Source: Rhizobium mesoamericanum STM3625
GTDB lineage: Bacteria; Pseudomonadota; Alphaproteobacteria; Rhizobiales; Rhizobiaceae
Reading direction: 5' to 3'
DNA length: 64,000 nucleotides
Assembly: GCF_000312665.1 (NCBI RefSeq)
Contig: NZ_HF536772.1
Coordinates: 3,952,886-4,016,885 of the forward strand
Each line of letters begins with the position of its first letter. Position 1 is the first letter of the stretch. Positions 1 through 64,000 of the stretch are shown here, in pieces. The notes under the pieces are model-generated. The model saw only the letters and a program-made list of their open reading frames with translations, had not been told where the DNA came from and ran no database searches. The translations under genes and the position numbers were made by a program.

Positions 1-309
1 GCTGGATTTCTTCTTGCCGATGAAGGACTTCTTCGCCACTCGGGCGATCTTGGCCTTCACCTTCATCTCGGCGGCTGTCTTGACCTTGTGGGCGGCTGCG
101 AGGGCCGGGGCCAGATTGTTCTCGCGGTGCTCGCCCCCGAGGATGAGCGCCTGGATATGCTCGATCTCCCAAGCATCGCCGGGGCGGATGGGTTGGCCGG
201 TCAGGTAGCACTTGTGGTCGTAGCGATCGAGCACGCGGATACGGACCCGATCCGGCACCTTCTGGTCGTCTGTGCGGCCGATCCACTCCTCAACGCTCCG
301 CATCGCCAT
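1..309 (-). CDS. HNH endonuclease (3' end cut by window)
   Basis: The minus strand is open from an ATG at 309 to the window edge (103 codons, no stop). It shows the HNH pattern: a Cys in YDHKCYLTGQPI near residue 35, then WEIEHIQALILGG and HRENNLAPALAAAHKVK, which matches the H-N-H metal/catalytic core of phage HNH nucleases. An alternative ATG lies at 303. The start overlaps the end of the preceding gene (290-808) by 20 bases, consistent with one operon. Such proteins occur in rhizobial prophages near recombination genes; whether it acts in packaging, recombination or homing is not visible. Confidence 0.75.
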   Translation of the reverse strand, partial: MAMRSVEEWIGRTDDQKVPDRVRIRVLDRYDHKCYLTGQPIRPGDAWEIEHIQALILGGEHRENNLAPALAAAHKVKTAAEMKVKAKIARVAKKSFIGKKKSS

Positions 310-808
310 CCTCCCGCTCGTTCTCGCGCTTCTGCTTTTCCGCCAGCTTGGCTAGGGAGAGGGCTTCGTCGATGCGCTCTATAGCGGTCTCGGCAACGAG
401 AATTCGCTTCATCCGCTCGCCGTTGATGTTGTGCCATTCAGAGGCGGAGATGCCTTGGCGGAGTGGATCCAGCGCCGCCGCAAGCTTTTCGCATGTGGCT
501 TCTGCGCGGGCGAGCTTGGGAGAATGATGCATGCAGAGGTCATTCGGGCCGTCCCACGAGCACCCGCAGGTTTCGTGAGGCGATAGAGCTTCGACCTTCT
601 CCATGAGTCCATAGACTTGCTGTTGCAGCGAATCTCTTTCCGCTTCCGCCTTCTCGGCTCTGGATCGGAGGGATTTGATCTCGGCCTTGAGCAAGTCGAC
701 GTATTCACGGCTCGGAGTTGGCAAATAAATGCCGTCAGCTCTAAGTGGCGTACACCTGCGCTGGCAACCTGCTGGTGTTTGGCATTCTGGAAGGGTGCAA
801 ATGATCAT
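290..808 (-). CDS. Phage hypothetical protein with coiled coil
   Basis: A 172-residue protein of unknown function in the leftward early operon. Residues 1-25 carry four Cys (CTLPECQTPAGCQRRC), possibly a metal site. Residues 35-75 are a charged heptad-like segment (LKAEIKSLRSRAEKAEAERDSLQQQV) typical of a coiled coil. A second Cys/His cluster follows (CGCSWDGPNDLCMHH), then an alanine/glutamate-rich helical tail. It starts 4 bases after the stop of the 813-1790 gene and overlaps the HNH gene downstream. No family is recognised. Confidence 0.65.
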   Translation of the reverse strand: MIICTLPECQTPAGCQRRCTPLRADGIYLPTPSREYVDLLKAEIKSLRSRAEKAEAERDSLQQQVYGLMEKVEALSPHETCGCSWDGPNDLCMHHSPKLARAEATCEKLAAALDPLRQGISASEWHNINGERMKRILVAETAIERIDEALSLAKLAEKQKRENEREDGDAER

Positions 809-812
809 GGCT

Positions 813-1790
813 TCACCCCTCCTTCGTTTCGCGGAGGGCTGCGCGGACTATATCCGGCGTCAATAGTGCGGTGTCGCCGCTGTTTGGATCCGGCATGCGG
901 ATGTAGCCGAGATCGATGCCATTCGTGATGAACTGGTCTGCCTTCTCCAAGGCCTTCCGCATCTGCTCGTTCTGGCTCTGGACAAGGCTGATGCTTTCCC
1001 AAGCCGCGAACGGATCTTCTGGCTCGCCCATGTCGCTGGCGATCTTGATCATCTCGCAGGCGAGTGCGGTAACTTGGTCCTGTGTCGCGTGGCCTTTGCC
1101 TTCGCATATGCCGCAAAGCAACGACGGGTAGCCAACGGGGCAATCTTCGTCCTGCTCGATCAGCGTGCATGGGCAAGGCACGGCCTCATCCCTCACGGCT
1201 GCTGACTGTGGTCGGGCGCTTCGCTCTGCCTTTCTAAGTGCGGTGTGGGCTTTGATGCCGAGAGCATCAAACCGGTGGTTATTCAGACGCGTTCCCGGTG
1301 CTTCGTTTCGAAGCATATCCAGCAGCTCTTTCAGAGCCTCATAGAGGTCTTGTGCAACCTCACACGCCACCGGCGCCTCATCGTCTCCTGACGTGTTTGT
1401 GAGGGCGGAGAGGCGAGAAGCGGCATCGCGGCACACAGCGGCAGCGATTAGCTCACCCTTTGATCGGAACGTTTTCTCGACCGTACGAAGCTCACCAATG
1501 ATCTGGCTGTCAGGGATAACGTAATCATCGTCGATCATAGCCAAGTAGACTTCATGGGTTCGGGTGGCCGCAAGCTGCTCAAAGCAGTCCTCCATGCGCC
1601 TCAAGGCTTCTCGCAGTATACCCGCCTCTGACGTGTTTGTGAGGGCGGCGAGGTAGGCGCGGATGGCATAGCCGAGAGGCCCGCCGCCAGCTTCCGGCTC
1701 TTCGGTTGGGCATGGTGATGACATATCGGCATACTTGGCGTCATACGACCGCTTTGCCGCATCAAGCGCCTTTTCGTTCAGGTCACTCAT
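813..1790 (-). CDS. Phage hypothetical protein, internally repeated
   Basis: A 325-residue acidic protein of unknown function. The chosen ATG (1790) follows GGAAGAGCG and overlaps the previous stop by 8 bases; an in-frame upstream extension to 1871 is proline-rich and lies inside the previous gene, so it is rejected. The text ALTNTS occurs twice, 80 codons apart, encoded by a perfect 21-base DNA repeat. The middle has a CPCTLIEQDEDC...CGICEGKG segment resembling a zinc-ribbon cysteine pattern. The helical C-terminus ends the reading frame just before the next gene. The mosaic look suggests fusion of short phage modules. Confidence 0.7.
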   Translation of the reverse strand: MSDLNEKALDAAKRSYDAKYADMSSPCPTEEPEAGGGPLGYAIRAYLAALTNTSEAGILREALRRMEDCFEQLAATRTHEVYLAMIDDDYVIPDSQIIGELRTVEKTFRSKGELIAAAVCRDAASRLSALTNTSGDDEAPVACEVAQDLYEALKELLDMLRNEAPGTRLNNHRFDALGIKAHTALRKAERSARPQSAAVRDEAVPCPCTLIEQDEDCPVGYPSLLCGICEGKGHATQDQVTALACEMIKIASDMGEPEDPFAAWESISLVQSQNEQMRKALEKADQFITNGIDLGYIRMPDPNSGDTALLTPDIVRAALRETKEG

Positions 1791-2151
1791 CGCTCTTCCC
1801 TCCCTGCGGAACAGTGGTGGCGGATTGACGGGCGGGTTCGGCTTTGGAGATGGCGGCCCGGACGAGTTCAAGCTCTTCCATGAACCGTTCGTAGTGAGAA
1901 TCCGGCATCGTCATGTGGTTCAATACGAACGCCATGTTGTCGGCTTGGCGCTTGAGGGCTTCAAGCAGATCTGGGGCGGCGGCGATCAGGCGAGCATTGT
2001 CTAGCGTCAGGGTGTTATGGCTATTCCCGCCAGCGATAAGTTCCTTGTATTCAGTGCCTACCGAGGTCGTGAGGGTTTCGCCGCCATGCACAAAGACGGC
2101 GCCATAGGCATTCTGGTTTACGGACCAGGGACCAGGAGTAAAACTAGACAT
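1783..2151 (-). CDS. Phage hypothetical protein (TPGPW / AAPDLLEAL type)
   Basis: A 122-residue protein. The opening FTPGPW and the mid-protein stretch DNARLIAAAPDLLEAL are a combination often seen in small uncharacterised phage proteins of proteobacteria. The C-terminal half is helical and ends in a low-complexity tail. It overlaps the HNH gene upstream and the 813-1790 gene downstream by 8 bases each, so translation is probably coupled. Function unknown. Confidence 0.7.
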   Translation of the reverse strand: MSSFTPGPWSVNQNAYGAVFVHGGETLTTSVGTEYKELIAGGNSHNTLTLDNARLIAAAPDLLEALKRQADNMAFVLNHMTMPDSHYERFMEELELVRAAISKAEPARQSATTVPQGGKSDE

Positions 2152-2572
2152 TTGAACTTCCCCTAAAAGAAGGGTGGCCAGTTCCGCGCCGGACTTTCAG
2201 CCGGTGGTCACTTGATTTTATTGCCGAGGAGTGCCGCGCGCCGCGCGATGTACGGCCGTGGCGTTCGCGATCGTCGGCGTTTTCCTTGGCTGTCCCCCAA
2301 GCAAGGTTTTCAGCGCATGGACGCGACTTGTCGTCGTCCAGATGCCTTATCTGATGGAGGAGTGATGGTTTCGGAGGAAGGAATCTTTCAGCCACCAGCA
2401 GATGGACCGCTATGCGCTTTCTCTTCCCGCCGACTGTAATCCGAACTGAAGGATATCCGTCAGAGTTAGGTGTTTGCTTCATTTCTCGGCGGCCATAACC
2501 ACGCCAGTTGCTATCAACACTGAATACTCGACCGTCTCGGGTAACGTCGTACTGGAAAGTTATCTCACCCAT
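2144..2572 (-). CDS. HNH homing-type endonuclease
   Basis: A 142-residue protein. An N-terminal NUMOD4-like strand region (YDVTRDGRVFSVDSN) is followed by HLLVAERFLP, a core with HQIRHLDDDKSRPCAENLAWGT, and the C-terminal KENADDRERHG. This is the usual layout of free-standing phage HNH nucleases (HNH_3 type). It lies in the same direction as its neighbours with 8-base overlaps at both ends, so it is well integrated in the operon. Residues after RGARH look like a normal continuation rather than a frameshift. Role inferred: DNA nicking for homing or recombination. Confidence 0.75.
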   Translation of the reverse strand: MGEITFQYDVTRDGRVFSVDSNWRGYGRREMKQTPNSDGYPSVRITVGGKRKRIAVHLLVAERFLPPKPSLLHQIRHLDDDKSRPCAENLAWGTAKENADDRERHGRTSRGARHSSAIKSSDHRLKVRRGTGHPSFRGSSNV

Positions 2573-2765
2573 TGGCGTTCCCCTTCAAAGCCTGCAGCAT
2601 GAAAGCCGCCTTCTGTCGTCTGATGTCGTTGACGCGACCGTGCTTCTGTATTGCCTCCCTCTCTGCCTGATCGAGGGAACGGAGGGCTGGAATGGCGCGG
2701 TAGAGCCGGCGTCGAGTCTGCCAGGATTGCCATTGTGCGAGGGCGCGCTTTATCAACCTGTTCAT
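2565..2765 (-). CDS. Small basic phage protein
   Basis: A 66-residue protein, rich in Arg and Gln, almost entirely predicted helix (MNRLIKRALAQWQSWQTRRRLY). The start is set by an ATGA overlap with the stop of the 2762-3058 gene; the longer in-frame extension to 2816 lies inside that gene. No known domain. A nucleic-acid-binding accessory role is possible from charge only. Confidence 0.6.
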   Translation of the reverse strand: MNRLIKRALAQWQSWQTRRRLYRAIPALRSLDQAEREAIQKHGRVNDIRRQKAAFMLQALKGNANG

Positions 2766-3058
2766 GCTGAGGCTGCCTTTCCGATGAGATCGACGATTTG
2801 GTCCGGCCAGATCCACCAGACAGGGAAAGCGCCTTCTTCCTCAGCTCGGCGGAAGTCGCCACCGTTGTGGCAAGGCCGTCCGAAGCTGTCGAAGCACATG
2901 GCTGTGAAGTGTTTACCGCGCCAACCTTTGGTGTCGCCGTGCTCGGTGTTGTTGTAATCAACGTGGCAGGTGAGCCAACTGCTGGCGCGATTCACCCATT
3001 GGGCATGGCTGTCGAATGTCTGGTCGGCGAATGGCGGTGCGATGCGAAACTCGCTCAT
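2762..3058 (-). CDS. Phage hypothetical protein
   Basis: A 98-residue protein with many aromatic residues and His/Cys (WLTCHVDYNNTEHGDTKGWRGKHFTAMCFDSFGRPCHNGGDF). These could form a small metal-stabilised fold, but no family is recognised. It sits directly after NinB with an ATGA overlap, so it is probably co-expressed with the recombination genes. Confidence 0.65.
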   Translation of the reverse strand: MSEFRIAPPFADQTFDSHAQWVNRASSWLTCHVDYNNTEHGDTKGWRGKHFTAMCFDSFGRPCHNGGDFRRAEEEGAFPVWWIWPDQIVDLIGKAASA

Positions 3059-3450
3059 GCTGCTTTCTCCAAATCTTTGAAGATGACGCCGTTACGGGTC
3101 CCCCACTCGTAGATGATCTCAATCAGCTCGATCATCTCGCCCTTGTCCAAATCGGACGAGGACCGGCCAAGGCTCGTGAAGCCGTTCCCGTCAAGGTTCG
3201 GCACCATGCGGACTTCGCGCTTGAGCGCATCTAGGAAAAGAAGCTTCCAATCTTCTGGATAGAGCCGGATTCCGTGATAGGTCGTTTGCTCGGCAACCTC
3301 CGTCAGCATAGCCCACATCTTGTCGTTCTGAGGCAAGGAGCGCTTCGAGGCCTTGAACTCGATACGCGTCCCCCAAGGAGCCTTTTGGATCCACTGCGTT
3401 GCTTTGAGGCGGTCAAAGTCGGAGTTGATGGTGATGAGAGCCCGACCCAT
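3055..3450 (-). CDS. ninB: NinB-family recombination protein
   Basis: A 131-residue protein of the NinB (lambda Orf) family, ssDNA-associated mediators that help load annealing proteins in place of bacterial RecFOR. Visible family traits are the KRSLPQNDKMWAMLTEVAEQ helix, the GIRLYPEDWKLLFLDAL segment and the C-terminal SSSDLDKGEMIELIEIIYEWG motif; length is normal. It follows bet by one base in the same direction, as expected of a phage recombination cassette. A partner exonuclease is not seen in this window; it may lie to the left or be replaced by an HNH protein. Confidence 0.85.
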   Translation of the reverse strand: MGRALITINSDFDRLKATQWIQKAPWGTRIEFKASKRSLPQNDKMWAMLTEVAEQTTYHGIRLYPEDWKLLFLDALKREVRMVPNLDGNGFTSLGRSSSDLDKGEMIELIEIIYEWGTRNGVIFKDLEKAA

Positions 3451-3451
3451 G

Positions 3452-4405
3452 TCAGCCTCCAGCTATCGTTACGGTTTCGAGAACCTTCTTGTCGTCAGCA
3501 GCCTTGTTGATCGCCGCATCAATCATCTTGCGCAGCACAATCGCATCGCCGGGATGACGAGCCCAAAACATCTGCAAGCCAGCGCGGTTTGCGTCCTGCC
3601 ACTTGGCGATCTTGCCGGGGTGCGTCGTCTTGATGTGCTCGGCAACGCGGTCGGCAAACTGGCCATCTGGGATATTCTCAAGCGCAAAGCCGTCATCCCA
3701 CCAAACGGTGATCGAGTCCTTGCCTCCGATGGCGCGCATACGATGATCCTGGCGCTCCTGTTCGACGATCTCGGTTGCGGTAAGGTCTAGAACCTTGGCG
3801 CGATCCATTTCTGCTTCGTCGTAAAGGCCTTGGAACTGCTCGGGCCATCCGGCGCGTAAAGCCTGCATTTCAGCGCACTTGGCGATCATTAGGCGCGGCA
3901 TGCGGCACCAGTTGCCGGAATCGTCAAGCGTCTGCTTGCCGGTCTTGTAGTTCTTGCCGGTGTCGTCGTTGCGCGCCCACTCTTCCTTGACAGGGGCAAA
4001 CTCTTCCCAGAATGACTGGCCGGCGACTTCGTACCATTCGCCCGACTTTTGATCCTGCTTCCAGAGATAGACCGTGGCCGAGACAATGCCCTGCGGGTTG
4101 AGGTGGCTGATAAGAGCCTTATCGACCTCATACGTGGCAGGCTTCGAAGCGGGTCGATAATCGCCGCAGCGCTGCGCAATGACGCGCTGGCCGTCGCGGC
4201 TGATGATGATCGTCAGCTTGCGCTTCTCGGCATTGCCCTTGGAGAACACCATGGGGATGATCTGGCCGATGAAAGGATCAAGGCCCTTAGCCTTCGCCAC
4301 TTCCATGAACAGATCGAACTCGTCGTTGTTGCAGTCCTTGGCGACGGTGTTCTTCACCAACGCTACCTGCTTCGGCGTCATGTCGAATTTGGTTAGAGCC
4401 TGCAT
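3452..4405 (-). CDS. bet: Bet/RecT-family ssDNA annealing recombinase
   Basis: A 317-residue protein of the phage recombination protein Bet family, which anneals complementary single strands during phage replication and recombination. Family signatures seen: the N-terminal KNTVAKDCNNDEFDLFMEVA helix, GLDPFIGQIIPMVF, the TIIISRDGQRVIAQRCGDYRP core near residues 64-83, and WCRMPRLMIAKCAEMQALRAGWP near 165-187. The acidic, variable C-terminus is typical. It sits between the Gp157 gene (upstream, 1-base gap) and ninB (downstream), forming the central recombination block of the leftward operon. Confidence 0.9.
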   Translation of the reverse strand: MQALTKFDMTPKQVALVKNTVAKDCNNDEFDLFMEVAKAKGLDPFIGQIIPMVFSKGNAEKRKLTIIISRDGQRVIAQRCGDYRPASKPATYEVDKALISHLNPQGIVSATVYLWKQDQKSGEWYEVAGQSFWEEFAPVKEEWARNDDTGKNYKTGKQTLDDSGNWCRMPRLMIAKCAEMQALRAGWPEQFQGLYDEAEMDRAKVLDLTATEIVEQERQDHRMRAIGGKDSITVWWDDGFALENIPDGQFADRVAEHIKTTHPGKIAKWQDANRAGLQMFWARHPGDAIVLRKMIDAAINKAADDKKVLETVTIAGG

Positions 4406-4406
4406 G

Positions 4407-4928
4407 CTACTTCCTCCGTACGGACAGGCTCAGGGAGCCGTTGTCTAGCGTTGCGCCTGGAATTGGTTCGTTGTCCTTGAGGGCTACTGTCAGCGCCTTC
4501 TTGTCGAGCTTCGGGGCAGGGCGTTCCTGCTCAATCCAGAACTTGACCGGAATGTCGGCCTCGTTGGTGACGATCAGGGATGGAGCACGCTTTGCCAGCG
4601 TCAGCGTGGCTGTTGGCAGCCGCATGGAAGTCTGCTCGGTGATCAGCATGGCCTGTTCGATCAGGGCCTTGATGCGGTCTACCTTGGCTTCCTTCTTCCG
4701 GCGCCGCTCGGCAAAGATCTCTTCCTTCGCCTTCAGACCGACGATGTGGATTTCTTCCTCGTCGATCTCGGCCAAGGCGGCTTCGATAGCCTCGTTGAGA
4801 TTTGTTTCGCCTTCTATGGTATCGGCTACCAACTCGGCGTCGTCTGCCGCGTCCTGTTCCTTCAGGTTGGCGACGAGGCGTTTCGCGGCTTCGGCTTGGC
4901 GAGCTACGTTGTATTCTACTTCCGCCAT
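4407..4928 (-). CDS. Siphovirus Gp157-family protein
   Basis: A 173-residue protein of the Gp157 family. Residues 40-110 are a long acidic/basic coiled coil (EAIEAALAEIDEEEIHIVGLKA...FAERRRKKEAKVDRIKALIEQAM). The conserved C-terminus has KFWIEQERPAPKLDKKALTVAL and IPGATLDNGSLSLSVRRK, the family's best-conserved part. In phages this family commonly sits beside recT/bet genes, as here; it has been linked to resistance to phage infection in streptococci, but its molecular role is unknown. The ATG at 4928 is used because the upstream extension overlaps two other genes. Confidence 0.85.
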   Translation of the reverse strand: MAEVEYNVARQAEAAKRLVANLKEQDAADDAELVADTIEGETNLNEAIEAALAEIDEEEIHIVGLKAKEEIFAERRRKKEAKVDRIKALIEQAMLITEQTSMRLPTATLTLAKRAPSLIVTNEADIPVKFWIEQERPAPKLDKKALTVALKDNEPIPGATLDNGSLSLSVRRK

Positions 4929-5140
4929 GTGATTTGCTCCTGATTTACCTTCGCGGCCCGCTCCATTTCCGGAGCGCCGACGAGGGCGAAAGAGAGGAAG
5001 ACGACGACAGCGCAGCCGAAGAGGGCGAGCATGTCGCGGTTTGTCGGGTGGATGACCGGAGCCGGGATTGCCTTGCGCTGCTGCTGGCATGTGCCGACTG
5101 GGCAGGCGCACTCTCGGTAGGTTCGGAGGTCACAGCGCAT
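4916..5140 (-). CDS. Small membrane protein, Cys-rich N-terminus
   Basis: A 74-residue protein with one hydrophobic helix (MLALFGCAVVVFLSFALVGAP, residues about 37-56). Before it lie DLRTYRECACPVGTC and a short basic stretch. The ATG at 5140 overlaps the previous stop as TGATG, arguing for coupled translation; the GTG one codon upstream is less likely. It overlaps the Gp157 start by 13 bases. Unknown function; one-TM topology inferred. Confidence 0.6.
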   Translation of the reverse strand: MRCDLRTYRECACPVGTCQQQRKAIPAPVIHPTNRDMLALFGCAVVVFLSFALVGAPEMERAAKVNQEQITWRK

Positions 5141-5304
5141 CACGCGACCTCCTCAAGCTTCTGGTATGCGACAGCGCGTTCCCAATAAGCTTCCTCGCGT
5201 TCGAGCTTCTGGCGCTGGAACCTGACGGCCTCCAGCTTTTCCTCGTAGACGCGGAGGGTGAACTGCTTGGATGTCTCGCCGGGGCGACGGTCGTTGTTGA
5301 TCAT
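5140..5304 (-). CDS. Small helical phage protein (54 aa)
   Basis: A short frame from ATG 5304 to TGA 5140: MINNDRRPGETSKQFTLR followed by a charged helix (EEKLEAVRFQRQKLEREEAYWERAVAYQKLEE). It is supported by the TGATG junction with the next gene and by filling the only gap in an otherwise gapless operon. Coiled coil likely. No homologue recognised. Confidence 0.55.
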   Translation of the reverse strand: MINNDRRPGETSKQFTLRVYEEKLEAVRFQRQKLEREEAYWERAVAYQKLEEVA

Positions 5305-5314
5305 GGCTCGCCCC

Positions 5315-5620
5315 TCAATCCGCGTAGAGCAGGGTCACGACATAGCGATACTTGCCATCGCCAAGCGGCCTGAACTCGTAGTGTGGGCGGAAAGCCTTCT
5401 CCATGCTGCATCCGGGCTGGCGGTAGTCTGCCTGCCATTCAGCATGCGGGATGGCCTTGTAGACGTGCTCGGAGCAGACTGCCTCAACGTCGGAGGATGG
5501 GCGCTCACTGACGACATGGTATTCGTAGTAACTATCGCCGTAGGCCCGCTTCTGGCCTGAATGAGTATTGGTGAACGTCACGCCGTCGATGGTCTTTGTC
5601 TGTCGGTCGATATGAAGCAT
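5315..5620 (-). CDS. Phage hypothetical protein
   Basis: A 101-residue soluble protein rich in Tyr and His, with alternating strand-like segments (IDGVTFTNTHSG, YEYHVVSERPSSDVEAV, RYVVTLLYAD). No signal peptide, membrane segment or known motif. It is placed in the leftward operon with 5- and 10-base gaps to its neighbours. Function unknown. Confidence 0.6.
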   Translation of the reverse strand: MLHIDRQTKTIDGVTFTNTHSGQKRAYGDSYYEYHVVSERPSSDVEAVCSEHVYKAIPHAEWQADYRQPGCSMEKAFRPHYEFRPLGDGKYRYVVTLLYAD

Positions 5621-5625
5621 GTCCG

Positions 5626-5898
5626 TTACTCCGCTGCGATCTGGTAATGGTGTTGAAGACGGCTCTCGGCATTATGCCCGGTGAAGCTCTCGACATCGGT
5701 ACGGCGCATGAGGCGGGTGAATATGAAGACCTCGCCTCCGTTTGCTTCAGCATCCGCCTCGGCCTCGTCTCGGTCGTCGTACTCGAATGCCTCTTCAGCA
5801 TCCGTAGACCAGCGCATGCCAATGCCGGGGATATGGGAGAGGTAGAGGGGGGTGGTGCCGAAGAGGCCTTCCACGTTGAAGCGTTGGACGAGGGCCAT
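5626..5898 (-). CDS. Phage hypothetical protein
   Basis: A 90-residue acidic protein. The middle, STDAEEAFEYDDRDEAEADAEANGG, is strongly negatively charged, and FIFTRLMRRTD follows. The ATG at 5898 overlaps the preceding stop as TGATG, which decides the start over the GTG at 5901. Function unknown; the negative charge might mimic DNA, but that is speculation. Confidence 0.6.
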   Translation of the reverse strand: MALVQRFNVEGLFGTTPLYLSHIPGIGMRWSTDAEEAFEYDDRDEAEADAEANGGEVFIFTRLMRRTDVESFTGHNAESRLQHHYQIAAE

Positions 5899-6206
5899 CA
5901 CGCACCTGCCTTTTCGGCTCGGAACGACCAGTCGGTCAGGTCGCCGATGTGGGCGGAACGCTTGGCAAGATAGCTTTGAAGCATCACCCGATTTCCATCG
6001 ATCGAAATGACCTTACCGAGGCGTCCGTCGCTTACGACCATACCTACGGTCAGGCGAGTCTTGCGCTCTTCCGCTTTTGCATCGCGCTCGGCCTGAGCTG
6101 CGTTTTGGATGGTCTCCAGCGCCAGCCAAGGATCGAAGCCAGCGTTGTGCGCCGGGACGAGGCCCATGGCGTAGATCTTGCGAGCTTGTTCAATCGTGTA
6201 TGCCAT
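5898..6206 (-). CDS. First gene of the leftward early operon, unknown function
   Basis: A 102-residue protein. The helical N-terminus (TIEQARKIYAMGLV... ALETIQNAAQAERDAKAEERK) is followed by a small beta part (LTVGMVVSDGRLGKVISIDGNRVMLQSY) that could be an SH3-like barrel. It is the promoter-proximal gene of the leftward operon: the predicted PL -10 lies about 80 bases upstream. Function unknown. Confidence 0.65.
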   Translation of the reverse strand: MAYTIEQARKIYAMGLVPAHNAGFDPWLALETIQNAAQAERDAKAEERKTRLTVGMVVSDGRLGKVISIDGNRVMLQSYLAKRSAHIGDLTDWSFRAEKAGA

Positions 6207-6286
6207 CTGTGCCTGTCCTCTCTCGATGCCGATCGACGTTTCGCGTGCTTCCTTGCGGGGCTCATTCGTCTCGGCTGATAGGTCTC

Positions 6287-6314
6287 AGATTATCCGCTAT
6301 TGAGGATATGTCAA
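6287..6314 (-). promoter_or_regulatory. Leftward early promoter PL
   Basis: On the minus strand, TTGACA (6314-6309) and TAATCT (6292-6287) are separated by 16 bases. The spacer is exactly operator OL1, so repressor bound there would block RNA polymerase. It drives the recombination operon that begins at 6206. Promoter strength and start site are inferred from consensus only. Confidence 0.75.
6291..6308. promoter_or_regulatory. Repressor operator OL1
   Basis: TATCCGCTATTGAGGATA is an imperfect inverted repeat (TATCC...GGATA). It lies inside the spacer of PL and matches the operators by the repressor gene at 7,770-7,838. Confidence 0.75.
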
Positions 6315-6320
6315 GCACAA

Positions 6321-6338
6321 TATCCGCTATAGAGGACG
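6321..6338. promoter_or_regulatory. Repressor operator OL2
   Basis: TATCCGCTATAGAGGACG matches OL1 at 15 of 18 positions. It starts 30 bases from OL1 (about three helical turns), just upstream of the PL -35 element. This spacing would allow cooperative binding. Confidence 0.7.
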
Positions 6339-6365
6339 AAATCGCTTGTGCTGAGAAAGGGGATA

Positions 6366-6410
6366 TGAGAAAAAGAAATGCCCCGCACGCTTTTGCAGAG
6401 CGTCGGGGCG
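6366..6410 (-). terminator. Intrinsic terminator of the leftward repressor/arc transcript
   Basis: Read on the minus strand, arms at 6410-6399 and 6391-6381 (CGCCCCGACGCT / AGCGTGCGGGG, one bulge) form a GC-rich hairpin, followed by a T-rich run (6379-6367). It would stop transcription coming from the repressor and Arc genes before it reaches PL, keeping lysogenic and early leftward transcription separate. Confidence 0.6.
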
Positions 6411-6921
6411 TTGACTGGCGGATATTTGCGAACCGTTGCCAGTGATGCTTTTTATAACGCATCCGAAACGATTTGCCAATCCGACAGAGCGCACGAAATG
6501 ACGGGAACCGGTTCGGTCGTGCGTTGATGTATGGGCAAGGAACGGGATGCGATTAGGCCAAGGGTTCTCTGGCAGCGCGAGCTGGTGAGGTAGCCCTATC
6601 GTCAGGTAGCCCCTGAAAACGACCTCAAGATGTGCGGCTGGCTATAGTGCGGCACATTGCGGAATAAGCGGCGGTCGGCTCCGATGAGCAGATTTCCCCT
6701 TTCGCCCCAGGAACCCGTCATTTTATGGCGGGGTTCTTGGTATGCGGAGATTTCAACGGTCTCACCAAAGAGCAGTGACAACTTTACACTAGTGAAACAG
6801 TAATACTATTTTGGCGATCTTGTCCAAAATCCGGCTGCTGCTGGAACCGTAACAGACTGATCCACAGGAAACGTGAGGCATCCTTTCGATTCCGCCAATA
6901 GTGTCCCAGAAGAAAACAATC
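6411..6921. other. 511-bp non-coding stretch with a long hairpin
   Basis: No convincing frame is seen. AGGTAGCCC occurs twice near 6586-6614. A long, nearly perfect stem-loop occupies 6708-6740: CCAGGAACCCGTCAT, loop TTT, ATGGCGGGGTTCTTGG. There is no T-run after it on the plus strand. It may be a regulatory RNA or a transcription barrier between arc and the terminator; undecided. Confidence 0.4.
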
Positions 6922-7176
6922 CTAGACCTTGCTGAGAATTTTTGTGGCCTTCGTGAGCAATTCGAGAGCTGCGTACCTGTCTTTCTCGTCGAGGCGGCTA
7001 AGACCACGCAATAGATTCTCTATCTCGCGCGCTGTATCTGGAGCGAAGGATGCTTCTAGCCTGGCAAGTATTTCAGCGTTCATGCTCCGGCCGTTGTCCA
7101 CAGCCGAGTGCGCTAGTTTCTTTTTTAGTTCGAGCGGTAATCGCAAGTTGTGTCGTTGGTCATCGGTCTGAGGCAT
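6922..7176 (-). CDS. Arc-type ribbon-helix-helix DNA-binding protein
   Basis: An 84-residue Arc-family protein. LRLPLELKKKLAHSAVDNGRSMNAEILARLEAS (residues 11-43) is the ribbon-helix-helix: a short beta strand that contacts the major groove, then two helices with the NGRSMNAEI turn. A helical C-terminal extension follows (LLRGLSRLDEKDRYAALELL). In P22-like phages Arc represses antirepressor or immunity genes. Here it is transcribed leftward, between the repressor gene and PL. Two sets of 8-bp direct repeats just upstream (7,232-7,250 and 7,297-7,315) are candidate binding sites. Confidence 0.8.
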   Translation of the reverse strand: MPQTDDQRHNLRLPLELKKKLAHSAVDNGRSMNAEILARLEASFAPDTAREIENLLRGLSRLDEKDRYAALELLTKATKILSKV

Positions 7177-7231
7177 GATCGCCTTATGGCCGAAATCCTA
7201 CGATGTGAAAATGGTGCAATCGTGGTGTCGG

Positions 7232-7315
7232 TGTGCCATAAATGTGCCATGCATACAGGGCGCGAATATGGGAGGATGATTGACGTAGGGATAGGATAAT
7301 GTTCCTATAATGTTC
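7232..7315. promoter_or_regulatory. Candidate Arc operators and rightward promoter
   Basis: TGTGCCAT occurs at 7232-7239 and 7243-7250, and TAATGTTC at 7297-7304 and 7308-7315. Both pairs are spaced 11 bp, one helical turn, as expected for tandem half-sites of a ribbon-helix-helix tetramer. A TATAAT lies at 7306-7311, overlapping the second pair; TTGACG at 7280 is 20 bp away, longer than usual. The assignment to Arc is inference from position. Confidence 0.4.
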
Positions 7316-7346
7316 TCACTTGGGGAATGGGGTGGGGTATCATTGC

Positions 7347-7580
7347 ATGAACGCCGACAGCGATTATGAAAGATCAAGAAAAATGCGCGTTTCTGTTTTT
7401 GTTGGAATCATTAGCTCCCTAACTGAGGAGCAGCGGCGCGACTGTCTGAGGAAGATCAGGCTTTATCTTTCTCACGCAGGATCTGAAGGATGCCGCTCCG
7501 CATGTTCGGATTCGTCTCTATCAGAGACAGGATCTCCTGAGTTTCAGGGCTCATCTGAACGCCGTAAAGGACCTGTGTAA
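7347..7580 (+). CDS. Doubtful small ORF convergent with the repressor
   Basis: A frame beginning MNADSDYERSRKMRVSVFVG with a helical stretch (LTEEQRRDCLRKIRLYL), then low-complexity residues antisense to the repressor 3' end. A TATAAT-like element lies about 36 bases upstream. The first 36 residues look protein-like, but the rest is probably a shadow of the repressor gene. It could be a short protein or an antisense transcript. Confidence 0.3.
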   Translation: MNADSDYERSRKMRVSVFVGIISSLTEEQRRDCLRKIRLYLSHAGSEGCRSACSDSSLSETGSPEFQGSSERRKGPV

Positions 7581-7761
7581 GGGTCACGTCGAGCACTCGG
7601 CAGATCGCGATCAGATTATCGATCGTCGGGTCTTTCCCTTCCTTCAAGATCGAATGGACATAGCCAGGTCCCTTACCCGCGCCGAGGGAAATCTCGCGCT
7701 TCGACTTGCCTGATTTTTCGATGGCGTCCTCTAGACGCGCTCTCCAGTCGTTACCGTGCAT
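7456..7761 (-). CDS. Prophage repressor (XRE-type, CI analogue)
   Basis: A 101-residue DNA-binding protein. Residues 9-62 form a five-helix XRE HTH (LEDAIEKSGKSKREISLGAG, then YVHSILKEGKDPTIDNLIAICRVLDV). A short helical tail (SPETQEILSLIETNPNMRSGILQILREK) could serve dimerisation. There is no S24 self-cleavage domain, so induction cannot follow the classic LexA/RecA autocleavage route by this protein alone. The ATG at 7761 gives a compact protein and leaves the operators (7,770-7,838) free; the longer in-frame extension runs across the operators and the cro gene and is rejected. Confidence 0.8.
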   Translation of the reverse strand: MHGNDWRARLEDAIEKSGKSKREISLGAGKGPGYVHSILKEGKDPTIDNLIAICRVLDVTLTQVLYGVQMSPETQEILSLIETNPNMRSGILQILREKDKA

Positions 7762-7769
7762 GCGCACAA

Positions 7770-7787
7770 TATCCTCTAAATGGGATA
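7770..7787. promoter_or_regulatory. Repressor operator OR3
   Basis: TATCCTCTAAATGGGATA, extending to a 22-bp palindrome AATATCC...GGATATT (7768-7789). It lies 8 bases upstream of the repressor start, a position suited to autoregulation. Confidence 0.65.
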
Positions 7788-7795
7788 TTTCTGCA

Positions 7796-7813
7796 CGTCT
7801 TTCATAGAGGACA
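7796..7813. promoter_or_regulatory. Degenerate operator OR2 (half-site)
   Basis: The right half ATAGAGGACA matches OL2; the left half is poorly conserved. It starts 26 bp from OR3 and 25 bp from OR1, so the regular spacing supports a weak middle operator. Confidence 0.45.
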
Positions 7814-7814
7814 C

Positions 7815-7842
7815 TTGACGTATCCGCTTTAGAGGATATAGT
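7815..7842 (+). promoter_or_regulatory. Rightward early promoter PR with operator OR1
   Basis: TTGACG (7815-7820) and TATAGT (7837-7842) are spaced by 16 bases. Operator OR1, TATCCGCTTTAGAGGATA (7821-7838), fills the spacer. The ATG of the Cro-like gene is only 7 bases after the -10 element, so the transcript is predicted to be leaderless. Architecture mirrors PL/OL1. Confidence 0.75.
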
Positions 7843-7849
7843 GGACGTC

Positions 7850-8068
7850 ATGGCAAACACTCCTACTGAAAATCTGCTCTCGGATGTGAACAAGTTCCTG
7901 GCCGAAACCGGCATGGGGGTCTCGTACTTCGGGAAGGTCGCTTCTGGAAATTCCGAGCTGGTAAAACGGCTGGAGTCCGGGGGCCGTGTGTGGCCGGAGA
8001 CTGCGGAGAAGATCCGCGCCTTCATGAGCGAATACAGGCGCACCAAGAAAGCGGAGAGCGCAGCATGA
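7850..8068 (+). CDS. Cro-like regulator, first gene of rightward early operon
   Basis: A 72-residue protein. Residues 8-58 resemble a minimal HTH (LLSDVNKFLAETGMGVSYFGKVASGNSELVKRLESGGRVWPETAEKIRAFM), with the helix-turn-helix around SYFGKVASGNSELVKRL. The ATG at 7850 is used; GTG at 7841 lies inside the predicted -10. Being divergent from the repressor and overlapping its operators, it most likely competes for them to favour lytic growth. It ends in an ATGA overlap with the GIY-YIG gene. Confidence 0.75.
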   Translation: MANTPTENLLSDVNKFLAETGMGVSYFGKVASGNSELVKRLESGGRVWPETAEKIRAFMSEYRRTKKAESAA

Positions 8069-8619
8069 GTGGATATGTATATTTCATCAAGCCGGTGGGG
8101 CAGGCTGGACCGATAAAGATCGGGCACTCGGAGTATCCTCCTTATCGCCTCGCTAGCCTCCAAACGTGGAGCCCGGTTGAGCTTGAGGTTGTCTCTAGGG
8201 TCGAGGGCACTCGTGAGCTTGAGAAAGCTATCCACGAACGGTTTGCCCACTGCCATCTTCGTGGCGAATGGTTCTCTCCCGACGAGGAGCTTGTTGCCCT
8301 CGCTGAAGGTGTGAGGGACGGCCGGAAGATTGAAGATCTGATCGACCTCAAAGCCAAGACGGGCAAGCTCTTCAGGCGGCCGAACACCAAGAGCCCAGTG
8401 GCAAAGATTGTTGGAACCTACAAGCTTCGCGTCGAACGCGCGCGGCAAAGGGGTGGGGCGCTCCGAGGGAAACACATGGACCTTTCTGATGAAGTCCGTG
8501 CGATCCTTAATTCCGCAGGTGGATACCGTCAGGATTATCGGGAGCTGACGCAAGACGAAATCTCCACGCTGGAGGCGTTCATTGAAGAGTGCCGCAACTA
8601 TCGAAAGGTGGCCGCATGA
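8065..8619 (+). CDS. GIY-YIG / T5orf172-type nuclease domain protein
   Basis: A 184-residue protein. Residues 3-80 match the GIY-YIG-like Mug113/T5orf172 fold: GYVYFIKPVGQAGPIKIGHS (the GIY and YIG equivalents), RLASLQTWSPVELEV, an ELEKAIHERF helix with the conserved Arg/Glu region, and GEWFSPDEELVAL. The C-terminal 100 residues are basic and likely bind DNA. The start is fixed by an ATGA overlap with the Cro-like gene. Role in phage recombination or host DNA attack is unknown. Confidence 0.8.
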   Translation: MSGYVYFIKPVGQAGPIKIGHSEYPPYRLASLQTWSPVELEVVSRVEGTRELEKAIHERFAHCHLRGEWFSPDEELVALAEGVRDGRKIEDLIDLKAKTGKLFRRPNTKSPVAKIVGTYKLRVERARQRGGALRGKHMDLSDEVRAILNSAGGYRQDYRELTQDEISTLEAFIEECRNYRKVAA

Positions 8620-8744
8620 CCGACATCCTCTCGTGGCTTTCAGCCTCTCTCGCATACCTGATCACCGTTTCCATACTCTGGCATCAAGACGAAATCGCCG
8701 CTCTCGCAAACGAGCGAAAGGCGAAGGAGGAGGGACGCATATGA
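8616..8744 (+). CDS. Small single-pass membrane protein (42 aa)
   Basis: A 42-residue frame with one hydrophobic helix (residues 4-22, ILSWLSASLAYLITVSILW) and a charged tail (NERKAKEEGRI). Both ends are ATGA overlaps with neighbouring genes, good evidence that it is translated. Function unknown; size and position fit phage exclusion or regulatory micropeptides, but this is inference. Confidence 0.55.
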   Translation: MTDILSWLSASLAYLITVSILWHQDEIAALANERKAKEEGRI

Positions 8745-9079
8745 GCAACTTTCGCGTAGGCCAGAAGGTCGTGTGTGTCGACGATGCAGTCGACCGCAGT
8801 GATGTTCCAGAGGGGGCAAGGATAGTCGGGGAAGGGATGGACGGCCTTCGCAAAGGGGCGGTGTACACAGTACGTGACATTTTCTTTTGCCCAGGTTGGA
8901 AGGAGGCGGTCATTCGCCTCTGCGAAATCAAGAGGTTTCCGTTCAACCGCGTCGGCAAAGTTGAATACGAAAGCGGGTTTGCGCCTTGGCGCTTCCGACC
9001 CGTCGTCGATCGCAAGATAGACATAAGCATCTTCACCAAGCTTCTGAAGACTAAGAGCCTGGAGGAGTTGGTCCCATGA
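8741..9079 (+). CDS. Phage hypothetical protein, SH3-like
   Basis: A 112-residue protein. The first half (FRVGQKVVCVDDA, GLRKGAVYTVRDIFF, AVIRLCEIKR) has the strand pattern of small SH3-like barrels found in uncharacterised rhizobial phage proteins. The C-terminus is basic. It starts at the ATGA junction at 8741 and ends at another at 9076. Function unknown. Confidence 0.65.
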   Translation: MSNFRVGQKVVCVDDAVDRSDVPEGARIVGEGMDGLRKGAVYTVRDIFFCPGWKEAVIRLCEIKRFPFNRVGKVEYESGFAPWRFRPVVDRKIDISIFTKLLKTKSLEELVP

Positions 9080-9246
9080 CCGAGCTCCCCTCCTACCTTC
9101 TCGACGCCCTAGCCATCTTCGACGAAGCAAGCGAACACCGAGACGATCAATCCTCCCAAGCCGAATATCGCACTCCGTTTGAACGGATGAAGGCTGCGCT
9201 GCGGCAGGCCATTGAGGAAATTGAAGCGAGGGCAAACGAGCAATGA
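9076..9246 (+). CDS. Small phage protein (56 aa)
   Basis: A 56-residue acidic, helical protein (LPSYLLDALAIFDEASEHRDD ... FERMKAALRQAIEEIEARANEQ). Supported by ATGA overlaps on both sides in a gapless operon. No known family. Confidence 0.5.
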   Translation: MTELPSYLLDALAIFDEASEHRDDQSSQAEYRTPFERMKAALRQAIEEIEARANEQ

Positions 9247-9443
9247 ACGACACGGTTTACATGCTCCTCCTGATCTTCGGCATTCCAGCGATCGCTATCG
9301 CCATCCTCGTCCTAGCCATCTGCAAGACATCAGGTCGATGCAGCCGCAGGGAAGAGAGGGAACTTGACCTGCTTTGCTATGGGGCCGTCGAAGGCGCGCT
9401 CAACGATTTCAAACCTGAGCCTCAGTCCTCCTCCTCCCGGTAG
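9243..9443 (+). CDS. Small membrane protein
   Basis: A 66-residue protein whose residues 5-28 form a membrane helix (VYMLLLIFGIPAIAIAILVLAI). A Cys/Arg-rich cytoplasmic-type segment (CKTSGRCSRREERE) and an acidic tail follow. It is the last gene of the first gapless block after Cro; downstream lies a convergent frame. Confidence 0.55.
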   Translation: MNDTVYMLLLIFGIPAIAIAILVLAICKTSGRCSRREERELDLLCYGAVEGALNDFKPEPQSSSSR

Positions 9444-9733
9444 GGGCTCGGTAGCTGGGGCCCGTCTCTCCTCTCCCGGGCGGGCTCCAGCGACATTCTC
9501 GGCAACTTCCACGTTGCCATCAATCGAACGGCTATGGAGCCCAACTGCTCAAACCCCAAGTCGGGCTCCATAGCATCAATCGAAGCGACAGGCGGCGGCG
9601 AAACGCTTCGATGAATGAGAATAACGGGTTCCCGTGTTCCCACGTCGGGCCTGCGAGACGAAGGGGCTAACTTGCCCCCTGCAACAAGGGCAGCGGCCTC
9701 TTCGTCTCCAATATGAGTGATCCTGTTGGTCAT
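9422..9733 (-). CDS. Possible antisense gene of unknown function
   Basis: A 103-residue frame: TNRITHIGDEEAAALVAGGKL, then REPVILIHRSVSPPP and a Pro/Glu-rich end. Start chosen at ATG 9733 (tandem ATG at 9736). It fills a 390-base interval that has no plus-strand gene, and the N-terminus looks protein-like. Opposite orientation to its neighbours would make it a lysogen-expressed gene. Could also be spurious. Confidence 0.4.
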   Translation of the reverse strand: MTNRITHIGDEEAAALVAGGKLAPSSRRPDVGTREPVILIHRSVSPPPVASIDAMEPDLGFEQLGSIAVRLMATWKLPRMSLEPARERRDGPQLPSPYREEED

Positions 9734-9833
9734 CATCAGCTCCTGAACAAGGCTGAAGATAACCGCAGGAGAATCCAAGGTGTTGGAAAACCACACAGAG
9801 AATTTGGAGCATTACTCCAAGAGGCAAAAGGGC

Positions 9834-10139
9834 ATGAGTGACACGATTTCAGCTCAGTGGATGATGAGGGAAGCCTTCCCGCGCGATTATCATGGTGGGT
9901 ACAAAGCCGCCGTGTACGCAGCGTATCGCTTCATTTCCCCACGCGTAAAAAAGAAGTTCACCCCCAGACGCGCGGCGGCGATCTGGAACGGTGAAGCACG
10001 TCGAATTGACATGGAAGAAGCGGCTGCGCTCGAGGCAGCCCTAATCGAGGAACACCACAATGAAACCAAGCGCCTCCGTGCCCGTCTGGCTGCACTGGAT
10101 GAAAAGATTGCCGCGTTCACTCAGGGGCAGGCTGGCTAA
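9834..10139 (+). CDS. Phage hypothetical protein
   Basis: A 101-residue protein starting MSDTISAQWMMREAFPRDYHGG. KAAVYAAYRFISPRVKKKFTPRRAAAIWNGEARRIDMEEAAALEAAL suggests a DNA-binding helical domain (basic patch, then the W-N-G-E-A-R-R turn common in rhizobial phage proteins). The C-terminus is a coiled coil. The upstream extension to 9780 is possible but lacks a better ribosome site. Confidence 0.65.
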   Translation: MSDTISAQWMMREAFPRDYHGGYKAAVYAAYRFISPRVKKKFTPRRAAAIWNGEARRIDMEEAAALEAALIEEHHNETKRLRARLAALDEKIAAFTQGQAG

Positions 10140-10218
10140 GCACTGGCGAGACGTGGCCGGCAAGCGGATTGAATGGGCAGATTGGCTGCTCGACGATGAG
10201 AAGAAGGACGACGAGTGA
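10060..10218 (+). CDS. Small overlapping ORF (39-52 aa)
   Basis: An out-of-frame overlap with the preceding gene's last 80 bases (or 41 if ATG 10099 is the start). It ends WADWLLDDEKKDDE and joins the next gene as TGATG, the same coupling seen elsewhere in the operon. The basic N-terminus and acidic C-terminus are protein-like. Moderate support only. Confidence 0.45.
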   Translation: MKPSASVPVWLHWMKRLPRSLRGRLAKHWRDVAGKRIEWADWLLDDEKKDDE

Positions 10219-10496
10219 TGCCGCAGTTCAGGAAGAAGCCGGTCGTTGTCGAAGCGGTTCTCTGGACCGGCAAGAGGCTTGAACCGGGCGCCACACCTTG
10301 GATCACGGAGGCGCTGAATAAGGGCACGCCAGACCGGCCGGGGGCGATCATGCGGATCGGTGAAACGGTTCATACCGGAACGCTTGAGGGCGTGATGATT
10401 GCTCAGCCTGGGGACTACATCATCCAAGGCGTTAAGGGCGAGCTTTACCCCTGCAAACCAGACATTTTCGCGGCGACCTACGACCCCGCAGACTGA
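10218..10496 (+). CDS. Phage hypothetical protein (PGDYIIQGVKGELYPC family)
   Basis: A 92-residue protein of a widespread uncharacterised phage family. The N-terminal FRKKPVVVEAVLWTG and the C-terminal PGDYIIQGVKGELYPCKPDIF are its hallmarks. Predicted all-beta. The ATG at 10218 forms a TGATG junction with the preceding small frame; a GTG one codon upstream is ignored. No function is established. Confidence 0.75.
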   Translation: MPQFRKKPVVVEAVLWTGKRLEPGATPWITEALNKGTPDRPGAIMRIGETVHTGTLEGVMIAQPGDYIIQGVKGELYPCKPDIFAATYDPAD

Positions 10497-10586
10497 CGTT
10501 CCCCCGGCGTCTCTACCTCCAGAGCACGCCCAACTGAACTGGGGCCGAGAATGACGCCAGCGATTTTCTTCAAGCGAGGTGACTGA

Positions 10587-11003
10587 ATGCCGAAGAGAAA
10601 GCACACAGACGAGACAATCTTCGAAGTTCGGCGCCTCCTAGCTGCCGGCACGGCTCAATCCTCTATCCAGGCGCAGACCGGCGTCCCTCAGCCCACGATC
10701 TCAAAGATCAATACATTTCGTCTCGTCCCAGTGGCAGAGATGCCGCTGGCGATACCAACAGCACTTGAACTGTTCCATATGGGCAACGACTACATCGCCA
10801 TCGGTCAGTTTTTGCATATCTCGGAAGCGGAAGTAGAGCGCCGGATGGGGCTCAAGCGAGCCAAGCGCCTCGGAGAGGTTGGTGCGCGTGGCGGCGGCAC
10901 AGATAGCTCGCCTCGGATCGGAACGCCGGCGGCATTTCGGAACCTTCTGATTTCGATCGCGCGCAGTGCGCAGCCAGTCAGAGCATTGGAGGCGGCTGAA
11001 TGA
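10587..11003 (+). CDS. Phage HTH protein
   Basis: A 138-residue protein. Residues 4-45 form a resolvase-like HTH (HTDETIFEVRRLLAAGTAQSSIQAQTGVPQPTISKI). A second helical unit around 60-90 (IAIGQFLHISEAEVERRMGLKRAKRL) looks like another HTH. It has a GAGGTG ribosome site ahead of the ATG. Likely a transcription or replication regulator; target unknown. Confidence 0.7.
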   Translation: MPKRKHTDETIFEVRRLLAAGTAQSSIQAQTGVPQPTISKINTFRLVPVAEMPLAIPTALELFHMGNDYIAIGQFLHISEAEVERRMGLKRAKRLGEVGARGGGTDSSPRIGTPAAFRNLLISIARSAQPVRALEAAE

Positions 11004-11209
11004 CCGACCCCGCCGACATGATCCTTTGGCTCGATCGTCGCATAGCCTCCGCCATGACGTGGCTCGACGACCACGGACGGGAATCCAAGAAGCCTCGCCC
11101 TGAAGGCGATATCCAAACCAAGGAATACGACATAGCCCGCTTTGAGGAGATCAAGGTTGCCTACGTCAAGGCTCTCAATCGGAAACTGGCGAGCGAGGCG
11201 GCAGCATGA
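11000..11209 (+). CDS. Small phage protein (69 aa)
   Basis: A 69-residue, mostly helical protein (ADMILWLDRRIASAMTWLDDHG ... DIARFEEIKVAYVKALNRKL). ATGA overlaps on both sides tie it to the HTH gene and RusA. No known domain. Confidence 0.6.
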   Translation: MTDPADMILWLDRRIASAMTWLDDHGRESKKPRPEGDIQTKEYDIARFEEIKVAYVKALNRKLASEAAA

Positions 11210-11562
11210 CGATGCATTTCCACCTTCCGTATCCGCCATCTGCCTGGGATCTCTACGAAGGCTGGGGCATCAACCGCCGTCTATCCGGTCCCTACAAGAA
11301 ATGGCGCAATGACGCTGGCTATTTCATCAAGGCCCCTAAGCTGCCGATCTCTGCGCCATTCTCGCTCCACATCGCGCTTAAGCGCCAGAACAAGCGCCAG
11401 GATCTCGACAACCGCTCCAAGGCGGTCCTCGACTGCCTCCAGCACTACAAAGTCATCAAGAACGACAATCTCTGCGAACGGCTAACGATGACATGGGCGG
11501 AAGACCTTCCGGCCGAATGCGTCGTGCTGCTCCAGACAGCGGAAGAAGGGCTAGCAGCATGA
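11206..11562 (+). CDS. rusA: RusA-family Holliday junction resolvase
   Basis: A 118-residue RusA-type endonuclease, which cuts four-way DNA junctions made during phage recombination and replication. LHIALKRQNKRQDLDNRSK and AVLDCLQHYKVIKNDN (residues 54-88) carry the catalytic acidic residues of the family (D66, D68, D76, D87) and the K72 region; the usual IxDD is IKND here. Length is normal for the family. It is coupled by overlap to its upstream and downstream genes. Confidence 0.85.
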   Translation: MTMHFHLPYPPSAWDLYEGWGINRRLSGPYKKWRNDAGYFIKAPKLPISAPFSLHIALKRQNKRQDLDNRSKAVLDCLQHYKVIKNDNLCERLTMTWAEDLPAECVVLLQTAEEGLAA

Positions 11563-12125
11563 CGTGGTTCTTCGACCCTCTAGTGCCGCTCCACTACGAA
11601 ATGATCGTCATCGATCCGCCATGGGGCTTTGACCTCTACAGCAAGGAAGGCGCGAAGAAGTCAGCGCTGGCGAAGTACGAACTGATGACCGACGCCAAGA
11701 TCCTGTCGCTTCCAGTCGGCAAGCTCGCCAGCATGGATTGCCTTCTCTACTGCTGGGCAACAGCGCCGCAGCTTCCGTTGGCAATCGACTGCGTTAAGGC
11801 ATGGGGCTTCGAATACAAGTCCTTGCTGATGTGGCGGAAGACGACAGCCTCCGGGAAGATCCGCATGGGCACCGGCTACCGAGTCCGCACGACCGGCGAG
11901 GCCGTTGTTGTCGCCACGTTAGGCAATCCGAAGCAGACAGCGATTCCGCAGACCGTATTTGACGGAATCGCCAGAGAACACAGCCGCAAGCCTGAAGAGT
12001 TCTACGCGCTTTGCGATCGCGTCATGCCGCACGCGCGCCGTGCCGATGTTTTCGCCCGCGAGGAGCGCGCCGGCTGGCATTCATTTGGAAACGAAGTCAC
12101 GAAATTCAACGAGGTGGCAGCATGA
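11559..12125 (+). CDS. MT-A70 family DNA adenine methyltransferase
   Basis: A 188-residue MT-A70 protein. The DPPW catalytic motif is at residues 19-22, followed by the family's conserved order: LPVGKLASMDCLLYCWATAPQLPLA, AWGFEYKSLLMWRKT, GTGYRVRTTGEAVVVATLG and the C-terminal EHSRKPEEFYALCDRVMP. Members methylate adenine N6 in DNA (or RNA). In phages they protect against restriction or alter promoter methylation. ATGA coupling to rusA fixes the start. It lies two genes before a GcrA-type regulator, whose cellular relatives read adenine methylation at GANTC. Confidence 0.88.
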   Translation: MTWFFDPLVPLHYEMIVIDPPWGFDLYSKEGAKKSALAKYELMTDAKILSLPVGKLASMDCLLYCWATAPQLPLAIDCVKAWGFEYKSLLMWRKTTASGKIRMGTGYRVRTTGEAVVVATLGNPKQTAIPQTVFDGIAREHSRKPEEFYALCDRVMPHARRADVFAREERAGWHSFGNEVTKFNEVAA

Positions 12126-12478
12126 GACAAGAGCCTGAAGGGTTTCCTGAGTTCTGGGGCGTCTGGCGCCCTCACGCGCGGCACACTGACGGTCGCGGCC
12201 TCGCACGACAAGCTTTCGAGAAGCACCTGAAAGACGGCGCATGCGCTCAAGACATGATCGACGGCGCAAAGCACTTCTTCCGCACCATGAAGGACCGCGA
12301 CAAGGAGTTCGTTCCCCTCTGCGCCACTTGGCTGAACCGCGGCGCCTATGAGGAATTAGCCGAGGCAGAGCGCGCATGGAACGAGCGTGTAGCCCAGCGC
12401 CAGCAGCAGACGAGCAACGTCGTCACCATGCAGGTTGTTCTACCGAAGAACCATTTCCAGCGCCAGAACAGAGCATAG
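12122..12478 (+). CDS. Phage replication-associated protein (putative)
   Basis: A 118-residue protein. EGFPEFWGVWRPHARHTDGRGLARQAFEKHLKDGA and FVPLCATWLNRGAYEE are a pairing typical of the C-terminal region of phage replication/helicase-loading proteins, where the motif appears as FW..YP.K...A..AF and P.. WL..R. Here it stands alone. It starts at an ATGA overlap with the methyltransferase. Function inferred by similarity of pattern only. Confidence 0.6.
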   Translation: MRQEPEGFPEFWGVWRPHARHTDGRGLARQAFEKHLKDGACAQDMIDGAKHFFRTMKDRDKEFVPLCATWLNRGAYEELAEAERAWNERVAQRQQQTSNVVTMQVVLPKNHFQRQNRA

Positions 12479-12491
12479 AGGATCCAGCCCA

Positions 12492-13262
12492 ATGAACATG
12501 AGACCAGACATCGACATCGAGAAGGCAGCCCAGATGTGGAACGACGGGTTCACATCAAGCGAACTATCGGCTGAGTTCGGCGTCAAGCGCGATGTCATTA
12601 TGGGCGTTATCGCCAGGAACCGGCCGCTGTTCAAGCCAAAGCGGTCTGATGTGGACATGGAACATGCCGCCAAACTGTGGGCGCAAGGTTGGACCATGGC
12701 AACCATCGCCACCCGTGTCGGCTGCTCTGAAACGAAGATGAGGGCGACAACCAGAAAGCACCGCGATCTTTTCCCGAGGAGAGAGCGGGCGTCTGTTCTT
12801 CGAGAGCGCAACTGGACGGCAGAAGACCTTGAGCGCGCCTCTAAGCTTTGGGCGTCTGGCGCTTCGGCCAAGGACATCGGCCGAGAGTTCAGCGTCAGCA
12901 AGAACGGTGTACTGGCCATCGCCTTTCGCCACCGTGATCTCTTCCCGCTTCGCAACAAGGCTGGTCATAAGGCAGTGCGCAATTCGAAGCCAATGGCCTC
13001 GATCATGCCTGTGCGCCGTGCCGTCATCGTTCCCGACTTCGGCCCAGAAGAGCCGCAGATCCCCGCAACCGAATACGATCTCATGCGCCTTCCACATGCC
13101 AAGACGCTTGTCGATCTGGATCCATGTGAATGCAAGTGGCCTCTGACGGCAGGTGGCCCATTCCTTTTTTGCGCAGAGGTGACCGAGAAGCGCGGCCCAT
13201 ACTGCGCCAATCATCTGGAGCGGTCATTGCCAGCACGAGAAAATAGAAGGGTCGCAGCATGA
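12492..13262 (+). CDS. GcrA-family regulator with three tandem HTH units
   Basis: A 256-residue protein. The C-terminus (CECKWPLTAGGPFLFC ... PYCANH) matches the C-terminal region of GcrA, an alphaproteobacterial cell-cycle factor that binds sigma-70 holoenzyme and activates promoters with methylated GANTC. GcrA normally has one N-terminal HTH; here there are three similar units of about 45 residues (6-50, 53-97, 108-154). Each has a Trp (W16, W63, W120), a following Gly, an HTH and a terminal LF(P/K). The start ATG at 12492 sits 14 bases after the previous stop. Likely a phage activator of middle/late or host genes. Phage-borne GcrA homologues are known to me; the triplication is unusual. 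Confidence 0.82.
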   Translation: MNMRPDIDIEKAAQMWNDGFTSSELSAEFGVKRDVIMGVIARNRPLFKPKRSDVDMEHAAKLWAQGWTMATIATRVGCSETKMRATTRKHRDLFPRRERASVLRERNWTAEDLERASKLWASGASAKDIGREFSVSKNGVLAIAFRHRDLFPLRNKAGHKAVRNSKPMASIMPVRRAVIVPDFGPEEPQIPATEYDLMRLPHAKTLVDLDPCECKWPLTAGGPFLFCAEVTEKRGPYCANHLERSLPARENRRVAA

Positions 13263-13618
13263 TCTACGTGACGGGCAAGCAACTAGCCGGAACGGTCGCT
13301 ATGTGGGCAGTGCGGCAATCGCCATATCAGACACCGGATAATCTTGATCTTGTTGTTCGGCAGATACAGGAAAAGTTCGCACCGAACACCAGCTTCGGGA
13401 TGCTGATGTTCGAGGAGAGCAACAGCCTTCGCCGGTACGTCTCCAAAATCCTCCGGAGCATTCCGGAATATGTGAAGTGGAACGACCGCAAGAACGGCAA
13501 CGACGCTCCCTTAAAGTTCTCGTCGGCCTATGATCTTCCCGGTGATCCGGACGACGATTTCATCGATTTGGACGCGCTAGAAGGCAATGTAGCCCGATCC
13601 ATCTCATCAGAAGACTAA
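13259..13618 (+). CDS. Phage hypothetical protein
   Basis: A 119-residue acidic protein with an ATGA overlap to the GcrA-like gene. MIYVTGKQLAGTVAMWAVRQ is followed by a helical core and the highly acidic PGDPDDDFIDLDALEG. No known family; conserved neighbourhood suggests a regulatory or replication partner. Confidence 0.6.
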   Translation: MIYVTGKQLAGTVAMWAVRQSPYQTPDNLDLVVRQIQEKFAPNTSFGMLMFEESNSLRRYVSKILRSIPEYVKWNDRKNGNDAPLKFSSAYDLPGDPDDDFIDLDALEGNVARSISSED

Positions 13619-13633
13619 CGAGGAAGAGGCGGA

Positions 13634-14266
13634 ATGGCATCAAAGGCGGCAAAACTTCGATCCAAGAGAGCATCCAGCAAGGCAGGGCGTCCCCGTAAGG
13701 AGAACGTAGAGCGATACCCGAGCGGCGACATCAAGCGCCACGAAACAGAAAAGGAAGCTCTCAGCGTGGCACTGGAAGCACGGAAGCGCATTCACGGCCT
13801 ATCAGAAAACAACGCCCTGGCTGGCTACACGCTGGGGCGCATGTACCTCGATGGCTCTATTAGCGACGAGCAGCGCAAGGCTGGCGACGAGTATGCGGAG
13901 ATCATCGCCCGATATCACCGGATGGTAGGCATCCCGGCTCCTAGCGCCCGAGCGCAATCGCTGTTCTCGGTCAAGGGTCATGATGGCGAAGTGACCGACA
14001 GCCTCGCCAAGCGAGCACGAGACGCCAGCAACCGCATGATGGAAGTGACCGGCATCCTGCTTCGCTGCGAAGATGGGCCGCAGGTCAAGGGAACGGTCCA
14101 TAACCTGTGCGTAATGGATTACGAGCATCTTCGCGGAATGGCCCCGCAGCAATTGTTGTGGCTTAAGCGGGGATTGAACGCTTTGATCAAGGCGAAGGAG
14201 TTGCGTGAGAAGGGCAAATCAGTTATGAGTTGGGATATTACATCCTCAGAACTGTCTGTTGTTTGA
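13634..14266 (+). CDS. Phage hypothetical protein
   Basis: A 210-residue protein with a basic N-terminus (KAAKLRSKRASSKAGRPRKENVERYPSG, residues 6-33) that looks like a DNA-binding tail. A helical domain follows, including SLAKRARDASNRMMEVTGILLRC and LLWLKRGLNALIKAKELREKG. Proteins of this layout commonly precede the terminase in rhizobial prophages, where late-gene control is a plausible role, but no proof is visible. GAGGAAGAGG precedes the ATG. Confidence 0.65.
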   Translation: MASKAAKLRSKRASSKAGRPRKENVERYPSGDIKRHETEKEALSVALEARKRIHGLSENNALAGYTLGRMYLDGSISDEQRKAGDEYAEIIARYHRMVGIPAPSARAQSLFSVKGHDGEVTDSLAKRARDASNRMMEVTGILLRCEDGPQVKGTVHNLCVMDYEHLRGMAPQQLLWLKRGLNALIKAKELREKGKSVMSWDITSSELSVV

Positions 14267-14490
14267 GGCTTAGCCTCCCAAAGGATTCCGCGTTACGCGC
14301 TTCCGACAGTGCGCGGTCTTAGAATCTCGGAGCGTGGCGGCAGAGTAGGTGAAAGACCCTGAGATGCCGTAGGGGACGCGAAACCGATCAGTAGGATGCC
14401 TTAAGTGGCGTCAGAATCTCGGCCCCTTACTCAAATCCTTGTTCGCAAGGTCGGCAGGCTGGCCTCTGCCGTTCTCATTCAGGAGATATC
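14267..14490 (+). other. Non-coding leader-like interval before the terminase region
   Basis: A 224-base interval without a convincing gene. AGAATCTCGG appears twice (about 14,321 and 14,411), and gatgcc motifs recur (14,362 and 14,396). It ends with a GGAGAT site before the next gene. It might hold a late promoter or a structured RNA; nothing decisive is seen. Confidence 0.35.
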
Positions 14491-14691
14491 GTGGATCATC
14501 CCCTCGACATCCTCCCAGATCCCTTCTCCTCCCTAGACAACTGCTGCTACATGCGCAGAGCCACCATGGACGGAATAGAGGGCTACGTTCTTCTAGACTG
14601 CGACGGAGAGGTTGAGTTCTTCACCGACAACCGCAGCAGCATATTCTTCCATGCCGCAAAGCATGAGCTAACCGTGGTGGTGCCGAATTGA
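14491..14691 (+). CDS. Small phage protein, GTG start
   Basis: A 66-residue protein with GTG start after AGGAGATATC. The sequence (PFSSLDNCCYMRRATMDGIEGYVLLDCDGEVEFFTDN) looks like a small beta-rich fold. It ends in a TTGA overlap with the next frame. Unknown function. Confidence 0.55.
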   Translation: MDHPLDILPDPFSSLDNCCYMRRATMDGIEGYVLLDCDGEVEFFTDNRSSIFFHAAKHELTVVVPN

Positions 14692-14852
14692 TAAAGCGCA
14701 AGCTCGGGTGTCATCCAAGATTTGCCGTCCTGAATTGCCGCCTTCCAATCGTTCCGGCTTTCGTGTGGCATGTTGCAGGCCGGAAGATGTTCGACAAACG
14801 CTTCTCGCCGTCCATCCGACGCATGTGGAAGCTAGGCAACTACGGCATCTGA
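14688..14852 (+). CDS. Small basic phage protein, TTG start
   Basis: A 54-residue, strongly basic frame (IKRKLGCHPRFAVLNCRLP ... RKMFDKRFSPSIRRMWKLG). The TTG at 14688 overlaps the previous TGA. There is no ATG alternative long enough. The charge suggests nucleic-acid binding. The coupled junction supports translation. Confidence 0.45.
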   Translation: MIKRKLGCHPRFAVLNCRLPIVPAFVWHVAGRKMFDKRFSPSIRRMWKLGNYGI

Positions 14853-14853
14853 C

Positions 14854-14967
14854 GTGACCCGCCCCATTCTCATCCTCCTCACCATAACCCTCCTAGCCAT
14901 AATAGCCGCCTCCATCACTTCATGCGCTGCTCCCCAGGTGTGCAGGTATTGCTGGGTGGCGCTTTGA
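14854..14967 (+). CDS. Putative small lipoprotein, GTG start
   Basis: A 37-residue frame whose N-terminus is a lipoprotein-like signal: a hydrophobic run (ILILLTITLLAIIAAS) followed by ITSC, a possible lipobox, leaving a 13-residue mature peptide. It starts one base after the preceding stop and overlaps the next TTG start as TTGA. Its size suggests a micro-lipoprotein or chance frame. Confidence 0.35.
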   Translation: MTRPILILLTITLLAIIAASITSCAAPQVCRYCWVAL

Positions 14968-15197
14968 TCATCGATCTCAACGCAGAGCGAGACAAGCGAA
15001 ACGCCCCAGACGCCGAGCATATCAGAACAGACCAATTCGGCCGTCAGATGTTCCAATACCTCTGCGATTACAGGATGAACGATTCAGTCTGGTCTCTCCG
15101 CATCTGGGCATACTCGCAGGAAGACGCAGAAGCACGGATTGAGGCAATCAGAGGCTCGCTCGCGTATCTCGGGCAGCTTTATACGGTAGTTTCGTAG
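14964..15197 (+). CDS. Phage hypothetical protein, TTG start
   Basis: A 77-residue protein (IIDLNAERDKRNAPDAEHIRTDQFGRQMFQYLCDYRMNDSVWSLRIWAYSQEDAEARIEAIRGSL, written here in part as a mixed strand/helix domain). The C-terminus SQEDAEARIEAIRGSL resembles the end of small double-psi-like phage proteins. TTG 14964 overlaps the upstream TGA. The longer frame from 14922 lies inside the preceding ORF and is rejected. Confidence 0.6.
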   Translation: MIIDLNAERDKRNAPDAEHIRTDQFGRQMFQYLCDYRMNDSVWSLRIWAYSQEDAEARIEAIRGSLAYLGQLYTVVS

Positions 15198-15281
15198 AAA
15201 ATTCGTATCGCGAAATGCGAAGGGCCTACCGGCCAGCAGGAATAATATTCCACCAGACCCGAAAGGGAGTGGAGACCACGC

Positions 15282-15581
15282 ATGAATAAAATAGAGGACA
15301 ACAATAATCTTTCGCGAAAGGGCGCTGGCCGCCCGAAAGGAAGCCAGAACAAGGTTTCCAAGGCAGCGAAGGATGCAATAGCCGAGGCGGCTGAACAACT
15401 CGGCGGGGCAAAGCGCATCGTAGCATGGGCCAAGGAAGCTCCAGAGAACGAGCGCGCATTCTGGGCCACGATCTATCCGAAGCTCATCCCGGTTCAATTG
15501 GCCGGTGACGCTGACAACCCGATCAATCACGTTCACACCATCGAACGCCGCATTGTCCGTCCTTCAGATACCAACGGCTGA
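15282..15581 (+). CDS. Terminase small subunit-like protein
   Basis: A 99-residue protein immediately before TerL. A basic linker (RKGAGRPKGSQNKVSKAAKDA, residues about 12-32) is followed by AEQLGGAKRIVAWAKEAPENERAFWATIYPKLIP, a helical unit seen in DNA-packaging proteins that precede PBSX-type large terminases. It likely recognises phage DNA for packaging. GGGAGTGG upstream serves as ribosome site. It overlaps the TerL start by 29 bases. Confidence 0.75.
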   Translation: MNKIEDNNNLSRKGAGRPKGSQNKVSKAAKDAIAEAAEQLGGAKRIVAWAKEAPENERAFWATIYPKLIPVQLAGDADNPINHVHTIERRIVRPSDTNG

Positions 15582-16851
15582 GGTTTTCGAGCCTCTTCTC
15601 GCCCCATCTCGATACAAAGGCGCAAAGGGCGGGCGTGGCTCTGGCAAGTCGCATTTCTTCGGTGGCCTGATGATCGAGGACCATCTCGCAGAACGCGGAA
15701 TGCTTTCGGTCTGCATTCGTGAGGTGCAAAAGACGCTGGCCGACTCCTCGAAGCGATTGCTAGAGGGGAAGCTAGCTGATTTCGGCTTAGGCGAAGCGGA
15801 CGGCTTCAAGGTCTTCCGCGATACGATCGAAACGCCAGGAGATGGCGCGATTATCTTCCAAGGCATGCAGGATCACACTGCGGAGTCGATAAAGTCTCTC
15901 GAAGGCTTCAAGCGGGCTTGGTGGGAAGAAGCACAGACGGCCTCGGCTCGATCGCTAAACCTGCTCCGGCCGACGATCCGCGCTCCAGGCTCGGAGATCT
16001 GGTTTAGCTGGAACCCGCGCCGCAAGGTTGACCCTGTTGACCTGATGATGTGCGGCGATGAGCGGCCAACTGGTTCGGTTCTCGTCACAGCCAATTGGAG
16101 AGACAACCCCTGGCTCACTCCCGAACTGGAGCAAGAGCGCCTCGACTGCCTCCGCATGCAGCCCGACCAATACGACCACATCTGGGAGGGCGGGTATTTG
16201 AGCGTTGCATCGGGCGCCTACTACGCCAGACATCTCGCGGACGCCAAGAATGAAGGCCGCATCGGCAAGGTAGCCGCTGACCCGCTCATGACCATCCGGC
16301 TCATCTGCGATATCGGCGGCACTGGCGCACGAGCTGACGCATTCACGATCTGGGCATGCCAATTCATCGGCAAGGAGATCCGGTGGCTCGATTACTACGA
16401 GGCGGTTGGGCAACCACTGGCATCGCATCTCAACTGGTGCAGGTCAAAAGGATACACGCCAGAGCGGGCGCAATTCTGGCTGCCGCACGATGGCTCGACC
16501 AACGACAAGGTTTACGACGTTTCCTACGAAAGCGCGCTCCGTGAGTCCGGCTATCGGGTGACGGTCGTCCCTAATCAGGGGAAGGGCGCCGCATCTGCTC
16601 GCATCGAAGCAGCAAGACGCCTGTTTCCGAATATGTGGTTCAACGAGGCGACGACCGAAGGCGGGCGCGCTGCTCTCGGCTGGTATCACGAGAAGAAAGA
16701 CGACGCTCGCGGCATTGGCCTTGGCCCAGAGCATGATTGGGCCTCGCATGGCGCAGACGCATTCGGCCTTGGCTGTGTCGTCTACGAAGAACCGACAGTT
16801 GCAAAGAAACGAGATCCCCGCGCTTCAGGCGTTGGAGGCTGGATGGCGTGA
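15553..16851 (+). CDS. Terminase large subunit
   Basis: A 432-residue packaging motor. Walker A GGRGSGKS is at residues 26-33, and an acidic ATPase motif is in FKRAWWEEAQ near residue 130. The C-terminal nuclease domain includes ICDIGGTGARADAFTIW and HDGSTNDKVYDVS, giving a Terminase_3/6-like (PBSX-type) layout. No ATG is available near the N-terminus; TTG 15553 gives the shortest complete protein and overlaps the small subunit gene. The stop overlaps the portal start as TGATG. Confidence 0.85.
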   Translation: MSVLQIPTAEVFEPLLAPSRYKGAKGGRGSGKSHFFGGLMIEDHLAERGMLSVCIREVQKTLADSSKRLLEGKLADFGLGEADGFKVFRDTIETPGDGAIIFQGMQDHTAESIKSLEGFKRAWWEEAQTASARSLNLLRPTIRAPGSEIWFSWNPRRKVDPVDLMMCGDERPTGSVLVTANWRDNPWLTPELEQERLDCLRMQPDQYDHIWEGGYLSVASGAYYARHLADAKNEGRIGKVAADPLMTIRLICDIGGTGARADAFTIWACQFIGKEIRWLDYYEAVGQPLASHLNWCRSKGYTPERAQFWLPHDGSTNDKVYDVSYESALRESGYRVTVVPNQGKGAASARIEAARRLFPNMWFNEATTEGGRAALGWYHEKKDDARGIGLGPEHDWASHGADAFGLGCVVYEEPTVAKKRDPRASGVGGWMA

Positions 16852-18851
16852 TGGCTGAAGAGAAGAAAGACGATCTGCTCTCCGAGGGCAGGACGGCGTT
16901 CGAGCGCTGCCAGGATGCAGAGTCCGACAACCGGCAGACCGCGCTCGACGACATCCGTTTCTCTCGCCTCGGTGAGCAATGGCCGCGTGACATAGAGAAG
17001 CAGCGCAGGGATGAGTTTCGCCCTTGCCTGACCATCAACAAGATGCCTGCGTTCATTCGCCAGGTGGTCAACGACAGCCGCCAGAACAAGCCGTCGATCA
17101 AGGTTCACCCCGTCGATAGCAACGCGGACCCAAAGACGGCTGAAGTCATCAACGGCCTGATCCGCAACATCGAGTACACGTCCAATGCTGACGTGGCCTA
17201 TGATACCGCGATAGAGCAGAGCGTTTCAGGCGGCTTTGGCTATTGGCGCGTTGGGATGGACTACGCCTACGAAGACACCTTCGAGATGGATCTCTCCATT
17301 GAGCGCGTGGCTAACCAGTTCTCTGTCTATGGCGATCCGGACAGCATGTCGGCCGACTCCGCCGACTGGAACGTGGCGTTTGTCGTCGAGCCTATGCGAA
17401 AGGCCGAGTTCAAGGCCAAGTACGGCGACAAGAAGAACGCGGAAGGCGCTGACGTTAACGTCGATTTCGAAAGCGATGCATGGGCAAACGCCGGCATCTG
17501 GGTCGAAGACGAAACTGTCATGGTTGCCGAGTGGTGGAAGCGTGAGCCGATCGAAAAGGAGATCGTCAAGCTTTCCAACGGCCACGTGTATTCAGCCGAG
17601 GATCTTGCGAATGACATAGACCTGCAGGCTATGATCGATGCTGGCGTGCTTCAGGTCGTCGGCAAGCGCACGACGCGCTCCCACAAGGTGACGCAGATCA
17701 TCATGTCGGGCGCCGACATCCTTGAGAAGAATGACTGGCCTGGTTGCTACATCCCGATCATCCCGGTTTACGGTGACGAGATCGTGGTGGAGGGCAAGCG
17801 TTACTTCCGTAGCCTGATCCACAGCGCCAAGGATGCGGCGCGGATGTTCAACTACTGGCGCACGACGAGCACGGAGCTTGTTGCACTCGCGCCTCGTGTG
17901 CCGTGGATTGGCCGCAAGGGAACGTTTGACAGCGACGTGGACCGTTGGGCAACCGCGAACACGCAAAGCCACGCGTTCCTTGAGTTCGACACCGAGTCGC
18001 CAATCCGTCAGCCTCTCGACGTTGGCCCAGCCGCAGGAGCCCTGCAGGAAGCGCTTAACGCCTCGGACGACATGAAGGCCATCATCGGCATTTATGACGC
18101 ATCCTTGGGCGCCAGATCGAACGAGACGAGCGGCAAAGCCATCATGGCACGGCAGCGGGAAGGGGACGTAGCGACATTCCACTTCATCGACAACCTTGCC
18201 CGCGCCATTCGTCATACCGGCCGCATCCTGATCGACCTCATCCCGAAGGTCTACAGCGATGAGCGCGTTATCCGTGTCCTGGGAGAGGATGGGTCTCCCC
18301 GTTCGGTGCAGATCAACAGCGGGCAGCCGCAACCGGTCGTTGGCTCGGACGGCAAGCCGCAGGAAGACGAGCAGGGCCAAGCCATCATGGCGATGCATGA
18401 CCTGACGGTCGGCAAGTACGACCTGACTGTCACAACCGGCCCGAGCTTCACGACCCGACGCGAAGAAGCCGCGATGCAGATGACGGAGTTCGTCAGAGCC
18501 TTCCCGGCTGCTGCGCCTGTCATTGGCGACCTTCTGGCGATGAACCTCGACTGGCCTGGAGCCGACGAGATTGCCGAGCGTCTGAAGCACATCAACCCCG
18601 CACTACAGAACAAGGGCTTGCCGCCTGAAGTTCAGCAGATGATCCAGCAGGGCCAGCAGGCTATCCAGCAGCTTACGCAGGAAGTCGAAGCCCTGAAGGC
18701 CGACAAGTCGATAGACCAGTACAACGCCGAGACCAAGCGCATGGACGTTGTGGCTGGCATCCAGAACGACAAGGCGAAGACAGCCATTTCCGCAGCCGGT
18801 CATATCGCATCGCTCGACCGCCCTGCACCCCAACCCGCGCGCCAAGGGTAA
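16851..18851 (+). CDS. P22-type portal protein
   Basis: A 666-residue portal (P22 gp1 family), the dodecameric ring through which DNA enters and leaves the capsid. Family features: SRLGEQWP and FRPCLTINKMPAFIRQVVNDSRQNKP near residues 40-85, then GFGYWRVGMDY, PDSMSADSADW and the C-terminal EEAAMQMTEFVRAFP segment. A Gln-rich coiled coil near the end (QMIQQGQQAIQQLTQEVEAL) matches the barrel helix. Full length. ATG coupled to TerL by TGATG. Confidence 0.9.
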   Translation: MAEEKKDDLLSEGRTAFERCQDAESDNRQTALDDIRFSRLGEQWPRDIEKQRRDEFRPCLTINKMPAFIRQVVNDSRQNKPSIKVHPVDSNADPKTAEVINGLIRNIEYTSNADVAYDTAIEQSVSGGFGYWRVGMDYAYEDTFEMDLSIERVANQFSVYGDPDSMSADSADWNVAFVVEPMRKAEFKAKYGDKKNAEGADVNVDFESDAWANAGIWVEDETVMVAEWWKREPIEKEIVKLSNGHVYSAEDLANDIDLQAMIDAGVLQVVGKRTTRSHKVTQIIMSGADILEKNDWPGCYIPIIPVYGDEIVVEGKRYFRSLIHSAKDAARMFNYWRTTSTELVALAPRVPWIGRKGTFDSDVDRWATANTQSHAFLEFDTESPIRQPLDVGPAAGALQEALNASDDMKAIIGIYDASLGARSNETSGKAIMARQREGDVATFHFIDNLARAIRHTGRILIDLIPKVYSDERVIRVLGEDGSPRSVQINSGQPQPVVGSDGKPQEDEQGQAIMAMHDLTVGKYDLTVTTGPSFTTRREEAAMQMTEFVRAFPAAAPVIGDLLAMNLDWPGADEIAERLKHINPALQNKGLPPEVQQMIQQGQQAIQQLTQEVEALKADKSIDQYNAETKRMDVVAGIQNDKAKTAISAAGHIASLDRPAPQPARQG

Positions 18852-18897
18852 GCGGCGCTCTTTCCAACCCACCAAACCTTGAACGGAGTGGACCTCG

Positions 18898-19797
18898 ATG
18901 CAAGAGGCTTTGACGGCTGTTGCCGATGCACAGGCTATGCCTGCAGGCGGAGAGCAGCAGCAGAATGCAGCGAATGCCGGTGACGTCGCGGAGACAGAAC
19001 TGGAGAACAACACCGAGGTCGTAGAAGGCGAAGAGGGCGAAGGTGAAGGCGAACAGCTTGAGCCCGAGCTTGCCGACGTTGAATACGAAGGAAAGGCCTA
19101 CAAGCTGCCTCCGGAGCTGAAAGACGCTCTCCTCCGGACTGCAGACTATACCCGCAAGACTCAGGAAGTCGCGGAACAGCGCAAGTCTGTCGAAGCCAAG
19201 ATGGCCGAGGCCCAGGCGAACTACCAGACCTCTCAGGAGGTCATCGAGGCAAGATCGGTCATTCACTCGATCGATTCCCAACTCAAGCAATACGAGAACG
19301 TCAACTGGCAGCAGTTCGTCAACGAAGATCCGATGAGCGCCCAAGCTTCTTGGATCCAGTATCAGCAGCTCCAGCAACAGCGCGGTCAGGTCGCTCAATA
19401 CCTCGACAAAACGCAGGCAGACTTGTCCGAGAAGGCGAAACTGGCAACAGAAAATCGCCTCCGGGAAACAAGAGCGTTTGCGGAGAAGGAACTTACGGGC
19501 TGGACGCCCGATCTGGATAACAAGATCACGGATTTTGCGACCAAGGAACTCGGCTTCGAGCGCGACAGCCTTCGACAGCAGTACACGCCTCAGGTCTACA
19601 AGACCCTGTATCTTGCCCACATCGGCCACCTCGCTCTCCAGAAGCAAACAGCCGCCCCGAAACCATCGGCGCCGGCAGCCCAACCCCTCAACAAAGTGAC
19701 AGCGCGAGCAAACCCGCCTCCATCGGGACTCGATGACCGTCTTTCCGCTGATGAGTGGCTGAAGCGCCGTCAAGCGCAGCTCGCCAAGCGGGGCTGA
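18898..19797 (+). CDS. Capsid scaffolding protein
   Basis: A 299-residue protein between portal and coat, the position of P22 gp8. Composition is typical: an acidic N-terminus (ELENNTEVVEGEEGEGEGEQ), a long Gln/Glu/Lys coiled coil (residues 75-190) and a helical C-terminal part ending LKRRQAQLAKRG, which in P22 scaffolds is a basic coat-binding helix-turn-helix. GGAGTGG ribosome site. Identity rests on position and composition rather than clear sequence motifs. Confidence 0.75.
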   Translation: MQEALTAVADAQAMPAGGEQQQNAANAGDVAETELENNTEVVEGEEGEGEGEQLEPELADVEYEGKAYKLPPELKDALLRTADYTRKTQEVAEQRKSVEAKMAEAQANYQTSQEVIEARSVIHSIDSQLKQYENVNWQQFVNEDPMSAQASWIQYQQLQQQRGQVAQYLDKTQADLSEKAKLATENRLRETRAFAEKELTGWTPDLDNKITDFATKELGFERDSLRQQYTPQVYKTLYLAHIGHLALQKQTAAPKPSAPAAQPLNKVTARANPPPSGLDDRLSADEWLKRRQAQLAKRG

Positions 19798-19806
19798 TCC
19801 CCAACA

Positions 19807-20445
19807 TCAGATAGAACTTTCGCCCAACCGGTAATTGGGGAAGTTGCTAGAAAGACACCGCTTTCGTAGCGTTCCTGCTTTGATTCCAAGCGCCTCTGAT
19901 GCCTTGGAGAACGAGTGGTAACGAACACCATCAATCTCGCAGGCCATGGCGTTAGGGCTCTGTGCGCTCATAAAAGCGCGCACCTCTGCGCTCATCTTCG
20001 TCCCAACTGGGCGCGGCGGCGGTTTTGCACCAAGTCTAAGTGAAGCCTCGCGCTGCTTTTGCTTGGTCTCATCCGAAGTCTTCGACCCAATGCGGAGTTC
20101 TCTAAGCCGCTGCTTGCCCTCTTCGGACATGTTGTGGCCACGAGAAATGCCTTCATGGCGCTCACCCATGTGAGTTTTAGGAGAGAGCCACTCTAGGTTC
20201 TCAGCGCGATTGTCGGTCTTGTCGCCATTGACGTGGTGAACGTGGATAGCGCCCTCTGCGCGATCACACCAACACGTAGCGACCATTCGGTGAACCAGTC
20301 TATGCCGCCCGACCTCAAGGTATCCCCCTGAGTGCGATCTCGGTTCAATTGGTTGAAGCTTTTTTAGCAACTTGCCGTCGCGAGACACGGCGTACAAGTG
20401 ATCGAAGAAACGATATTCGATGCCTTCGTATGTGGTGCTGAGCAT
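19807..20445 (-). CDS. Homing endonuclease, NUMOD4-HNH-NUMOD type
   Basis: A 212-residue free-standing homing endonuclease on the strand opposite to the late operon. Domains in order: NUMOD4-like strand (residues 5-30), HNH core VHHVNGDKTDNRAENLEWLSP (67-88), a NUMOD3-type stretch (SEEGKQRLRELRIG ... QREASLRLG) and a C-terminal NUMOD1-type HTH (YHSFSKASEALGIKAGTLRKR). It fills almost the whole interval between scaffold and coat genes (9 and 83 bases to its neighbours), so it looks like an invader that spared both. Its product would cut homing-site-bearing phages lacking the insertion. Confidence 0.85.
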   Translation of the reverse strand: MLSTTYEGIEYRFFDHLYAVSRDGKLLKKLQPIEPRSHSGGYLEVGRHRLVHRMVATCWCDRAEGAIHVHHVNGDKTDNRAENLEWLSPKTHMGERHEGISRGHNMSEEGKQRLRELRIGSKTSDETKQKQREASLRLGAKPPPRPVGTKMSAEVRAFMSAQSPNAMACEIDGVRYHSFSKASEALGIKAGTLRKRCLSSNFPNYRLGESSI

Positions 20446-20528
20446 ATAGACGGCCTCCTGTTTTGACCCAACAGGACGGTAACCGCGATAGGGCTATCTG
20501 TCAAGCCAACAAGGACAAGGTTTGACCC

Positions 20529-21719
20529 ATGGCTAATACGATCCTCACACCCACTGCGGTGACGCGAGAAGCGCTCCGCATCCTCCACCAGAAGCTCAAC
20601 TTCGTCGGCTCGATCAACCGCCAGTACGATGACAGCTTCGCAAAGTCGGGCGCCAAGATCGGCGATACCCTGAAGATCCGCCTTCCTAACCAGTACACCA
20701 TCCGAACCGGCAAGACGATTGCCACGCAGGACGTGTCTGAAAACAGCGTATCGCTTCAGGTCGCCACCCAAAAGGGCGTTGACGTCAACTTTTCGTCTGC
20801 GGAACTCACCCTTTCGCTCGACGACTTCTCGAAGCGCATTCTTGACCCTGCAATGGCCGTCCTCGCTGCAAACATCGAGTACGATGCCATGAGCATGTAC
20901 AAGGATGTCTATAACGCGGTTTGGACCTCCGGTTCTGCCATCGCGTACAACAACATCCTGTCCGGCCGCGTTCTGATGAACAACGCTCTTGCTCCGCTGA
21001 CGGGCCGCACTGCAAACCTGAACTCCCAGGACATGGCGGACCTCGTCAAGGACACCAAGACGCTGTTCAACGACCAGGCGCAGCTCTCCAAGCAGTACCG
21101 CGAGGGCTACATGGGGCGCGCTGCAGGTTACGACTTCGTGGAAAACACGCTTTGGCCCGGCAATACGCGCGGCGCTGAAGATACCAACTACGTCGTCAAC
21201 ACCTCCACTGGCATCACCTCCGGTTCGGCTACGATTGCCGTTACTGGCGGCACAGGCGCGATGGTCAAGGGCGATGTCTTCACCATCGTCGGCGTGAACT
21301 CTGTCCACCCGGAAACGAAAGTCGATTCCGGCGTTCTTCAGCAGTTCGTCGTCACGGCGGCAAACGCTGGCGGCGCGGGCAACATCACTGTTTCCCCGAC
21401 TCCGATCACCTCTGGCGCAACGCAGAACGTTGTCATCAACTCGGCTGGTGCCGGCAAGTCAATGGTCTTCGCAGGCACTGCGTCGGGACAGGACACGACC
21501 TCGTTGCTGTATCAGGAAGACGCCTTCACCTTCGCCACGGCCGATCTGGTCATGCCGAACGGTGTCGATTTCGCACGTCGCGAAGTTCAGGACGGCATCT
21601 CTCTGCGTATCGTCCGCCAGTACGACATCAACAACGACAACCTGCCGTGCAGAATCGATGTTTTGTACGGATATCGCACGCTTCGCCCGCAGTTGGCGAC
21701 TCGTCTCCACTTCAACTGA
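20529..21719 (+). CDS. P22-type major coat protein
   Basis: A 396-residue coat protein (P22 gp5 family). Recognised by the N-terminal NTILTPTAVTREALRILHQKLNFV, KIGDTLKIRLPNQYTIRTGK and QKGVDVNFSSAELTLSLDDFSKRI, followed by the HK97-like spine and an inserted beta domain (TSGSATIAVTGGTGAMVKGD ... VSPTPITSG). The C-terminus CRIDVLYGYRTLRPQLATRL is family-typical. Full length; the ribosome site AAGGACAAGG precedes the ATG. Confidence 0.92.
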   Translation: MANTILTPTAVTREALRILHQKLNFVGSINRQYDDSFAKSGAKIGDTLKIRLPNQYTIRTGKTIATQDVSENSVSLQVATQKGVDVNFSSAELTLSLDDFSKRILDPAMAVLAANIEYDAMSMYKDVYNAVWTSGSAIAYNNILSGRVLMNNALAPLTGRTANLNSQDMADLVKDTKTLFNDQAQLSKQYREGYMGRAAGYDFVENTLWPGNTRGAEDTNYVVNTSTGITSGSATIAVTGGTGAMVKGDVFTIVGVNSVHPETKVDSGVLQQFVVTAANAGGAGNITVSPTPITSGATQNVVINSAGAGKSMVFAGTASGQDTTSLLYQEDAFTFATADLVMPNGVDFARREVQDGISLRIVRQYDINNDNLPCRIDVLYGYRTLRPQLATRLHFN

Positions 21720-21752
21720 TCTGGATAAAGGATCTCCACAAGGAGCATGGAC

Positions 21753-21995
21753 ATGGCAGTAGAATATCTCAGCGCGGGTTCTCCCGACGGTACTGTAATG
21801 GGCCGGTCCTCCACGGACAAAATCGGCTTTTTCAATGCCACCCCGAGCGTTCGGGCCTCAGGCTTTACCGCCCCGGCAGGAACGGCAGCCACCAACAGCA
21901 CGCCGTATGGCTACAGCCAGGCGCAGGCTGACGCAATCGTCACTTGGATTCGCGCAGTTGACGCGGAACTGAAGGCCAAGGGCCTGATTGCCTAA
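21753..21995 (+). CDS. Small virion protein (putative decoration protein)
   Basis: An 80-residue protein directly after coat. VEYLSAGSPDGTVMGRSSTDKIGFFNATP and YGYSQAQADAIVTWIRAVDAELKAKGLI form a pattern common to small structural proteins that follow coat genes in many phages. AAGGAG is 9 bases before ATG 21753, better than the ATG at 21747. Decoration role inferred from position. Confidence 0.65.
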   Translation: MAVEYLSAGSPDGTVMGRSSTDKIGFFNATPSVRASGFTAPAGTAATNSTPYGYSQAQADAIVTWIRAVDAELKAKGLIA

Positions 21996-22015
21996 ACCAA
22001 CTCGGAGCGCGTCAT

Positions 22016-22660
22016 ATGACAATCAGCACCTACAGCGAGCTTAAAGCGGCAGTTGCCGACTGGATGGCGCGCTCCGACATTTCCGGCAATGTTGCCGACT
22101 TCATCACCTTGGCAGAGGCTAGACTGAACCGCCTTCTTGGCCCTGTAGGGACGACTGCGAACCTGACTGGCATCATTGGTGCGCAAACACTCGACATCTC
22201 GTCCTTGTCCGTTCAGGAGCCGCAAAATCTCTATGTATCTGAGGGCGTGTCTGACTACTTCGTCGTTCCTCGCGCTCTAGGCACATACTCCACGACGACG
22301 GCCCAAGGTCGCCCGACGATGTGGGCTATCGAGGGCGATACGATCACCTTCGATCGCCCGATGATCTCGGCCTACGCCTTCCGCTTCGTCTACCTCGGCC
22401 GGTTCGCGCTCTCGGATTCGGCGCCTACCAACGAATTTCTCACCAACCACCCGGATCTCTATCTAGCGGCGGCGATGGTCTGGGGCTGTGGTTACGTCAA
22501 AGACCAGTCAGGCGGCGTCTGGAAACAGATGCTCGACGAATTCACGGCAGAGGTTGCCAGCGACAGCGCCCGCAAGAAGCGCTCGCAGCTCACCGTTGAT
22601 CCCGGCTTGGGATCGATCGGCCGCTATCGCTACAACAGCACGGTCGATTCATCGCTATGA
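22016..22660 (+). CDS. Head-tail adaptor protein (P22 gp4-like position)
   Basis: A 214-residue protein of the podovirus adaptor type. The helical N-terminus (YSELKAAVADWMARSDISGNVADFITLAEARLNRLL) is characteristic; a beta domain and helical end follow (LAAAMVWGCGYVKD ... DSARKKRSQL). It would attach to the portal and start the short tail. ATG overlap couples it to the stabilisation protein gene. Confidence 0.75.
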   Translation: MTISTYSELKAAVADWMARSDISGNVADFITLAEARLNRLLGPVGTTANLTGIIGAQTLDISSLSVQEPQNLYVSEGVSDYFVVPRALGTYSTTTAQGRPTMWAIEGDTITFDRPMISAYAFRFVYLGRFALSDSAPTNEFLTNHPDLYLAAAMVWGCGYVKDQSGGVWKQMLDEFTAEVASDSARKKRSQLTVDPGLGSIGRYRYNSTVDSSL

Positions 22661-24114
22661 TGATCCCATTCCCGAATTTTGAGCCAGACAAGAGCCCGTT
22701 CGAAGGCTCCAGCAGCGCCAACGTCGTCAACGCGCAGCCTGTGGCGAATGGTTGGGGACCGATGGCAGGGCTGACGATTGTTTCCTCTGCTCTGCCTGGA
22801 GAATGCCGGGGCGGCGTCTACGTTCGCACGGCTGCCGGCAACTATGTCGTGATAGCAGGGACGGCAACGCGCCTCTACAAGCTCAACACGACGGACTACA
22901 CATGGACGGACATCTCAGGCCCGAGCGCACCCTATAACGTGCCGCTGCAGGATGCTTGGACCTTCACCCGCTTTGGCGACAAGCTGGTGGCACACAACAT
23001 CTCTGATGCGATTCAGGTCTACGACATCGAGGCGGCAGGAAATTTCTCGGATCTCGGCGGCAGCCCTCCAAAGGCGAAATATAGCTGGGTGGCCGGTGAT
23101 TTCCTCGTGCTTGGCTATCTCGAAGGCACGAACGGGCAGAAGACGGTTCGCTGGTGTGGCGTCAACGACATCACGTTCTGGACGATCAAGGAGCGCGGGG
23201 CAGACTTTCAGGAGCTGCCGGAAGGCGACGAGGTTATGGGCGGCTTCGCTGAGCAGGGCGGCTTTACCGTTGTCCAGCGCGCGGCCATGCAGTTCTTCCC
23301 GTTTGCACCGGCATCGGGCTTCACCTTCACGCGCACGGTGCTCAACCCGAAGCAGGGAACGCTTGCGCCTCGGTCGATCGTCTCCATTGGCCCCGGCCGG
23401 TTCTTCTATCTCTCGGAAGACGGCTTCTTTGGCGGCGTCGATCGCCAACCGATCGGGGCGGAACGAGTGGACCGCTGGTTCCTTGAGCAGATCGACCAGA
23501 CGTATTTGGGCGACGTGCAGGGCTCGGCTGACCCATTTGAGAAAATCGTCTGGTGGAAGTATCGCGCACTGAACGGCAATTTCTACCGGATCGGCTACGA
23601 TTGGCAGCTTGACCGCTGGTGCACGACTGACATTGCAGTTGGCGAGATGATGGCGCTGGCTACTCCCGGCATTACGTGGGATGGCCTCGATTTGCTATAT
23701 CCCGACATTGCCTCGGTTTCGGAAGCCTTCGACAGCCGCGTGTTCTCCGGTGGTCGCCCGACCTTCGCGACGTTCACGACTGACAACAAGCTGGCCTATT
23801 TCTCGGGACCAGACCTTGAGGCGACGATCGACACGGCAGAGATCGAGATCAGCCAGGACACGCGTACCTTCGTCAGCAGCGCTCGAGTAATCACGGACGC
23901 CCCGATATCCGGCTTTACGCTGGCAGACGGGGTTATGGCCTACCACGGCGATAGCGTCACATGGTCAACGGCCAATTCGGCAAACAGGGCAGGGTTGGTT
24001 CCTTTCCGGTCTGACGGTCGCCTGCATCGGTTCCGGCTTGTCATTGCAGAGGGCACGGTCTGGAGCATCGCCAGCGCTGTGAATGCCCATGGCGTCGGGA
24101 GCGGTGAACAATAA
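22657..24114 (+). CDS. Packaged-DNA stabilisation protein (P22 gp10-like)
   Basis: A 485-residue protein, predicted beta-propeller, like P22 gp10, which plugs the tail and keeps DNA in the head. Repeating blade-like segments are visible (VYVRTAAGNYVVIAGTATRLYKL, WTFTRFGDKLVAHN, FLVLGYLEGTNGQK, FFYLSEDGFFGGVDRQPIG). Position after the adaptor fits. ATG 22657 overlaps the previous stop. Confidence 0.75.
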   Translation: MMIPFPNFEPDKSPFEGSSSANVVNAQPVANGWGPMAGLTIVSSALPGECRGGVYVRTAAGNYVVIAGTATRLYKLNTTDYTWTDISGPSAPYNVPLQDAWTFTRFGDKLVAHNISDAIQVYDIEAAGNFSDLGGSPPKAKYSWVAGDFLVLGYLEGTNGQKTVRWCGVNDITFWTIKERGADFQELPEGDEVMGGFAEQGGFTVVQRAAMQFFPFAPASGFTFTRTVLNPKQGTLAPRSIVSIGPGRFFYLSEDGFFGGVDRQPIGAERVDRWFLEQIDQTYLGDVQGSADPFEKIVWWKYRALNGNFYRIGYDWQLDRWCTTDIAVGEMMALATPGITWDGLDLLYPDIASVSEAFDSRVFSGGRPTFATFTTDNKLAYFSGPDLEATIDTAEIEISQDTRTFVSSARVITDAPISGFTLADGVMAYHGDSVTWSTANSANRAGLVPFRSDGRLHRFRLVIAEGTVWSIASAVNAHGVGSGEQ

Positions 24115-24465
24115 ATGAGCGTTCAAGGAACATATATCGGCAACGTCGCAACACCTGTCTCGGTGGTCATCTCTGGCACGTCGAAGAACGACATTGTCAC
24201 GGCTCCTGACGACTCCCTGACGGTGGCGGCGGTTTCGATCGCGAATGACACGGCTGGCGCGATCGTCTGCAAGCTCTACTGGTTCAGGAACGCCAATTCC
24301 ACGGACTATCTCATATGGGAAAACAGCGTTCCGGCAAACAGCACGCTCATCGTCTCCGATATCCCGATCCGGTTGGCTGAAGGCGACAAGATCAAGGCCA
24401 TCGGGAATACCGGCATCTTCGTGACGGCCATCAACCTCCTGAACCTCCCGTTTGGCGCTCGATGA
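24115..24465 (+). CDS. Putative virion protein
   Basis: A 116-residue, beta-rich protein (VSVVISGTSKNDIVTAPDDSLTVAAVSIAND ... STLIVSDIPIRLAEGDKIKAIG). It begins immediately after the preceding stop and overlaps the next gene by 4 bases. The composition resembles tail or fibre beta sandwiches; function not known. Confidence 0.6.
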   Translation: MSVQGTYIGNVATPVSVVISGTSKNDIVTAPDDSLTVAAVSIANDTAGAIVCKLYWFRNANSTDYLIWENSVPANSTLIVSDIPIRLAEGDKIKAIGNTGIFVTAINLLNLPFGAR

Positions 24466-24866
24466 AGATAGGCATAGCGAATGCCGTCGAGGTCGATCAG
24501 GTCTGGCCTCTCTTCTCCGCGCGCCTGCAACAGGCCTGTGAACGCACCGGGGGCGACATCTCGTCCGGTGAGATGTGGCAGATGTGCCGATCTGGGCAGG
24601 CGTTCTGCGTGGTCGTGTTCGACGAGGCAGGGCCAAAGGCGATCCTGATCATGCAGTTCCAGAAATGGACCGCGAAAACCGTCATGCGCTGCCTCGGCAT
24701 CGTGGGCGATGGCGTGAACGAATGGCTGCCGCTAGCGCGGGGCTTCATCGAGCAGATGGCGAAGGACGGCGGCGCAACGAGCTTTGTGGCCGAAGGACGG
24801 GAAGGGTGGGCGGCGCTCTTCCCCGACGCGAAGAAACTCCGCGTGACATACGAGGTTAGCCTATGA
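24462..24866 (+). CDS. GNAT-like virion-associated protein
   Basis: A 134-residue protein with the layout of the acetyltransferase-like internal virion proteins of short-tailed phages (T7 gp13 type). Signs: an N-terminal helix (VDQVWPLFSARLQQACERTGG), central strands (AFCVVVFDEAGPKAILIMQF, MRCLGIVGDGV) and the final helix plus strand (WAALFPDAKKLRVTYEV). It precedes the ejection proteins. Catalytic activity is not implied. Confidence 0.55.
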   Translation: MKIGIANAVEVDQVWPLFSARLQQACERTGGDISSGEMWQMCRSGQAFCVVVFDEAGPKAILIMQFQKWTAKTVMRCLGIVGDGVNEWLPLARGFIEQMAKDGGATSFVAEGREGWAALFPDAKKLRVTYEVSL

Positions 24867-25705
24867 CCGGCTCCAGCAAGCAAACGACGACGACGACAAA
24901 CAATCAGCCTTGGTCTGGCGCACAGCCGGCCCTCGGTCAGGCATTGGGCGGCGCACAGGATCTGGTCAACAGGGGTATCGGTACCCAGATCTACACCGGA
25001 AACACGTTCGCCCCGGCCTCTCAGGGCAGCGTCATGGCGGCGGAAGCATCCGGCAGCCTCGGTTCGTCCAACGTCAACGGCAAGGGCCTCTCCGGGCAGT
25101 ACCAGGGCATCATCAACAATGGCGGCTTCAATTCCGCTCAGTTGGGCGCCCTGAAGAACACGCAGGATTTGGCGAATTCCACATGGTCCGTCTCTCCTGA
25201 GCTTCAGAAGATCATCGACCAGACGAACGCCGATGCAAACACCAACGTCAGCTTGGCGAACTCTGCAGGCGGTCGATACGGGTCCGGTGCAGGTAACGCG
25301 GCGATTGCCGATGCCGTCAGCAAGAACACGAACAACCTGCTCTATAACGACCTGAACAACTTCAACAGCCGCAAGGACGCGGCGAACGCTAACGCCTTCA
25401 ACATGGGAAGCACTGGTTTCGGTCAGCTTGGGTCTGCCTATACCGGCATGCAAGCGCCAATCCAAAACCTCGCGCAGTGGGGCCAGTTCGTGGACGACTA
25501 CAACACCAAGGAACTGAACGACAAGCTCCGAATCTTCAATGAATCCCAGACAAAACCATGGGAGCAAATATCTCGCTTGAATGCGATCGCATCGGGCGCT
25601 GGCCAACTCGGCGGAACGACTACGCAGAGTCAGCCTGGACAGAATCCGTTCCTTACCGCCCTTGGCTACGGCCTTACGGGCGCTGGCCTTCTGGGGAGCT
25701 TCTAA
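24863..25705 (+). CDS. Ejection-type internal virion protein
   Basis: A 280-residue protein opening with a low-complexity Thr/Asn stretch (QTTTTTNNQPWSG), then Ala/Gly/Asn-rich helical repeats. Such composition, and the place before two larger internal proteins, fit the first of the DNA-ejection proteins (P22 gp7/gp20/gp16 analogues). Start fixed by ATGA overlap. No catalytic motif is seen. Confidence 0.6.
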   Translation: MTGSSKQTTTTTNNQPWSGAQPALGQALGGAQDLVNRGIGTQIYTGNTFAPASQGSVMAAEASGSLGSSNVNGKGLSGQYQGIINNGGFNSAQLGALKNTQDLANSTWSVSPELQKIIDQTNADANTNVSLANSAGGRYGSGAGNAAIADAVSKNTNNLLYNDLNNFNSRKDAANANAFNMGSTGFGQLGSAYTGMQAPIQNLAQWGQFVDDYNTKELNDKLRIFNESQTKPWEQISRLNAIASGAGQLGGTTTQSQPGQNPFLTALGYGLTGAGLLGSF

Positions 25706-26725
25706 ATGGCGATTTTCCCTACTCTTGGCAGTCAGGTGATTCCGTCATGGCTCACCAACAATTCTGACACGCTCCTAAACGCAGGTGTTGGCCTTCTCAG
25801 CGGACGTACGCCGAATGAGCAAGCCGCTGGTCTTGCGCAAGGCGTCGGTCAAGCTCGTCAGCGTAACAAAACGCTAGAGTTCCTTCGCCAGAACAATCCG
25901 GATCTTGCGGCAGCCGTTGAAAGCGGCGCTCTGTCCGGTGGCGATGCCTACAAGCTGTTCTATCAGCAAAAGCTTGAGGCGCAGAAGCCGCGTCCTCTCT
26001 CGTTTGAGACGCTCCCTGATGGAACATATGGCAACTTCGATTCTCAGACGGGCACTTTCAGCCCTATCGGCAAAGCTGCAAAGGCCGGTGGGATGGATGA
26101 CTACTCCAACCGCGCAAACGCCGCCGCAAGCCTCGGCCTAGCTCCTGGCGATCCCCGCTATCAAGCGTTCGTCCTCACCGGCAAGATGCCCCGCGAAGAC
26201 GCGCAGCCGCTCACGACGACCGACAAGAAGGCAATTCTTGAGGCGGATGACGCTATCTCTACCAACAAATCGGCTATCGGTCTTCTCGATCAGGCGCTTG
26301 CCATCAATGACAAGGCCAATTCGGGCTGGTTCACTGGCGCACGAGCCACGGCCGGCAACAATCTGCCGGATTGGGCAGTTCCTGACGCGCTTTCTTCACC
26401 GGAAAGCTCGGCAGCAACGACCGAATACGATAATCTGGTGCAGCAGGGCGCTCTAAGCCAGTTGAAAACCATCTTCGGCGGCAACCCGACTGAAGGCGAA
26501 CGGGCCATCCTGCTTGAACTGCAGGCGTCGTCCAGCAAGCCACCGGAAATCCGCAAGAAGATCCTGCAGCGGGCCAAGGAACTGGCAAACAACCGCCTGA
26601 TGCTCAACCAACAGAGGGCTGACCAGCTTCGCGGCGGTGATTTCTACAAGCCGCAGGGTGGCATGAGTGGTTCCGGCCCCGGCCCACGCAAAACCTCCAC
26701 AGGCACCACTTGGAGCGTCGAATAA
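25706..26725 (+). CDS. Ejection-type internal virion protein
   Basis: A 339-residue protein with a hydrophobic N-terminus (TLLNAGVGLLSGRTPNEQAAGLAQG), Ala/Gln-rich helices and a helical C-terminal domain (SQLKTIFGGNPTEGERAILLELQASSSKPPEIRKKILQRAKELA). It begins directly after the previous stop and is coupled to the next gene. Assigned to DNA ejection by position; no enzyme motif. Confidence 0.6.
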   Translation: MAIFPTLGSQVIPSWLTNNSDTLLNAGVGLLSGRTPNEQAAGLAQGVGQARQRNKTLEFLRQNNPDLAAAVESGALSGGDAYKLFYQQKLEAQKPRPLSFETLPDGTYGNFDSQTGTFSPIGKAAKAGGMDDYSNRANAAASLGLAPGDPRYQAFVLTGKMPREDAQPLTTTDKKAILEADDAISTNKSAIGLLDQALAINDKANSGWFTGARATAGNNLPDWAVPDALSSPESSAATTEYDNLVQQGALSQLKTIFGGNPTEGERAILLELQASSSKPPEIRKKILQRAKELANNRLMLNQQRADQLRGGDFYKPQGGMSGSGPGPRKTSTGTTWSVE

Positions 26726-29121
26726 TGCCGACACTGAACATGGCGACCAGCAACGCTAGAGGCCTACTCTCTCCGGGGAATATTGACCTTGCCAAGCGGC
26801 CTGTAGTCAAAAACCCAGACGGGTCTATCAGCACGGTGCGTTCAATGTCGTTCAACGAGGACGGCAAAGAGATACTTGTCCCCACGGTTTCTCCTGACGG
26901 GAAGCTTCTCGACGAAAATCAAGCCATCGATCTGTACCATCGGACGGGGCAGCACCTTGGGATATTTGATAACCCAGAGGACGCGACGATTTACGCTCAG
27001 ACCCTTCATAATCAGCAGGATCAAATGTATTCCGCGCCGAAGCAGGGGGTAACACTCAATATCAACGGCCGAAAGGTGACGGTTGACGACTCTTTCCTGC
27101 AACTATCGCCAGAGGATCAGGAAAAGACCGTTGACGAGATCGCCTCGCACCTTGGCGCACCCAAGCAGGACGCTGCGCAGGTAGAGCAACCGTCAGCCGA
27201 TGATGACAGCCAGAAGTCTTTGCGCTCCGAACTGTCTGCCATGACGCAGAACCCGGCAAAGGCGCTCTACGACCAGCGCCCAACGTGGCAGAAGCCACTC
27301 ATCGCGGCGCAGGATATCGGCAATATCATCGGGGATGACCTGACCTTCGGCTTTGGCGACAAGGCTGCAGCGGCTCTTCGTGCGCCCTTCACTGACAAGA
27401 CCTATGCCGAGGAGCTTGCAGCCAATCGACAGGGCACGCAGAACGCCCGCGATCGAGCCGGTAGCGCTGCCTATGGGGCAGATGTGACGGCGGCTCTCAT
27501 GCTCCCGCGCCTTCTCCCTGCCGGTCAGGTTGCCAACGCATCCGCTGGTGTTCTTCCGAAACTCGGCCGGTTTGCCGGGGGCGTCGTCAAGGGCGGTGCG
27601 CAAGGCGCTGCCGTAGGCGCGGCGCAGGCTGCAGGCCATGACACTGATATTGGTCAGGGCGCCGCAGCCGGTGCTGCCTTCGGTGCTGCTGTTCCTGCGG
27701 CGCTCGGCATTGGCAAGACGGTCGGTGGCGCTGTTCTGAAGCCCGTTGCTGACGCAGTGCGCGCTCGCGCAAATCCCTCTGGCTATGCCGCCGGCAAGAT
27801 CGCTGAACGGCTCAACAATGGCGGCATGTCGGTCGATCAGGCAGCGGCCCGCGCGGCGCGTGACGGTCTCTCCCTGGCTGATGTCGGGGGCTCATCCACG
27901 CGTGACCTCCTACGAACCACAACCAACATTCCCGGACCTGCTCGGTCTCGTGTTGCCTCTCAGCTTGCCTTGCGCCAGATGGGGCAGGGTGATCGCCTGA
28001 AGCGCGTTGTAGGTCAGACGCTGGCCGATCCTGACGGCTATCTGGCTGCAAAGGACGAGATCGCGGAGACGGCAAAGAAGATTGCCGGCCCGCTCTATCG
28101 AGAAGCCGAGAAGACACCTATCCACTTCACCAAGGAGCTTGAGGGCATCATCAATACGCCTGCCGGCCGTAGAGCGCTGGCAAAGGCTGAAGAGCTTGCA
28201 GCCAATGAGCAAGTGCCGTTCAAGCAGATGTTCGTCAACATTGCCGACGATGGCACGGCGACATTCAAGCGCGTTCCAGATCAGAGGGCTTGGCAGTATA
28301 TCAAGACGGCCCTTGACGACATGGTTGACGCGGAGACCGACAGCATCACGAAGAAGGTCACGAATGATGGCCGGATCATCAATAACCTGAAGAACCGTAT
28401 GCTTTCCGAGCTCGATGCCCAAAACCCGACCTATGCGGCGGCGCGCAAGGCGTGGGGCGGTCAACAGTCACTCGACAAGGCCCTTGAGTTTGGCCGCACT
28501 GCCATGTCTCAGTCGCCGGAATCGGTTCGCCGCAGTCTGGCAGCCATGGGCGCCCCTGAGAAGGAAGCCGCCCGCGCCGGGGCTGCCGAGTGGATTCGCA
28601 ACTCGATCGATCAGGCAGGCTTTACGAACAATGCCATCCTGAAGTTCTTCAGCAACCGCCAGCAGGTCAAGAACCTGCGCGCGCTCTTCGACAACGATGC
28701 GCAGTTCAAGACCTTCCGGCAGGCGATCTTTGCCGAAGCCAAGAAGCGATCGACCTATGACGCGGTACGTGGCAACTCGACCACGGCACGCCAGATGGCA
28801 GACATGTTTGAGACTGGCGGCGCGTCCGAGGGCTTCAACACGGCGAAAACGGCTGTCACGCAGGGCGTTATTCCGGCTGCTCTGCAATTCGTCGGCTCAC
28901 GCCTGCGGATGCTCGGCGGTCTCACGCCACAGGTTGCCGACAACATCTCCAAGCGCCTGATGACGACCTCGCCAGAAGTGCGGGCGCAGATCACCTCCGA
29001 GCTTCAGCGCATCGAGCAGGCTCGCATCAGTGCGGCAGAGAAGTCTCAGGCTGTAAGGGCGTTGCTGGGCAGAACTGCGGCAATCGTCGGAAGCGGCGCG
29101 GTCGTCCAGGCGCAGCAGTAG
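26725..29121 (+). CDS. Large internal virion / ejection protein
   Basis: A 798-residue protein, the largest of the late operon. The N-terminal domain (NIDLAKRPVVKNPDGSISTV ... ILVPTVSPDGKLLDE) occurs in many large podovirus internal proteins. A Gly/Ala-rich, potentially membrane-active stretch follows at about residues 285-345 (AGGVVKGGAQGAAVGAAQAA, AAGAAFGAAVPAALGIG). The long helical C-terminal half ends IVGSGAVVQAQQ. It is thought to form part of the trans-envelope channel. No transglycosylase motif is seen here; that activity is probably in the GH104 protein downstream. Confidence 0.7.
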   Translation: MPTLNMATSNARGLLSPGNIDLAKRPVVKNPDGSISTVRSMSFNEDGKEILVPTVSPDGKLLDENQAIDLYHRTGQHLGIFDNPEDATIYAQTLHNQQDQMYSAPKQGVTLNINGRKVTVDDSFLQLSPEDQEKTVDEIASHLGAPKQDAAQVEQPSADDDSQKSLRSELSAMTQNPAKALYDQRPTWQKPLIAAQDIGNIIGDDLTFGFGDKAAAALRAPFTDKTYAEELAANRQGTQNARDRAGSAAYGADVTAALMLPRLLPAGQVANASAGVLPKLGRFAGGVVKGGAQGAAVGAAQAAGHDTDIGQGAAAGAAFGAAVPAALGIGKTVGGAVLKPVADAVRARANPSGYAAGKIAERLNNGGMSVDQAAARAARDGLSLADVGGSSTRDLLRTTTNIPGPARSRVASQLALRQMGQGDRLKRVVGQTLADPDGYLAAKDEIAETAKKIAGPLYREAEKTPIHFTKELEGIINTPAGRRALAKAEELAANEQVPFKQMFVNIADDGTATFKRVPDQRAWQYIKTALDDMVDAETDSITKKVTNDGRIINNLKNRMLSELDAQNPTYAAARKAWGGQQSLDKALEFGRTAMSQSPESVRRSLAAMGAPEKEAARAGAAEWIRNSIDQAGFTNNAILKFFSNRQQVKNLRALFDNDAQFKTFRQAIFAEAKKRSTYDAVRGNSTTARQMADMFETGGASEGFNTAKTAVTQGVIPAALQFVGSRLRMLGGLTPQVADNISKRLMTTSPEVRAQITSELQRIEQARISAAEKSQAVRALLGRTAAIVGSGAVVQAQQ

Positions 29122-29295
29122 TTATTCGCTGCTCTTCGAAGGCTTCAAGAGCCAATAGAGGAGCAGGCCGAAGACCACGAACATGGCGTAGTCGCGCCAG
29201 TCAAAATGTGTTCCCGGCGATTGGCGTTGAAAGCCAACGGCCAGAGTTCCACCAATGAGTCCTGCTGCTGCAAGAAGCGGGTGCGGTTGTTTCAC
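29122..29295 (-). CDS. Possible antisense small membrane protein
   Basis: A 57-residue frame from GTG 29295: two hydrophobic segments (PLLAAAGLIGGTLAVG and YAMFVVFGLLLYWLL) flank a polar loop with HFDWRD. It fills the 249-base gap between two plus-strand late genes, ending one base after the previous stop. The orientation suggests expression independent of the late operon, as for lysogen-expressed morons. No homologue recognised. Confidence 0.5.
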   Translation of the reverse strand: MKQPHPLLAAAGLIGGTLAVGFQRQSPGTHFDWRDYAMFVVFGLLLYWLLKPSKSSE

Positions 29296-29369
29296 TTAGA
29301 ATCCTCGGTTGGGTTCGCCGCCCACGCACAAATTAGCCGAAATCTTCCAAACATCCAAGTGAGGTCCAC

Positions 29370-30644
29370 ATGGCATCTCGCCGTGAATACTATTCCTCGC
29401 TCCGCTCAAACCCTAATGTGCAGCGTGCGCTAGCGTCCATCAGGGCTGCAGAGGGTACGGCGCGCTATACGGACCCTTATTCCGTGGGGTTTGGCGGGCG
29501 ACAGATCGGTGATCTCAGCCAGCATCCAGGAACAATGTCGGCATTCTCGGACCTTTCCGGGAACCGGAAGAAGACGAGCGCGGCCGGGGCTTATCAGTTC
29601 CTCGACCGGACATGGGGGAACCTAAGCGGAAATCTCGGGCTTCGGGACTTCGGACCAGAAAGCCAGGATATCGCCGCGATCGGTCTCCTCGATCAGTCCG
29701 GCGCGCTGGATAACGTGCTTGCTGGTGACGTCAATGGCTTCGTGAACGACGCCAATGGAACGTGGGCATCTCTGCCGGGGTCACCGTACAACCAGCCGAC
29801 CCGCACCCGCGCCTTCATCAACAGCGCGTGGAACAACTACACGCCGCTGGCTGACATTCCCGACAACGCCCCCACGCCAACGTCACGCCCTCCTGACCTA
29901 GAAGGCATCCTAAGCGCCGACTACAGCGCGCCTGTGTCATCGGTCCAACGCTCTCCCCTGAAGGATGTAGACATGCGCGTCCAAAGACAGCCCACCATGC
30001 AAACCGTTCCGGACCTGATGTATGACCGGTTCGCGACCACACCATTTGATGCATCACGATTTGCAGCCGCACCCGGAGCAACAGGAAAGAACGCCCTCCG
30101 TCGCGGCCTTCTCGATCAGCAGCTAGACGCCGGCATTCTCCCGTCGCTCGACAATCCGGCCTATGCGGCGATGCAACAGCCCGATTACGTGGATCCCACG
30201 GTAACAAGCGCCTACGCAGAACCCGCCTCGATCAAGACAGCAGCCGTTCAGGCTCCTCCAGCCTTCGACGCTCAATCGGGGCTAACCGGTGGCCTGCTGT
30301 CACCTCAAGAGCAGCGGGCGGTAGCAGCACAGCGCGCGTATCTCGACCAGCAGCCGTTCAACAAGGCCCCGTCGCAGTTCGGCAACAAGGCCAGAGAGGC
30401 GGCTGGGAGCATCCTAGGCGCTGTCTTGGGTGGCCTCACACTCGGACCTGTCGGCGCCATCGGCGGCGGTCTTCTCGGCAACGTCGTCACGCGCCCCGGT
30501 GGAATTCTCGGCAGCGAGTTCCCTGACAAGCCTAAGAGCCAATCACGCGGCGACGGCAGCCTGACGGACTACGGGCGCTCGGTCGCCAATTCCAGTTCTC
30601 AATTCTCCAGAGCGCTCTCATCGGGCGGAAAGGGTCTATACTGA
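29370..30644 (+). CDS. Virion-associated GH104 muramidase
   Basis: A 424-residue protein. Residues 18-155 match GH104 (lambda R-type lytic transglycosylase): IRAAEGTARYTDPYSVGFGG with the catalytic Glu, TSAAGAYQFLDRTWGNL, FGPESQDIAAIGLL, and the TWASLPGSPYNQ motif. The remaining 270 residues are Pro/Ala-rich and end in a Gly-rich hydrophobic segment (ILGAVLGGLTLGPVGAIGGGLLGNV). Location among ejection/tail genes rather than with the lysis cassette implies local digestion of peptidoglycan on entry. Confidence 0.8.
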   Translation: MASRREYYSSLRSNPNVQRALASIRAAEGTARYTDPYSVGFGGRQIGDLSQHPGTMSAFSDLSGNRKKTSAAGAYQFLDRTWGNLSGNLGLRDFGPESQDIAAIGLLDQSGALDNVLAGDVNGFVNDANGTWASLPGSPYNQPTRTRAFINSAWNNYTPLADIPDNAPTPTSRPPDLEGILSADYSAPVSSVQRSPLKDVDMRVQRQPTMQTVPDLMYDRFATTPFDASRFAAAPGATGKNALRRGLLDQQLDAGILPSLDNPAYAAMQQPDYVDPTVTSAYAEPASIKTAAVQAPPAFDAQSGLTGGLLSPQEQRAVAAQRAYLDQQPFNKAPSQFGNKAREAAGSILGAVLGGLTLGPVGAIGGGLLGNVVTRPGGILGSEFPDKPKSQSRGDGSLTDYGRSVANSSSQFSRALSSGGKGLY

Positions 30645-31843
30645 TGGTTTCCCCTAAGACGCAGTTCCTCGACTGGGACACCACGGCGAGCGCAAACACA
30701 GAGATCAACAATATTGGCATTCAGGGAACGAATGCCGTTTCGAATTTCGATGACGCTTTCCGCACGCTCATGGCGCAGTTGCGCTCTGGTGTTGATGGAA
30801 AGGCCGTGTACGCAGCGAAGAGCGGCAACTACACGGCGGTAGCGAATGACAATAACGCCGTCCTCCGCTTTACCGCGAATGCAACTCTGTCCCTCACGGC
30901 TGCCGCTACCCTGGCCACGAACTGGCATATCACGGTCATTGCGCAGGGTGGTGATGTCACCATTGACCCGAACTCCTCGGAGACGATCAACGGCGCTACT
31001 ACGCTTCTCGTGAAAGATGGGCAGACTGCAATTGTGGTCTGCAACGGAACAGCCTTCTTCGCGCAGGTCGTCGGCGCGGTTACGTCTGGCATTGCTATAC
31101 AAGGCAAGCTTTTCGGCCTGACTCTCTCCAACAACGTCTCAGACGCCACAAACGATATCGACATTGCGGCCGGCAGTGCTGCTTCCGATACGTCTCCATA
31201 TTACCTAATGACGCTAGCGGCTGGCATCACCAAGCGCCTCGATGCTGCTTGGGCGGTCGGGACAAACCAAGGTGGCTTGGATACCGGATCGCCTGCCAAT
31301 ACCTCATATTTCGTCTGGCTCATCCAGAGATCTGACACTGGCGTTGTTGACGTTCTATTCTCCGCGTCCTCCACCTCTCCGACGATGCCAACCAATTATG
31401 ACCGAAAGCGCAGAATTGGGGCGATCATTCGAGAGAGTGCGGCGATTGTTGCCTTCAAGCAGGTTGGGAACGTGTTCAAACGCGCCCCCGCCGTTTCGCT
31501 GAACTCAACCAGCGCTGTTGCGTCCACCCTCGTGAGCCTTGCGGTTCCGGTCGGCATTGTGGTTCAGCCTATCTTGAACTCCTTCATGCAGATCCCGGCT
31601 GCCGCCTCTGCAAGCAACCTGATCGGGGACGCAGCGGTTGGATCGGCAAACACCACTATTCACCAGCTCGTAAGCAACTTCGGCACGACAGAAGTGAATG
31701 CCGAGCGTGTGACCATTCCAGGCGGCTTCTTCACGGACACGTCAGGGAATATCTACTTCGCCCGCGTGATTACCAGCGGCTCCATTACCACGAACACCAT
31801 GACCGTTCTCGGCTGGATAGACGACAGGGGGCAGAATGTCTGA
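30644..31843 (+). CDS. Tail fibre / tailspike-adaptor protein
   Basis: A 399-residue, Ser/Thr/Ala/Val-rich, beta-structured protein. The N-terminus (MVSPKTQFLDWDTTASANTE) and the motif AVYAAKSGNYTAVANDNNAVLRFTANATLSL are typical of rhizobial phage fibre proteins. It is coupled by TGATG upstream and overlaps the tailspike gene by 8 bases. It probably links the tail hub to the tailspike; no enzyme motif. Confidence 0.65.
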   Translation: MVSPKTQFLDWDTTASANTEINNIGIQGTNAVSNFDDAFRTLMAQLRSGVDGKAVYAAKSGNYTAVANDNNAVLRFTANATLSLTAAATLATNWHITVIAQGGDVTIDPNSSETINGATTLLVKDGQTAIVVCNGTAFFAQVVGAVTSGIAIQGKLFGLTLSNNVSDATNDIDIAAGSAASDTSPYYLMTLAAGITKRLDAAWAVGTNQGGLDTGSPANTSYFVWLIQRSDTGVVDVLFSASSTSPTMPTNYDRKRRIGAIIRESAAIVAFKQVGNVFKRAPAVSLNSTSAVASTLVSLAVPVGIVVQPILNSFMQIPAAASASNLIGDAAVGSANTTIHQLVSNFGTTEVNAERVTIPGGFFTDTSGNIYFARVITSGSITTNTMTVLGWIDDRGQNV

Positions 31844-33038
31844 CGTTACCAGCTACGGCGCCCTTCTAGACGGCGTCACGGACGACTCTGCCGCGATCCT
31901 TGCCGCTATTGCCTCGGACGGTCGGGCAGATATCCCTTATACGCCAACCGGCTTCGTTGCCGGGGATATCGACCTCTTTGCCGGCCAGAAGATCGTGGGC
32001 CACGGCAAGCCGACATGGAAGATCAAGGCAGGGGCATCTTGCGGCATAAGTCTCAAATGCTTCTCCGTCGATCGCAAGGCGAAGGTCTCCGAGATCACAT
32101 TCGACGGCTCCCTCGGCGGCGCGACGGCGATCAGGGCGGCAACGGCTAATGCGGTTGTGTTCAATCCCCGCCTACATGATCTCGCGTTCAAATACTGCGT
32201 TGAAGCGATCGGGGACGAGCCCAGCGCGTCGAATTGGGTCGTTGACATGTCCGTGACGGATAGCACGGCCTACTTCACCAAGGGGCGACAGGTCTACCTG
32301 CGGAGAACGCGCGGGTTCCTCAAGTGGGAAGATTTTCGCGTAGACCACACCTACAATACCTGGCAGACGCCTTGGGAAGGGGTGCGGCTGGAAGACGTGA
32401 TCGGCATCGATATTTGCCGTGTTGACGTGCTTGGCCCCACTCAGCCGACATCGACATATCAGCCTGCATCGATTGGGTTCTACCTGAAGGGCATCAACGG
32501 CAGTGGCAAGATGAGTGGCTACATCCATCGCCTGCTGGTGGATAATACGAGAGGCCCAGGCATCAAGATCGAGAATTTTGGTAACGTGAAGGGCGAGAAG
32601 CTGGAATCCTACCAGAACTATGGCCCCGGCATCGAACTGAATGGCGTCTTCAATTTCGCCTTCTCGGAGGTAAAAGCCTCTGGCATGGTCGGAACGGAAG
32701 CGCAGCAACCAAATGCTCCCGCAGATGTCAGCGGCATTTCACTTATTGGTTGCTCTCATGGCGATATCTCGGCGCCAGAATCTCTATTCAACACGGGCCA
32801 TGGCATCGTCGTAAAGAACAGCCTGTTCTGCAAGATCCGTGGCGGATGTTCCAACAGCAACACCAAGAACGGCTATGTGGAAGATGGGACATCAAACCGC
32901 AACCTGCTCGCAGACATGGATTCCCTGTCCAACGGCCTGAACTCAGCCGTTCAGATCGGATCGGCATCCACCATCAGAGATATAATGCCGAACGGAGGCA
33001 CAAGGACGGGGAAACTAACCGGAGCGGTAACGGTTTAG
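31836..33038 (+). CDS. Tailspike with parallel beta-helix (putative depolymerase)
   Basis: A 400-residue protein. YGALLDGVTDDSAAILAAIAS (residues 6-26) is the pectate-lyase/tailspike entry motif (DG..DDT.AI..AI). Many short repeated strand turns follow (IKIENFGNVKGEKLESYQN, GIELNGVFNFAFSEVKASG, ISLIGCSHGDISAPESLF), as in a right-handed beta helix. Likely binds and perhaps cleaves surface polysaccharide. Host-range determinant by inference; substrate not predictable. Confidence 0.75.
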   Translation: MSDVTSYGALLDGVTDDSAAILAAIASDGRADIPYTPTGFVAGDIDLFAGQKIVGHGKPTWKIKAGASCGISLKCFSVDRKAKVSEITFDGSLGGATAIRAATANAVVFNPRLHDLAFKYCVEAIGDEPSASNWVVDMSVTDSTAYFTKGRQVYLRRTRGFLKWEDFRVDHTYNTWQTPWEGVRLEDVIGIDICRVDVLGPTQPTSTYQPASIGFYLKGINGSGKMSGYIHRLLVDNTRGPGIKIENFGNVKGEKLESYQNYGPGIELNGVFNFAFSEVKASGMVGTEAQQPNAPADVSGISLIGCSHGDISAPESLFNTGHGIVVKNSLFCKIRGGCSNSNTKNGYVEDGTSNRNLLADMDSLSNGLNSAVQIGSASTIRDIMPNGGTRTGKLTGAVTV

Positions 33039-33095
33039 TTGCATATCAACTTATTTGCCGCTATAGGTGTCCTCTGTTAGAGGGCATCACACCAC

Positions 33096-34205
33096 ATGCA
33101 GAATAGAAACGTCGAGCTAGATGGCTTGCGCGGCCTGGCAGCGGTTGCGGTGGTATTTTACCACGCCGTTCTGGCCCCGATCGGCAGTTCACCGGCTGCC
33201 CTGTTGCAACCAATCCAGTCTCTGTCAACGATTCGGGATGCCGTAACTAAGGTGGCGCTGACGGTCGTTAACGGCCATAGCGCGGTCCTCCTCTTCTTCA
33301 TCTTGAGCGGGTTCGTTCTGACGCTATCGCTAGACAAGACTAATGGGAACGCCTTTTCGATCATCGTTAAATTCACCATCAGGCGGGTGTGCCGTCTATA
33401 TCCGTGCCTGATCGCTTCCTTGCTCCTGTTGTGGGCCGTATCGCTCATCTACCAAAGCGTAGGGGCAAAGTTCCAAGTGGTGACGATCGACGCGTTTCTT
33501 CAGAACGCCATTCTGGTGAAAAACGTCATGATCGGGCCCACGCATACGATCCAGGTCGAATTGCTGGTTATCCCGTTCATGCTCGCGATGTTTGCCACGC
33601 GGGCGGTGTTCGGAACTTGTGGCGTGCTGGCGTGGGTTGTCTACTCAGTCATTGCGATGGATTACCCGAACATGGTGCTGAACTTCCCGTACCTGGGTGA
33701 TTGGCTCGTTGCCTTTGCGTTCGGAATGCTGGTCGCGTCTCCGCTTGCCAAGAACCTCACAAAAGGAACAAGTGGCATTGGCATTGTGGTGTTGACCGTT
33801 GCTTTCGTCTTCTGCCGGCTGTTCTCGCCGCTACTGGATCATACCGCCGTGGTGACGCAGATAATCGCGGGAACATGGTTGGTGGCCGCGCTTTATTATT
33901 CGTCGTCAGATAGCTCGGTTCGGTCCTTCCTCGGTCACCCTACCGTCCAGTTGCTAGGCAAGATCAGCTACAGCCTTTATCTGATCAACGTCATTGTGAT
34001 GCTGGTCATCCTGTCGTTCTTGCATAACCCTCCGATTTATAGGGATATGCCGCTGGAGATTGGCCTTCTGGTTGGTCTGGCTACCACGCTATTATCGATC
34101 CCGGTCAGCATCCTGTTTGAGCGGTGGTTTGAGCAGGGCGGTGTCAATCTGGGCAGGCAATTAACGAAGCCACGCCGGCCGATGGCTTTTGCGGCAGCCG
34201 AGTAA
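33096..34205 (+). CDS. Acyltransferase 3 (OafA-like) membrane protein
   Basis: A 369-residue integral membrane acyltransferase. The N-terminal NVELDGLRGLAAVAVVFYHA is the family signature, with the key His in FYHA; R-rich FTIRRVCRLYPCLIA follows, then about ten membrane helices. Such enzymes O-acetylate surface polysaccharides. Located between tailspike and endolysin in a prophage, it likely changes the receptor (lysogenic conversion). It starts 57 bases after the tailspike stop, so it may have its own promoter; none was identified with confidence. Confidence 0.85.
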   Translation: MQNRNVELDGLRGLAAVAVVFYHAVLAPIGSSPAALLQPIQSLSTIRDAVTKVALTVVNGHSAVLLFFILSGFVLTLSLDKTNGNAFSIIVKFTIRRVCRLYPCLIASLLLLWAVSLIYQSVGAKFQVVTIDAFLQNAILVKNVMIGPTHTIQVELLVIPFMLAMFATRAVFGTCGVLAWVVYSVIAMDYPNMVLNFPYLGDWLVAFAFGMLVASPLAKNLTKGTSGIGIVVLTVAFVFCRLFSPLLDHTAVVTQIIAGTWLVAALYYSSSDSSVRSFLGHPTVQLLGKISYSLYLINVIVMLVILSFLHNPPIYRDMPLEIGLLVGLATTLLSIPVSILFERWFEQGGVNLGRQLTKPRRPMAFAAAE

Positions 34206-34208
34206 ATC

Positions 34209-34523
34209 TTAGATAGCGTCGTCGATGACGGCCTGATTGTGCTCGGCGTCTGTCATCTCGCGATACTGCCACTCACCTCGGACCTGTCGGCCCCAAAGCT
34301 CTGAATCGGCTGACCACCGGCCATTCTCAAGCCTCACCTTGCGGTAACGCGTGACACGGTGCCACTCCGAGGTGTCGCGCATGATGTTGATGTAGAGCAC
34401 AAAGGCTCCGATCAGCGCGAAAGCACAGGCGAGAAATAGACTGATGGCTTCGTTCGACATGGCGCGACCATAGACGAAGAAAAGTAATCCTACAATCTGG
34501 AGCGTTCCATGGACCGCAAGCAT
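34209..34523 (-). CDS. Small membrane protein, antisense to late genes
   Basis: A protein of 104 residues from ATG 34523, or 83 from ATG 34460. One or two hydrophobic segments (GTLQIVGLLFFVYG and AISLFLACAFALIGAFVLYI) precede a polar C-terminus (RVTRYRKVRLENGRWSADSELWGRQVRGEWQYREMTDAEHN). Convergent with the acyltransferase gene (3-base gap) and divergent from the endolysin. The longer start overlaps the endolysin start by 15 bases. Possibly a lysogen-expressed moron. Confidence 0.55.
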   Translation of the reverse strand: MLAVHGTLQIVGLLFFVYGRAMSNEAISLFLACAFALIGAFVLYINIMRDTSEWHRVTRYRKVRLENGRWSADSELWGRQVRGEWQYREMTDAEHNQAVIDDAI

Positions 34524-35165
34524 TTCTTTGATGCTGTGCGCGAGACGATCTTTGACGGCTCGCTGAAGCAATATCAGGTGGAGGGAATGGAGGCGTTGCT
34601 TGATGCCTGTTCCGAATTGCAGGTGGCTGATCAGCGTCACGTTGCCTATGTGCTCGCGACCCCAATGATTGAAACCGGCGGCTCGTTCGTGCCCATCGTC
34701 GAAAACCTGAACTATTCGGCGAACGCGCTGAAGGCCAAGTTCGGGGGTCGCATCTCGTCAACAGACGCCGATCGGTACGGACGTACATCCCAGCATGCCG
34801 CCAATCAGCCGGAGATCGCCAACCGCATCTATGGTGGGGACTGGGGCCGCACCCACCTAGGGAACACCGCCAGCACTGACGGATGGACGTTCCGAGGCCG
34901 TGGGCTTTGCCAGATAACCGGCCGTGCCAATTACGCCAAGTTCGGTGTAGTTAGTGACCCCGATCGCGCCGCAACTCTTCCGACGGCAGCCACTATCATG
35001 GTGCGCGGGATGCGGGACGGGTTGTTCACCTCCAAGAAACTCTCCGACTATCTGAACGATGCCGGCACGGACTACGTGAACGCACGCCGCATAATCAATG
35101 GTCTGGATCGTGCGGAGGAAATCGCAGGTTATGCGAAGAAATTCGAGGCGGCGCTCCATGCTTAA
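34509..35165 (+). CDS. Endolysin, GH19 chitinase-like
   Basis: A 218-residue GH19-type endolysin that cleaves peptidoglycan glycan strands at the end of infection. Family motifs: AYVLATPMIETGGSF (catalytic Glu region), GRTHLGNT and WTFRGRGLCQITGRANYAKFG (canonical RGRG..Q.TGR.NY). The C-terminal helical part (DAGTDYVNARRIINGLDRAEEIAGYAKKF) is also typical. No signal peptide, so export depends on the holin downstream. Overlaps the holin start by 8 bases. Confidence 0.85.
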   Translation: MDRKHFFDAVRETIFDGSLKQYQVEGMEALLDACSELQVADQRHVAYVLATPMIETGGSFVPIVENLNYSANALKAKFGGRISSTDADRYGRTSQHAANQPEIANRIYGGDWGRTHLGNTASTDGWTFRGRGLCQITGRANYAKFGVVSDPDRAATLPTAATIMVRGMRDGLFTSKKLSDYLNDAGTDYVNARRIINGLDRAEEIAGYAKKFEAALHA

Positions 35166-35403
35166 CTACATCAAGCGCAGCACCCTCAAGCGCGAGGCTT
35201 CCTCGATCCTCATGCTGTGGCTCCTCGGCATGTCGACTTATGTGATCATAGTCAGCAGCGAGCCGATCAAGGTGCAGATCCTAGAGAGCTTCATCTATCC
35301 CATCGGGCTTATTTTCGCCGGTGCGTTCGGCCTTGACTGGATCAGCAAGCAAACAACCATCGCCGGTCCCGCGACCGCCAAGAAAGAAGAGGATGCTGGT
35401 TGA
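35158..35403 (+). CDS. Holin-like membrane protein
   Basis: An 81-residue protein with two membrane helices (SSILMLWLLGMSTYVIIVSS and FIYPIGLIFAGAFGLDWIS), a basic N-terminus and a charged C-terminus (AKKEEDAG), following the endolysin and preceding the spanins. Size, topology and position match holins. The ATG at 35158 overlaps the endolysin end. Confidence 0.7.
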   Translation: MLNYIKRSTLKREASSILMLWLLGMSTYVIIVSSEPIKVQILESFIYPIGLIFAGAFGLDWISKQTTIAGPATAKKEEDAG

Positions 35404-35765
35404 TGCCCTCCTTCCTCCTCGGCCCTTTGGGTAAGCTTGCGGGTGTGGTCTTGATCGTCCTGGCTGCCTTCCTCGGGTTCCGTCTGTGGCTTGCCTCCCA
35501 CGATACGGCGATCCTTTCCGGCTACGTCCTGTTGTCCGAAAAGACAGCGGCAGAAGCAAAGGCTGCCGAGATTGAACGTCAACGCGATGCGGCCTCCCAA
35601 GCGCTGGACGAGCACCGCAAACGGCTGGCTGCTGCCGAGGCTTCACAGCAAGCGGCGAAAGACACCCTTGAGAGCGAGATCAAAGCCTATGAGCTTCAGC
35701 TATCCGAAAAGAACCGTGCTTGCCTTGCTGATGCTGCCGATCGGGATTTCATCCTGCACCACTGA
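35403..35765 (+). CDS. Inner-membrane spanin (Rz-like)
   Basis: A 120-residue protein: an N-terminal membrane anchor (residues 8-30, LGKLAGVVLIVLAAFLGFRLWLA) followed by a long periplasmic coiled coil (residues 45-105). This is the i-spanin layout. The outer-membrane partner starts inside its 3' end in another frame, the overlapping Rz/Rz1 pattern. Acts after endolysin to fuse inner and outer membranes. Confidence 0.75.
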   Translation: MPSFLLGPLGKLAGVVLIVLAAFLGFRLWLASHDTAILSGYVLLSEKTAAEAKAAEIERQRDAASQALDEHRKRLAAAEASQQAAKDTLESEIKAYELQLSEKNRACLADAADRDFILHH

Positions 35766-35994
35766 CCGGCTTAAGAAATCAGCCACAGTCCAAGGAAAGA
35801 TCGCCGCCGGAATTAATCTTCCTGCCTGGCCTGATGATTGCCGCGAGCTAGAAGCTCATGCTTCGGTCGACGTTGGTTCAGAATTGCGTTCAGTACTCGT
35901 CAGGGAACGAAGCGCCTTGGATCGACAGAACGCACGCACGGGGCGTTGTGCGGCGTTCTATGACGATGTGCAAAACAAATACGCCGGCCGATAA
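35716..35994 (+). CDS. Outer-membrane spanin lipoprotein (Rz1-like)
   Basis: A 92-residue frame from GTG 35716, shifted relative to the i-spanin and overlapping its last 50 bases. The signal LALLMLPIGISSC gives a lipobox-like site with Cys near residue 14, then TTDRLKKSATVQ and a soluble helical domain. It is longer than lambda Rz1 but normal for many rhizobial o-spanins. No good ATG is available; GTG is the only start that yields a signal sequence. Confidence 0.65.
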   Translation: MLALLMLPIGISSCTTDRLKKSATVQGKIAAGINLPAWPDDCRELEAHASVDVGSELRSVLVRERSALDRQNARTGRCAAFYDDVQNKYAGR

Positions 35995-36032
35995 AGCCAT
36001 AGCATTGAAGAGCAGTTGAAGGGGCCGGGGAA

Positions 36033-36380
36033 TTGACGCCAACGGACGAAGGTACGATGCATCGAGAAATCGGCATGCTAACGGCGAAGGTCGATATGAT
36101 CCTCGAGGGGATACGACGATCGGAAGAGAAGGCAGACGTTAGCCGTGCCTCGACGCATAGGCGCATGGACGAGATTGTCGATCGCGTGAGCAAGATGGAA
36201 CTCTCAACTGCTTCGGTTCAAGACGATGTCAAAGAAATGAAGCCTACGGTAGAGGAAGTGCAGCGCTGGAAACTCATGGGGCTCGGAGCGCTCGGGGTTA
36301 TAGGGATAGCCGGTGTAGCGCTCGGCGTGACGTTCGCCGATGTGATCCGCCGTATCCTGATGGCGGCCTTTGGTCGCTGA
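36033..36380 (+). CDS. DUF1515-family protein
   Basis: A 115-residue protein (or 107 from ATG 36057). The MHREIGMLTAKVDMILEGIRRSEEK coiled coil with STHRRMDEIVDRVSKME is characteristic of DUF1515, and a C-terminal membrane helix follows (LGALGVIGIAGVALGVTFADVI). The family is found in rhizobial chromosomes and prophages, often near lysis genes. TTG 36033 is the outer start; ATG 36057 fits the family N-terminus better. Function unknown. Confidence 0.7.
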   Translation: MTPTDEGTMHREIGMLTAKVDMILEGIRRSEEKADVSRASTHRRMDEIVDRVSKMELSTASVQDDVKEMKPTVEEVQRWKLMGLGALGVIGIAGVALGVTFADVIRRILMAAFGR

Positions 36381-36451
36381 TTAGAAAATCCTTATAAACG
36401 TCTTGACTCTCCGGTTTGAATCCTCACCTGATTCGGCCGGAGGAAATGCGT

Positions 36452-36793
36452 ATGGCAGAGTACATAGGTGAACACATCAGTATCAGAGACTGCATCGTCT
36501 GCGTTGAGAAGCGGAACGGCGTGAACATGCGCCGGCACTCAACCTTGGCGGATCTGGCTTACAGCCTTCTCTACCGCTGGCCGGAGGATCATCGAGGCAA
36601 GGAGTGGGTGGTTGCCCAGACCATGTGCCTGGAGGCGATGGAAGGCCCCAGAGATCCGGAGCAGGCGAGGGCGGCATTCGTAGCCGCGGCAATGGCTGCC
36701 GAGATGCTGATGGTCAAGGAAGAGTATATCCAGCAGCGGCCGGAGAGGCGCCCAACTAAAGGCAAGCGCGGTCAGGCTTCAACGACCCTCTGA
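36452..36793 (+). CDS. DUF982-family protein
   Basis: A 113-residue protein of DUF982, a small family expanded in Rhizobiales. Typical features: STLADLAYSLLYRWPEDHRG, MCLEAMEGPRDPEQARAAFVAAAMAAEM. The ATG at 36452 lies 8 bases after GGAGG. It is close to the attachment site and not part of the lysis cassette, so it is likely cargo. Function unknown. Confidence 0.75.
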   Translation: MAEYIGEHISIRDCIVCVEKRNGVNMRRHSTLADLAYSLLYRWPEDHRGKEWVVAQTMCLEAMEGPRDPEQARAAFVAAAMAAEMLMVKEEYIQQRPERRPTKGKRGQASTTL

Positions 36794-37084
36794 CCTCGGC
36801 GTCATCACCTCGTGGCACAGCTCCCAGTATTCCTCGACCTTCTGTGTCGCCTGTCTCGCCGTGTCCACATAGCCGGCATTAGGCGTCGGTGGCTTGCCCA
36901 TGCAGGTCCGAGGCCATGAGCCTGCCCAGTGCCATTTGCCTTTGGTCGTGCCGTTCGTCTCTTTCCTGATCCTGCCCAGATACGCGGTGCCGTCGAGGCC
37001 GGTGAAGTCAAGATCGGTCGGCGGGTCCTTGTCGTCGATCTTGGTTGGGCGCCATTTGTATTTGGGTTGGTAGGGTGTCATCAT
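36779..37084 (-). CDS. Phage/cargo hypothetical protein
   Basis: A 101-residue protein convergent with the DUF982 gene (15-base overlap). KYKWRPTKIDDKDPPTDLDFTGLDGTAYLGRI and KGKWHWAGSWP suggest a small beta domain often seen in rhizobial prophage ends; the C-terminus is helical. Tandem ATGs at 37084 and 37081. Function unknown. Confidence 0.6.
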   Translation of the reverse strand: MMTPYQPKYKWRPTKIDDKDPPTDLDFTGLDGTAYLGRIRKETNGTTKGKWHWAGSWPRTCMGKPPTPNAGYVDTARQATQKVEEYWELCHEVMTPRSEGR

Positions 37085-37236
37085 CCTGCAAGACTACCGA
37101 TATCCACAGACGGCGAAAACTGTGGATCTCATTTTAACAGTTTGCCCTTGACGGCACTGGAATCGTTGGGTGATTTCGAGCGTCATTTTACAGGGGCACT
37201 TCGCGCATAGGCTTGATTTTGCTCACCATGCGATGG

Positions 37237-37283
<47 letters not shown>

Positions 37284-38215
37284 GATATCCCTTTATTGTT
37301 CAAGCGCGCTTATTTTCAAGAGAGAATTCTCGCTCGATTGCGCAACCCAAAATGTCCGGTAATGTTTCGATTGGAGCGAAGATTCCCGAGGAATTCCCGA
37401 AGAACAATTGGCCGTTGCTTGACCCATATGTTGACACCTTTCGGAAACACTAGATTGGGTCGTCTCTCGGGCGTTTCCTCGACTTTCGGCGGTTCCTCGA
37501 CGTAGGGTGTGCCCCCTATTCCAACACCAATTGGCTTGATGAAGACCAAACAGAAAAGGCGCTTTGATCGAGTGCCGAAAAGGTTTGCCACGGGCCGCCG
37601 ATATGCCAGCCCATAGCCCTACAACAGTGATGTCGACACCCCGAGGGCCAAGACGAACTCCTGTCGCTGTGGAGCGCAGCCCGGTGGCCCGCCGAGCAGC
37701 CGCTTGGATCATGAAGCTGACCCATCATGAGTTCTACACTCTGGCCAAGAAGAGGGCAGTTGCGGTTCAACCGACGAAGCCGGGCTGGCCGGAATTTCGA
37801 GATCGAAGCCCCCGTCATGCGGCCGGGTCAACAATGCCTCTCGCCGACTAATCCAGCCTGGTTCCCCATCTAGTGCCATCTGGTCAACTCTCGCGTAATC
37901 CACTCGCATCTGCATCAGCGCAGATTCTGATGGCATAACCGCTCTTGTCGGGCTGTCAGACATAAACCCGCCCTTTGCACCGCCCATTAAAGGGCAACGC
38001 TTCCCCGAAAGGAGCTAGTGTGGCGGGTTGGCGCTTCCTCCTGGCGTTTTGCACTTCGAAAGGTCGCGGGCTTCCTTCAGTTAATTGACATCGTGGACGA
38101 TTGAAGCGACGCTAATTAATAGTGATTCGGATCGTTATTCGCTTCCTTCAAAGCGATCCACTCGTCACGTGCGTCAGTCCCTCCGAGTCGAAAGAGCTAT
38201 CAGAGGAGATACGCT
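37284..38215. other. 932-bp gene-poor host DNA next to attR
   Basis: Several overlapping frames are open, but none has a recognisable protein character, a good ribosome site or a known motif. A minus-strand frame (37,709-37,963, beginning MSDSPTRAVMPSESALMQMRVDYARVDQM, shown in part) is the most protein-like, at low confidence. The stretch may be decayed genes left by earlier integrations at the same tRNA. Confidence 0.4.
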
Positions 38216-38863
38216 ATGATACCTTCCAGTCTCTTTTACGATTTCGTTGATGCCCAAGTCGCGTTCAAAGTCGTGCAGAGGAACCTTAATAGTCCTAACT
38301 TGGTATTCAGCGTGCCACGAGCGAAAGATGGGCAACTCCGGTTAACGATGCTTGGAAGTCAAGCCCTCGTTGGTTCGCCCGATGCTGTCCTGGCACGCCT
38401 AAACGCGCTTCTCTGCGAAGACTCCAAGCGTCAGCCTCAGAAGTTTTCTCTTAGACAGGCTACCGCTGGCGGTAAGCTCATCAGTTATCTGATCCTTCCG
38501 GAGGCCGACAGGGGCAAGCAGATGGGTATGCCAGAAGAAATATCTGGCGAATGTCGTATCATGCCTGCCGACTATCCGAATGGTGAACGGGAGACGGCGG
38601 TAGTAAGTGCACTTGTTGCACAGAAACGAAGCTTCCATCTTATGGAAATGGTCGGCAAAGATAGCTTCCAGGAGATTGGTCGACTGTCGCCGCACGCCCT
38701 GCCGAGAGAAATCCACGAAAAACTGGCGGCGAATGGCTTCTATGAGGAAAGCTTCGTGAGCCTCTATGGCGAGGAAGCCTTCGAAGAGGCTCGATTGAAG
38801 CTAAAAGAGACCTGGAATAACTGGACTGCCGCCAATCTCGACGTCCGACACGCCCCTCATTAA
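38216..38863 (+). CDS. Hypothetical protein
   Basis: A 215-residue soluble protein of unknown function. FYDFVDAQVAFKVVQRNLNSPNLVFSV, LTMLGSQALVGSPDAVLARL and EEISGECRIMPADYPNG suggest mixed alpha/beta structure, and the C-terminal region (SLYGEEAFEEARLKLKETWNNW) is helical. AGAGGAGATACGCT precedes the ATG, a good ribosome site. No signal peptide or membrane helix. It stands alone, with over 300 bases on both sides. Confidence 0.65.
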   Translation: MIPSSLFYDFVDAQVAFKVVQRNLNSPNLVFSVPRAKDGQLRLTMLGSQALVGSPDAVLARLNALLCEDSKRQPQKFSLRQATAGGKLISYLILPEADRGKQMGMPEEISGECRIMPADYPNGERETAVVSALVAQKRSFHLMEMVGKDSFQEIGRLSPHALPREIHEKLAANGFYEESFVSLYGEEAFEEARLKLKETWNNWTAANLDVRHAPH

Positions 38864-39205
38864 GAGAATGCTCCCACCCGGAAGTCCAGCGAATCTGGAA
38901 AAATGGAACACTTAGTCAACGTGGAAAAACGCGAAGATTAAAGTGGTTCCGCAGACCGCGAAACTGAAAGTTCCGAGCGAGCGTAAGTGATTGGCAGGGC
39001 GCGGATAAGGACGCGATACGGTTCTAAGGGCAAGCCAAACGTCAGCTGACGACTGCTGTGTAGGCCCAGTGTCCGGTGAACCGAACCTCCTCTTCCTACA
39101 TGGCTTCTACGAACAGAAAGCGCTCGGCCGTTCGGCCTTCACCACAACACCTTCGGAAGGCAGCCTGCCCCTTCAAAGCATTGCTGCAAAATAATACGCA
39201 CCCCT
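38864..39205. other. Intergenic interval (342 bp)
   Basis: No gene, RNA or clear terminator recognised. CGTCAGCTGACG at about 39,041-39,052 is a short palindrome of unknown meaning. Confidence 0.35.
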
Positions 39206-39898
39206 TTAGCGCATCGCTCCAATGAGCCGGGCGAACTCCCGTTCGGGAACACCGTAAGCATCACCCGCGAACGCTTGTAAAGCTTGGCGATCTCGTATGG
39301 TTATCTGCCCCCTTTCGGCAACGATTAGGCGATGGCCCTCAAGAATATGGAGCGCTGTCGTCACGCTTGGACGTCTCACGTTGAGCAGTGCCGCCAAGAA
39401 GTCATGCGTAACGGGCAGCCGATCGCCAGCCGTGCGGTCGTGAACCATCAATAGCGATCGCGCTAGCCGTTCATCTATGCGGTGAGTGGCATTCGTAAGG
39501 GCAGTGTAGGCCGTTTGGACAAACAGCGTCTGCGCGTAACGGCTGAGGAGCTTTCGCATCGTGCGGCTTTCGATAAGGGCCGCAAACAGGTGTTCGTTTC
39601 TAATCCGATGAGCACTCCCTTCAACCTGCATGAATACTTTGAAGGGTGCTTGATCGTCTTCAAAGAGACTGTTTGGAGGCGACATTCCCTCGCGGCCGAA
39701 AATCCCCACTTCGACGGACTTTCCGGATGGCGAAACAGCCATGATCGAGCCAATGCCTGACTCCGGAAAATAGCTGAAATCTTGAGGCTGATTGGGCTCG
39801 GAAAGCACTGTTAGGCGCGGTAGGTCGATTGACTCCAGATTCTTCTGCAGGCGCTCGCGGTCGTCGTTTTCGAGAAGATTAAGAATCCTGTTGAACAT
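39206..39898 (-). CDS. Crp/Fnr-family transcriptional regulator
   Basis: A 230-residue regulator. The N-terminal beta-roll (LSEPNQPQDFSYFPESGIGSIMAVSPSGKSVEVGIFGREGM, residues 32-72) has the cNMP-binding fold, but without the R-S phosphate-binding cassette of true CRP. The C-terminal HTH_Crp (residues 165-205) includes LPVTHDFLAALLNVRRPSVTTALHILEGHRLI. The absence of Cys at FNR positions argues against oxygen sensing by an Fe-S cluster. Alphaproteobacteria carry many such stress regulators. Ligand unknown; it has no neighbouring operon partner. Confidence 0.82.
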   Translation of the reverse strand: MFNRILNLLENDDRERLQKNLESIDLPRLTVLSEPNQPQDFSYFPESGIGSIMAVSPSGKSVEVGIFGREGMSPPNSLFEDDQAPFKVFMQVEGSAHRIRNEHLFAALIESRTMRKLLSRYAQTLFVQTAYTALTNATHRIDERLARSLLMVHDRTAGDRLPVTHDFLAALLNVRRPSVTTALHILEGHRLIVAERGQITIRDRQALQAFAGDAYGVPEREFARLIGAMR

Positions 39899-40470
39899 TG
39901 CATTCCTGCACGCACCGTCTCACCAAGGATAATATTCACCACCGCAGCACACTTCCAATCCGGAACACGGCGACCTCTTCTTTGTTCCAACAGCGGGAAC
40001 CGCCGCGCGACCCTATCTTCCTCCAATTACGCATCCTCTCATCCGCCGATCCCCAAGTTCTCTGCATTCCAGGTGCGTGGAGCCATTTGCTGAGGCGGTT
40101 GGGCGGTGGACGGCCATTATTTTCAATACATAACGCACCGTCGGAGGGCGTAACTGGGAGCGGGTCTGCCACGCTGCAGCTAGTGCAGTTGCCGGTGGGG
40201 GGCGGGCGACAGCATTTCCACCGCCGCGTTGGCAATGATCGCCAGCTGTTCCCAACCGCCCATGCTCCGTAGCGGCCCATTTATGGGCTGTATTGAGGTA
40301 ACGATGCACCGTGCTCGGTTTGGGAGAGTGGTTGTCAGACGCTTGTTCGATTCCTCAACCCCCTGTGCAACGTAGTTCACCGATTTTGGTCGGGCGCTTC
40401 GGTGGGCACGATCAGAGGTTTCGTCCGTCAAGACAAGCGGCGTCGATAGCCCTGGTTCACGACCACCACT
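39899..40470. other. Gene-poor interval (572 bp)
   Basis: Open frames on both strands are Arg/Pro/Ser-rich mutual shadows without known motifs. It contains the presumed promoter of the Crp-type gene near 39,900-39,960. Nothing else supported. Confidence 0.35.
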
Positions 40471-41194
40471 TTGTTCTTCCCTCGGGCTTTCAGCGAGAGG
40501 CGCTCCCGCTCCCGAAAAGCCGCGTCGGCGCTTCGGTCGGTTCGGGATGTGGCTGAGGGGCTGATTATCGCTTTCACCAGTGGGGTTGGGGCTATCAAGA
40601 TATTCTTCATGTCGGGCGGGGAGCGGAGCAAGGAGCCCGCGCCCGTCCCGTTCGGAGGGGAGACAGCAAAACTTGAAGCTCCGACGGAGATAACTGTTAC
40701 GCCTAATTTACCGGATGCCTCCGCTTGGCATCTATTCGAGCACACCGATTTGCCCGGCTACGACCTGCCCGGAATGCCACTGAAGCTGCTCGCAGCGGAA
40801 GAGTGCAAAATGGCTTGCGAGGGGAATGATCGCTGTCGCGCGTTCACGTTCAACGAAGTCCATCATGTGTGCTTCCTGAAAGGCATGGCAACCGAAGCCC
40901 TTCAGTTCAGTGGTGCGGTCTCTGGCTATAAGGGCCTAGAAACTGACATCACGAGAATAGGCCAAGATTTCGGTCCAAGTCTGAGCTTCCGGACAAGCAG
41001 AGATGTTGAAGTCTTAGGCAAGAACTTTCGCCAAGTTCTCGGGTACAAGTCTCGCTGCCTGTCAAGATCAATGCATTGCGACCTCATCCTGCCAAGCGTT
41101 CAACTTTTACCGGAATGGCATGTGTGTGATGCTTGGTGTCCGGAAGCCGACGCGGGGAAACCTGTTGTCCGTGGCGGGTGCAAGGTCAGACTGA
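40471..41194 (+). pseudogene. PAN/Apple-domain protein, frameshifted
   Basis: The first frame encodes a PAN domain: LFEHTDLPGYDLPGMPLKLLAAEECKMACEGNDRCRAFTFN ... CFLKG, with the expected Cys spacing. A second PAN domain continues in another frame after about 41,045: ACQDQCIATSSCQAFNFYRNG then MCVMLG, ending at TGA 41,192-41,194. A single-base change near 41,041-41,055 therefore separates the two domains. PAN domains bind proteins or carbohydrates at the cell surface. The N-terminus is uncertain (no signal peptide seen; ATG 40,609 is an alternative). Sequencing error is possible. Confidence 0.7.
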
Positions 41195-41855
41195 GGCTTC
41201 AGGCTTCGGCGAGCGTCATGGCGTGATCGTCGTGTCTACCAGTGGCAATCGTCGGCGACTGCAGGGAAAGCCGATCCATGCATGGTGGCGTTCGCGTTGG
41301 ACAGCGTGTATCCCGCCAGCGAGCCTGTTTGAAATTTTACCTGCAATCGGACGGTGGAGGGAGGCCACCCCATTACAAACCACCCCTACGCCGTGGCCTC
41401 CCATTATCCTCCCGGAGAAGGAGGATAGGGGGACATTAGGACTTGCTACTTCATCTGAAATCGGACTTAGGTCTGATCAATCAGTTTGGTATGCCAGCGT
41501 ACAATCCGATCATGATTTTTTGCGGTGTGCCAGGTGCTAGCGCCGACTTACTGATCCAGCGCCATATCAATCGGTGTTCGATGCGGCTGATTTATTAGCA
41601 AGCACGACGCCACATGCTCTCGGAGTTTTTGAGCCTCAGTCGCCGGGCGACCGCGCCAGGTGGATCGCGCTGGTGAGAACGATCTCCGCAAGGCTAGTCG
41701 CCACTGCAAGGTTTCGAACTTCCCGCTCAGGCGAGAAACAAGTGCACGAGCGTCCAATCCACTAATCGACGAGCGTCGCCTTCAGGACGGTGACACCGTT
41801 TACAAGTCCTGCGGTCTGCTCCCGCCATTGTTTGATTGGCGGGCTGTTCAGGTGA
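41195..41855. other. Gene-poor interval (661 bp)
   Basis: No intact gene. Short frames are unrelated to known families. Immediately downstream lies an EamA transporter fragment, so this may include its unrecognisable upstream remains. Confidence 0.35.
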
Positions 41856-41966
41856 ACACCGGTTGTCGCACTCGTGGTTGGATGGGCTTTTGCAAGTGAA
41901 GCCATAACGGTCATACAAGCCATCGGCGCGACGCTCGTTATCGCAGGTATCTTCTTTGCTAGCCGC
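41856..41966 (+). pseudogene. EamA/DMT transporter C-terminal fragment
   Basis: The frame reads PVVALVVGWAFASEAITV then IQAIGATLVIAGIFFASR, the last two membrane helices of EamA-family exporters (E in the loop, Q-IGA-L-I-GI motif). It is preceded in frame by TGA and followed by unrelated residues, so only a remnant of about 37 residues is left. Confidence 0.65.
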
Positions 41967-42322
41967 GATAGGTCATCTATGGCGACCGCTCTGGCTTCAT
42001 CAGGGGTGAACCCTCTGTTCTCCTTGAGCCAACCGCTGTCTCTCGCAAATTTGTAAATCGGGAGGTCGCGATATTGAAATGAATATGCCGATTCAGCGCT
42101 TGCCGTTACGTTGCTTGAAGTTACAGGTCACTGCTTTGCTGGATTGCCGGGGCGCGCCGAGGCGAGTTACAGCCAGCGGGCATCACCTTAGGGCGCGGTT
42201 TTCTATCGTCGAAAACTTGCCGTTGCCGTACGAACACGAACCTCTTACCGGGGCATGAGTGTCGCTCCTTCCTTCTCGCCCTATCTCCAGGCGAGACACT
42301 CGGTCGGAATGAGGAGATCCCC
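41967..42322. other. Interval upstream of transketolase (356 bp)
   Basis: No gene recognised. GAGGAGATCCCC just before ATG 42,323 is the transketolase ribosome site. A promoter is presumably here, but no strong sigma-70 match was identified. Confidence 0.35.
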
Positions 42323-44353
42323 ATGCCTGATACCACCCCATCTGTTCCTGCCCCCAAAGACCCCCACCTGCGCAGGCTTGCCAACTGCATCCGCTTCCTA
42401 TCGATGGATGCGGTCCAGAAGGCTAAAAGCGGTCACCCTGGAATGCCGATGGGCATGGCGGATATTGCCACGGTTTTGTTCTCCGAATTCATGAAGTTCG
42501 ATAGCAAGGACCCTTACTGGTACGACCGCGACCGGTTCCTAATCTCGAACGGTCATGGCTCGATGATGCTCTACAGTTTGCTGTACCTGACCGGCTACGA
42601 GGACATGACAATCGACGAGATCGAGAATTTCCGCCAGATTGGGTCGAGAACGGCAGGACATCCGGAATATCACCATGCCACCGGTATTGAAACGACAACC
42701 GGTCCATTGGGGCAGGGCTTGGCGAACGGGGTCGGTATGGCCTTGGCTGAGCGGATCATGAACGCAAAGTTCGGTGACAACCTTTCGAACCACTACACCT
42801 ACGTCTTCCATGGTGATGGGTGCCTGATGGAAGGTATTAGCCAGGAGGCTATTGCACTCGCAGGGCACCTGAAACTCGGCAAGCTCATCTATTTCTGGGA
42901 CGACAACTCGATTTCCATTGACGGTGCGACCAGCCTCGCCGAGTCGGACGACCACGTAGCGCGCTTCCGTTCGGCAAACTGGCATGTTCAGCAGATCGAC
43001 GGACACGACACCGATGCCATTAGGACAGCGATCGTCGAGGCACAAAAGGTTGTCGACCGCCCGTCGATGATCGACTGCAAGACGATCATAGGGTTCGGCT
43101 TCCCCACAAAAGCTGGGACCCAGAAAGCCCACAGCGATGCGCCGGGCGAGGAAGAGATTGCGGGCGCAAGAAAGCTGCTTGATTGGTCGTCGCCGCCGTT
43201 CGAAATCCCAGGTGACCTCCTTGAAGCGTGGCGGTCCATTGGCGCGAAAGGAAAGAACGAGCGGATGGCCTGGGCGGTGCGCGTCCAGACCGCCAACGGA
43301 GAAATCTGCGCGGAGTTCGAACGTCGTATGAAAGGCGAGTTGCCGCACGAATGGCGCAAGGCAATCGACGCGGCCAAGAAGGAGCTGCTGGCCAGCGAGA
43401 AGGATCTGGCCACTCGCCAAGCGAGCGGCACTGTGCTGAACCACCTTGCTGAAGCGCTTCCGGAGTTGATCGGCGGCTCGGCTGACCTGACGCCATCGAA
43501 CAATACGAAGGCTAAGTCGCAAGTCGAGATTGCACCTGGCCAGTACGCAGGCTCCTACATCCACTATGGCGTCCGCGAGCATGGCATGGCGGCTGTTATC
43601 AATGGCATCGCCCTTCATGGCGGATTGATCCCCTACGGCGGAACGTTCCTGACCTTCTCAGACTACGCACGACCGGCCATTCGTCTCGCTGCCATGATGG
43701 AAATCCGCTCTATCTTCGTGATGACGCACGATTCCATCGGCTTGGGCGAGGACGGCCCGACCCATCAGCCGGTCGAACATCTTTCTGCACTCCGCGCAAT
43801 CCCAGGGCTCGCCGTCTACCGTCCAGGTGACCCGATCGAGACGGCCGAATGCTGGGAGGCTATCTTAGACGCTCCACGCAGAGCCGCTCTGATCGCACTG
43901 TCCCGGCAGCCAATGCCGTTGCTGCGGAAAGAGCCTGGAAGCGAGAACTTGTCCGCTAAGGGCGGATACGTGCTGTTGGAGGCGAGTGGTGGCGAACGTC
44001 AGCTGACGATTATGGCGACCGGGTCGGAACTTCACTTAGCGGTTCAGGCCAGAGAACAGTTGCAGGCCAAAGGTGTTCGGACGGCGGTCGTCTCGATGCC
44101 ATGCCGACTCCTGTTCGAGGCTCAGTCGCCGGATTACAGGCAGCAGGTCTTGGGGCCAAGATCCGCGCGAGTTGCAGTCGAAGCCGCTGTTCAGGACAGC
44201 TGGGACCGATACCTGGGTTTCGATGGTCGGTTCATCGGGATGCACAGCTTCGGCGCATCCGGAAAGATCGACGATGTCTACAAGAAGTTCGGAATTACGG
44301 TGGATGCCGTTGTTAAAGCGAGCGAAGAAGCAATGGCTGCGGCTTCCGCTTGA
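42323..44353 (+). CDS. tkt: Transketolase
   Basis: A 676-residue transketolase, which moves two-carbon units between sugar phosphates (pentose phosphate and Calvin cycles) using thiamine diphosphate and a divalent metal. Motifs: SGHPGMPMGMADI (catalytic His), GPLGQGLANGVGMALAE, the ThDP motif GDGCLMEGISQEAIALAGHLKLGKLI, HSFGASGKIDDVYKKFGIT at the end, and TFLTFSDYARPAIRLAAMM, SIGLGEDGPTHQPVEHL in the pyrimidine domain. Full length. It stands alone between gene fragments rather than in a cbb or gap operon, so it may be an acquired second copy. Confidence 0.92.
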   Translation: MPDTTPSVPAPKDPHLRRLANCIRFLSMDAVQKAKSGHPGMPMGMADIATVLFSEFMKFDSKDPYWYDRDRFLISNGHGSMMLYSLLYLTGYEDMTIDEIENFRQIGSRTAGHPEYHHATGIETTTGPLGQGLANGVGMALAERIMNAKFGDNLSNHYTYVFHGDGCLMEGISQEAIALAGHLKLGKLIYFWDDNSISIDGATSLAESDDHVARFRSANWHVQQIDGHDTDAIRTAIVEAQKVVDRPSMIDCKTIIGFGFPTKAGTQKAHSDAPGEEEIAGARKLLDWSSPPFEIPGDLLEAWRSIGAKGKNERMAWAVRVQTANGEICAEFERRMKGELPHEWRKAIDAAKKELLASEKDLATRQASGTVLNHLAEALPELIGGSADLTPSNNTKAKSQVEIAPGQYAGSYIHYGVREHGMAAVINGIALHGGLIPYGGTFLTFSDYARPAIRLAAMMEIRSIFVMTHDSIGLGEDGPTHQPVEHLSALRAIPGLAVYRPGDPIETAECWEAILDAPRRAALIALSRQPMPLLRKEPGSENLSAKGGYVLLEASGGERQLTIMATGSELHLAVQAREQLQAKGVRTAVVSMPCRLLFEAQSPDYRQQVLGPRSARVAVEAAVQDSWDRYLGFDGRFIGMHSFGASGKIDDVYKKFGITVDAVVKASEEAMAAASA

Positions 44354-44407
44354 TGGGACTTAACGGGCCACAGCTTTGACCCAAGGGGCTCCAGGCGCAC
44401 GTAACGC

Positions 44408-44542
44408 ACGACGCCAAACGGTCAGCCGGAAACATACGCTCAAGTGATACGAAACGTCATCAAGGAAGCCGTGGTGGCCGATGACGTCGGCATTGATTTC
44501 TTTGGCATTGGCGAGCACTCGAAATGCTCGTCGTGGGGCTGA
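44408..44542 (+). pseudogene. Luciferase-like monooxygenase N-terminal fragment
   Basis: In frame: TTPNGQPETYAQVIRNVI then KEAVVADDVGIDFFGIGEHS, the conserved N-terminal helix and DFFGIGEH motif of LLM-class flavin oxidoreductases. A stop follows at 44,540. No start codon and no C-terminal 300 residues, so it is a remnant about 55 bases after transketolase. Confidence 0.65.
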
Positions 44543-44944
44543 CGGATGACCGGCAGCACATTGATAGACCGCACCACAGTTCGCGGCCTTTGGCGGCGGC
44601 ATCGTCAACCATCAGCATGGAACGGCCACCGGAGAGGACGGTGTGAAGTTTGTCGAGAAAATGCTGCTACGTCGTCTCGCCGAAAAGGCAGCGATGGAGA
44701 ATGTCGGTGAGCTGGCTCGACGCTCTCTCAAAGTCAAATGCCGAACGCCGGAAGTCCACGGAATCCCTCATAAGGATAGGGCGCATTCGTTAGGCGATAT
44801 ATATCCACAAGCTATTCTCTCTCCTCTTCCTCGCCCGCTTTATTCTCAACATGGTGCGTCACGAACCGATGACAGATGAGGAAAGCGAGGAGGGGAAGCC
44901 GAGGATCATGAATGCTGCGTGTCCCTTTTTTTCGGCGCTTGCGA
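44543..44944. other. Gene-poor interval (402 bp)
   Basis: Contains a 78-codon plus-strand frame from 44,643 whose first 30 residues are helical (FVEKMLLRRLAEKAAMENVGEL) and the rest unstructured. It is not convincing as a gene. No terminator or RNA recognised. Confidence 0.35.
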
Positions 44945-45169
44945 TTAGATACGTTCAACCTGCCAGTGTTTGCCTTCAATTAGGTCAGCAAGCTCTATAG
45001 GGTCCTTCACACCAAACTCGAACCATTCTACAAGTTCGCGGGCCTTCACCCGGCTTTCCTCGCCGTTAAAGTCATGCTGGTGCTTGCCACACCAGGTCCT
45101 CAGGATCGAGGCAAGCGCATCCATGTCTTCCTCGAATAAGGGGGCCTTCGGCCATTGCGTCGTACCCAT
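44945..45169 (-). CDS. Small hypothetical protein
   Basis: A 74-residue acidic protein: FEEDMDALASILRTWCGKHQHDFNGEESRVKARELVEWFEFGVKDPIELADLI, a compact helical domain with a His/Cys pair (TWCGKHQH). The ATG at 45169 follows AGGGGAAACAA; the extension to 45,349 looks non-coding. Similar small proteins are scattered in Rhizobium genomes; function unknown. Confidence 0.5.
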   Translation of the reverse strand: MGTTQWPKAPLFEEDMDALASILRTWCGKHQHDFNGEESRVKARELVEWFEFGVKDPIELADLIEGKHWQVERI

Positions 45170-45820
45170 TTGTTTCCCCTGCCGTTCCTTGTCCTCGACA
45201 CTACGCAACTGGCGCTTGTCGGCAAGACGGACCTTGGTCTGATCGGCCAGAGAAGGAGTGGTCGATGTCGGTCCCGGAGACCGAGCTGGAAGCCAGTGCT
45301 CGTTAGTGAGGGGTGATGTCCGATGAGGTAATCCATACTCGTCCATCAAATGCGAGTTGGCCCGCTAAGAACTTGCGATCGGCGATGCCCTCAAACAAAT
45401 GCAGACGGAGAAGGATGCCTTGGATCACGTCATCTTACAAATAATCAATAGCATATGCAGATCCTCTAACGGGACGGACGAAGCGCCTGTGAGTGCTTGA
45501 ATAGCAAAGATTTTGCTATCGGCCTGCTTCGCGAAGCACCTCGAGCCGGCTCTCCTTTTCTACCGCCAGTCCCGGATCTGAGGTTAGCCGGAGCGCCGGT
45601 GACCTTTGTTTCGCGTTTGCCCCGCAGGCGTCCGCATTTGTGCCGAAGAGGGAAGCCCTCTGTCAGCCAAGTCCAGCGACGGACATCAAGCGGCAGCCGC
45701 CCTCCTTGTCGACGGCAACGCGGCGGCACGGGAACCAACGGCATGAAACTGCGTTCTAGACATAGTTCCAAGGCGATCCGCACATTTTGCCTTGGCCCTT
45801 TCCAAACGTCCCTGTTATCT
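45170..45820. other. Gene-poor interval (651 bp)
   Basis: Long open frames on both strands (45,466-45,783 minus; 45,497-45,880 plus) are Arg/Pro-rich and antisense to each other, a GC-bias artefact. No supported feature. Confidence 0.35.
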
Positions 45821-45847
45821 GCCCCGCTTCCTGCGGGGCTCCTTTCT
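45821..45847 (+). terminator. Intrinsic terminator-like hairpin
   Basis: GCCCCGC (45821-45827), 5-base loop, GCGGGGC (45833-45839), followed by TCCTTTCT. The T-run is weak. It lies 30 bases upstream of the next gene start, so it could instead act as an attenuator. Confidence 0.5.
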
Positions 45848-45869
45848 GCCTCCGGAGGAGGGAGACGCC

Positions 45870-46103
45870 ATGTCTCATAAGCGCTTCAGTCGCCGCGACG
45901 AGCCGTTGCATTCCAAAGATCTGTCAGCCTGCCGTCGCGTGCTCGATCATATCCGTAAGGAACAAGGGATCGAAGCCTCATCGGACGAGGCCGAACGGAT
46001 CGCCTCAATCATCATCGAATTTTATCGCCAGGGCATTCAAGATGAGACGCAGTTGCGCTCGCTCATCGACGTGGCACGCGGGTTCAAGCCTCGATCTCCG
46101 TAG
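45870..46103 (+). CDS. Small hypothetical protein
   Basis: A 77-residue helical protein (SACRRVLDHIRKEQGIEASSDEAERIASIIIEFYRQGIQDETQLRSLIDVARGF). GGAGGAGGGAGA is a strong ribosome site before ATG 45870. Similar short proteins are common in Rhizobiaceae; function unknown. A strong terminator follows at 46,201. Confidence 0.6.
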   Translation: MSHKRFSRRDEPLHSKDLSACRRVLDHIRKEQGIEASSDEAERIASIIIEFYRQGIQDETQLRSLIDVARGFKPRSP

Positions 46104-46200
46104 ACAGCACGAAGCATGATCGGGAACAGAAGCAGACCAGCGCCGTTATATGGGTCATGTCACGCGAGGCATGTCTTTTTGAGATGTCGCGATATTAAGA

Positions 46201-46230
46201 GCCCCGCCACCTGGCGGGGCTTCTCTTTTT
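46201..46230 (+). terminator. Rho-independent terminator
   Basis: GCCCCGCC, loop ACCT, GGCGGGGC (46201-46220), then TTCTCTTTTT. A textbook intrinsic terminator ending the 45,870 transcript. Confidence 0.85.
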
Positions 46231-46335
46231 GAACTTTCCATCGGTCTCCCTGCTAGGACTTAGGTCCTATGGGACACAAATGCGTGAACCATACCTCGGC
46301 TACAGCGTTGAACCTCAAGAGAAAGGAGACTGACC

Positions 46336-46602
46336 ATGAAACGGTTAATTATCGCAGTGGCCGGCCTCGCAGCACTGCTGGTGAGCGCTCCTGCCGGCGC
46401 GCAAGGCGTTTATTTCGAGTTCGGCTCGGGTGGCCACAGGTATTATGACGATCCGCCACCACCTCGCTACTACCGATACGATCCGTCATACCGTGAGTAT
46501 TACCGGCCCCGCCAGGCTTACCGCGATGTATGCTGGAGGGTGCCTTACCAGCACCGAAGCCATCACCACTACATCACCAGATACAGAACGGTTTGCGAAT
46601 AA
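46336..46602 (+). CDS. Small secreted Tyr/Arg-rich protein
   Basis: An 88-residue protein with a clear Sec signal (KRLIIAVAGLAALLVSAPAGA, cleavage after AGA-Q near residue 22). The mature part is rich in Tyr, Arg, Pro and His (YYDDPPPPRYYRYDP) with two Cys in CWRVPYQ ... TVCE that may form a disulfide. Such proteins are typical of Rhizobiales periplasm or envelope. Function unknown. AGAAAGGAG ribosome site; a terminator follows directly. Confidence 0.7.
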   Translation: MKRLIIAVAGLAALLVSAPAGAQGVYFEFGSGGHRYYDDPPPPRYYRYDPSYREYYRPRQAYRDVCWRVPYQHRSHHHYITRYRTVCE

Positions 46603-46609
46603 AGGAAGC

Positions 46610-46642
46610 AGCCTCGCGGGACGCGGGGCTTTCTCCTATTTT
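46610..46642 (+). terminator. Rho-independent terminator
   Basis: AGCCTCGCG (46610-46618), loop GGA, CGCGGGGCT (46622-46630), then TTCTCCTATTTTTT. Ends the small secreted-protein gene. Confidence 0.8.
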
Positions 46643-47090
46643 TTGCCCCTAGCCCAACTATTTTCGGCACCGTTTCACTTACCGATAGAGCCTTGTGGGG
46701 AGTTCCACGCCCACACGGGTGCCCATCTTCCAAGCCTGCAGACAGGCCTTTGTCACCGATAACGCCATTTAGCTTTCTTCGAGCCCGAGACTGTCCGGGA
46801 ACTCAAGGATTCAGGTGCCTCGACTGAAAAGATCCTGGTCGCTGGGATCGATGCCCCGATCGACGCAAGCCTTGAAGGCCGTGAGAGGCGAGAGGCTTGA
46901 GCCGAAAGGCCTGGATCCCCGTTCCAGCTCGTGACCTGCCAGAACATGGGCGTTTAGTGCCGGTCGCAGTCGCGCCGACTGCTGTCCAGACAGTGCCATC
47001 AGGGTGCAAGATCCGAAAGGCAGCCATGCGTTTGCGAGCTTGGTAAATCGGTACGATGCGCTATGTATCTCCGTGCAATACAAGGAGAAA
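46643..47090. other. Gene-poor interval (448 bp)
   Basis: No supported gene; overlapping antisense frames of low-complexity composition only. ACAAGGAGAAA just before 47,091 is the ribosome site of the DUF992 gene. Confidence 0.35.
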
Positions 47091-47093
47091 ATG

Positions 47094-47615
47094 ATGAAGA
47101 AGATCGCAACCGTTGTTGCTGCCGCATGCCTGATGCAAGCCCTGGCCTCAAGCGTTATCGCCGCCGATTTGGTGAGCAGCTACCATGAGCCTGAGCCCGA
47201 CCTGCGTGATGGAGTGAAGATCGGGCTTCTGACTTGCGACGTCGGTGGCGGTGTCGGTTACGTCCTCGGTTCGGCCAAATCCGTTGACTGCGTTTTCAGC
47301 CCGGTTTCGAACAGTGCTGCACCGGATCACTATACGGGCGCGATCCGCAAGCTGGGGGTCGATGTCGGCTTTACCACGCGCGGACGGATTGTGTGGGCAG
47401 TGTTTGCACCGACGACAGGATACCATCGGGGTTCCCTTGGCGGTCTGTACCAGGGGGCATCGGCCGAAGCGACGCTCGTTGCCGGTGTGGGCGCCAATAT
47501 CCTCGTTGGCGGCACCAGCGGTTCGGTCCAATTGCAGACGTTGAGCGTGACGGGTCAGCTCGGCATCAATGTCGCTGCTACCGGGACGTCCATGACGTTG
47601 ACGCCGCAGGGCTGA
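47094..47615 (+). CDS. DUF992-family exported protein
   Basis: A 173-residue protein with a signal peptide (KKIATVVAAACLMQALASSVIAA, residues 2-24) and a full DUF992 domain: KIGLLTCDVGGGVGYVLGSAKSVDCVFSP, DHYTGAIRKLGVDVGFT, WAVFAP, LGGLYQGASAEATLVAGVGANILVGG, VTGQLGINVAA. The family is periplasmic/outer-membrane-associated and nearly confined to Rhizobiales; function unknown. Two adjacent ATGs (47,091 and 47,094) are possible. Confidence 0.85.
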   Translation: MKKIATVVAAACLMQALASSVIAADLVSSYHEPEPDLRDGVKIGLLTCDVGGGVGYVLGSAKSVDCVFSPVSNSAAPDHYTGAIRKLGVDVGFTTRGRIVWAVFAPTTGYHRGSLGGLYQGASAEATLVAGVGANILVGGTSGSVQLQTLSVTGQLGINVAATGTSMTLTPQG

Positions 47616-47696
47616 TGTTTATCGGCAACCGGCGGTGAGTGTGTAATTCTGGCTGCGTGGCATGCGGCCAGGATGAGGGGCGGCAAGGAGGTCGCC

Positions 47697-47948
47697 ATGA
47701 GGTATACCGCGATATTCATTGCGATGGCGCTCGCCGGCTGCAGCACGACTGGGCCGTCACCCGAGCCTGTTCCAGGTAGCCTGACCTATGGACGCGTTGC
47801 GCGTTCACCGTATCCGCCGGGAACGGTGGTCAAAAACACGTTCCTGGGAAAATGGGGGTACCGAACGTTCGAAAAATACGTGGTCCAGTCTGATGGAACG
47901 CTCAGATTGACCTCGCAGCAGACGGCCCCGGACTTCCTGGTCTTCTGA
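47697..47948 (+). CDS. Small lipoprotein
   Basis: An 83-residue protein with a lipoprotein signal: MRYTAIFIAMALAGCS, lipobox ALAGC, Cys at residue 15. The mature part (YPPGTVVKNTFLGKWGYRTFEKYVVQSDGTLRL) looks like a small beta domain. GGCAAGGAGG precedes ATG 47697. It follows the DUF992 gene by 81 bases. Function unknown. Confidence 0.65.
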   Translation: MRYTAIFIAMALAGCSTTGPSPEPVPGSLTYGRVARSPYPPGTVVKNTFLGKWGYRTFEKYVVQSDGTLRLTSQQTAPDFLVF

Positions 47949-47963
47949 TACCTTCGGTCGCAG

Positions 47964-48149
47964 TTATCGAAGTTTCGGTGGCTTACCGGTGATATTCGCC
48001 TGCATCTCGTGTTCGGGGACGTGACGTCCGAGAAGTTTGTGCAGCTTGCGCTCTTCTGCCGAATCGGCACCGCTTCGCCTGCCTTGCTTGGCTATCCTCT
48101 GGCCCCGCGGCCCGGGATTTCTGATCTGCCTGTTTTGCGTACTATGCAT
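47964..48149 (-). CDS. Small basic hypothetical protein
   Basis: A 61-residue, Arg/Lys/Gln-rich frame (HSTQNRQIRNPGPRGQRIAKQGRRSG ... ERKLHKLLGRHVPEHEM). GGGAGGAAAAGGCC, a strong ribosome site, precedes ATG 48149. Unstructured, basic composition; function unknown. Convergent with the lipoprotein gene. Confidence 0.45.
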   Translation of the reverse strand: MHSTQNRQIRNPGPRGQRIAKQGRRSGADSAEERKLHKLLGRHVPEHEMQANITGKPPKLR

Positions 48150-48240
48150 GGCCTTTTCCTCCCGGAGGGGAAACGCACAACTCGGGCCATTGTTCATGCA
48201 ACGGCACAAAAAGTCTTCGCCGGCCGCGTTTGAAACTCTG

Positions 48241-49182
48241 TCAATTTCGAAAGACGGTGCAGGCCGCTCCAGCGGCCCTGACAGTCACGCAGACCTTGTC
48301 GGCTTCAGCCCGAGTCTGCCTGCCGATTCGGGCTGCGTAGCGCGGCCTAAAGCCGAAGCTGTGGTCACGCACGCGCACGATTACAGGCTCTTCGCTTGCG
48401 AGCGATGCCGGAAGCTGACGCGCGACTGCCGAGAAGAGGCGAACTGCCACTGCATCGTTGCTGTTTGCTGCAAGCTGGGCGCCCCAGGGCGCCCAGGATC
48501 CCTCCTGAACCGAGGCGCTCTCGGTGAGGCGGCCCTTGCTGGCAAGCTCGATGCAGCCATCAATAAAGGGTTTATGCGGGCTTAGAAACTGTGCGGCGTC
48601 GCCCGGGGGATCGTTCTTCCATTGTTCGATGGTACTCGCAGTGATGGCAAGGACGTAGCTTCGCGTCTCGAAGGGCAGCAGGCCCGTGTCGAGGTAGTCC
48701 GTGAGGCCCTGCTCGCCGGCATTGTATGCCGCGGCGGCAAGGCCCAGATTGCCAAAGCGTTCTCTAAGCTCATCGAGGTACCGTGCTGATTCCTTGAGTG
48801 ATTCGAGCACATCGAAACTATCCCTCAGCCCACGCTGCCTTGCTGTGCCAGGCATGAACTGGGCGATGCCCTGTGCGCCTTTGGGGCTGACGGCGCCGGC
48901 TCGAAAGCTGCTTTCACGCCATATCAATCGGGCGAAATATTCAGGGGGCAGATGGTTTTCCCCCGCGAAGTGGTCGATCGCAATGCAGAGATCGCGCGCG
49001 TACGCTTCTCGGGTGATGCAAAGGTGTTCGTCGGAGTTAGGCACCGCCAGGGCATAGACGCAGACGCGATGCGACGTCGCGGCGGGCGGTTGGGAAAGGG
49101 CCATATCGGGGGGCGCTAGCAGAATGCCGGCAATAAGGGTAGCGACGCTTGGTTTGCTAAACGACACACCCACGGCAGCCAT
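48241..49182 (-). CDS. Lytic transglycosylase (SLT domain)
   Basis: A 313-residue periplasmic protein. An N-terminal signal-like segment (PSVATLIAGILLAPPDMALSQ) precedes an SLT/goose-lysozyme-like domain at about residues 68-185: LPPEYFARLIWRESSFRAGAVSPKGAQGIAQFMPGTA contains the catalytic Glu (RESSF) and the GAQGIAQFMP motif, then AAAYNAGEQGLTDYL. The C-terminal part with TRAEADKVC..VRAAGAACTVFRN resembles an SPOR-like end. It cleaves peptidoglycan glycan strands for turnover or assembly of envelope machines. Confidence 0.85.
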   Translation of the reverse strand: MAAVGVSFSKPSVATLIAGILLAPPDMALSQPPAATSHRVCVYALAVPNSDEHLCITREAYARDLCIAIDHFAGENHLPPEYFARLIWRESSFRAGAVSPKGAQGIAQFMPGTARQRGLRDSFDVLESLKESARYLDELRERFGNLGLAAAAYNAGEQGLTDYLDTGLLPFETRSYVLAITASTIEQWKNDPPGDAAQFLSPHKPFIDGCIELASKGRLTESASVQEGSWAPWGAQLAANSNDAVAVRLFSAVARQLPASLASEEPVIVRVRDHSFGFRPRYAARIGRQTRAEADKVCVTVRAAGAACTVFRN

Positions 49183-49230
49183 CGTCTCTCCGTCGCAATT
49201 CTGGCCTTCTGTGCCGAGCCGGAAAAGATA

Positions 49231-49252
49231 CGCCCGTCAAAAATGACGGGCG
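49231..49252. other. Perfect 9-bp inverted repeat
   Basis: CGCCCGTCA, loop AAAA, TGACGGGCG, about 50 bases upstream of the transglycosylase gene. No T-run. Could be a 5'-UTR hairpin, a regulator site or a terminator-like barrier between divergent genes. Confidence 0.4.
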
Positions 49253-49413
49253 GAGTTGGGAGATTAATACGCGCCTTTACGTTAGCGATGCTGAATGTGA
49301 CGTCAAGACAGAAACGGAGTTGGGAAGGTTTTTGGCATATGCCTGTTGCTATATGCCCTTTGCTGTGTCTCGACTGAAGTCGCCAACAGAGCTCCCGATT
49401 CAGCGAGGCCGCA

Positions 49414-50187
49414 ATGAGACTTTCCGCCTGCATCGAATGGTTGTTTGCAGCCGAAGCCGACAACTTCGCCGACAGGATCCGACTTGCACACGGGCGCGGC
49501 GTAGAGGCCGTCGAATTCTGGAAATGGACCAACAAGGATATCGGCAGCATCGAGTGGGCGCTGATGGAAACCGGTACGGAGCTCACCAGCTTTGTCGCTG
49601 AACCGATGATCGCCTTAACCGATCGTGCCAACAAGGACACCTTCCTCAAAGGCTTGAAGAGTTCGATGGAAACGGCCAGGCGCCTTGGTGCGCACATATT
49701 GATTGCACAGGCAGGCGACGATCTTCCCGGAAAGTCTCGCGAAGAACAGAAGGCGGCGCTGATCGACACCCTGGCCGCTGCTGGCAAAATGCTTGAAGGT
49801 AGCGGTATCCGCCTTGGTCTTGAGCCGCTCAATACATTGATCGACCACGCTGGCTATTTCCTTCATTCAACGGTCGAAGGCATCGACATCGTCAAGGCGA
49901 CGGGGCGAGCGGAAATCGGCATCGTCTACGATGTCTACCATTCCGCCGTCATGGGCGAGGATACGGCCGAGGTGGTTGGCGGGAATATCGACCACGTTTT
50001 CCATATCCATATCGCCGATCACCCGGGACGGAACGAGCCTGGTAGCGGCGGTATCGACCTCAAAGCACGGGTCGATTGGCTCGTCGAACATGGCTACAAT
50101 GGTGCACTCGGGCTGGAATACAGACCGTTGGCAAAGAGCGCGACGACAATTGGAGAGACCCGGCGTATGCTCCTGAAAGCCCCGTAA
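49414..50187 (+). CDS. hyi: Hydroxypyruvate isomerase-family TIM barrel
   Basis: A 257-residue AP_endonuc_2/xylose-isomerase-like TIM barrel. GVEAVEFWKWTNKD, LGLEPLNTLIDHAGYFL, IGIVYDVYHSAVMGED and HIHIADHPGRNEPGSGGID are the strand ends that hold the metal-binding Glu, Asp, His and Glu of Hyi-type enzymes. Hyi converts hydroxypyruvate to tartronate semialdehyde in glyoxylate metabolism; related enzymes handle other sugar acids, so substrate is uncertain. An inverted repeat GGCATAT...ATATGCC (49,334-49,356) lies upstream and might be an operator. Confidence 0.8.
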   Translation: MRLSACIEWLFAAEADNFADRIRLAHGRGVEAVEFWKWTNKDIGSIEWALMETGTELTSFVAEPMIALTDRANKDTFLKGLKSSMETARRLGAHILIAQAGDDLPGKSREEQKAALIDTLAAAGKMLEGSGIRLGLEPLNTLIDHAGYFLHSTVEGIDIVKATGRAEIGIVYDVYHSAVMGEDTAEVVGGNIDHVFHIHIADHPGRNEPGSGGIDLKARVDWLVEHGYNGALGLEYRPLAKSATTIGETRRMLLKAP

Positions 50188-50297
50188 TCCATACTCGGAC
50201 GGCTCTTGGCCATTTCAATCTTAAGGATCGTGCACCATCTTAGGATGAGTAAAGTCTACCCGCAATCGGGAGGCGACTGTATTTGTGGAGCGTACCC

Positions 50298-51524
50298 ATG
50301 CAATCCCTGTCGGACGTGCCTTCGTATTTCACGGATCAGAGCGAAGGCGTGTGGCCCTCGCGTCGACGAAAGATCATCGATTGGTTGGTCACCGAAACGC
50401 GCGATGAGCGCTTTATCGACAACATATTCGTGCAGATGTGCCAGCGGCTGCGGGATGACGGCGTCCCGGTGGCGCGCGCATCGCTACACTTCAGAACGCT
50501 TCATCCCCAATGGCTCGGAGCACGTATTCTTTGGAAGACCGGGCTGACCGAAGCCGTGATCGACACGTTCGCCTATGGCGTCGAGACGACCCCTCAGTTT
50601 CGCAACAGCCCAGTGAACGAGATTTTCAGCGGAGCGATCGAGGTCCGCAAAAATCTGGAGACAATGCATGCCGGCGACGGCCATCATCAGTTCTATGACG
50701 AACTGATCCGCGAGGGGCTCACGGAATATATCGCCTGGCCGATGGAACACACGCTCGGTAAGCGCCACATCGTGACCTTTTCCAGCGATCGGCCCGGCGG
50801 CTTTGCGGAGGACCATATCGCTTTCCTCAAAGACGTCCTTCCTGCCTTGACGCTTGTTACCGAGATCCGCATCAAGAACATTCTCGCGCGTACGCTGCTT
50901 GAGACATATGTTGGTCCCCATGCGAGCGGACAGATACTTGCGGGAGCGACAACCCGCGGCAGCGGCGCGACTGTCGGCGCGGCGATCCTGATCTGCGATC
51001 TGCGTGATTTCACCACAATCTCGGATCATTGGCCACGCGATGATGTCATTGAGTTGCTGAACGGCTATTTCGACGCGATGTCAGAGCCGATTGAAAAGCA
51101 TGGCGGCGAGATTCTGAAATTTATGGGCGATGGCATGTTGGCGATCTTTCCGCTGACCGATCCAATGGCCTGCAGGAACCTGCTCGCTGCCATAATGGAG
51201 GCCGATCGCGCCGTCGGTACCCTTAACGAGCAAAATGCGCGCGAGGGTCGCGAGGTGCTGCGTTATGGTATTGGCGTCCATGTCGGCGACGTCATGTACG
51301 GAAACATCGGTTCCCGCCGGCGGCTCGACTTCACAGTAATCGGTCCTGCAGTCAATGTAGCCTCGCGCCTTGAAAGCCTGACGAAGGAGATCAAGCGACC
51401 GGTACTCTTCTCCAGAGCCTTCGTTGAAATGGCCGCTTGCAAGGAAGGGATGGAAAGCCTCGGCTCGTTCCCGCTAAGGGGATTGGGCGAGCCCGTCGAT
51501 GTCTTCGCCTTCAAGCAATCCTGA
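50298..51524 (+). CDS. Class III adenylate/guanylate cyclase
   Basis: A 408-residue cytoplasmic cyclase. The N-terminal 200 residues form an unnamed sensory domain found with such cyclases in Rhizobiaceae. The catalytic domain (about 215-400) shows the class III motifs: AAILICDLRDFTTIS (first metal Asp), GGEILKFMGDGMLAIFP (second metal Asp), YGNIGSRRRLDFTVIGPAVNVASRLE (base and transition-state residues). Product is probably cAMP. ATG 50298 follows GTGGAG. Rhizobia carry many such cyclases; signal unknown. Confidence 0.85.
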   Translation: MQSLSDVPSYFTDQSEGVWPSRRRKIIDWLVTETRDERFIDNIFVQMCQRLRDDGVPVARASLHFRTLHPQWLGARILWKTGLTEAVIDTFAYGVETTPQFRNSPVNEIFSGAIEVRKNLETMHAGDGHHQFYDELIREGLTEYIAWPMEHTLGKRHIVTFSSDRPGGFAEDHIAFLKDVLPALTLVTEIRIKNILARTLLETYVGPHASGQILAGATTRGSGATVGAAILICDLRDFTTISDHWPRDDVIELLNGYFDAMSEPIEKHGGEILKFMGDGMLAIFPLTDPMACRNLLAAIMEADRAVGTLNEQNAREGREVLRYGIGVHVGDVMYGNIGSRRRLDFTVIGPAVNVASRLESLTKEIKRPVLFSRAFVEMAACKEGMESLGSFPLRGLGEPVDVFAFKQS

Positions 51525-51629
51525 GCGCGGCAGACCGGACAAGGGCCGGCAGGGTTCCTAAACGCGTGGCGGGGTTGTAGGGCTACCATAGCCAAATGTT
51601 CTTGAGTCCCTGTCAGGAGACCATCCTTC

Positions 51630-52961
51630 ATGCCCGGTCCTTATGTCGTTCCCGTCCATGGCGACGAGGAGCTGCCAAAAGAATGCGATGTCGTGGTGAT
51701 CGGCGGCGGCATCATCGGCTGCTCCACGGCGCTGGAACTCGCAGAGCGCGGCCTTCGCGTGACGCTCTGCGAAAAGGGTGGCATCGGCAAGGAACAGTCC
51801 AGCCGGAACTGGGGTTGGGTCCGGATTTCGATGCGCGACCCGCGCGAGGTGCCGCTGATGGCCGCGTCGCTGAGGATCTGGGATAGCCTCGATAATCGCA
51901 CCGGACGCGATACGGGGTTCAAGCGGGCCGGCATCATCTTCACCTGCAACAGCGAGAAGGATCTCGCGGAGCACGAGCGCTGGCGCACCAACCTGGACGG
52001 CTATCAGATCGAATCCCGCATGCTGACGGCGCGGGAGTTCGCCGACACGGTTCCCGGCTCCAGGCTGGACATGGCCGGAGCGCTTTACACTCCGGCTGAC
52101 GGTCGCGCGGAGCCGCAGAAAGCTGCGCCGGCGATAGCCGAAGCGGCCCGCGACAAGGGAGCGACTATCCTGACGGAGTGCGCCGTGCGCGGCATAGAGA
52201 CCGAGGCGGGCGCCGTTGGCGGCGTGTTGACGGAGCGCGGTCCGATCGCCTGCAAGGCCGTGGTTCTGGCTGGCGGGGCATGGTCCAGCCTGTTTGCTGG
52301 TCGCTTCGGCATCGACCTTCCACAGCTGAAGGTGTTGAACAGCGTGATGCGCACGACGCTGCTGGAAGGCGGCCCGGAGCAAACGATATGGGCGAAGGAT
52401 TTTGCCATTCGCAAGCGGCAGGACGGTGGCTATACAATTGCCTGCGGGCACGACAACATCGTTGATATAGTGCCAGCCTCGTTCCGCTATGCTTCAGCGT
52501 TTCTGCCGGCATTGCGCTCAGAATGGAAGTCGCTGTCTTTCCGCCTTGCCGGCCGTTTCCTCGACGAGTTGCGCATTTCGAGGCGCTGGTCGATGGATGA
52601 CGCAAGTCCGTTCGAATACAACAGGGTTCTGGATCCAGTGCCCTCGAAGAGATCGACGCAAGCTGCACTCGCAGGCCTGAAGAGGGCGTTTCCAGTCTTC
52701 GATAAGGCGGAAATTGCCCAGCATTGGGGCGGCTATATCGATGTCACCCCCGATGCCGTACCTGTCATCTCGGCGGTCGATTCCATTCCAGGCTTTCACA
52801 TCGCGACCGGGTTTTCAGGGCACGGCTTCGGCATCGGTCCGGCAGCGGGACGGCTGATGGCCGATATCGTCACAGGCAGGGCACCCCTCGTAGATCCGAA
52901 AGCATTCCGGCTCGCGCGCTTCAGCGATGGCTCGAAGGTCGAACTGATCAGCGGCTTTTGA
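51630..52961 (+). CDS. FAD-dependent oxidoreductase (DadA/DAO family)
   Basis: A 443-residue DAO-fold flavoenzyme. The FAD dinucleotide-binding motif DVVVIGGGIIGCSTALELAERG lies at residues 20-41, shown by its Gly triad; KAVVLAGGAWSSL and GFHIATGFSGHGFGIGPAAGRLMADIV (C-terminal FAD contact) are also typical. Such enzymes oxidise D-amino acids, glycine derivatives or similar amines; the substrate cannot be read from the sequence. GTCAGGAGACC is the ribosome site. It is 105 bases after the cyclase, perhaps a separate unit. Confidence 0.85.
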   Translation: MPGPYVVPVHGDEELPKECDVVVIGGGIIGCSTALELAERGLRVTLCEKGGIGKEQSSRNWGWVRISMRDPREVPLMAASLRIWDSLDNRTGRDTGFKRAGIIFTCNSEKDLAEHERWRTNLDGYQIESRMLTAREFADTVPGSRLDMAGALYTPADGRAEPQKAAPAIAEAARDKGATILTECAVRGIETEAGAVGGVLTERGPIACKAVVLAGGAWSSLFAGRFGIDLPQLKVLNSVMRTTLLEGGPEQTIWAKDFAIRKRQDGGYTIACGHDNIVDIVPASFRYASAFLPALRSEWKSLSFRLAGRFLDELRISRRWSMDDASPFEYNRVLDPVPSKRSTQAALAGLKRAFPVFDKAEIAQHWGGYIDVTPDAVPVISAVDSIPGFHIATGFSGHGFGIGPAAGRLMADIVTGRAPLVDPKAFRLARFSDGSKVELISGF

Positions 52962-53772
52962 TTGGGTGTGGTTGACTGACACGAAAGCAGTCACCCGCGA
53001 AGGCTCTTTTACTTTGCTGTCGCGGTCCATCGTCACCGGGATAGGAAGGACGACTACGGAAATCTGAGGGAAGTAACGTCAAGTTGCTCCGGCAATAACC
53101 GCTGGGTCGCCCTCGAGATCATTTGAAACAATCACGCCACCAATCACATTTGCCAGCTACTTTCGAGCAGCCGTCTTCGGATGCACCATGCTCAGGGAGT
53201 CTCAGGGCGCATGACAGGGTGAACCCGGTTTCGACGTAGGTTTCCCTTAACCCAGGTGAGGCTCAAGTCACGGCGGTCAATGAGAGCGGCCTCTCGTCAC
53301 TCGAGGTGCCGCCGCCGCTCGATCTGCGTTCCTCCCAAAACGCATCACCGAGGACGCGGTGATCACGACGCGAGCGACGACGGCGTTCCCGACGACGACC
53401 ATCCCCTTCCTGGTCCGTCGGGAAAACTGCCTGTTTGCAGGACATCTTCCAAATGGGTCGTACGGCCGCGGCCGTAATGCTGAACGATGTTGCACCAAAG
53501 GGCAGGGCAACCACCGAATTCAGAGTTTTCCCACGAGCCCCTCTTTGGGTTCCCAGGAAAGAGCCGTCGCTCGGCGGTTTTATTGTCCGCTCCGCGTCTA
53601 TCTCTTGCCGCGGTTATATTGAGCAGGGAGGCGTTCGGCTTGTAATGCACAGCCAATAATTTGCGCTGAGCTGCCACATCTTTCATATTGATAGGAATAG
53701 AATGCCAGTGGTTGAAGTTGTGATTAGATACTACAAATAATAGCAATAGTTGGGTTCGTCGGGACGACGCTC
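52962..53772. other. Gene-poor interval (811 bp)
   Basis: Open frames here are short, Arg-rich and overlapping on both strands. No motif, RNA or transposon end is recognised. It contains the AraC-gene upstream region (AT-rich near 53,690-53,750). Confidence 0.35.
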
Positions 53773-54825
53773 ATGGCCGGGCAGGGAAGGGCTGGTATTC
53801 AAAATTTGATCAATGGACCAACCGCCTGGGGACTGGCCACACGTTTGGCAGTGCGGCATCTGCAGCGTGCTGGGATAGAGGCAGCGCCGCTGCTGTCGCA
53901 GTCCGGCCTCTCAAGCGCAGCAATCGCAGAGCGCGGGAGAGTTCATGTCATGGCGCAAATGCGGTTCCTGGAGTTGGTGGCCCAGGCTTCGAAGAATGCT
54001 TGGGTGGGTCTTACCTTGGCCAAGGAATGCGATTTGCGCGAGATGGGGATGCTTTACTACGTGGCAGCCTCATCACACGACCTGGGTGACGCTCTCAGGC
54101 GCCTCGAAAGGTACGTTCGCCTTGGAAACGAGGCACTCGTCTTGCGATTAAAGGAAAGACCTGCAGGTGCTGTCGAAGTTTCCTACACCGGGGTGCAACG
54201 CCATCGGGACCGGCATCAGATGGAGTTGCTGGTATTTGCCCTTTTGCGTTTGTGCCGCAACCTCGTCGGACGAGATCTTTCGCCGCACAAGGCGAGGTTT
54301 ATCCACCATAGAACCGGAGACCTGAGCCATATTCGGCGATTATTTGGGTGTGAGGTCGAATTTGGTGCAGAAACAGATGAGATCATTTTCAACGCCGGAA
54401 CACTGGAGCTCCCAGTCGTTGGAGACGACCCATTCCTCAACGACCTGATCCTGAAGGTGTGCGAGGAAGCGATAGCAGCCCGCTTGGGCAATGCCAGCCG
54501 GTTTCGAACGATCGTGGAAAATAACATTGCGCCACTCTTGCCGCATGCCGAGGCGACCACAAAAACGGTCGCAAAACGACTTGGTCTTAGCGAAAGAACA
54601 TTTGCTCGGAAATTGGCGGCCGAGGGTTTGAGCTTTGGCGAAATTCTGGACCAAATGCGCCGCGATCTTGCGATGCGTTACCTTGAGGAAGAACTTCAGG
54701 CGTCCCAGATTGCCTGGTTGTTGGGGTTCCACCATCCGAGCTCCTTCAGTCACGCTTGCCGACGTTGGACAGGCAAAAGCCCGCTTGAATTTCGGCGCGC
54801 TCCTGTACATGACCCCGCAGTGTAA
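53773..54825 (+). CDS. AraC-family transcriptional regulator
   Basis: A 350-residue regulator of the OruR/ArgR-like subgroup. The N-terminal Arabinose_bd-type ligand domain (residues 20-200: AGIEAAPLLSQSGLSS, YYVAASSHDLGDALRRLERY) precedes a C-terminal double HTH (residues 255-340: TKTVAKRLGLSERTFARKLAAEGLSFGEIL and LEEELQASQIAWLLGFHHPSSFSHACRRWTG). Target genes and ligand are unknown; no adjacent divergent operon is obvious. Confidence 0.85.
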   Translation: MAGQGRAGIQNLINGPTAWGLATRLAVRHLQRAGIEAAPLLSQSGLSSAAIAERGRVHVMAQMRFLELVAQASKNAWVGLTLAKECDLREMGMLYYVAASSHDLGDALRRLERYVRLGNEALVLRLKERPAGAVEVSYTGVQRHRDRHQMELLVFALLRLCRNLVGRDLSPHKARFIHHRTGDLSHIRRLFGCEVEFGAETDEIIFNAGTLELPVVGDDPFLNDLILKVCEEAIAARLGNASRFRTIVENNIAPLLPHAEATTKTVAKRLGLSERTFARKLAAEGLSFGEILDQMRRDLAMRYLEEELQASQIAWLLGFHHPSSFSHACRRWTGKSPLEFRRAPVHDPAV

Positions 54826-55013
54826 TCAACGAGAAGGTCCTCTCCTTGCTACAAGGCCAAATACCTGCCGGCTGCGCAGCCCGGCTGGAGCATGTCATCG
54901 CAGTTCCAAAAGACCGCGCAAAGTCGTCCCCATTTTCCAATAGATATTCTTCATGATATTTCCCCACGGTTGGTCGTGCGCCGAGACCGCTAATCAGTCC
55001 CGGTCGCTCCTCA

Positions 55014-55033
55014 TTAGGTGGGTATCCACCTAA
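55014..55033. terminator. Hairpin downstream of the Gly/Asn-rich gene
   Basis: TTAGGTGG, loop GTAT, CCACCTAA, 13 bases past the stop of the minus-strand gene at 55,046. No T-run on either side, so factor-independent termination is uncertain. Confidence 0.4.
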
Positions 55034-55045
55034 CCTTGCTTGACA

Positions 55046-55870
55046 TCACTTGCCGTTGTTGCCAGTGCCATGGTTGCCGCCGCCCTGGCCGGGGTTGGAC
55101 GGATCGGTTTGGCTGGGATCGTTGCCATGACCGTTGTCACTATGAGTAGAATTGTTCCCGTTCCCATTCCCACTGCCCTGACCTGGGTTAGAGGGATCGC
55201 TGTGGCCAGGATCGTTGCCATGGCCGTTGTCACTGTGTGCGGGATTGTTGCTTGGGCTGCTTGGCGTGTTGCCCGCACCAGATGGAGTTTCGTCCCCGCC
55301 GGTCCCGGAACCCGGATTGTTGCCGCCCGCCGTGCTTCCGGTGCCATTCTGGTGATTCTCTCCACCAGGGTTCCCCCCGGGGTTGGTGTTACTTCCCTCA
55401 TGGCCACCTTGGCCTCCACCCTGATTGCTGGCACCGCTTCCCAGCTGGCGACCATTGTTGCCTGAGAGAGAGCCACCCGTGGTATCGCCCAAGGCGCTGC
55501 CATGCGAGGATCCGAAGGTTCTGCCACCGGAGAACCAGACGTCGGTAGAGGTGTTACCCCAGAGAGTAGAGGAGCTTTTGCTGACGGGTCGTCCGGTGCG
55601 ACCGGCGAAAATGCTATCCGTAGAGAAACCCACTGCAATCTCCGAATTTGGAAGTTTCGCGTGGGTTTTAGAGACCTGATTGGCGCCAACGTAGCTGTAG
55701 GTGCAGCTTCTCCAGAATAGGAAAACCCACCGGCAATCCTTTTTAAGTGCGGTGGCAGTGTGTTCATGGTGGCGCATTGTCTGGCCCGCGTACGATGTAG
55801 AGGAAAGCAATGCGACAACTGCCAAAACCGAAGCAACGGTCTTGGTTGTAGTTTTGAGCAGGCGTTTCAT
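55046..55870 (-). CDS. Secreted Gly/Asn-rich repeat protein
   Basis: A 274-residue exported protein. The signal peptide (TTTKTVASVLAVVALLSSTSYA, residues 7-28) is followed by a folded-looking part with a Cys pair (KKDCRWVFLFWRSCTYSYVG) and then a low-complexity region of Gly, Asn, Ser and Pro. Near the C-terminus a 31-residue unit is repeated (HSDNGHGNDP ... DPSNPGQG twice), with the DNA copies 93 bp apart. ATG 55870 gives the signal peptide; an upstream extension is rejected. It could be a surface or matrix protein; function unknown. Confidence 0.7.
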   Translation of the reverse strand: MKRLLKTTTKTVASVLAVVALLSSTSYAGQTMRHHEHTATALKKDCRWVFLFWRSCTYSYVGANQVSKTHAKLPNSEIAVGFSTDSIFAGRTGRPVSKSSSTLWGNTSTDVWFSGGRTFGSSHGSALGDTTGGSLSGNNGRQLGSGASNQGGGQGGHEGSNTNPGGNPGGENHQNGTGSTAGGNNPGSGTGGDETPSGAGNTPSSPSNNPAHSDNGHGNDPGHSDPSNPGQGSGNGNGNNSTHSDNGHGNDPSQTDPSNPGQGGGNHGTGNNGK

Positions 55871-56183
55871 AATCTGGTAGTCCTTGGGTTTGTCTTCGGT
55901 GAGAGACAAATAGCCATCCAACGGACGCGCCGTTTGTTTTTGCCTGCCAATCAATTGCTGACGACTGCCACAGCGCTCATCTCCGCTGTTGCACTAGGCG
56001 ACCGCAAGAAAAGCGGATCAGAATGTCGTGCCGTTGGCCAGACAAGCACCCAAAGGATGTGGCTATCCAGCAGAGCGTAGCTGAACTGCCATAGAAGGCT
56101 GACGCCCTGTCGATCGAGCATACGGGCGCGTGCCGGGCGGGATTTCTCTACCAAAGTTATGCGTTTGATTTATTGCGAAAAAG
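55871..56183. other. Intergenic interval (313 bp)
   Basis: Upstream region of the secreted-protein gene plus flank of the decayed element. No gene or RNA recognised. Confidence 0.35.
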
Positions 56184-56199
56184 TGGTACGCCCTAGGGG
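56184..56199 (-). repeat. Distal att repeat (tRNA-Glu 3' end copy)
   Basis: TGGTACGCCCTAGGGG is identical to the 3'-terminal 16 bases (including CCA) of the tRNA-Glu(CTC) gene at 59,394, in the same orientation. The rest of the tRNA is absent here. Confidence 0.75.
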
Positions 56200-56279
56200 T
56201 GTCACAAAAGCCAGCCTTATCAAGACTTTACATTTTGGATCGGTGCCGCCAGTTTCTATTATGTTCTGGTTTGATCCCT

Positions 56280-57136
56280 TTATCGATTTGGGATCACGGC
56301 CACCAAGCGCTCAAGCTTCGCGCGGCGGACATGATGCTCGGTCGTCGATAGCCGCTTGTGTCCAAGCGCCCGCTGGATGGCGACCAGATCGAGGCCCATT
56401 CGGCAAGCTGTGAGCCAAGCGTATGACGGAGGCCGTGAAGGGTATAGCCGCGCACGCCTTCCTTCGGTTACCGGGACGCCAGCCCGCTTGCACCAGTTGC
56501 TCATCTGGCCGATCAGCGACTTGACGGAATAGCCCTCGCCATCAAAGCGGGCGACAATGCAGCGGCCCGGCTTGCGTTCGCCAAGCGCCTGCACAGCGCC
56601 AAGGACGGGGTGACTTCATGATAGATCGTCTCGCCCTTCTTGCCTTTCTTGTGCTTGCGGCTGGTCCATTCGATGACCTCAAAGCGGCGAATGACCGTGC
56701 CGTCCGGGGCAACCTCGGCCCGTTGCTTGATGTTGTCCCATGTCAGAACCGCGAGATCGCAGCGGCGGGTGCCGAGCAACATGGCGATCTCATAAGCCGT
56801 CCGGGCTGGCGTCCGTAAGGATGCTCCTCCTCGTAAAGATCCATGTACTCCTGCGGCCATGGCGGGTTGGCGTCGGATTCCGGCAAGGGCAGGGTCTGTC
56901 GTGACGCCTTGAGCAAGCGCGCCTGAATGAGAACGCTCGTCCATAAGGGGACCAAAATGAAAGTATGTCTGATTGCCGGTATCCGGCAATGGAACGGGCG
57001 ACGGCTTCTTCTCTGCCGACCAGACAACCTCGCCGGGTTCGCGCGCCGATGCCGTACATGATGCGCAGCGGACCGCTGGCGAGAAATAACCGCTATATTG
57101 CAGCATGCTGCAATAATTGACCGGGGAGTTATGCAC
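56280..57136 (-). pseudogene. Tyrosine recombinase/integrase, multiply frameshifted
   Basis: Integrase motifs appear in different frames. One frame has AYEIAMLLGTRRCDLAVLTW (catalytic Arg region) and WTSRKHKKGKKGETIYHEVT. Another has GRCIVARFDGEGYSVKSLIG. A third has GYTLHGLRHTLGSQLAE (the H-x-x-R box). A fourth has MGLDLVAIQRALGHKRLSTT, then EHHVRRAKLE. The expected catalytic Tyr in EHYV is His here. At least three frameshifts plus the Tyr-to-His change show it is inactive. It lies next to the distal att copy. Confidence 0.8.
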
Positions 57137-57271
57137 ACTCGCGGCATAGCTCCTTTTTTCGTTATGTCCCTACGTTATAGCGGGCCGGAGCAGCTCCATC
57201 ACAGGAGCCTTCTTCTGGAATGCGCCTGCGACAGAAAAGGGCGATTTCCCGCGTGGCGGAGTGTGGCAATG

Positions 57272-57670
57272 TCAAGTACTTGCCGGAATACGGGCGATGA
57301 CCTTTATTTCAAAGTCGAAGCCGGCGAGCCAGTTTACACCGAGCGCAGTCCAATTCGGATAGGGCGGCTTGCCGAAAATCTGCTGCTTAACAGCCATGAT
57401 AGTTCCGAACTGGTTTTCGGGATCAGTGTGGAAGGTAGTTACGTCCACGATATCATCCATCGTGCATCCTGCTGCGGTTAGCGTGGCCTTCAGGTTTTTA
57501 AAGGCCAGCCGTACTTGGCGTTCGAAATTGGGTTCTGGTGTTCCATCGGGGCGGCTGCCGACCTGTCCGGTTACAAACAGCAGATCACCGGATCGGATAG
57601 CGGCGGAATAGCCGTGCTCTTCGTAAAGAGCGTGCCTGTCGGCAGGAAAGATTGCTTCGCGTTTGGTCAT
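57272..57670 (-). CDS. RidA-family protein
   Basis: A 132-residue member of the RidA/YjgF superfamily (enamine/imine deaminases and relatives). Family features: GYSAAIRSGDLLFVTGQVGSRPDG, FERQVRLAFKNLKATLTAAGCTMDDIVDVTTFHTDP, and IKVIARIP at the end. The active-site Arg of archetypal RidA (in a C-terminal R-I-E/E-I motif) corresponds to the KVIARIP region, so activity is plausible but the subgroup is uncertain. It is divergent from the TetR gene, with shared palindromes between them, so it is probably TetR-controlled. Confidence 0.85.
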   Translation of the reverse strand: MTKREAIFPADRHALYEEHGYSAAIRSGDLLFVTGQVGSRPDGTPEPNFERQVRLAFKNLKATLTAAGCTMDDIVDVTTFHTDPENQFGTIMAVKQQIFGKPPYPNWTALGVNWLAGFDFEIKVIARIPAST

Positions 57671-57744
57671 TCTGATCTCTCTATATTGTAGGCAATGAAC
57701 GATTAGCGCGGGGTGATGCTTCACAAACCCACGTTCCATTTGAT

Positions 57745-57807
57745 ATACGGTGCGTATGTGGAGTATCGACATACGCACCGTATGTCAACTTCATATACGC
57801 CTCGTAT
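57745..57807. promoter_or_regulatory. Three TetR operators, ATACGNNNCGTAT
   Basis: Perfect palindromic arms ATACG...CGTAT with a 3-base centre occur at 57,745-57,757 (centre GTG), 57,771-57,783 (CAC) and 57,795-57,807 (CCT). Start-to-start distances are 26 and 24 bp. They fill the 155-bp gap between the divergent RidA and TetR genes, the classic place for autoregulatory TetR sites. Binding is inferred. Confidence 0.8.
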
Positions 57808-57825
57808 GTTAATCTGAAGGATCGA

Positions 57826-58419
57826 ATGGCTAGAACACGCAGGGAAACGATGCAGGAAAACCGCGTCAAATTGATAGCGGCTGCGCGAAAGGCCTTCGCG
57901 GAGAAGGGGTACTCCGCAGCGTCGATGGACGAGCTGACAGCTGACGTCGGCTTGACTAGGGGCGCGCTCTATCACAATTTCGGAGACAAGCGGGGGCTCC
58001 TAGCGGCGGTTGTCGATCAGATTGACACGGAAATGGCGGCGCGCGCTAAAGAGATTGGGGTTCGAACGGGCAACGATTGGCAGGGTCTGCTCGCCGAGGG
58101 TGCCGCCTATATCGAGATGGCGCTAAATCCGGAAGTCCAGCGCATCGTTCTGCTCGACGGACCTGCGGTATTAGGTGATCCCTCGCAGTGGCCCAGCCAG
58201 AGCAGTTGTCTCCAGGTGACCAAGGGCACAGTCGAGCGCCTTATCAAACAGGGCATCCTCAAGCCGCTTGACGCAGAGGCGGCGGCCCGATTGCTCAGCG
58301 GCGCGGCTCTCAATGCTGCTCTCTGGATCGCGGCGAGCGAAAGCCCGCAGAGCGTGCTACCGAAGGCGGTCGAGGCATTTCATGCCTTGGCGGCAGGTCT
58401 GCTTTTGGAGCGTCTGTGA
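57826..58419 (+). CDS. TetR-family transcriptional regulator
   Basis: A 197-residue repressor. The HTH (residues 13-60) is typical: NRVKLIAAARKAFAEKGYSAASMDELTADVGLTRGALYHNFGDKRGLLAAVV (given here only by its parts: AFAEKGYSAASMDELTADVG and LTRGALYHNFGDKRGL). The C-terminal helical ligand domain resembles the TetR_C_33-type (VQRIVLLDGPAVLGDPSQW). Reading frame intact in spite of the decayed surroundings. ATG lies 18 bases after operator 3. Confidence 0.88.
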   Translation: MARTRRETMQENRVKLIAAARKAFAEKGYSAASMDELTADVGLTRGALYHNFGDKRGLLAAVVDQIDTEMAARAKEIGVRTGNDWQGLLAEGAAYIEMALNPEVQRIVLLDGPAVLGDPSQWPSQSSCLQVTKGTVERLIKQGILKPLDAEAAARLLSGAALNAALWIAASESPQSVLPKAVEAFHALAAGLLLERL

Positions 58420-58530
58420 TCTACTAAGGACAGCGTTCAGGTGCCTGACGAGGTGAACACCATCAACCGCCCACCAGACGAGCGCGGCAATGGCGGCGAT
58501 TACGACTAAGTATATGGCTGCTGTTACCAT
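58357..58530 (-). pseudogene. Small phage-type membrane protein, probably truncated
   Basis: From ATG 58530: VTAAIYLVVIAAIAALVWWAVDG, a single membrane helix, then VHLVRHLNAVL. The last 20 residues run antisense through the TetR gene and look non-native, so the 3' end is probably lost. Similar one-helix proteins occur in rhizobial prophages. Confidence 0.35.
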
Positions 58531-58556
58531 TTTAGCCTCCATGATATAGTCCGCTC

Positions 58557-58738
58557 ATGGACGCCGATGGATTTGCCGCATTAATCGCAGGGCTTGAAAG
58601 CAGCGGACTATCCCGATCAGAGATAGCGCGAACGCTGGAATATCCAGAACGACCGTCTGGCGGATCTCCGTGGGCGAGGCCCGGCTTCCATCCTACGAAA
58701 AGCGCTTCCTAACTGTTACGGACATGAGACAGGGCTAG
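58557..58738 (+). pseudogene. Phage HTH protein, frameshifted
   Basis: Frame one gives DADGFAALIAGLESSGLSRS then EIAR; after an indel near 58,630 another frame gives AGISRTTVWRISVGEARLPS then YEKRF. Together they form a normal XRE-like HTH of about 58 residues ending at TAG 58,738. A remnant of the element's phage genes. Confidence 0.6.
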
Positions 58739-58778
58739 GGTATAAATAGGCTGACTCAAATCCACCGGGTTTGGGTCC

Positions 58779-59156
58779 ATGTCAGCCACCATCAAGTATG
58801 GAATGCGCGCCGCAGCCGATACCGGCGAGGGCGGCACGTATGATTTCGTCCTTTCAGATGAGACCGTTGACCGCGTTGGCGACGTAACCGAGGTCGCTGG
58901 CTGGAAGCTTTCAGGCTTCAAGAAGAACCCGGTTGCGCTCTATGGCCACGACAATTCCCGCCTGACCATCGGCAAGTGGGAAAGCGTCCGCGTGGAAGGA
59001 AAGAAGCTCCTCGGTCGGCTGCGCCTTGCGCCGGAAGGCACCAATGCCTTTACCGATGCCGTCCGCAAGCTCCTTGACCTGAGTATGCTCAATGCCTGCT
59101 CGGTCGGCTTTCAGCTCCAATCGCCAAGTTGCGAACAGGCTGTGCCTTTTGGTTAG
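58779..59156 (+). pseudogene. HK97-type prohead protease, truncated
   Basis: The frame starts MSATIKYGMRAAADTGEG and shows the protease family pattern: DFVLSDETVDRVGDVTEVAGW, FKKNPVALYGHDN (catalytic His region) and LLDLSMLNACSVGFQ (catalytic Ser region). It then runs into unrelated sequence (LQSPSCEQAVPFG). About 60 C-terminal residues of the family are missing. Its presence shows the lost phage had an HK97-type capsid, unlike the P22-like prophage at 1-37,283. Confidence 0.75.
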
Positions 59157-59393
59157 TTCTCTGTTCTTCCATTGCGTCCTGTCTTGGCCCCAAGGCCAGC
59201 ACCTACTACGTGTCCACAGCACTTAGCTACCATGCGAACGTGCGGAAACGAACGTGGAAAAACGTCTGCGATCCTTTTACCCGCTGATTTTCGGCGAGAG
59301 GATCTGTGTCGCTACTTTGCGATCCCACAGCGATCCCAATTGATGTGGGATCATTTGGGATCAGGCTTGTAACCTATTGAACAAGGCCAGCTT

Positions 59394-59468
59394 TGGTACG
59401 CCCTAGGGGAATCGAACCCCTCTTTACAGAATGAGAATCTGTTGTCCTAACCGATAGACGAAGGGCGC
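59394..59468 (-). tRNA. tRNA-Glu (CTC)
   Basis: 75 nt on the minus strand, CCA encoded. Acceptor GCGCCCT pairs with AGGGCGT, D arm with GGTTAGGA, anticodon loop TTCTCAT (anticodon CTC), T arm GGGGTTCGATTCCCC. Its 3' end served as the integration site of the decayed element to its left. Confidence 0.92.
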
Positions 59469-59754
59469 ATCGGGTGAGAAATAGGAAGGAACATGCGGTT
59501 CGACAAGACGTTCGGGCTTTGTCGGAAATGTTGCGGCGGCTAGTTCGCTGGCCAGCGGCCCTCCCACCGCTCTGATTGCCGGAGCCTTCACGTGGCAGCA
59601 ATGTTCGATAGAAGCTCGGCCGCCCTGGTCGGCAGGGCGGTGACCGACGGCCCCAATGCCGCTCGGTGGGCCCATCTTAAGGGCGCTTGCGCGGCCGAAC
59701 TCCTCTTCCGGCTGTGAAACGGACGGCACGAATGGCCGAGACCGTCAGGAGCCG

Positions 59755-60423
59755 CTAGGCCGCGATGATGTAGACGATCTCGAGGCTGTCAGGGTCGACG
59801 ATGACGATCCGGCCGTCCGCGAGGACGAAGTAGCGGTAGCCTTTGTACTCCGGCACGATCTTCACGATGCGCGGCGGCAGCGTCGCGAGCCGGATCTTCT
59901 TCGGAATAGTAGTCCCGACGGAGACGTTGAAATCTGTCTCCTTGACAGGTGCAACGTGAACTTCCTTCAAAGCTTGGCGAATTTCGGTCTGCTGTTCCGT
60001 CGAGATGTTCACATTCGTGGTTGTATTCGAAGTCTGATTCTTAGTCGTCGTGCTGCCCGTAGTTTCATTGCTAGGTTCCGTAGTTGATTTCTGCTTCGTC
60101 ATCGCGCTGCCAGAACTTTCTTGCGAGCCGGGCAGTTTTGTCTTTGTCTCGCTTGACGCTTTGCCCGAGGCACTTCCGCCGGGCAAGGCGTTGTTCGCAG
60201 GTTGCTGCGCGTTCTGTTGCGTGCCCGCGCCCTGGCCAGATTTCTGCTGGGTCGATTTGCCCTTTTCTGGTTGTGGGCAGGCACCCGTTGCGTCGGGCGA
60301 CGGGCAGGCGGCAGAGCCGGATTGCGGCTGGCCGCCGCCCTGAATGGCCTGCTGGGCAAATGTGGTGAGCGGCGACACGCTGATCGACAAGGCCGCCAAT
60401 ATCATGGTCAGACGGGTTTTCAT
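59755..60423 (-). CDS. DUF1236-family exported protein
   Basis: A 222-residue secreted protein. Signal peptide TRLTMILAALSISVSPLTTFAQ (residues 3-24); a long Gln/Ser/Thr/Asn-rich linker (25-150); and a C-terminal DUF1236 unit: FNVSVGTTIPKKIRLATLPP, IVKIVPEYKGYRYFVLADGR, IVIVDPDSLEIVYII. The family is common in Rhizobiales; function unknown. ATG 60423 gives the signal peptide directly. Two small Cys motifs (ACPSPDATGACPQP) may form a disulfide. Confidence 0.8.
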   Translation of the reverse strand: MKTRLTMILAALSISVSPLTTFAQQAIQGGGQPQSGSAACPSPDATGACPQPEKGKSTQQKSGQGAGTQQNAQQPANNALPGGSASGKASSETKTKLPGSQESSGSAMTKQKSTTEPSNETTGSTTTKNQTSNTTTNVNISTEQQTEIRQALKEVHVAPVKETDFNVSVGTTIPKKIRLATLPPRIVKIVPEYKGYRYFVLADGRIVIVDPDSLEIVYIIAA

Positions 60424-60931
60424 TCTGAATCTCCCTGGATTCCAGGCGCGCCACGCCATTCGCATCTTCAAGCGGCTTGTTCCGCTTTCCGTCGAACTGG
60501 AAACTGGGGAGAGTGTTCCCGCTACTTGGACTTAAGTCGGAAACTATTCCCTTCGTCCCGAACGTGCCCCCTATTCTTCCAAAAGGGGACAAGGCATGGA
60601 GATCGACGGCTTCAGCCGTCCAGCAACTTGATAATGTCGACGCGAATTGGTCGTTCATTTGCCTTCCTCTCCTCGATGAAGAATGGCAACAGAACAGCAT
60701 AGGCCAAAACGCAGTATCGCACACATCTATCATTGACCAGGAAGGCTCCGCTTCCCGCGGAATCAATGGCTTCCGCGCCGTCGGCCTCCTCGTTCCCTTA
60801 AGCCGGTGACGCGCGCTGCCGCTGCATAAAAGGGGGCGCTTTAAGGCGAGGCGCCGCCCCTGTTGGTTTGTCAACTGAGATTTTGACGGCCAGCGTCAGA
60901 CATAATTTGGCAAGCGCCCAGGGGGCATTTT
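60424..60931. other. Gene-poor interval (508 bp)
   Basis: No recognisable gene. Several plus-strand frames overlap here, but they are weak. It holds the DUF1236 gene's upstream region. Confidence 0.35.
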
Positions 60932-61213
60932 CTACCAGTCGTCCGGCGGTCGGGGAACGCGCGTTCGAACAATATAGATGCGAACCGGAATCAATAGCAG
61001 GCATGCGCCGAAAAAGCCGAGTAGCAGGAACGTCAACCAGCCGCCCCAATGATAGCCATATCTCTTGGCTATCGCGTTAAGGACAAAGGCTCCCGATACT
61101 CCGATTGCTGCCCACCCGAATGGAAGGTGAGTGTGCATGAAATGGTCTGCCATCCACCCCGCGCAGAAGCCCACGATGATCGCGGTAAGCCAGCCAATCT
61201 CTCCTTCGGTCAT
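60932..61213 (-). CDS. GlsB/YeaQ/YmgE-like membrane protein
   Basis: A 93-residue integral membrane protein with three helices (IGWLTAIIVGFCAGWMADHF, GWAAIGVSGAFVLNAIA, GWLTFLLLGFFGACLLLIPV). Gly-rich helices and the opening WLTAIIVGFCAGW are like the YeaQ/YmgE (transglycosylase-associated) family, though the second half is diverged. ATG 61213 chosen; ATG 61228 also possible. Stress-linked in other bacteria; function unknown here. Confidence 0.65.
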   Translation of the reverse strand: MTEGEIGWLTAIIVGFCAGWMADHFMHTHLPFGWAAIGVSGAFVLNAIAKRYGYHWGGWLTFLLLGFFGACLLLIPVRIYIVRTRVPRPPDDW

Positions 61214-61543
61214 ATTGGTATCTCCCATGGCCTAGATTGAGACAGAGATCAATTATTTAGCAGAAGTAAAAGGCTCTGTTGAGAGGAACGCGCTGCGTTG
61301 GTTCTTACCGGGAAACTCGCAATTTTCAGGCCGGGCCAGTAAGCAGCGCGGCCTGCATCGTACAAGGGCTTGTTTTATGCGGCAACAGGCTGGCGAGGAG
61401 GGCACCGAGCCGAACTAGTATAGCAGTGGCTCATTTTAGAAAGCCGAAAATGATCCGTTTGCCCGGCTTGCCTCCGAAACTCGAAATAATTATCGAATTC
61501 TTGCGTTGCGGCTCGAAGCTACTGATCTTTAAAGAGAAAACGA
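61214..61543. other. Intergenic interval (330 bp)
   Basis: Between the membrane-protein gene and tRNA-Glu(TTC). No gene or terminator recognised. Confidence 0.35.
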
Positions 61544-61618
61544 TGGCACGCCCTAGGGGAGTCGAACCCCTCTTCCCAGAATGAAAATCTGGTGTCCTAA
61601 CCGATAGACGAAGGGCGC
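61544..61618 (-). tRNA. tRNA-Glu (TTC)
   Basis: 75 nt on the minus strand with encoded CCA. Anticodon loop TTTTCAT (anticodon TTC); T arm GGGGTTCGACTCCCC. It is closely related to the CTC isoacceptor 2.1 kb away but differs in the anticodon stem, T arm and discriminator base. Confidence 0.93.
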
Positions 61619-61814
61619 TTCCTTCGTGGTGGCGCCCTTATAGTCAGGCACTTTGAATCCCGCAAGCCGCAAATTCCATTTTTTTGAAAAAAATGACAGG
61701 AATTTTTTGCGTGAGCGAAATGGCGTTTATCGCTGTTGAATCAAGAGGCTATTTACCGACACTCGCAACTCTTGAGGCGGATTTACGCTGCGTTATGAAC
61801 GACGAGCGCAGACG

Positions 61815-62924
61815 TCACAGGGCGCGAGCGATGGTCGCTGGAGCGGCCCTGTCGCCGCAACCCCAGTTCCAGTCGCGGTTCTTTCCGGTATCGAGATGAA
61901 CGGAGTCGGTATGGCAGTAGGTACCGACGCCGCCGCGATCCGGAAGTGATCGGACGTAGCTTGCGATATCCCATTTCGACACGCCCTCGATCTGAATGTC
62001 GGCCGCGTCACAAGTCTTGTGCATGGACTCTTCGGCGCCGCCGACCATGCGGTTGTGATTAGGATCGCGGTAGCCCGAGGTGACAATCACCGGCTTGCCG
62101 AAATGCGTTTCGACCGCCTTGATCACGTTCAGCAGGTTCGGCTTGAAGCAGCTGACTTCGACCTTGTCGTTTTGGAGATGCAGCCCATTGGGTGCAATCC
62201 GCGTCATACCGGGCAGGGAGGCTTTTTGCAGCAGCCCGGAAAGACTGCCGAGCAGGTTTTGCCTCGGCGCGCTATAGAGCGCATTCATCGTTTGCCCTGC
62301 CAGGGCTCCCGACGAAAGTGACGCGCTCTGCACCGGCGCGCTCTGTGTGCCAGTGTTCTGTGAGGACTGCTGTGGCAACAGGGGGGGACCCGGCTGCGGC
62401 TGTCGGGACTGATCTACCGGCACCTGGCCACTGTAAACGCTCGAGCGTACCGGGCTGACACCAACCGGGGCGTAGGCGTTGCCGCCGGCAGGCTGCAATT
62501 GGGTCGAGGTCGGATTGTTCTGCGACACTGTCCGCGCCGAGAAGATGCTCATCGCCTGCGCGTTGATACCTGTTGATTGCATTGCCAGGCCGCCGATGTT
62601 TGCGGGAGCCGAAGCGGCTGATCCTGCTGACATCGGCTGTGCGTTCGGATCCTGCGCCGGCTGAGCGCGCGATACGTTGGCGACCATTGGATCGCGATAG
62701 CCGGGTTGGACCGGTGTGGTTGCCGCAGCCTGCTGTGCAACTGCTGCCGGCACGACGGGGGCAACGACGGACGCGGTATCGGCGGCCTTTTTGTCCGACA
62801 CGCAGCCGCTGAGCACCAGCGCCGATGTGGCGATCAGAACGGCGGGTCCTAAAGCTATCCGCTTTTCAACAGCGAGCACGCGAGCATTCTCCAGGGGACG
62901 GCGAAAGCTGCGCAAAGAACGCAT
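61815..62924 (-). CDS. M15-type peptidase lipoprotein (DUF882/YcbK-like)
   Basis: A 369-residue lipoprotein. The signal ALGPAVLIATSALVLSGC has lipobox LSGC (Cys near residue 41; a GTG at 62,879 would shorten the n-region). A 200-residue Gln/Ser/Pro-rich linker follows. The C-terminal peptidase M15A-like domain (about 255-360) has HFGKPVIVTSGYRDPNHN, GGAEESMHKTCDAADIQIEG and VHLDTG, with metal ligands H in SMHKTCDAAD and H in SVHLD. Likely a murein D,D- or L,D-endopeptidase at the outer membrane. Confidence 0.85.
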   Translation of the reverse strand: MRSLRSFRRPLENARVLAVEKRIALGPAVLIATSALVLSGCVSDKKAADTASVVAPVVPAAVAQQAAATTPVQPGYRDPMVANVSRAQPAQDPNAQPMSAGSAASAPANIGGLAMQSTGINAQAMSIFSARTVSQNNPTSTQLQPAGGNAYAPVGVSPVRSSVYSGQVPVDQSRQPQPGPPLLPQQSSQNTGTQSAPVQSASLSSGALAGQTMNALYSAPRQNLLGSLSGLLQKASLPGMTRIAPNGLHLQNDKVEVSCFKPNLLNVIKAVETHFGKPVIVTSGYRDPNHNRMVGGAEESMHKTCDAADIQIEGVSKWDIASYVRSLPDRGGVGTYCHTDSVHLDTGKNRDWNWGCGDRAAPATIARAL

Positions 62925-63035
62925 CGTTCGCCTCGAGTCGCCTGGAGAGTGCCTGTACCACCCGGCGGCGGCAAGCGCGACGCGGACACGCGAGTCCGAA
63001 ATCGCAAAAGCCGCAAGCCTCGCAAAAGCCTCGGC

Positions 63036-63476
63036 CTACCAGGCGCCGGTATTGCCCATCGAAGCCCAGGGTTCGGCGGTCGGAAGGCTGCTGCCCTTCT
63101 GCAGAATCTCGATCGAGATACCATCCGGCGAACGCACGAAGGCCATGTGGCCGTCGCGCGGCGGACGGTTGATCGTGATGCCGTTGTCCATCAGCCTCTG
63201 GCATGTGGCATAGATGTCGTCGACCTCATAGGCGAGGTGCCCGAAGTTGCGCCCGCCGGTATAATCCTCGGTGTCCCAATTATAGGTCAGTTCCAGGCAC
63301 GGTGCCCCCTTAGCGGTCGCGTCAGCCTTATCGCCAGGAGCCGCAAGAAAAACGAGCGTGTAGCGGCCCTTCTCGTTCTGCGTGCGCCTCACCTCCTCGA
63401 GGCCAAAGAGCGTGGTGTAAAAATGTAAGGAAGCGTCCAGATCTTTGACGCGGACCATGGTGTGGAGATAACGCAT
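63036..63476 (-). CDS. gloA: Glyoxalase I (lactoylglutathione lyase)
   Basis: A 146-residue GloA. It isomerises the methylglyoxal-glutathione hemithioacetal to S-lactoylglutathione. Metal ligands in the expected places: His in [12 protein letters not shown], Glu in [13 protein letters not shown], His in [12 protein letters not shown], Glu in [10 protein letters not shown]. Short C-terminal tail after the last strand. Length is typical of bacterial Ni-type GloA. It is followed 111 bases later by the M15 gene start region. Confidence 0.9.
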
Positions 63477-63671
63477 TCTATTTCCTCTCTAATGCGGCTC
63501 GGTGGCTTCTTATGTGGCGGAACACCAGTTTCGGGCAAGACAGCGGAGTATGATTGGCAACTGGGAATAATCGAAAAGTAGGACTTGCGCTAATCCGTTA
63601 CCAACATGTTAATCTTGATCTCAAGAATCAGTTAACCGTAACAGTGTGACGCGTATTGAGGGGCTGGCGAC

Positions 63672-64000
63672 ATGGCTGACAGGATTTCATCGAAGGAATT
63701 CACCGACCTCGATCAACTCGCGGGAGAAGCGGTCGACCTCATTGAAATCACTGGTGTCGTCAAGTGGTTCGACGTGGCCAAGGGCTTCGGTTTCATCGTT
63801 CCCGATAACGGCATGCAGGATGTCCTTCTTCATGTGACCTGCCTGCGTCGAGACGGTTACCAGACAATTCTCGAAGGTACGCGGATCGTTGCGCTGATCC
63901 AGCGGCGCGAACGCGGCTATCAGGCGTTCAAGATTCTGTCCATGGACCAGTCCACCGCCGTACACCCCTCGATGCTGCCGCCGGTTCGCACCCATGTGCA
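63672..64000 (+). CDS. Cold-shock-domain protein (3' end cut by window)
   Basis: The frame opens at ATG 63672 and is still open at the window end (109 codons). TGVVKWFDVAKGFGFIVPDN with MQDVLLHVTCLRRDGY is a cold-shock domain: RNP1-like KGFGFI and RNP2-like VLLHV, with Ser/Thr variation. In Rhizobiaceae such genes encode proteins with two cold-shock domains; the second would lie beyond the window. Binds single-stranded nucleic acid. The 195-base region upstream is AT-richer and likely holds the promoter. Confidence 0.85.
   Translation, partial: MADRISSKEFTDLDQLAGEAVDLIEITGVVKWFDVAKGFGFIVPDNGMQDVLLHVTCLRRDGYQTILEGTRIVALIQRRERGYQAFKILSMDQSTAVHPSMLPPVRTHV

Follow-up and report, generated by a model that had tools for sequence, protein, structure and literature searches.

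The window analysed here, a stretch of 64,000 nucleotides from Rhizobium mesoamericanum STM3625, contains a gene for a GcrA-like protein in which three helix-turn-helix (HTH) units precede a C-terminal domain of the sigma-interacting type (Table 1). GcrA is a family of alphaproteobacteria, and the genome carrying the window (6.46 Mb, 7 contigs) encodes a separate gcrA elsewhere (7.4e-60) with 176-177 residues and one unit, as well as a RAMA-domain protein, which we take to be a marker of CcrM. The protein of the window is also encoded, 100% identical, on a 42-kb IMG/VR viral contig, and its gene is carried by a virus integrated in the bacterial chromosome (a prophage).

Table 1. Coordinates of the GcrA-like gene, its parts and its neighbours in the window
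Feature	Position	Strand	Evidence or remark
RusA-like Holliday junction resolvase, upstream neighbour	11206..11562	+	phrog_34, 3e-17
MT-A70-type DNA methyltransferase	11559..12125	+	PF05063, 108.8 bits
Replication-initiation-like small protein	12116..12478	+	phrog_270, 6.6e-9; no Pfam family
GcrA-like protein with three HTH units	12492..13262	+	256 aa plus stop
HTH unit 1, residues 6-50	12507..12641	+	cellular GcrA DNA-binding domain profile 16.3 bits; helices 9-17, 22-29, 33-42; resolvase-type HTH 5cy1_B, Z 6.5
HTH unit 2, residues 53-97	12648..12782	+	same profile 10.2 bits; helices 56-64, 69-76, 80-89; Lrp-type HTH 2vbw_A, Z 6.2
HTH unit 3, residues 108-154	12813..12953	+	same profile 25.4 bits; helices 110-121, 126-133, 137-146; GcrA DNA-binding domain 5yiu, Z 7.7, rmsd 1.9
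Sigma-interacting-type C-terminal domain, residues about 194-256	13071..13259	+	C..WP...FC...YC..H signature; alignments; 5yix_B match
Tad5-type Thoeris inhibitor	13259..13618	+	PF25190, 158 bits; start codon overlaps the GcrA-like stop
phrog_15385 protein	13634..14266	+	PHROGs
Conserved intergenic block, two adjacent predicted hairpins	14425..14473	+	49 bp; 96% identical to L071 8727-8775
Terminase large subunit, start of late genes	15505..16851	+	phrog_3717, 1.8e-44, on 15565-16848

In the window, replication and RusA genes lie upstream of the GcrA-like gene and the terminase gene downstream, all on the same strand, with an intergenic stretch and small frames between the phrog_15385 gene and the terminase. 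Tad5-type proteins, one of which is encoded directly after the GcrA-like protein, inhibit the type I Thoeris anti-phage defence; no paper joining Tad5, Thoeris and inhibitor was found in the literature searched. The phrog_15385 protein could be a late elongation factor of an unrelated kind; its structure model, with a mean pLDDT of 66.4 from a five-row alignment, was of too low quality for a structure search.

The same arrangement was surveyed in 79 viral loci, 75 of them with the C-terminal signature, L071 and L072 representing the close relatives L004 and L005 in the surveys of neighbouring genes. The terminase lies downstream on the same strand in 13/13 signature-bearing loci where it was recognised, and RusA upstream in 8/8 (the window included in both), recognition being partial since the seeds were drawn from these loci and only similar genes could be recognised. 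One of the 13, L088, has only a short signature frame below the 60-aa cut, and L075 and L076, with a terminase and no signature ORF, were left out. Of the 79 viral loci, 11 carry a recognised NusG-type gene and nine a phrog_15385 gene (the window, L037, L071, L098, L109, L122, L130, L139 and L140), and no locus has both; L100, L102, L103 and L106 are near-copies, so these counts are not independent. The NusG assignment was confirmed by Pfam in L072, L073 and L074 and not in L039, while PHROGs gave a transcription antiterminator for the same three and, weakly, for L039. The stop-to-stop frame of the antiterminator abuts or overlaps the GcrA-like frame in L072, L073, L074, L100, L102, L103, L106 and L127; the NusG-type gene is about 2 kb away in L039 and about 5 kb away in L108, where the match is weak (8.9e-6).

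GcrA family membership and the three HTH units

The protein exceeds the cut-off of the Pfam GcrA model (PF07750; 62.2 bits against 26.9) over residues 107-243, and is matched by the phage family phrog_16311, which has no assigned function (1.6e-49; three stretches when E values up to 1 are admitted). It scores only 44.5 bits against a cut-off of 280 with the NCBIfam equivalog model of cell-cycle GcrA (NF050816), and has three units where the sampled cellular GcrA proteins have one. On these profile scores, it is a member of the GcrA family, yet no equivalog of cell-cycle GcrA. The GcrA of Caulobacter vibrioides (PF07750; 5yiu, 5yix, 7ye1) shares with it a GcrA-type HTH (unit 3), the linker, the sigma-interacting-type C-terminus and the Cys/His signature, and differs in that the window protein is phage-borne, falls far below the equivalog cut-off and carries two extra HTH units in front. 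The GcrA-type C-terminus proposed in the first-pass annotation was borne out by the Pfam match and by structural alignment (VIA-align), which superposed residues 201-247 on 5yix_B, the sigma-interacting domain of GcrA (Z 5.5, rmsd 1.8 A over 46 residues, 33% identity), and the best match over this region was not to another family.

Three similar units of the kind that the first-pass annotation had described can be read directly in the frame, each with a Trp/Gly pair (W16/G19, W63/G66 and W120/G123) and an LF. An independent profile of 49 cellular GcrA DNA-binding domains, containing no phage units, detected all three (i-E 4e-7, 3e-5 and 6e-10 in order), whereas the top domain in 1000 shuffled window proteins reached 2.6 bits; the three units described in the first-pass annotation are thereby confirmed. 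Unit 2 is the weakest, its profile match spanning 22 residues only, and in full-length matches it is unit 3 that pairs with the cellular DNA-binding domain. A profile of phage units gave 72.6, 74.1 and 70.2 bits for units 1, 2 and 3, having been seeded partly with the window's own units. Description of the gene as triplicated is right as to the number of units; at 27-40% identity to one another, they are not products of recent copying.

AlphaFold2, run on a 17-row alignment, predicted three helices in each unit with 10-residue mean confidence of 84-97 over the unit cores, in agreement with the three HTH folds expected from the first-pass annotation. The C-terminal domain was modelled as separate from the units behind a low-confidence linker, and the mutual arrangement of the units and the C-terminal domain is not predicted, given a pTM of 0.41. 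In VIA-align, the GcrA DNA-binding domain 5yiu ranked top, on residues 100-149, while resolvase HTHs resemble unit 1 and Lrp-type HTHs unit 2 (Table 1), Z values of this size denoting a common fold and not a function. Foldseek returned no match in the PDB at E 0.001 or better. Its best match in BFVD was A0A1U9HIQ8, a 272-aa viral protein (280 alignment columns, E 2.3e-9, 22% identity), which is maybe another multi-unit form. The third-helix stretches of units 1, 2 and 3 hold 6, 7 and 4 K/R, and the recognition helices differ from that of cellular GcrA.

Unit number among relatives and history of the units

Each of 56 non-redundant proteins with the C-terminal signature from cellular genomes has one unit, which agrees with the one-HTH norm assumed at the outset; these rows were the best-scoring matches rather than a random draw, and may include prophage genes. 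Among 66 viral relatives including the window, three units were counted in two, two units in eight and a single unit in 48, with none found in the other eight. These counts are not frequencies, because most viral rows were collected with a DNA pattern that fixes the codon choice and requires a CKWP core (65 stretches), and the cellular rows were the best-scoring ones. Rows identical in the last 120 residues had been merged before counting, and L002, L003, L006, L040, L070-L072, L086, L121, L128 and L133 had been set aside because they duplicate the window or another locus. Three of the eight rows in which no unit was seen (L107, L108 and L134) are cut by contig ends; this group also contains short or diverged frames. 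L073, which adjoins the window group, has an open 5' end and therefore at least one unit; some IMG/VR rows are possibly host gcrA genes, and L135 groups with the host's own gcrA.

Tandem HTH units joined to a C-terminus of this kind occur in Rhizobium phage RHph_X2_30, L083, L077 and L005, all with two units, and in L004, the only one of the 65 other viral rows with three, so that the search for homologues with the same number of units yielded one. L004 is 53% identical to the window protein and keeps its three units in frame. L005 retains two units, most of unit 1 having apparently been lost. Thus, unit number varies within close kin and three units are not required in every close relative.

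At the order level, 108 of 297 genomes match the window protein at E 1e-6, the window's own genome giving the sole non-partial match and most partial matches beginning at residue 84 or later. At the genus level, matches at E 1e-8 were found in 25/148 genomes. Of eleven genus loci that were read (L150-L160), two (L151 and L152) carry two units each and the others a single one, which in L150 comes with a GcrA C-terminus; the five inspected among L153-L160 (L153, L154, L155, L157 and L159) are short proteins without the C-terminal signature. A phrog_15385 gene follows each of the short one-unit frames of L153-L160; in L155 the two are separated by a frame judged by eye to be a LuxR-like HTH. Scans of genome contigs for relatives returned none in the first and two in the second. 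GcrA-like genes were also seen in two cyanophage-labelled records, L038 (Microcystis phage Mwe-JY13) and L080 (Synechococcus phage Ssp-JY42), the host labels of which may deserve a check.

The low identity among the units of the window protein implies that their multiplication is old. Unit 1 has its best counterpart in unit 1 of L004 (49%), and unit 2 is 47% identical to its counterpart in L005 and 44% to unit 2 of L004. These identities between phages are higher than those within the protein, which suggests that units 1 and 2 were already distinct before these phages diverged. The descent of unit 3 is ambiguous on identity values, as it is 44% identical to unit 3 and equally 44% to unit 1 of L004. 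A tree of the units had good support for only two of its 25 inner branches. In a tree of the C-terminal domains (70 rows, only 12 of them cellular, with bootstrap not settled), RHph_X2_30, L083 and L077 fall in one supported clade and the window protein, L004 and L005 in another, with single-unit rows beside the latter. The separate clades suggest at least two origins of the multi-unit form, or losses.

DNA sites and intergenic elements

As a candidate target of the protein, GANTC was rejected. It occurs 114 times in the window, and between 6000 and 40866 it is rarer than expected by base composition (68 against 129.8). Three GANTC sites (14284, 14322 and 14414) fall in one 225-bp gap that follows the phrog_15385 gene, and the AGAATCTCGG repeat contains two of them; neither this repeat nor GANTC sites in the corresponding gap recur in the closest relatives, L071 and L072. 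Allowing one mismatch, AGAATCTCGG has 8 occurrences against a shuffle mean of 5.35, and 20 of 100 shuffles reach 8. A second candidate, TTCGTA-N5-TTCGTA at 15191-15207 before the terminase genes, was likewise set aside: it was picked after looking, overlaps a stop codon, and is present in L071 and absent from the two-unit L072. A TTCGTA direct repeat with 11-bp spacing is expected 0.06 times with one mismatch, and was present in 6/100 shuffles. Between 9000 and 20000, a consensus scan detected no sigma-70-like site in front of the terminase, and its total of two sites is below the shuffle mean of 3.5.

The conserved hairpin block between the phrog_15385 gene and the terminase (Table 1) stands out in its likeness to L071, as other aligned pieces of the two phages are about 68-85% alike. 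Its 20-base core is confined to these two viral contigs. The predicted fold has a z of -1.43, with 17/200 shuffles folding equally well, and no notable Rfam match was obtained for the block. It could be a terminator or an RNA element that signals antitermination.

Proposed role in late transcription

Q of lambda-type phages is a late regulator, and the position of its gene is comparable to that of the GcrA-like gene in the window. The GcrA-like ends that the protein has kept, this Q-like gene position and the antiterminator found in some relatives point to an activator of late genes. Based on its domains and gene position, we give roughly even odds (about 0.5) to the window protein being a sigma70-cofactor activator of phage late genes with a three-HTH DNA-binding part. 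The C-terminal domain would bind domain 2 of the host sigma70, as that of Caulobacter GcrA does, while the three HTHs would grip an extended or repeated site at the phage late promoter, at which host RNA polymerase would be recruited or activated. The protein would then do by initiation the job of lambda Q, and the extra HTHs could give an affinity and specificity that depend less on GANTC methylation. In relatives with a NusG-family antiterminator, which mostly adjoins the GcrA-like gene, the two might form an activator-plus-antiterminator late switch. An extended or clustered DNA site for three HTHs, as put forward in the first-pass annotation, is plausible.

Some published work bears on this scheme. 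In Caulobacter, excerpts of one review place the C-terminal domain of GcrA on sigma domain 2 and its N-terminal domain on m6A promoter DNA, and describe GcrA as a sigma70 cofactor that reads DNA methylation and speeds open-complex formation (PMC7403470). Brevundimonas subvibrioides has an operon of 26 genes, among them portal, prohead, terminase and tail genes, that depends on GcrA, for reasons that were unclear to the authors in the part of their text at hand (PMC7987155). By proposed role, the window protein resembles GafY/GafZ, which as activator plus antiterminator run the phage-like gene transfer agent cluster of Caulobacter, with GafY drawn as RpoD-binding (PMC11150451, excerpts). Like these and like lambda Q, it would switch on a phage-like structural cluster. 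Other observations count against late-gene activation. The scans for GANTC, TTCGTA and sigma-70-like sites found no binding site, L005 manages with two units, which speaks against a need for three, and in a published scan, in the part seen, the distribution of GcrA sites across alphaproteobacterial phages showed no unevenness (PMC9437464).

The first-pass annotation suggested that the phage could redirect the cell-cycle transcription programme of its host. This idea is not supported here, as the analysis connected no host promoter with the protein and the host has its own single-HTH gcrA, while the recurring genomic position points to the phage's own late genes rather than to host cell-cycle targets. 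A protein that mimics or overrides host GcrA at many host promoters, and thereby brings about S-phase-like transcription, would fit its family membership and was proposed as a hypothesis for the phage homologue by the phiCbK authors, in the part of their paper seen (PMC3556154). We consider it unlikely for the window protein, because the latter is distant from the cellular form (50-62 bits with the Pfam GcrA model, 44.5 against the equivalog cut-off of 280), its recognition helices are unlike the cellular one and the late-regulator gene position recurs. The same helices, together with the retained sigma-interacting-type domain, could be those of a competitor that holds sigma70 and diverts RNA polymerase from methylated host promoters, with late-gene control secondary; the K/R kept in all third-helix stretches suggests that DNA binding is still selected, and we regard such a competitor as improbable.

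Unit 3 might read DNA alone, with units 1 and 2 as drifting spare copies or protein contacts. The Pfam GcrA model aligns to unit 3 plus the C-terminus only, unit 3 joins the linker as in cellular GcrA, the weakest profile match is that of unit 2, and L005 does without unit 1. Against this stand the confident predicted fold of all three units, their retention in frame in L004, which is 53% identical, and the closer identity of units 1 and 2 to their counterparts in L004 and L005 than to one another within the protein; together, these leave a reading by unit 3 alone a rather small chance. Late-gene activation with a three-HTH DNA-binding part may also be extended to the wider family, and phage GcrA-like proteins may be a distinct class of sigma70 cofactors by which alphaproteobacterial phages control their late genes, each working with a partner of the NusG or phrog_15385 type encoded nearby. 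Some lineages would have multiplied the HTH to read a long composite promoter site without GANTC methylation, freeing late transcription from the CcrM cycle. This broader statement is less likely true than not.

Phage homologues of GcrA have been known since phiCbK, for which the suggested role is host reprogramming, as far as the excerpt goes (PMC3556154), and 26 Caulobacter phage records align over 93-99% of the single-HTH host GcrA (176-177 residues). The phiCbK-type homologues and phrog_16311 resemble the window protein as phage-encoded GcrA relatives; RHph_X2_30, L083, L077 and L005 differ from it in having two units, and L004 has three as it does. In the literature searched, mostly without subscription papers, neither a GcrA with more than one HTH nor a phage GcrA-like protein acting as a late regulator was found among the matches listed. 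Relatives with one, two and three HTHs on the same kind of C-terminus constitute a natural experiment on how a cofactor chooses promoters. If late-gene activation is true, the protein becomes a candidate late regulator for alphaproteobacterial phages, the hypothesis made for phiCbK moves from host takeover towards phage gene control, and an answer is suggested to the puzzle of the GcrA-dependent prophage-like operon of Brevundimonas subvibrioides, as presented in the excerpt of PMC7987155.

Tandem HTHs are known from other systems. The repeats in 1h88 and 1h89, which we take to be c-Myb, are likewise trihelical units that follow one another on DNA (Z 6.0 and 6.3 in VIA-align); they are eukaryotic, and Z values so low for small helical units may reflect a shared arrangement only. 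Cbp1 of Sulfolobales has three tandem HTHs that arose by duplication and are laid along one long DNA site, a single repeat, according to the part of PMC10883916 available, and is thus a precedent for the reading of an extended site by a three-HTH protein. The Cbp1 structure 2lvs is among the Foldseek matches, with a weak score (E 0.22). Cbp1 is archaeal and binds CRISPR repeats, whereas the window protein, with a GcrA C-terminus, scores far below the cut-off of the NCBIfam Cbp1 model NF040595 (21.8 bits, weak, against 140). In the control genome of Sulfolobus acidocaldarius, the GcrA Pfam model exceeds its cut-off, possibly via Cbp1 with its tandem HTHs.
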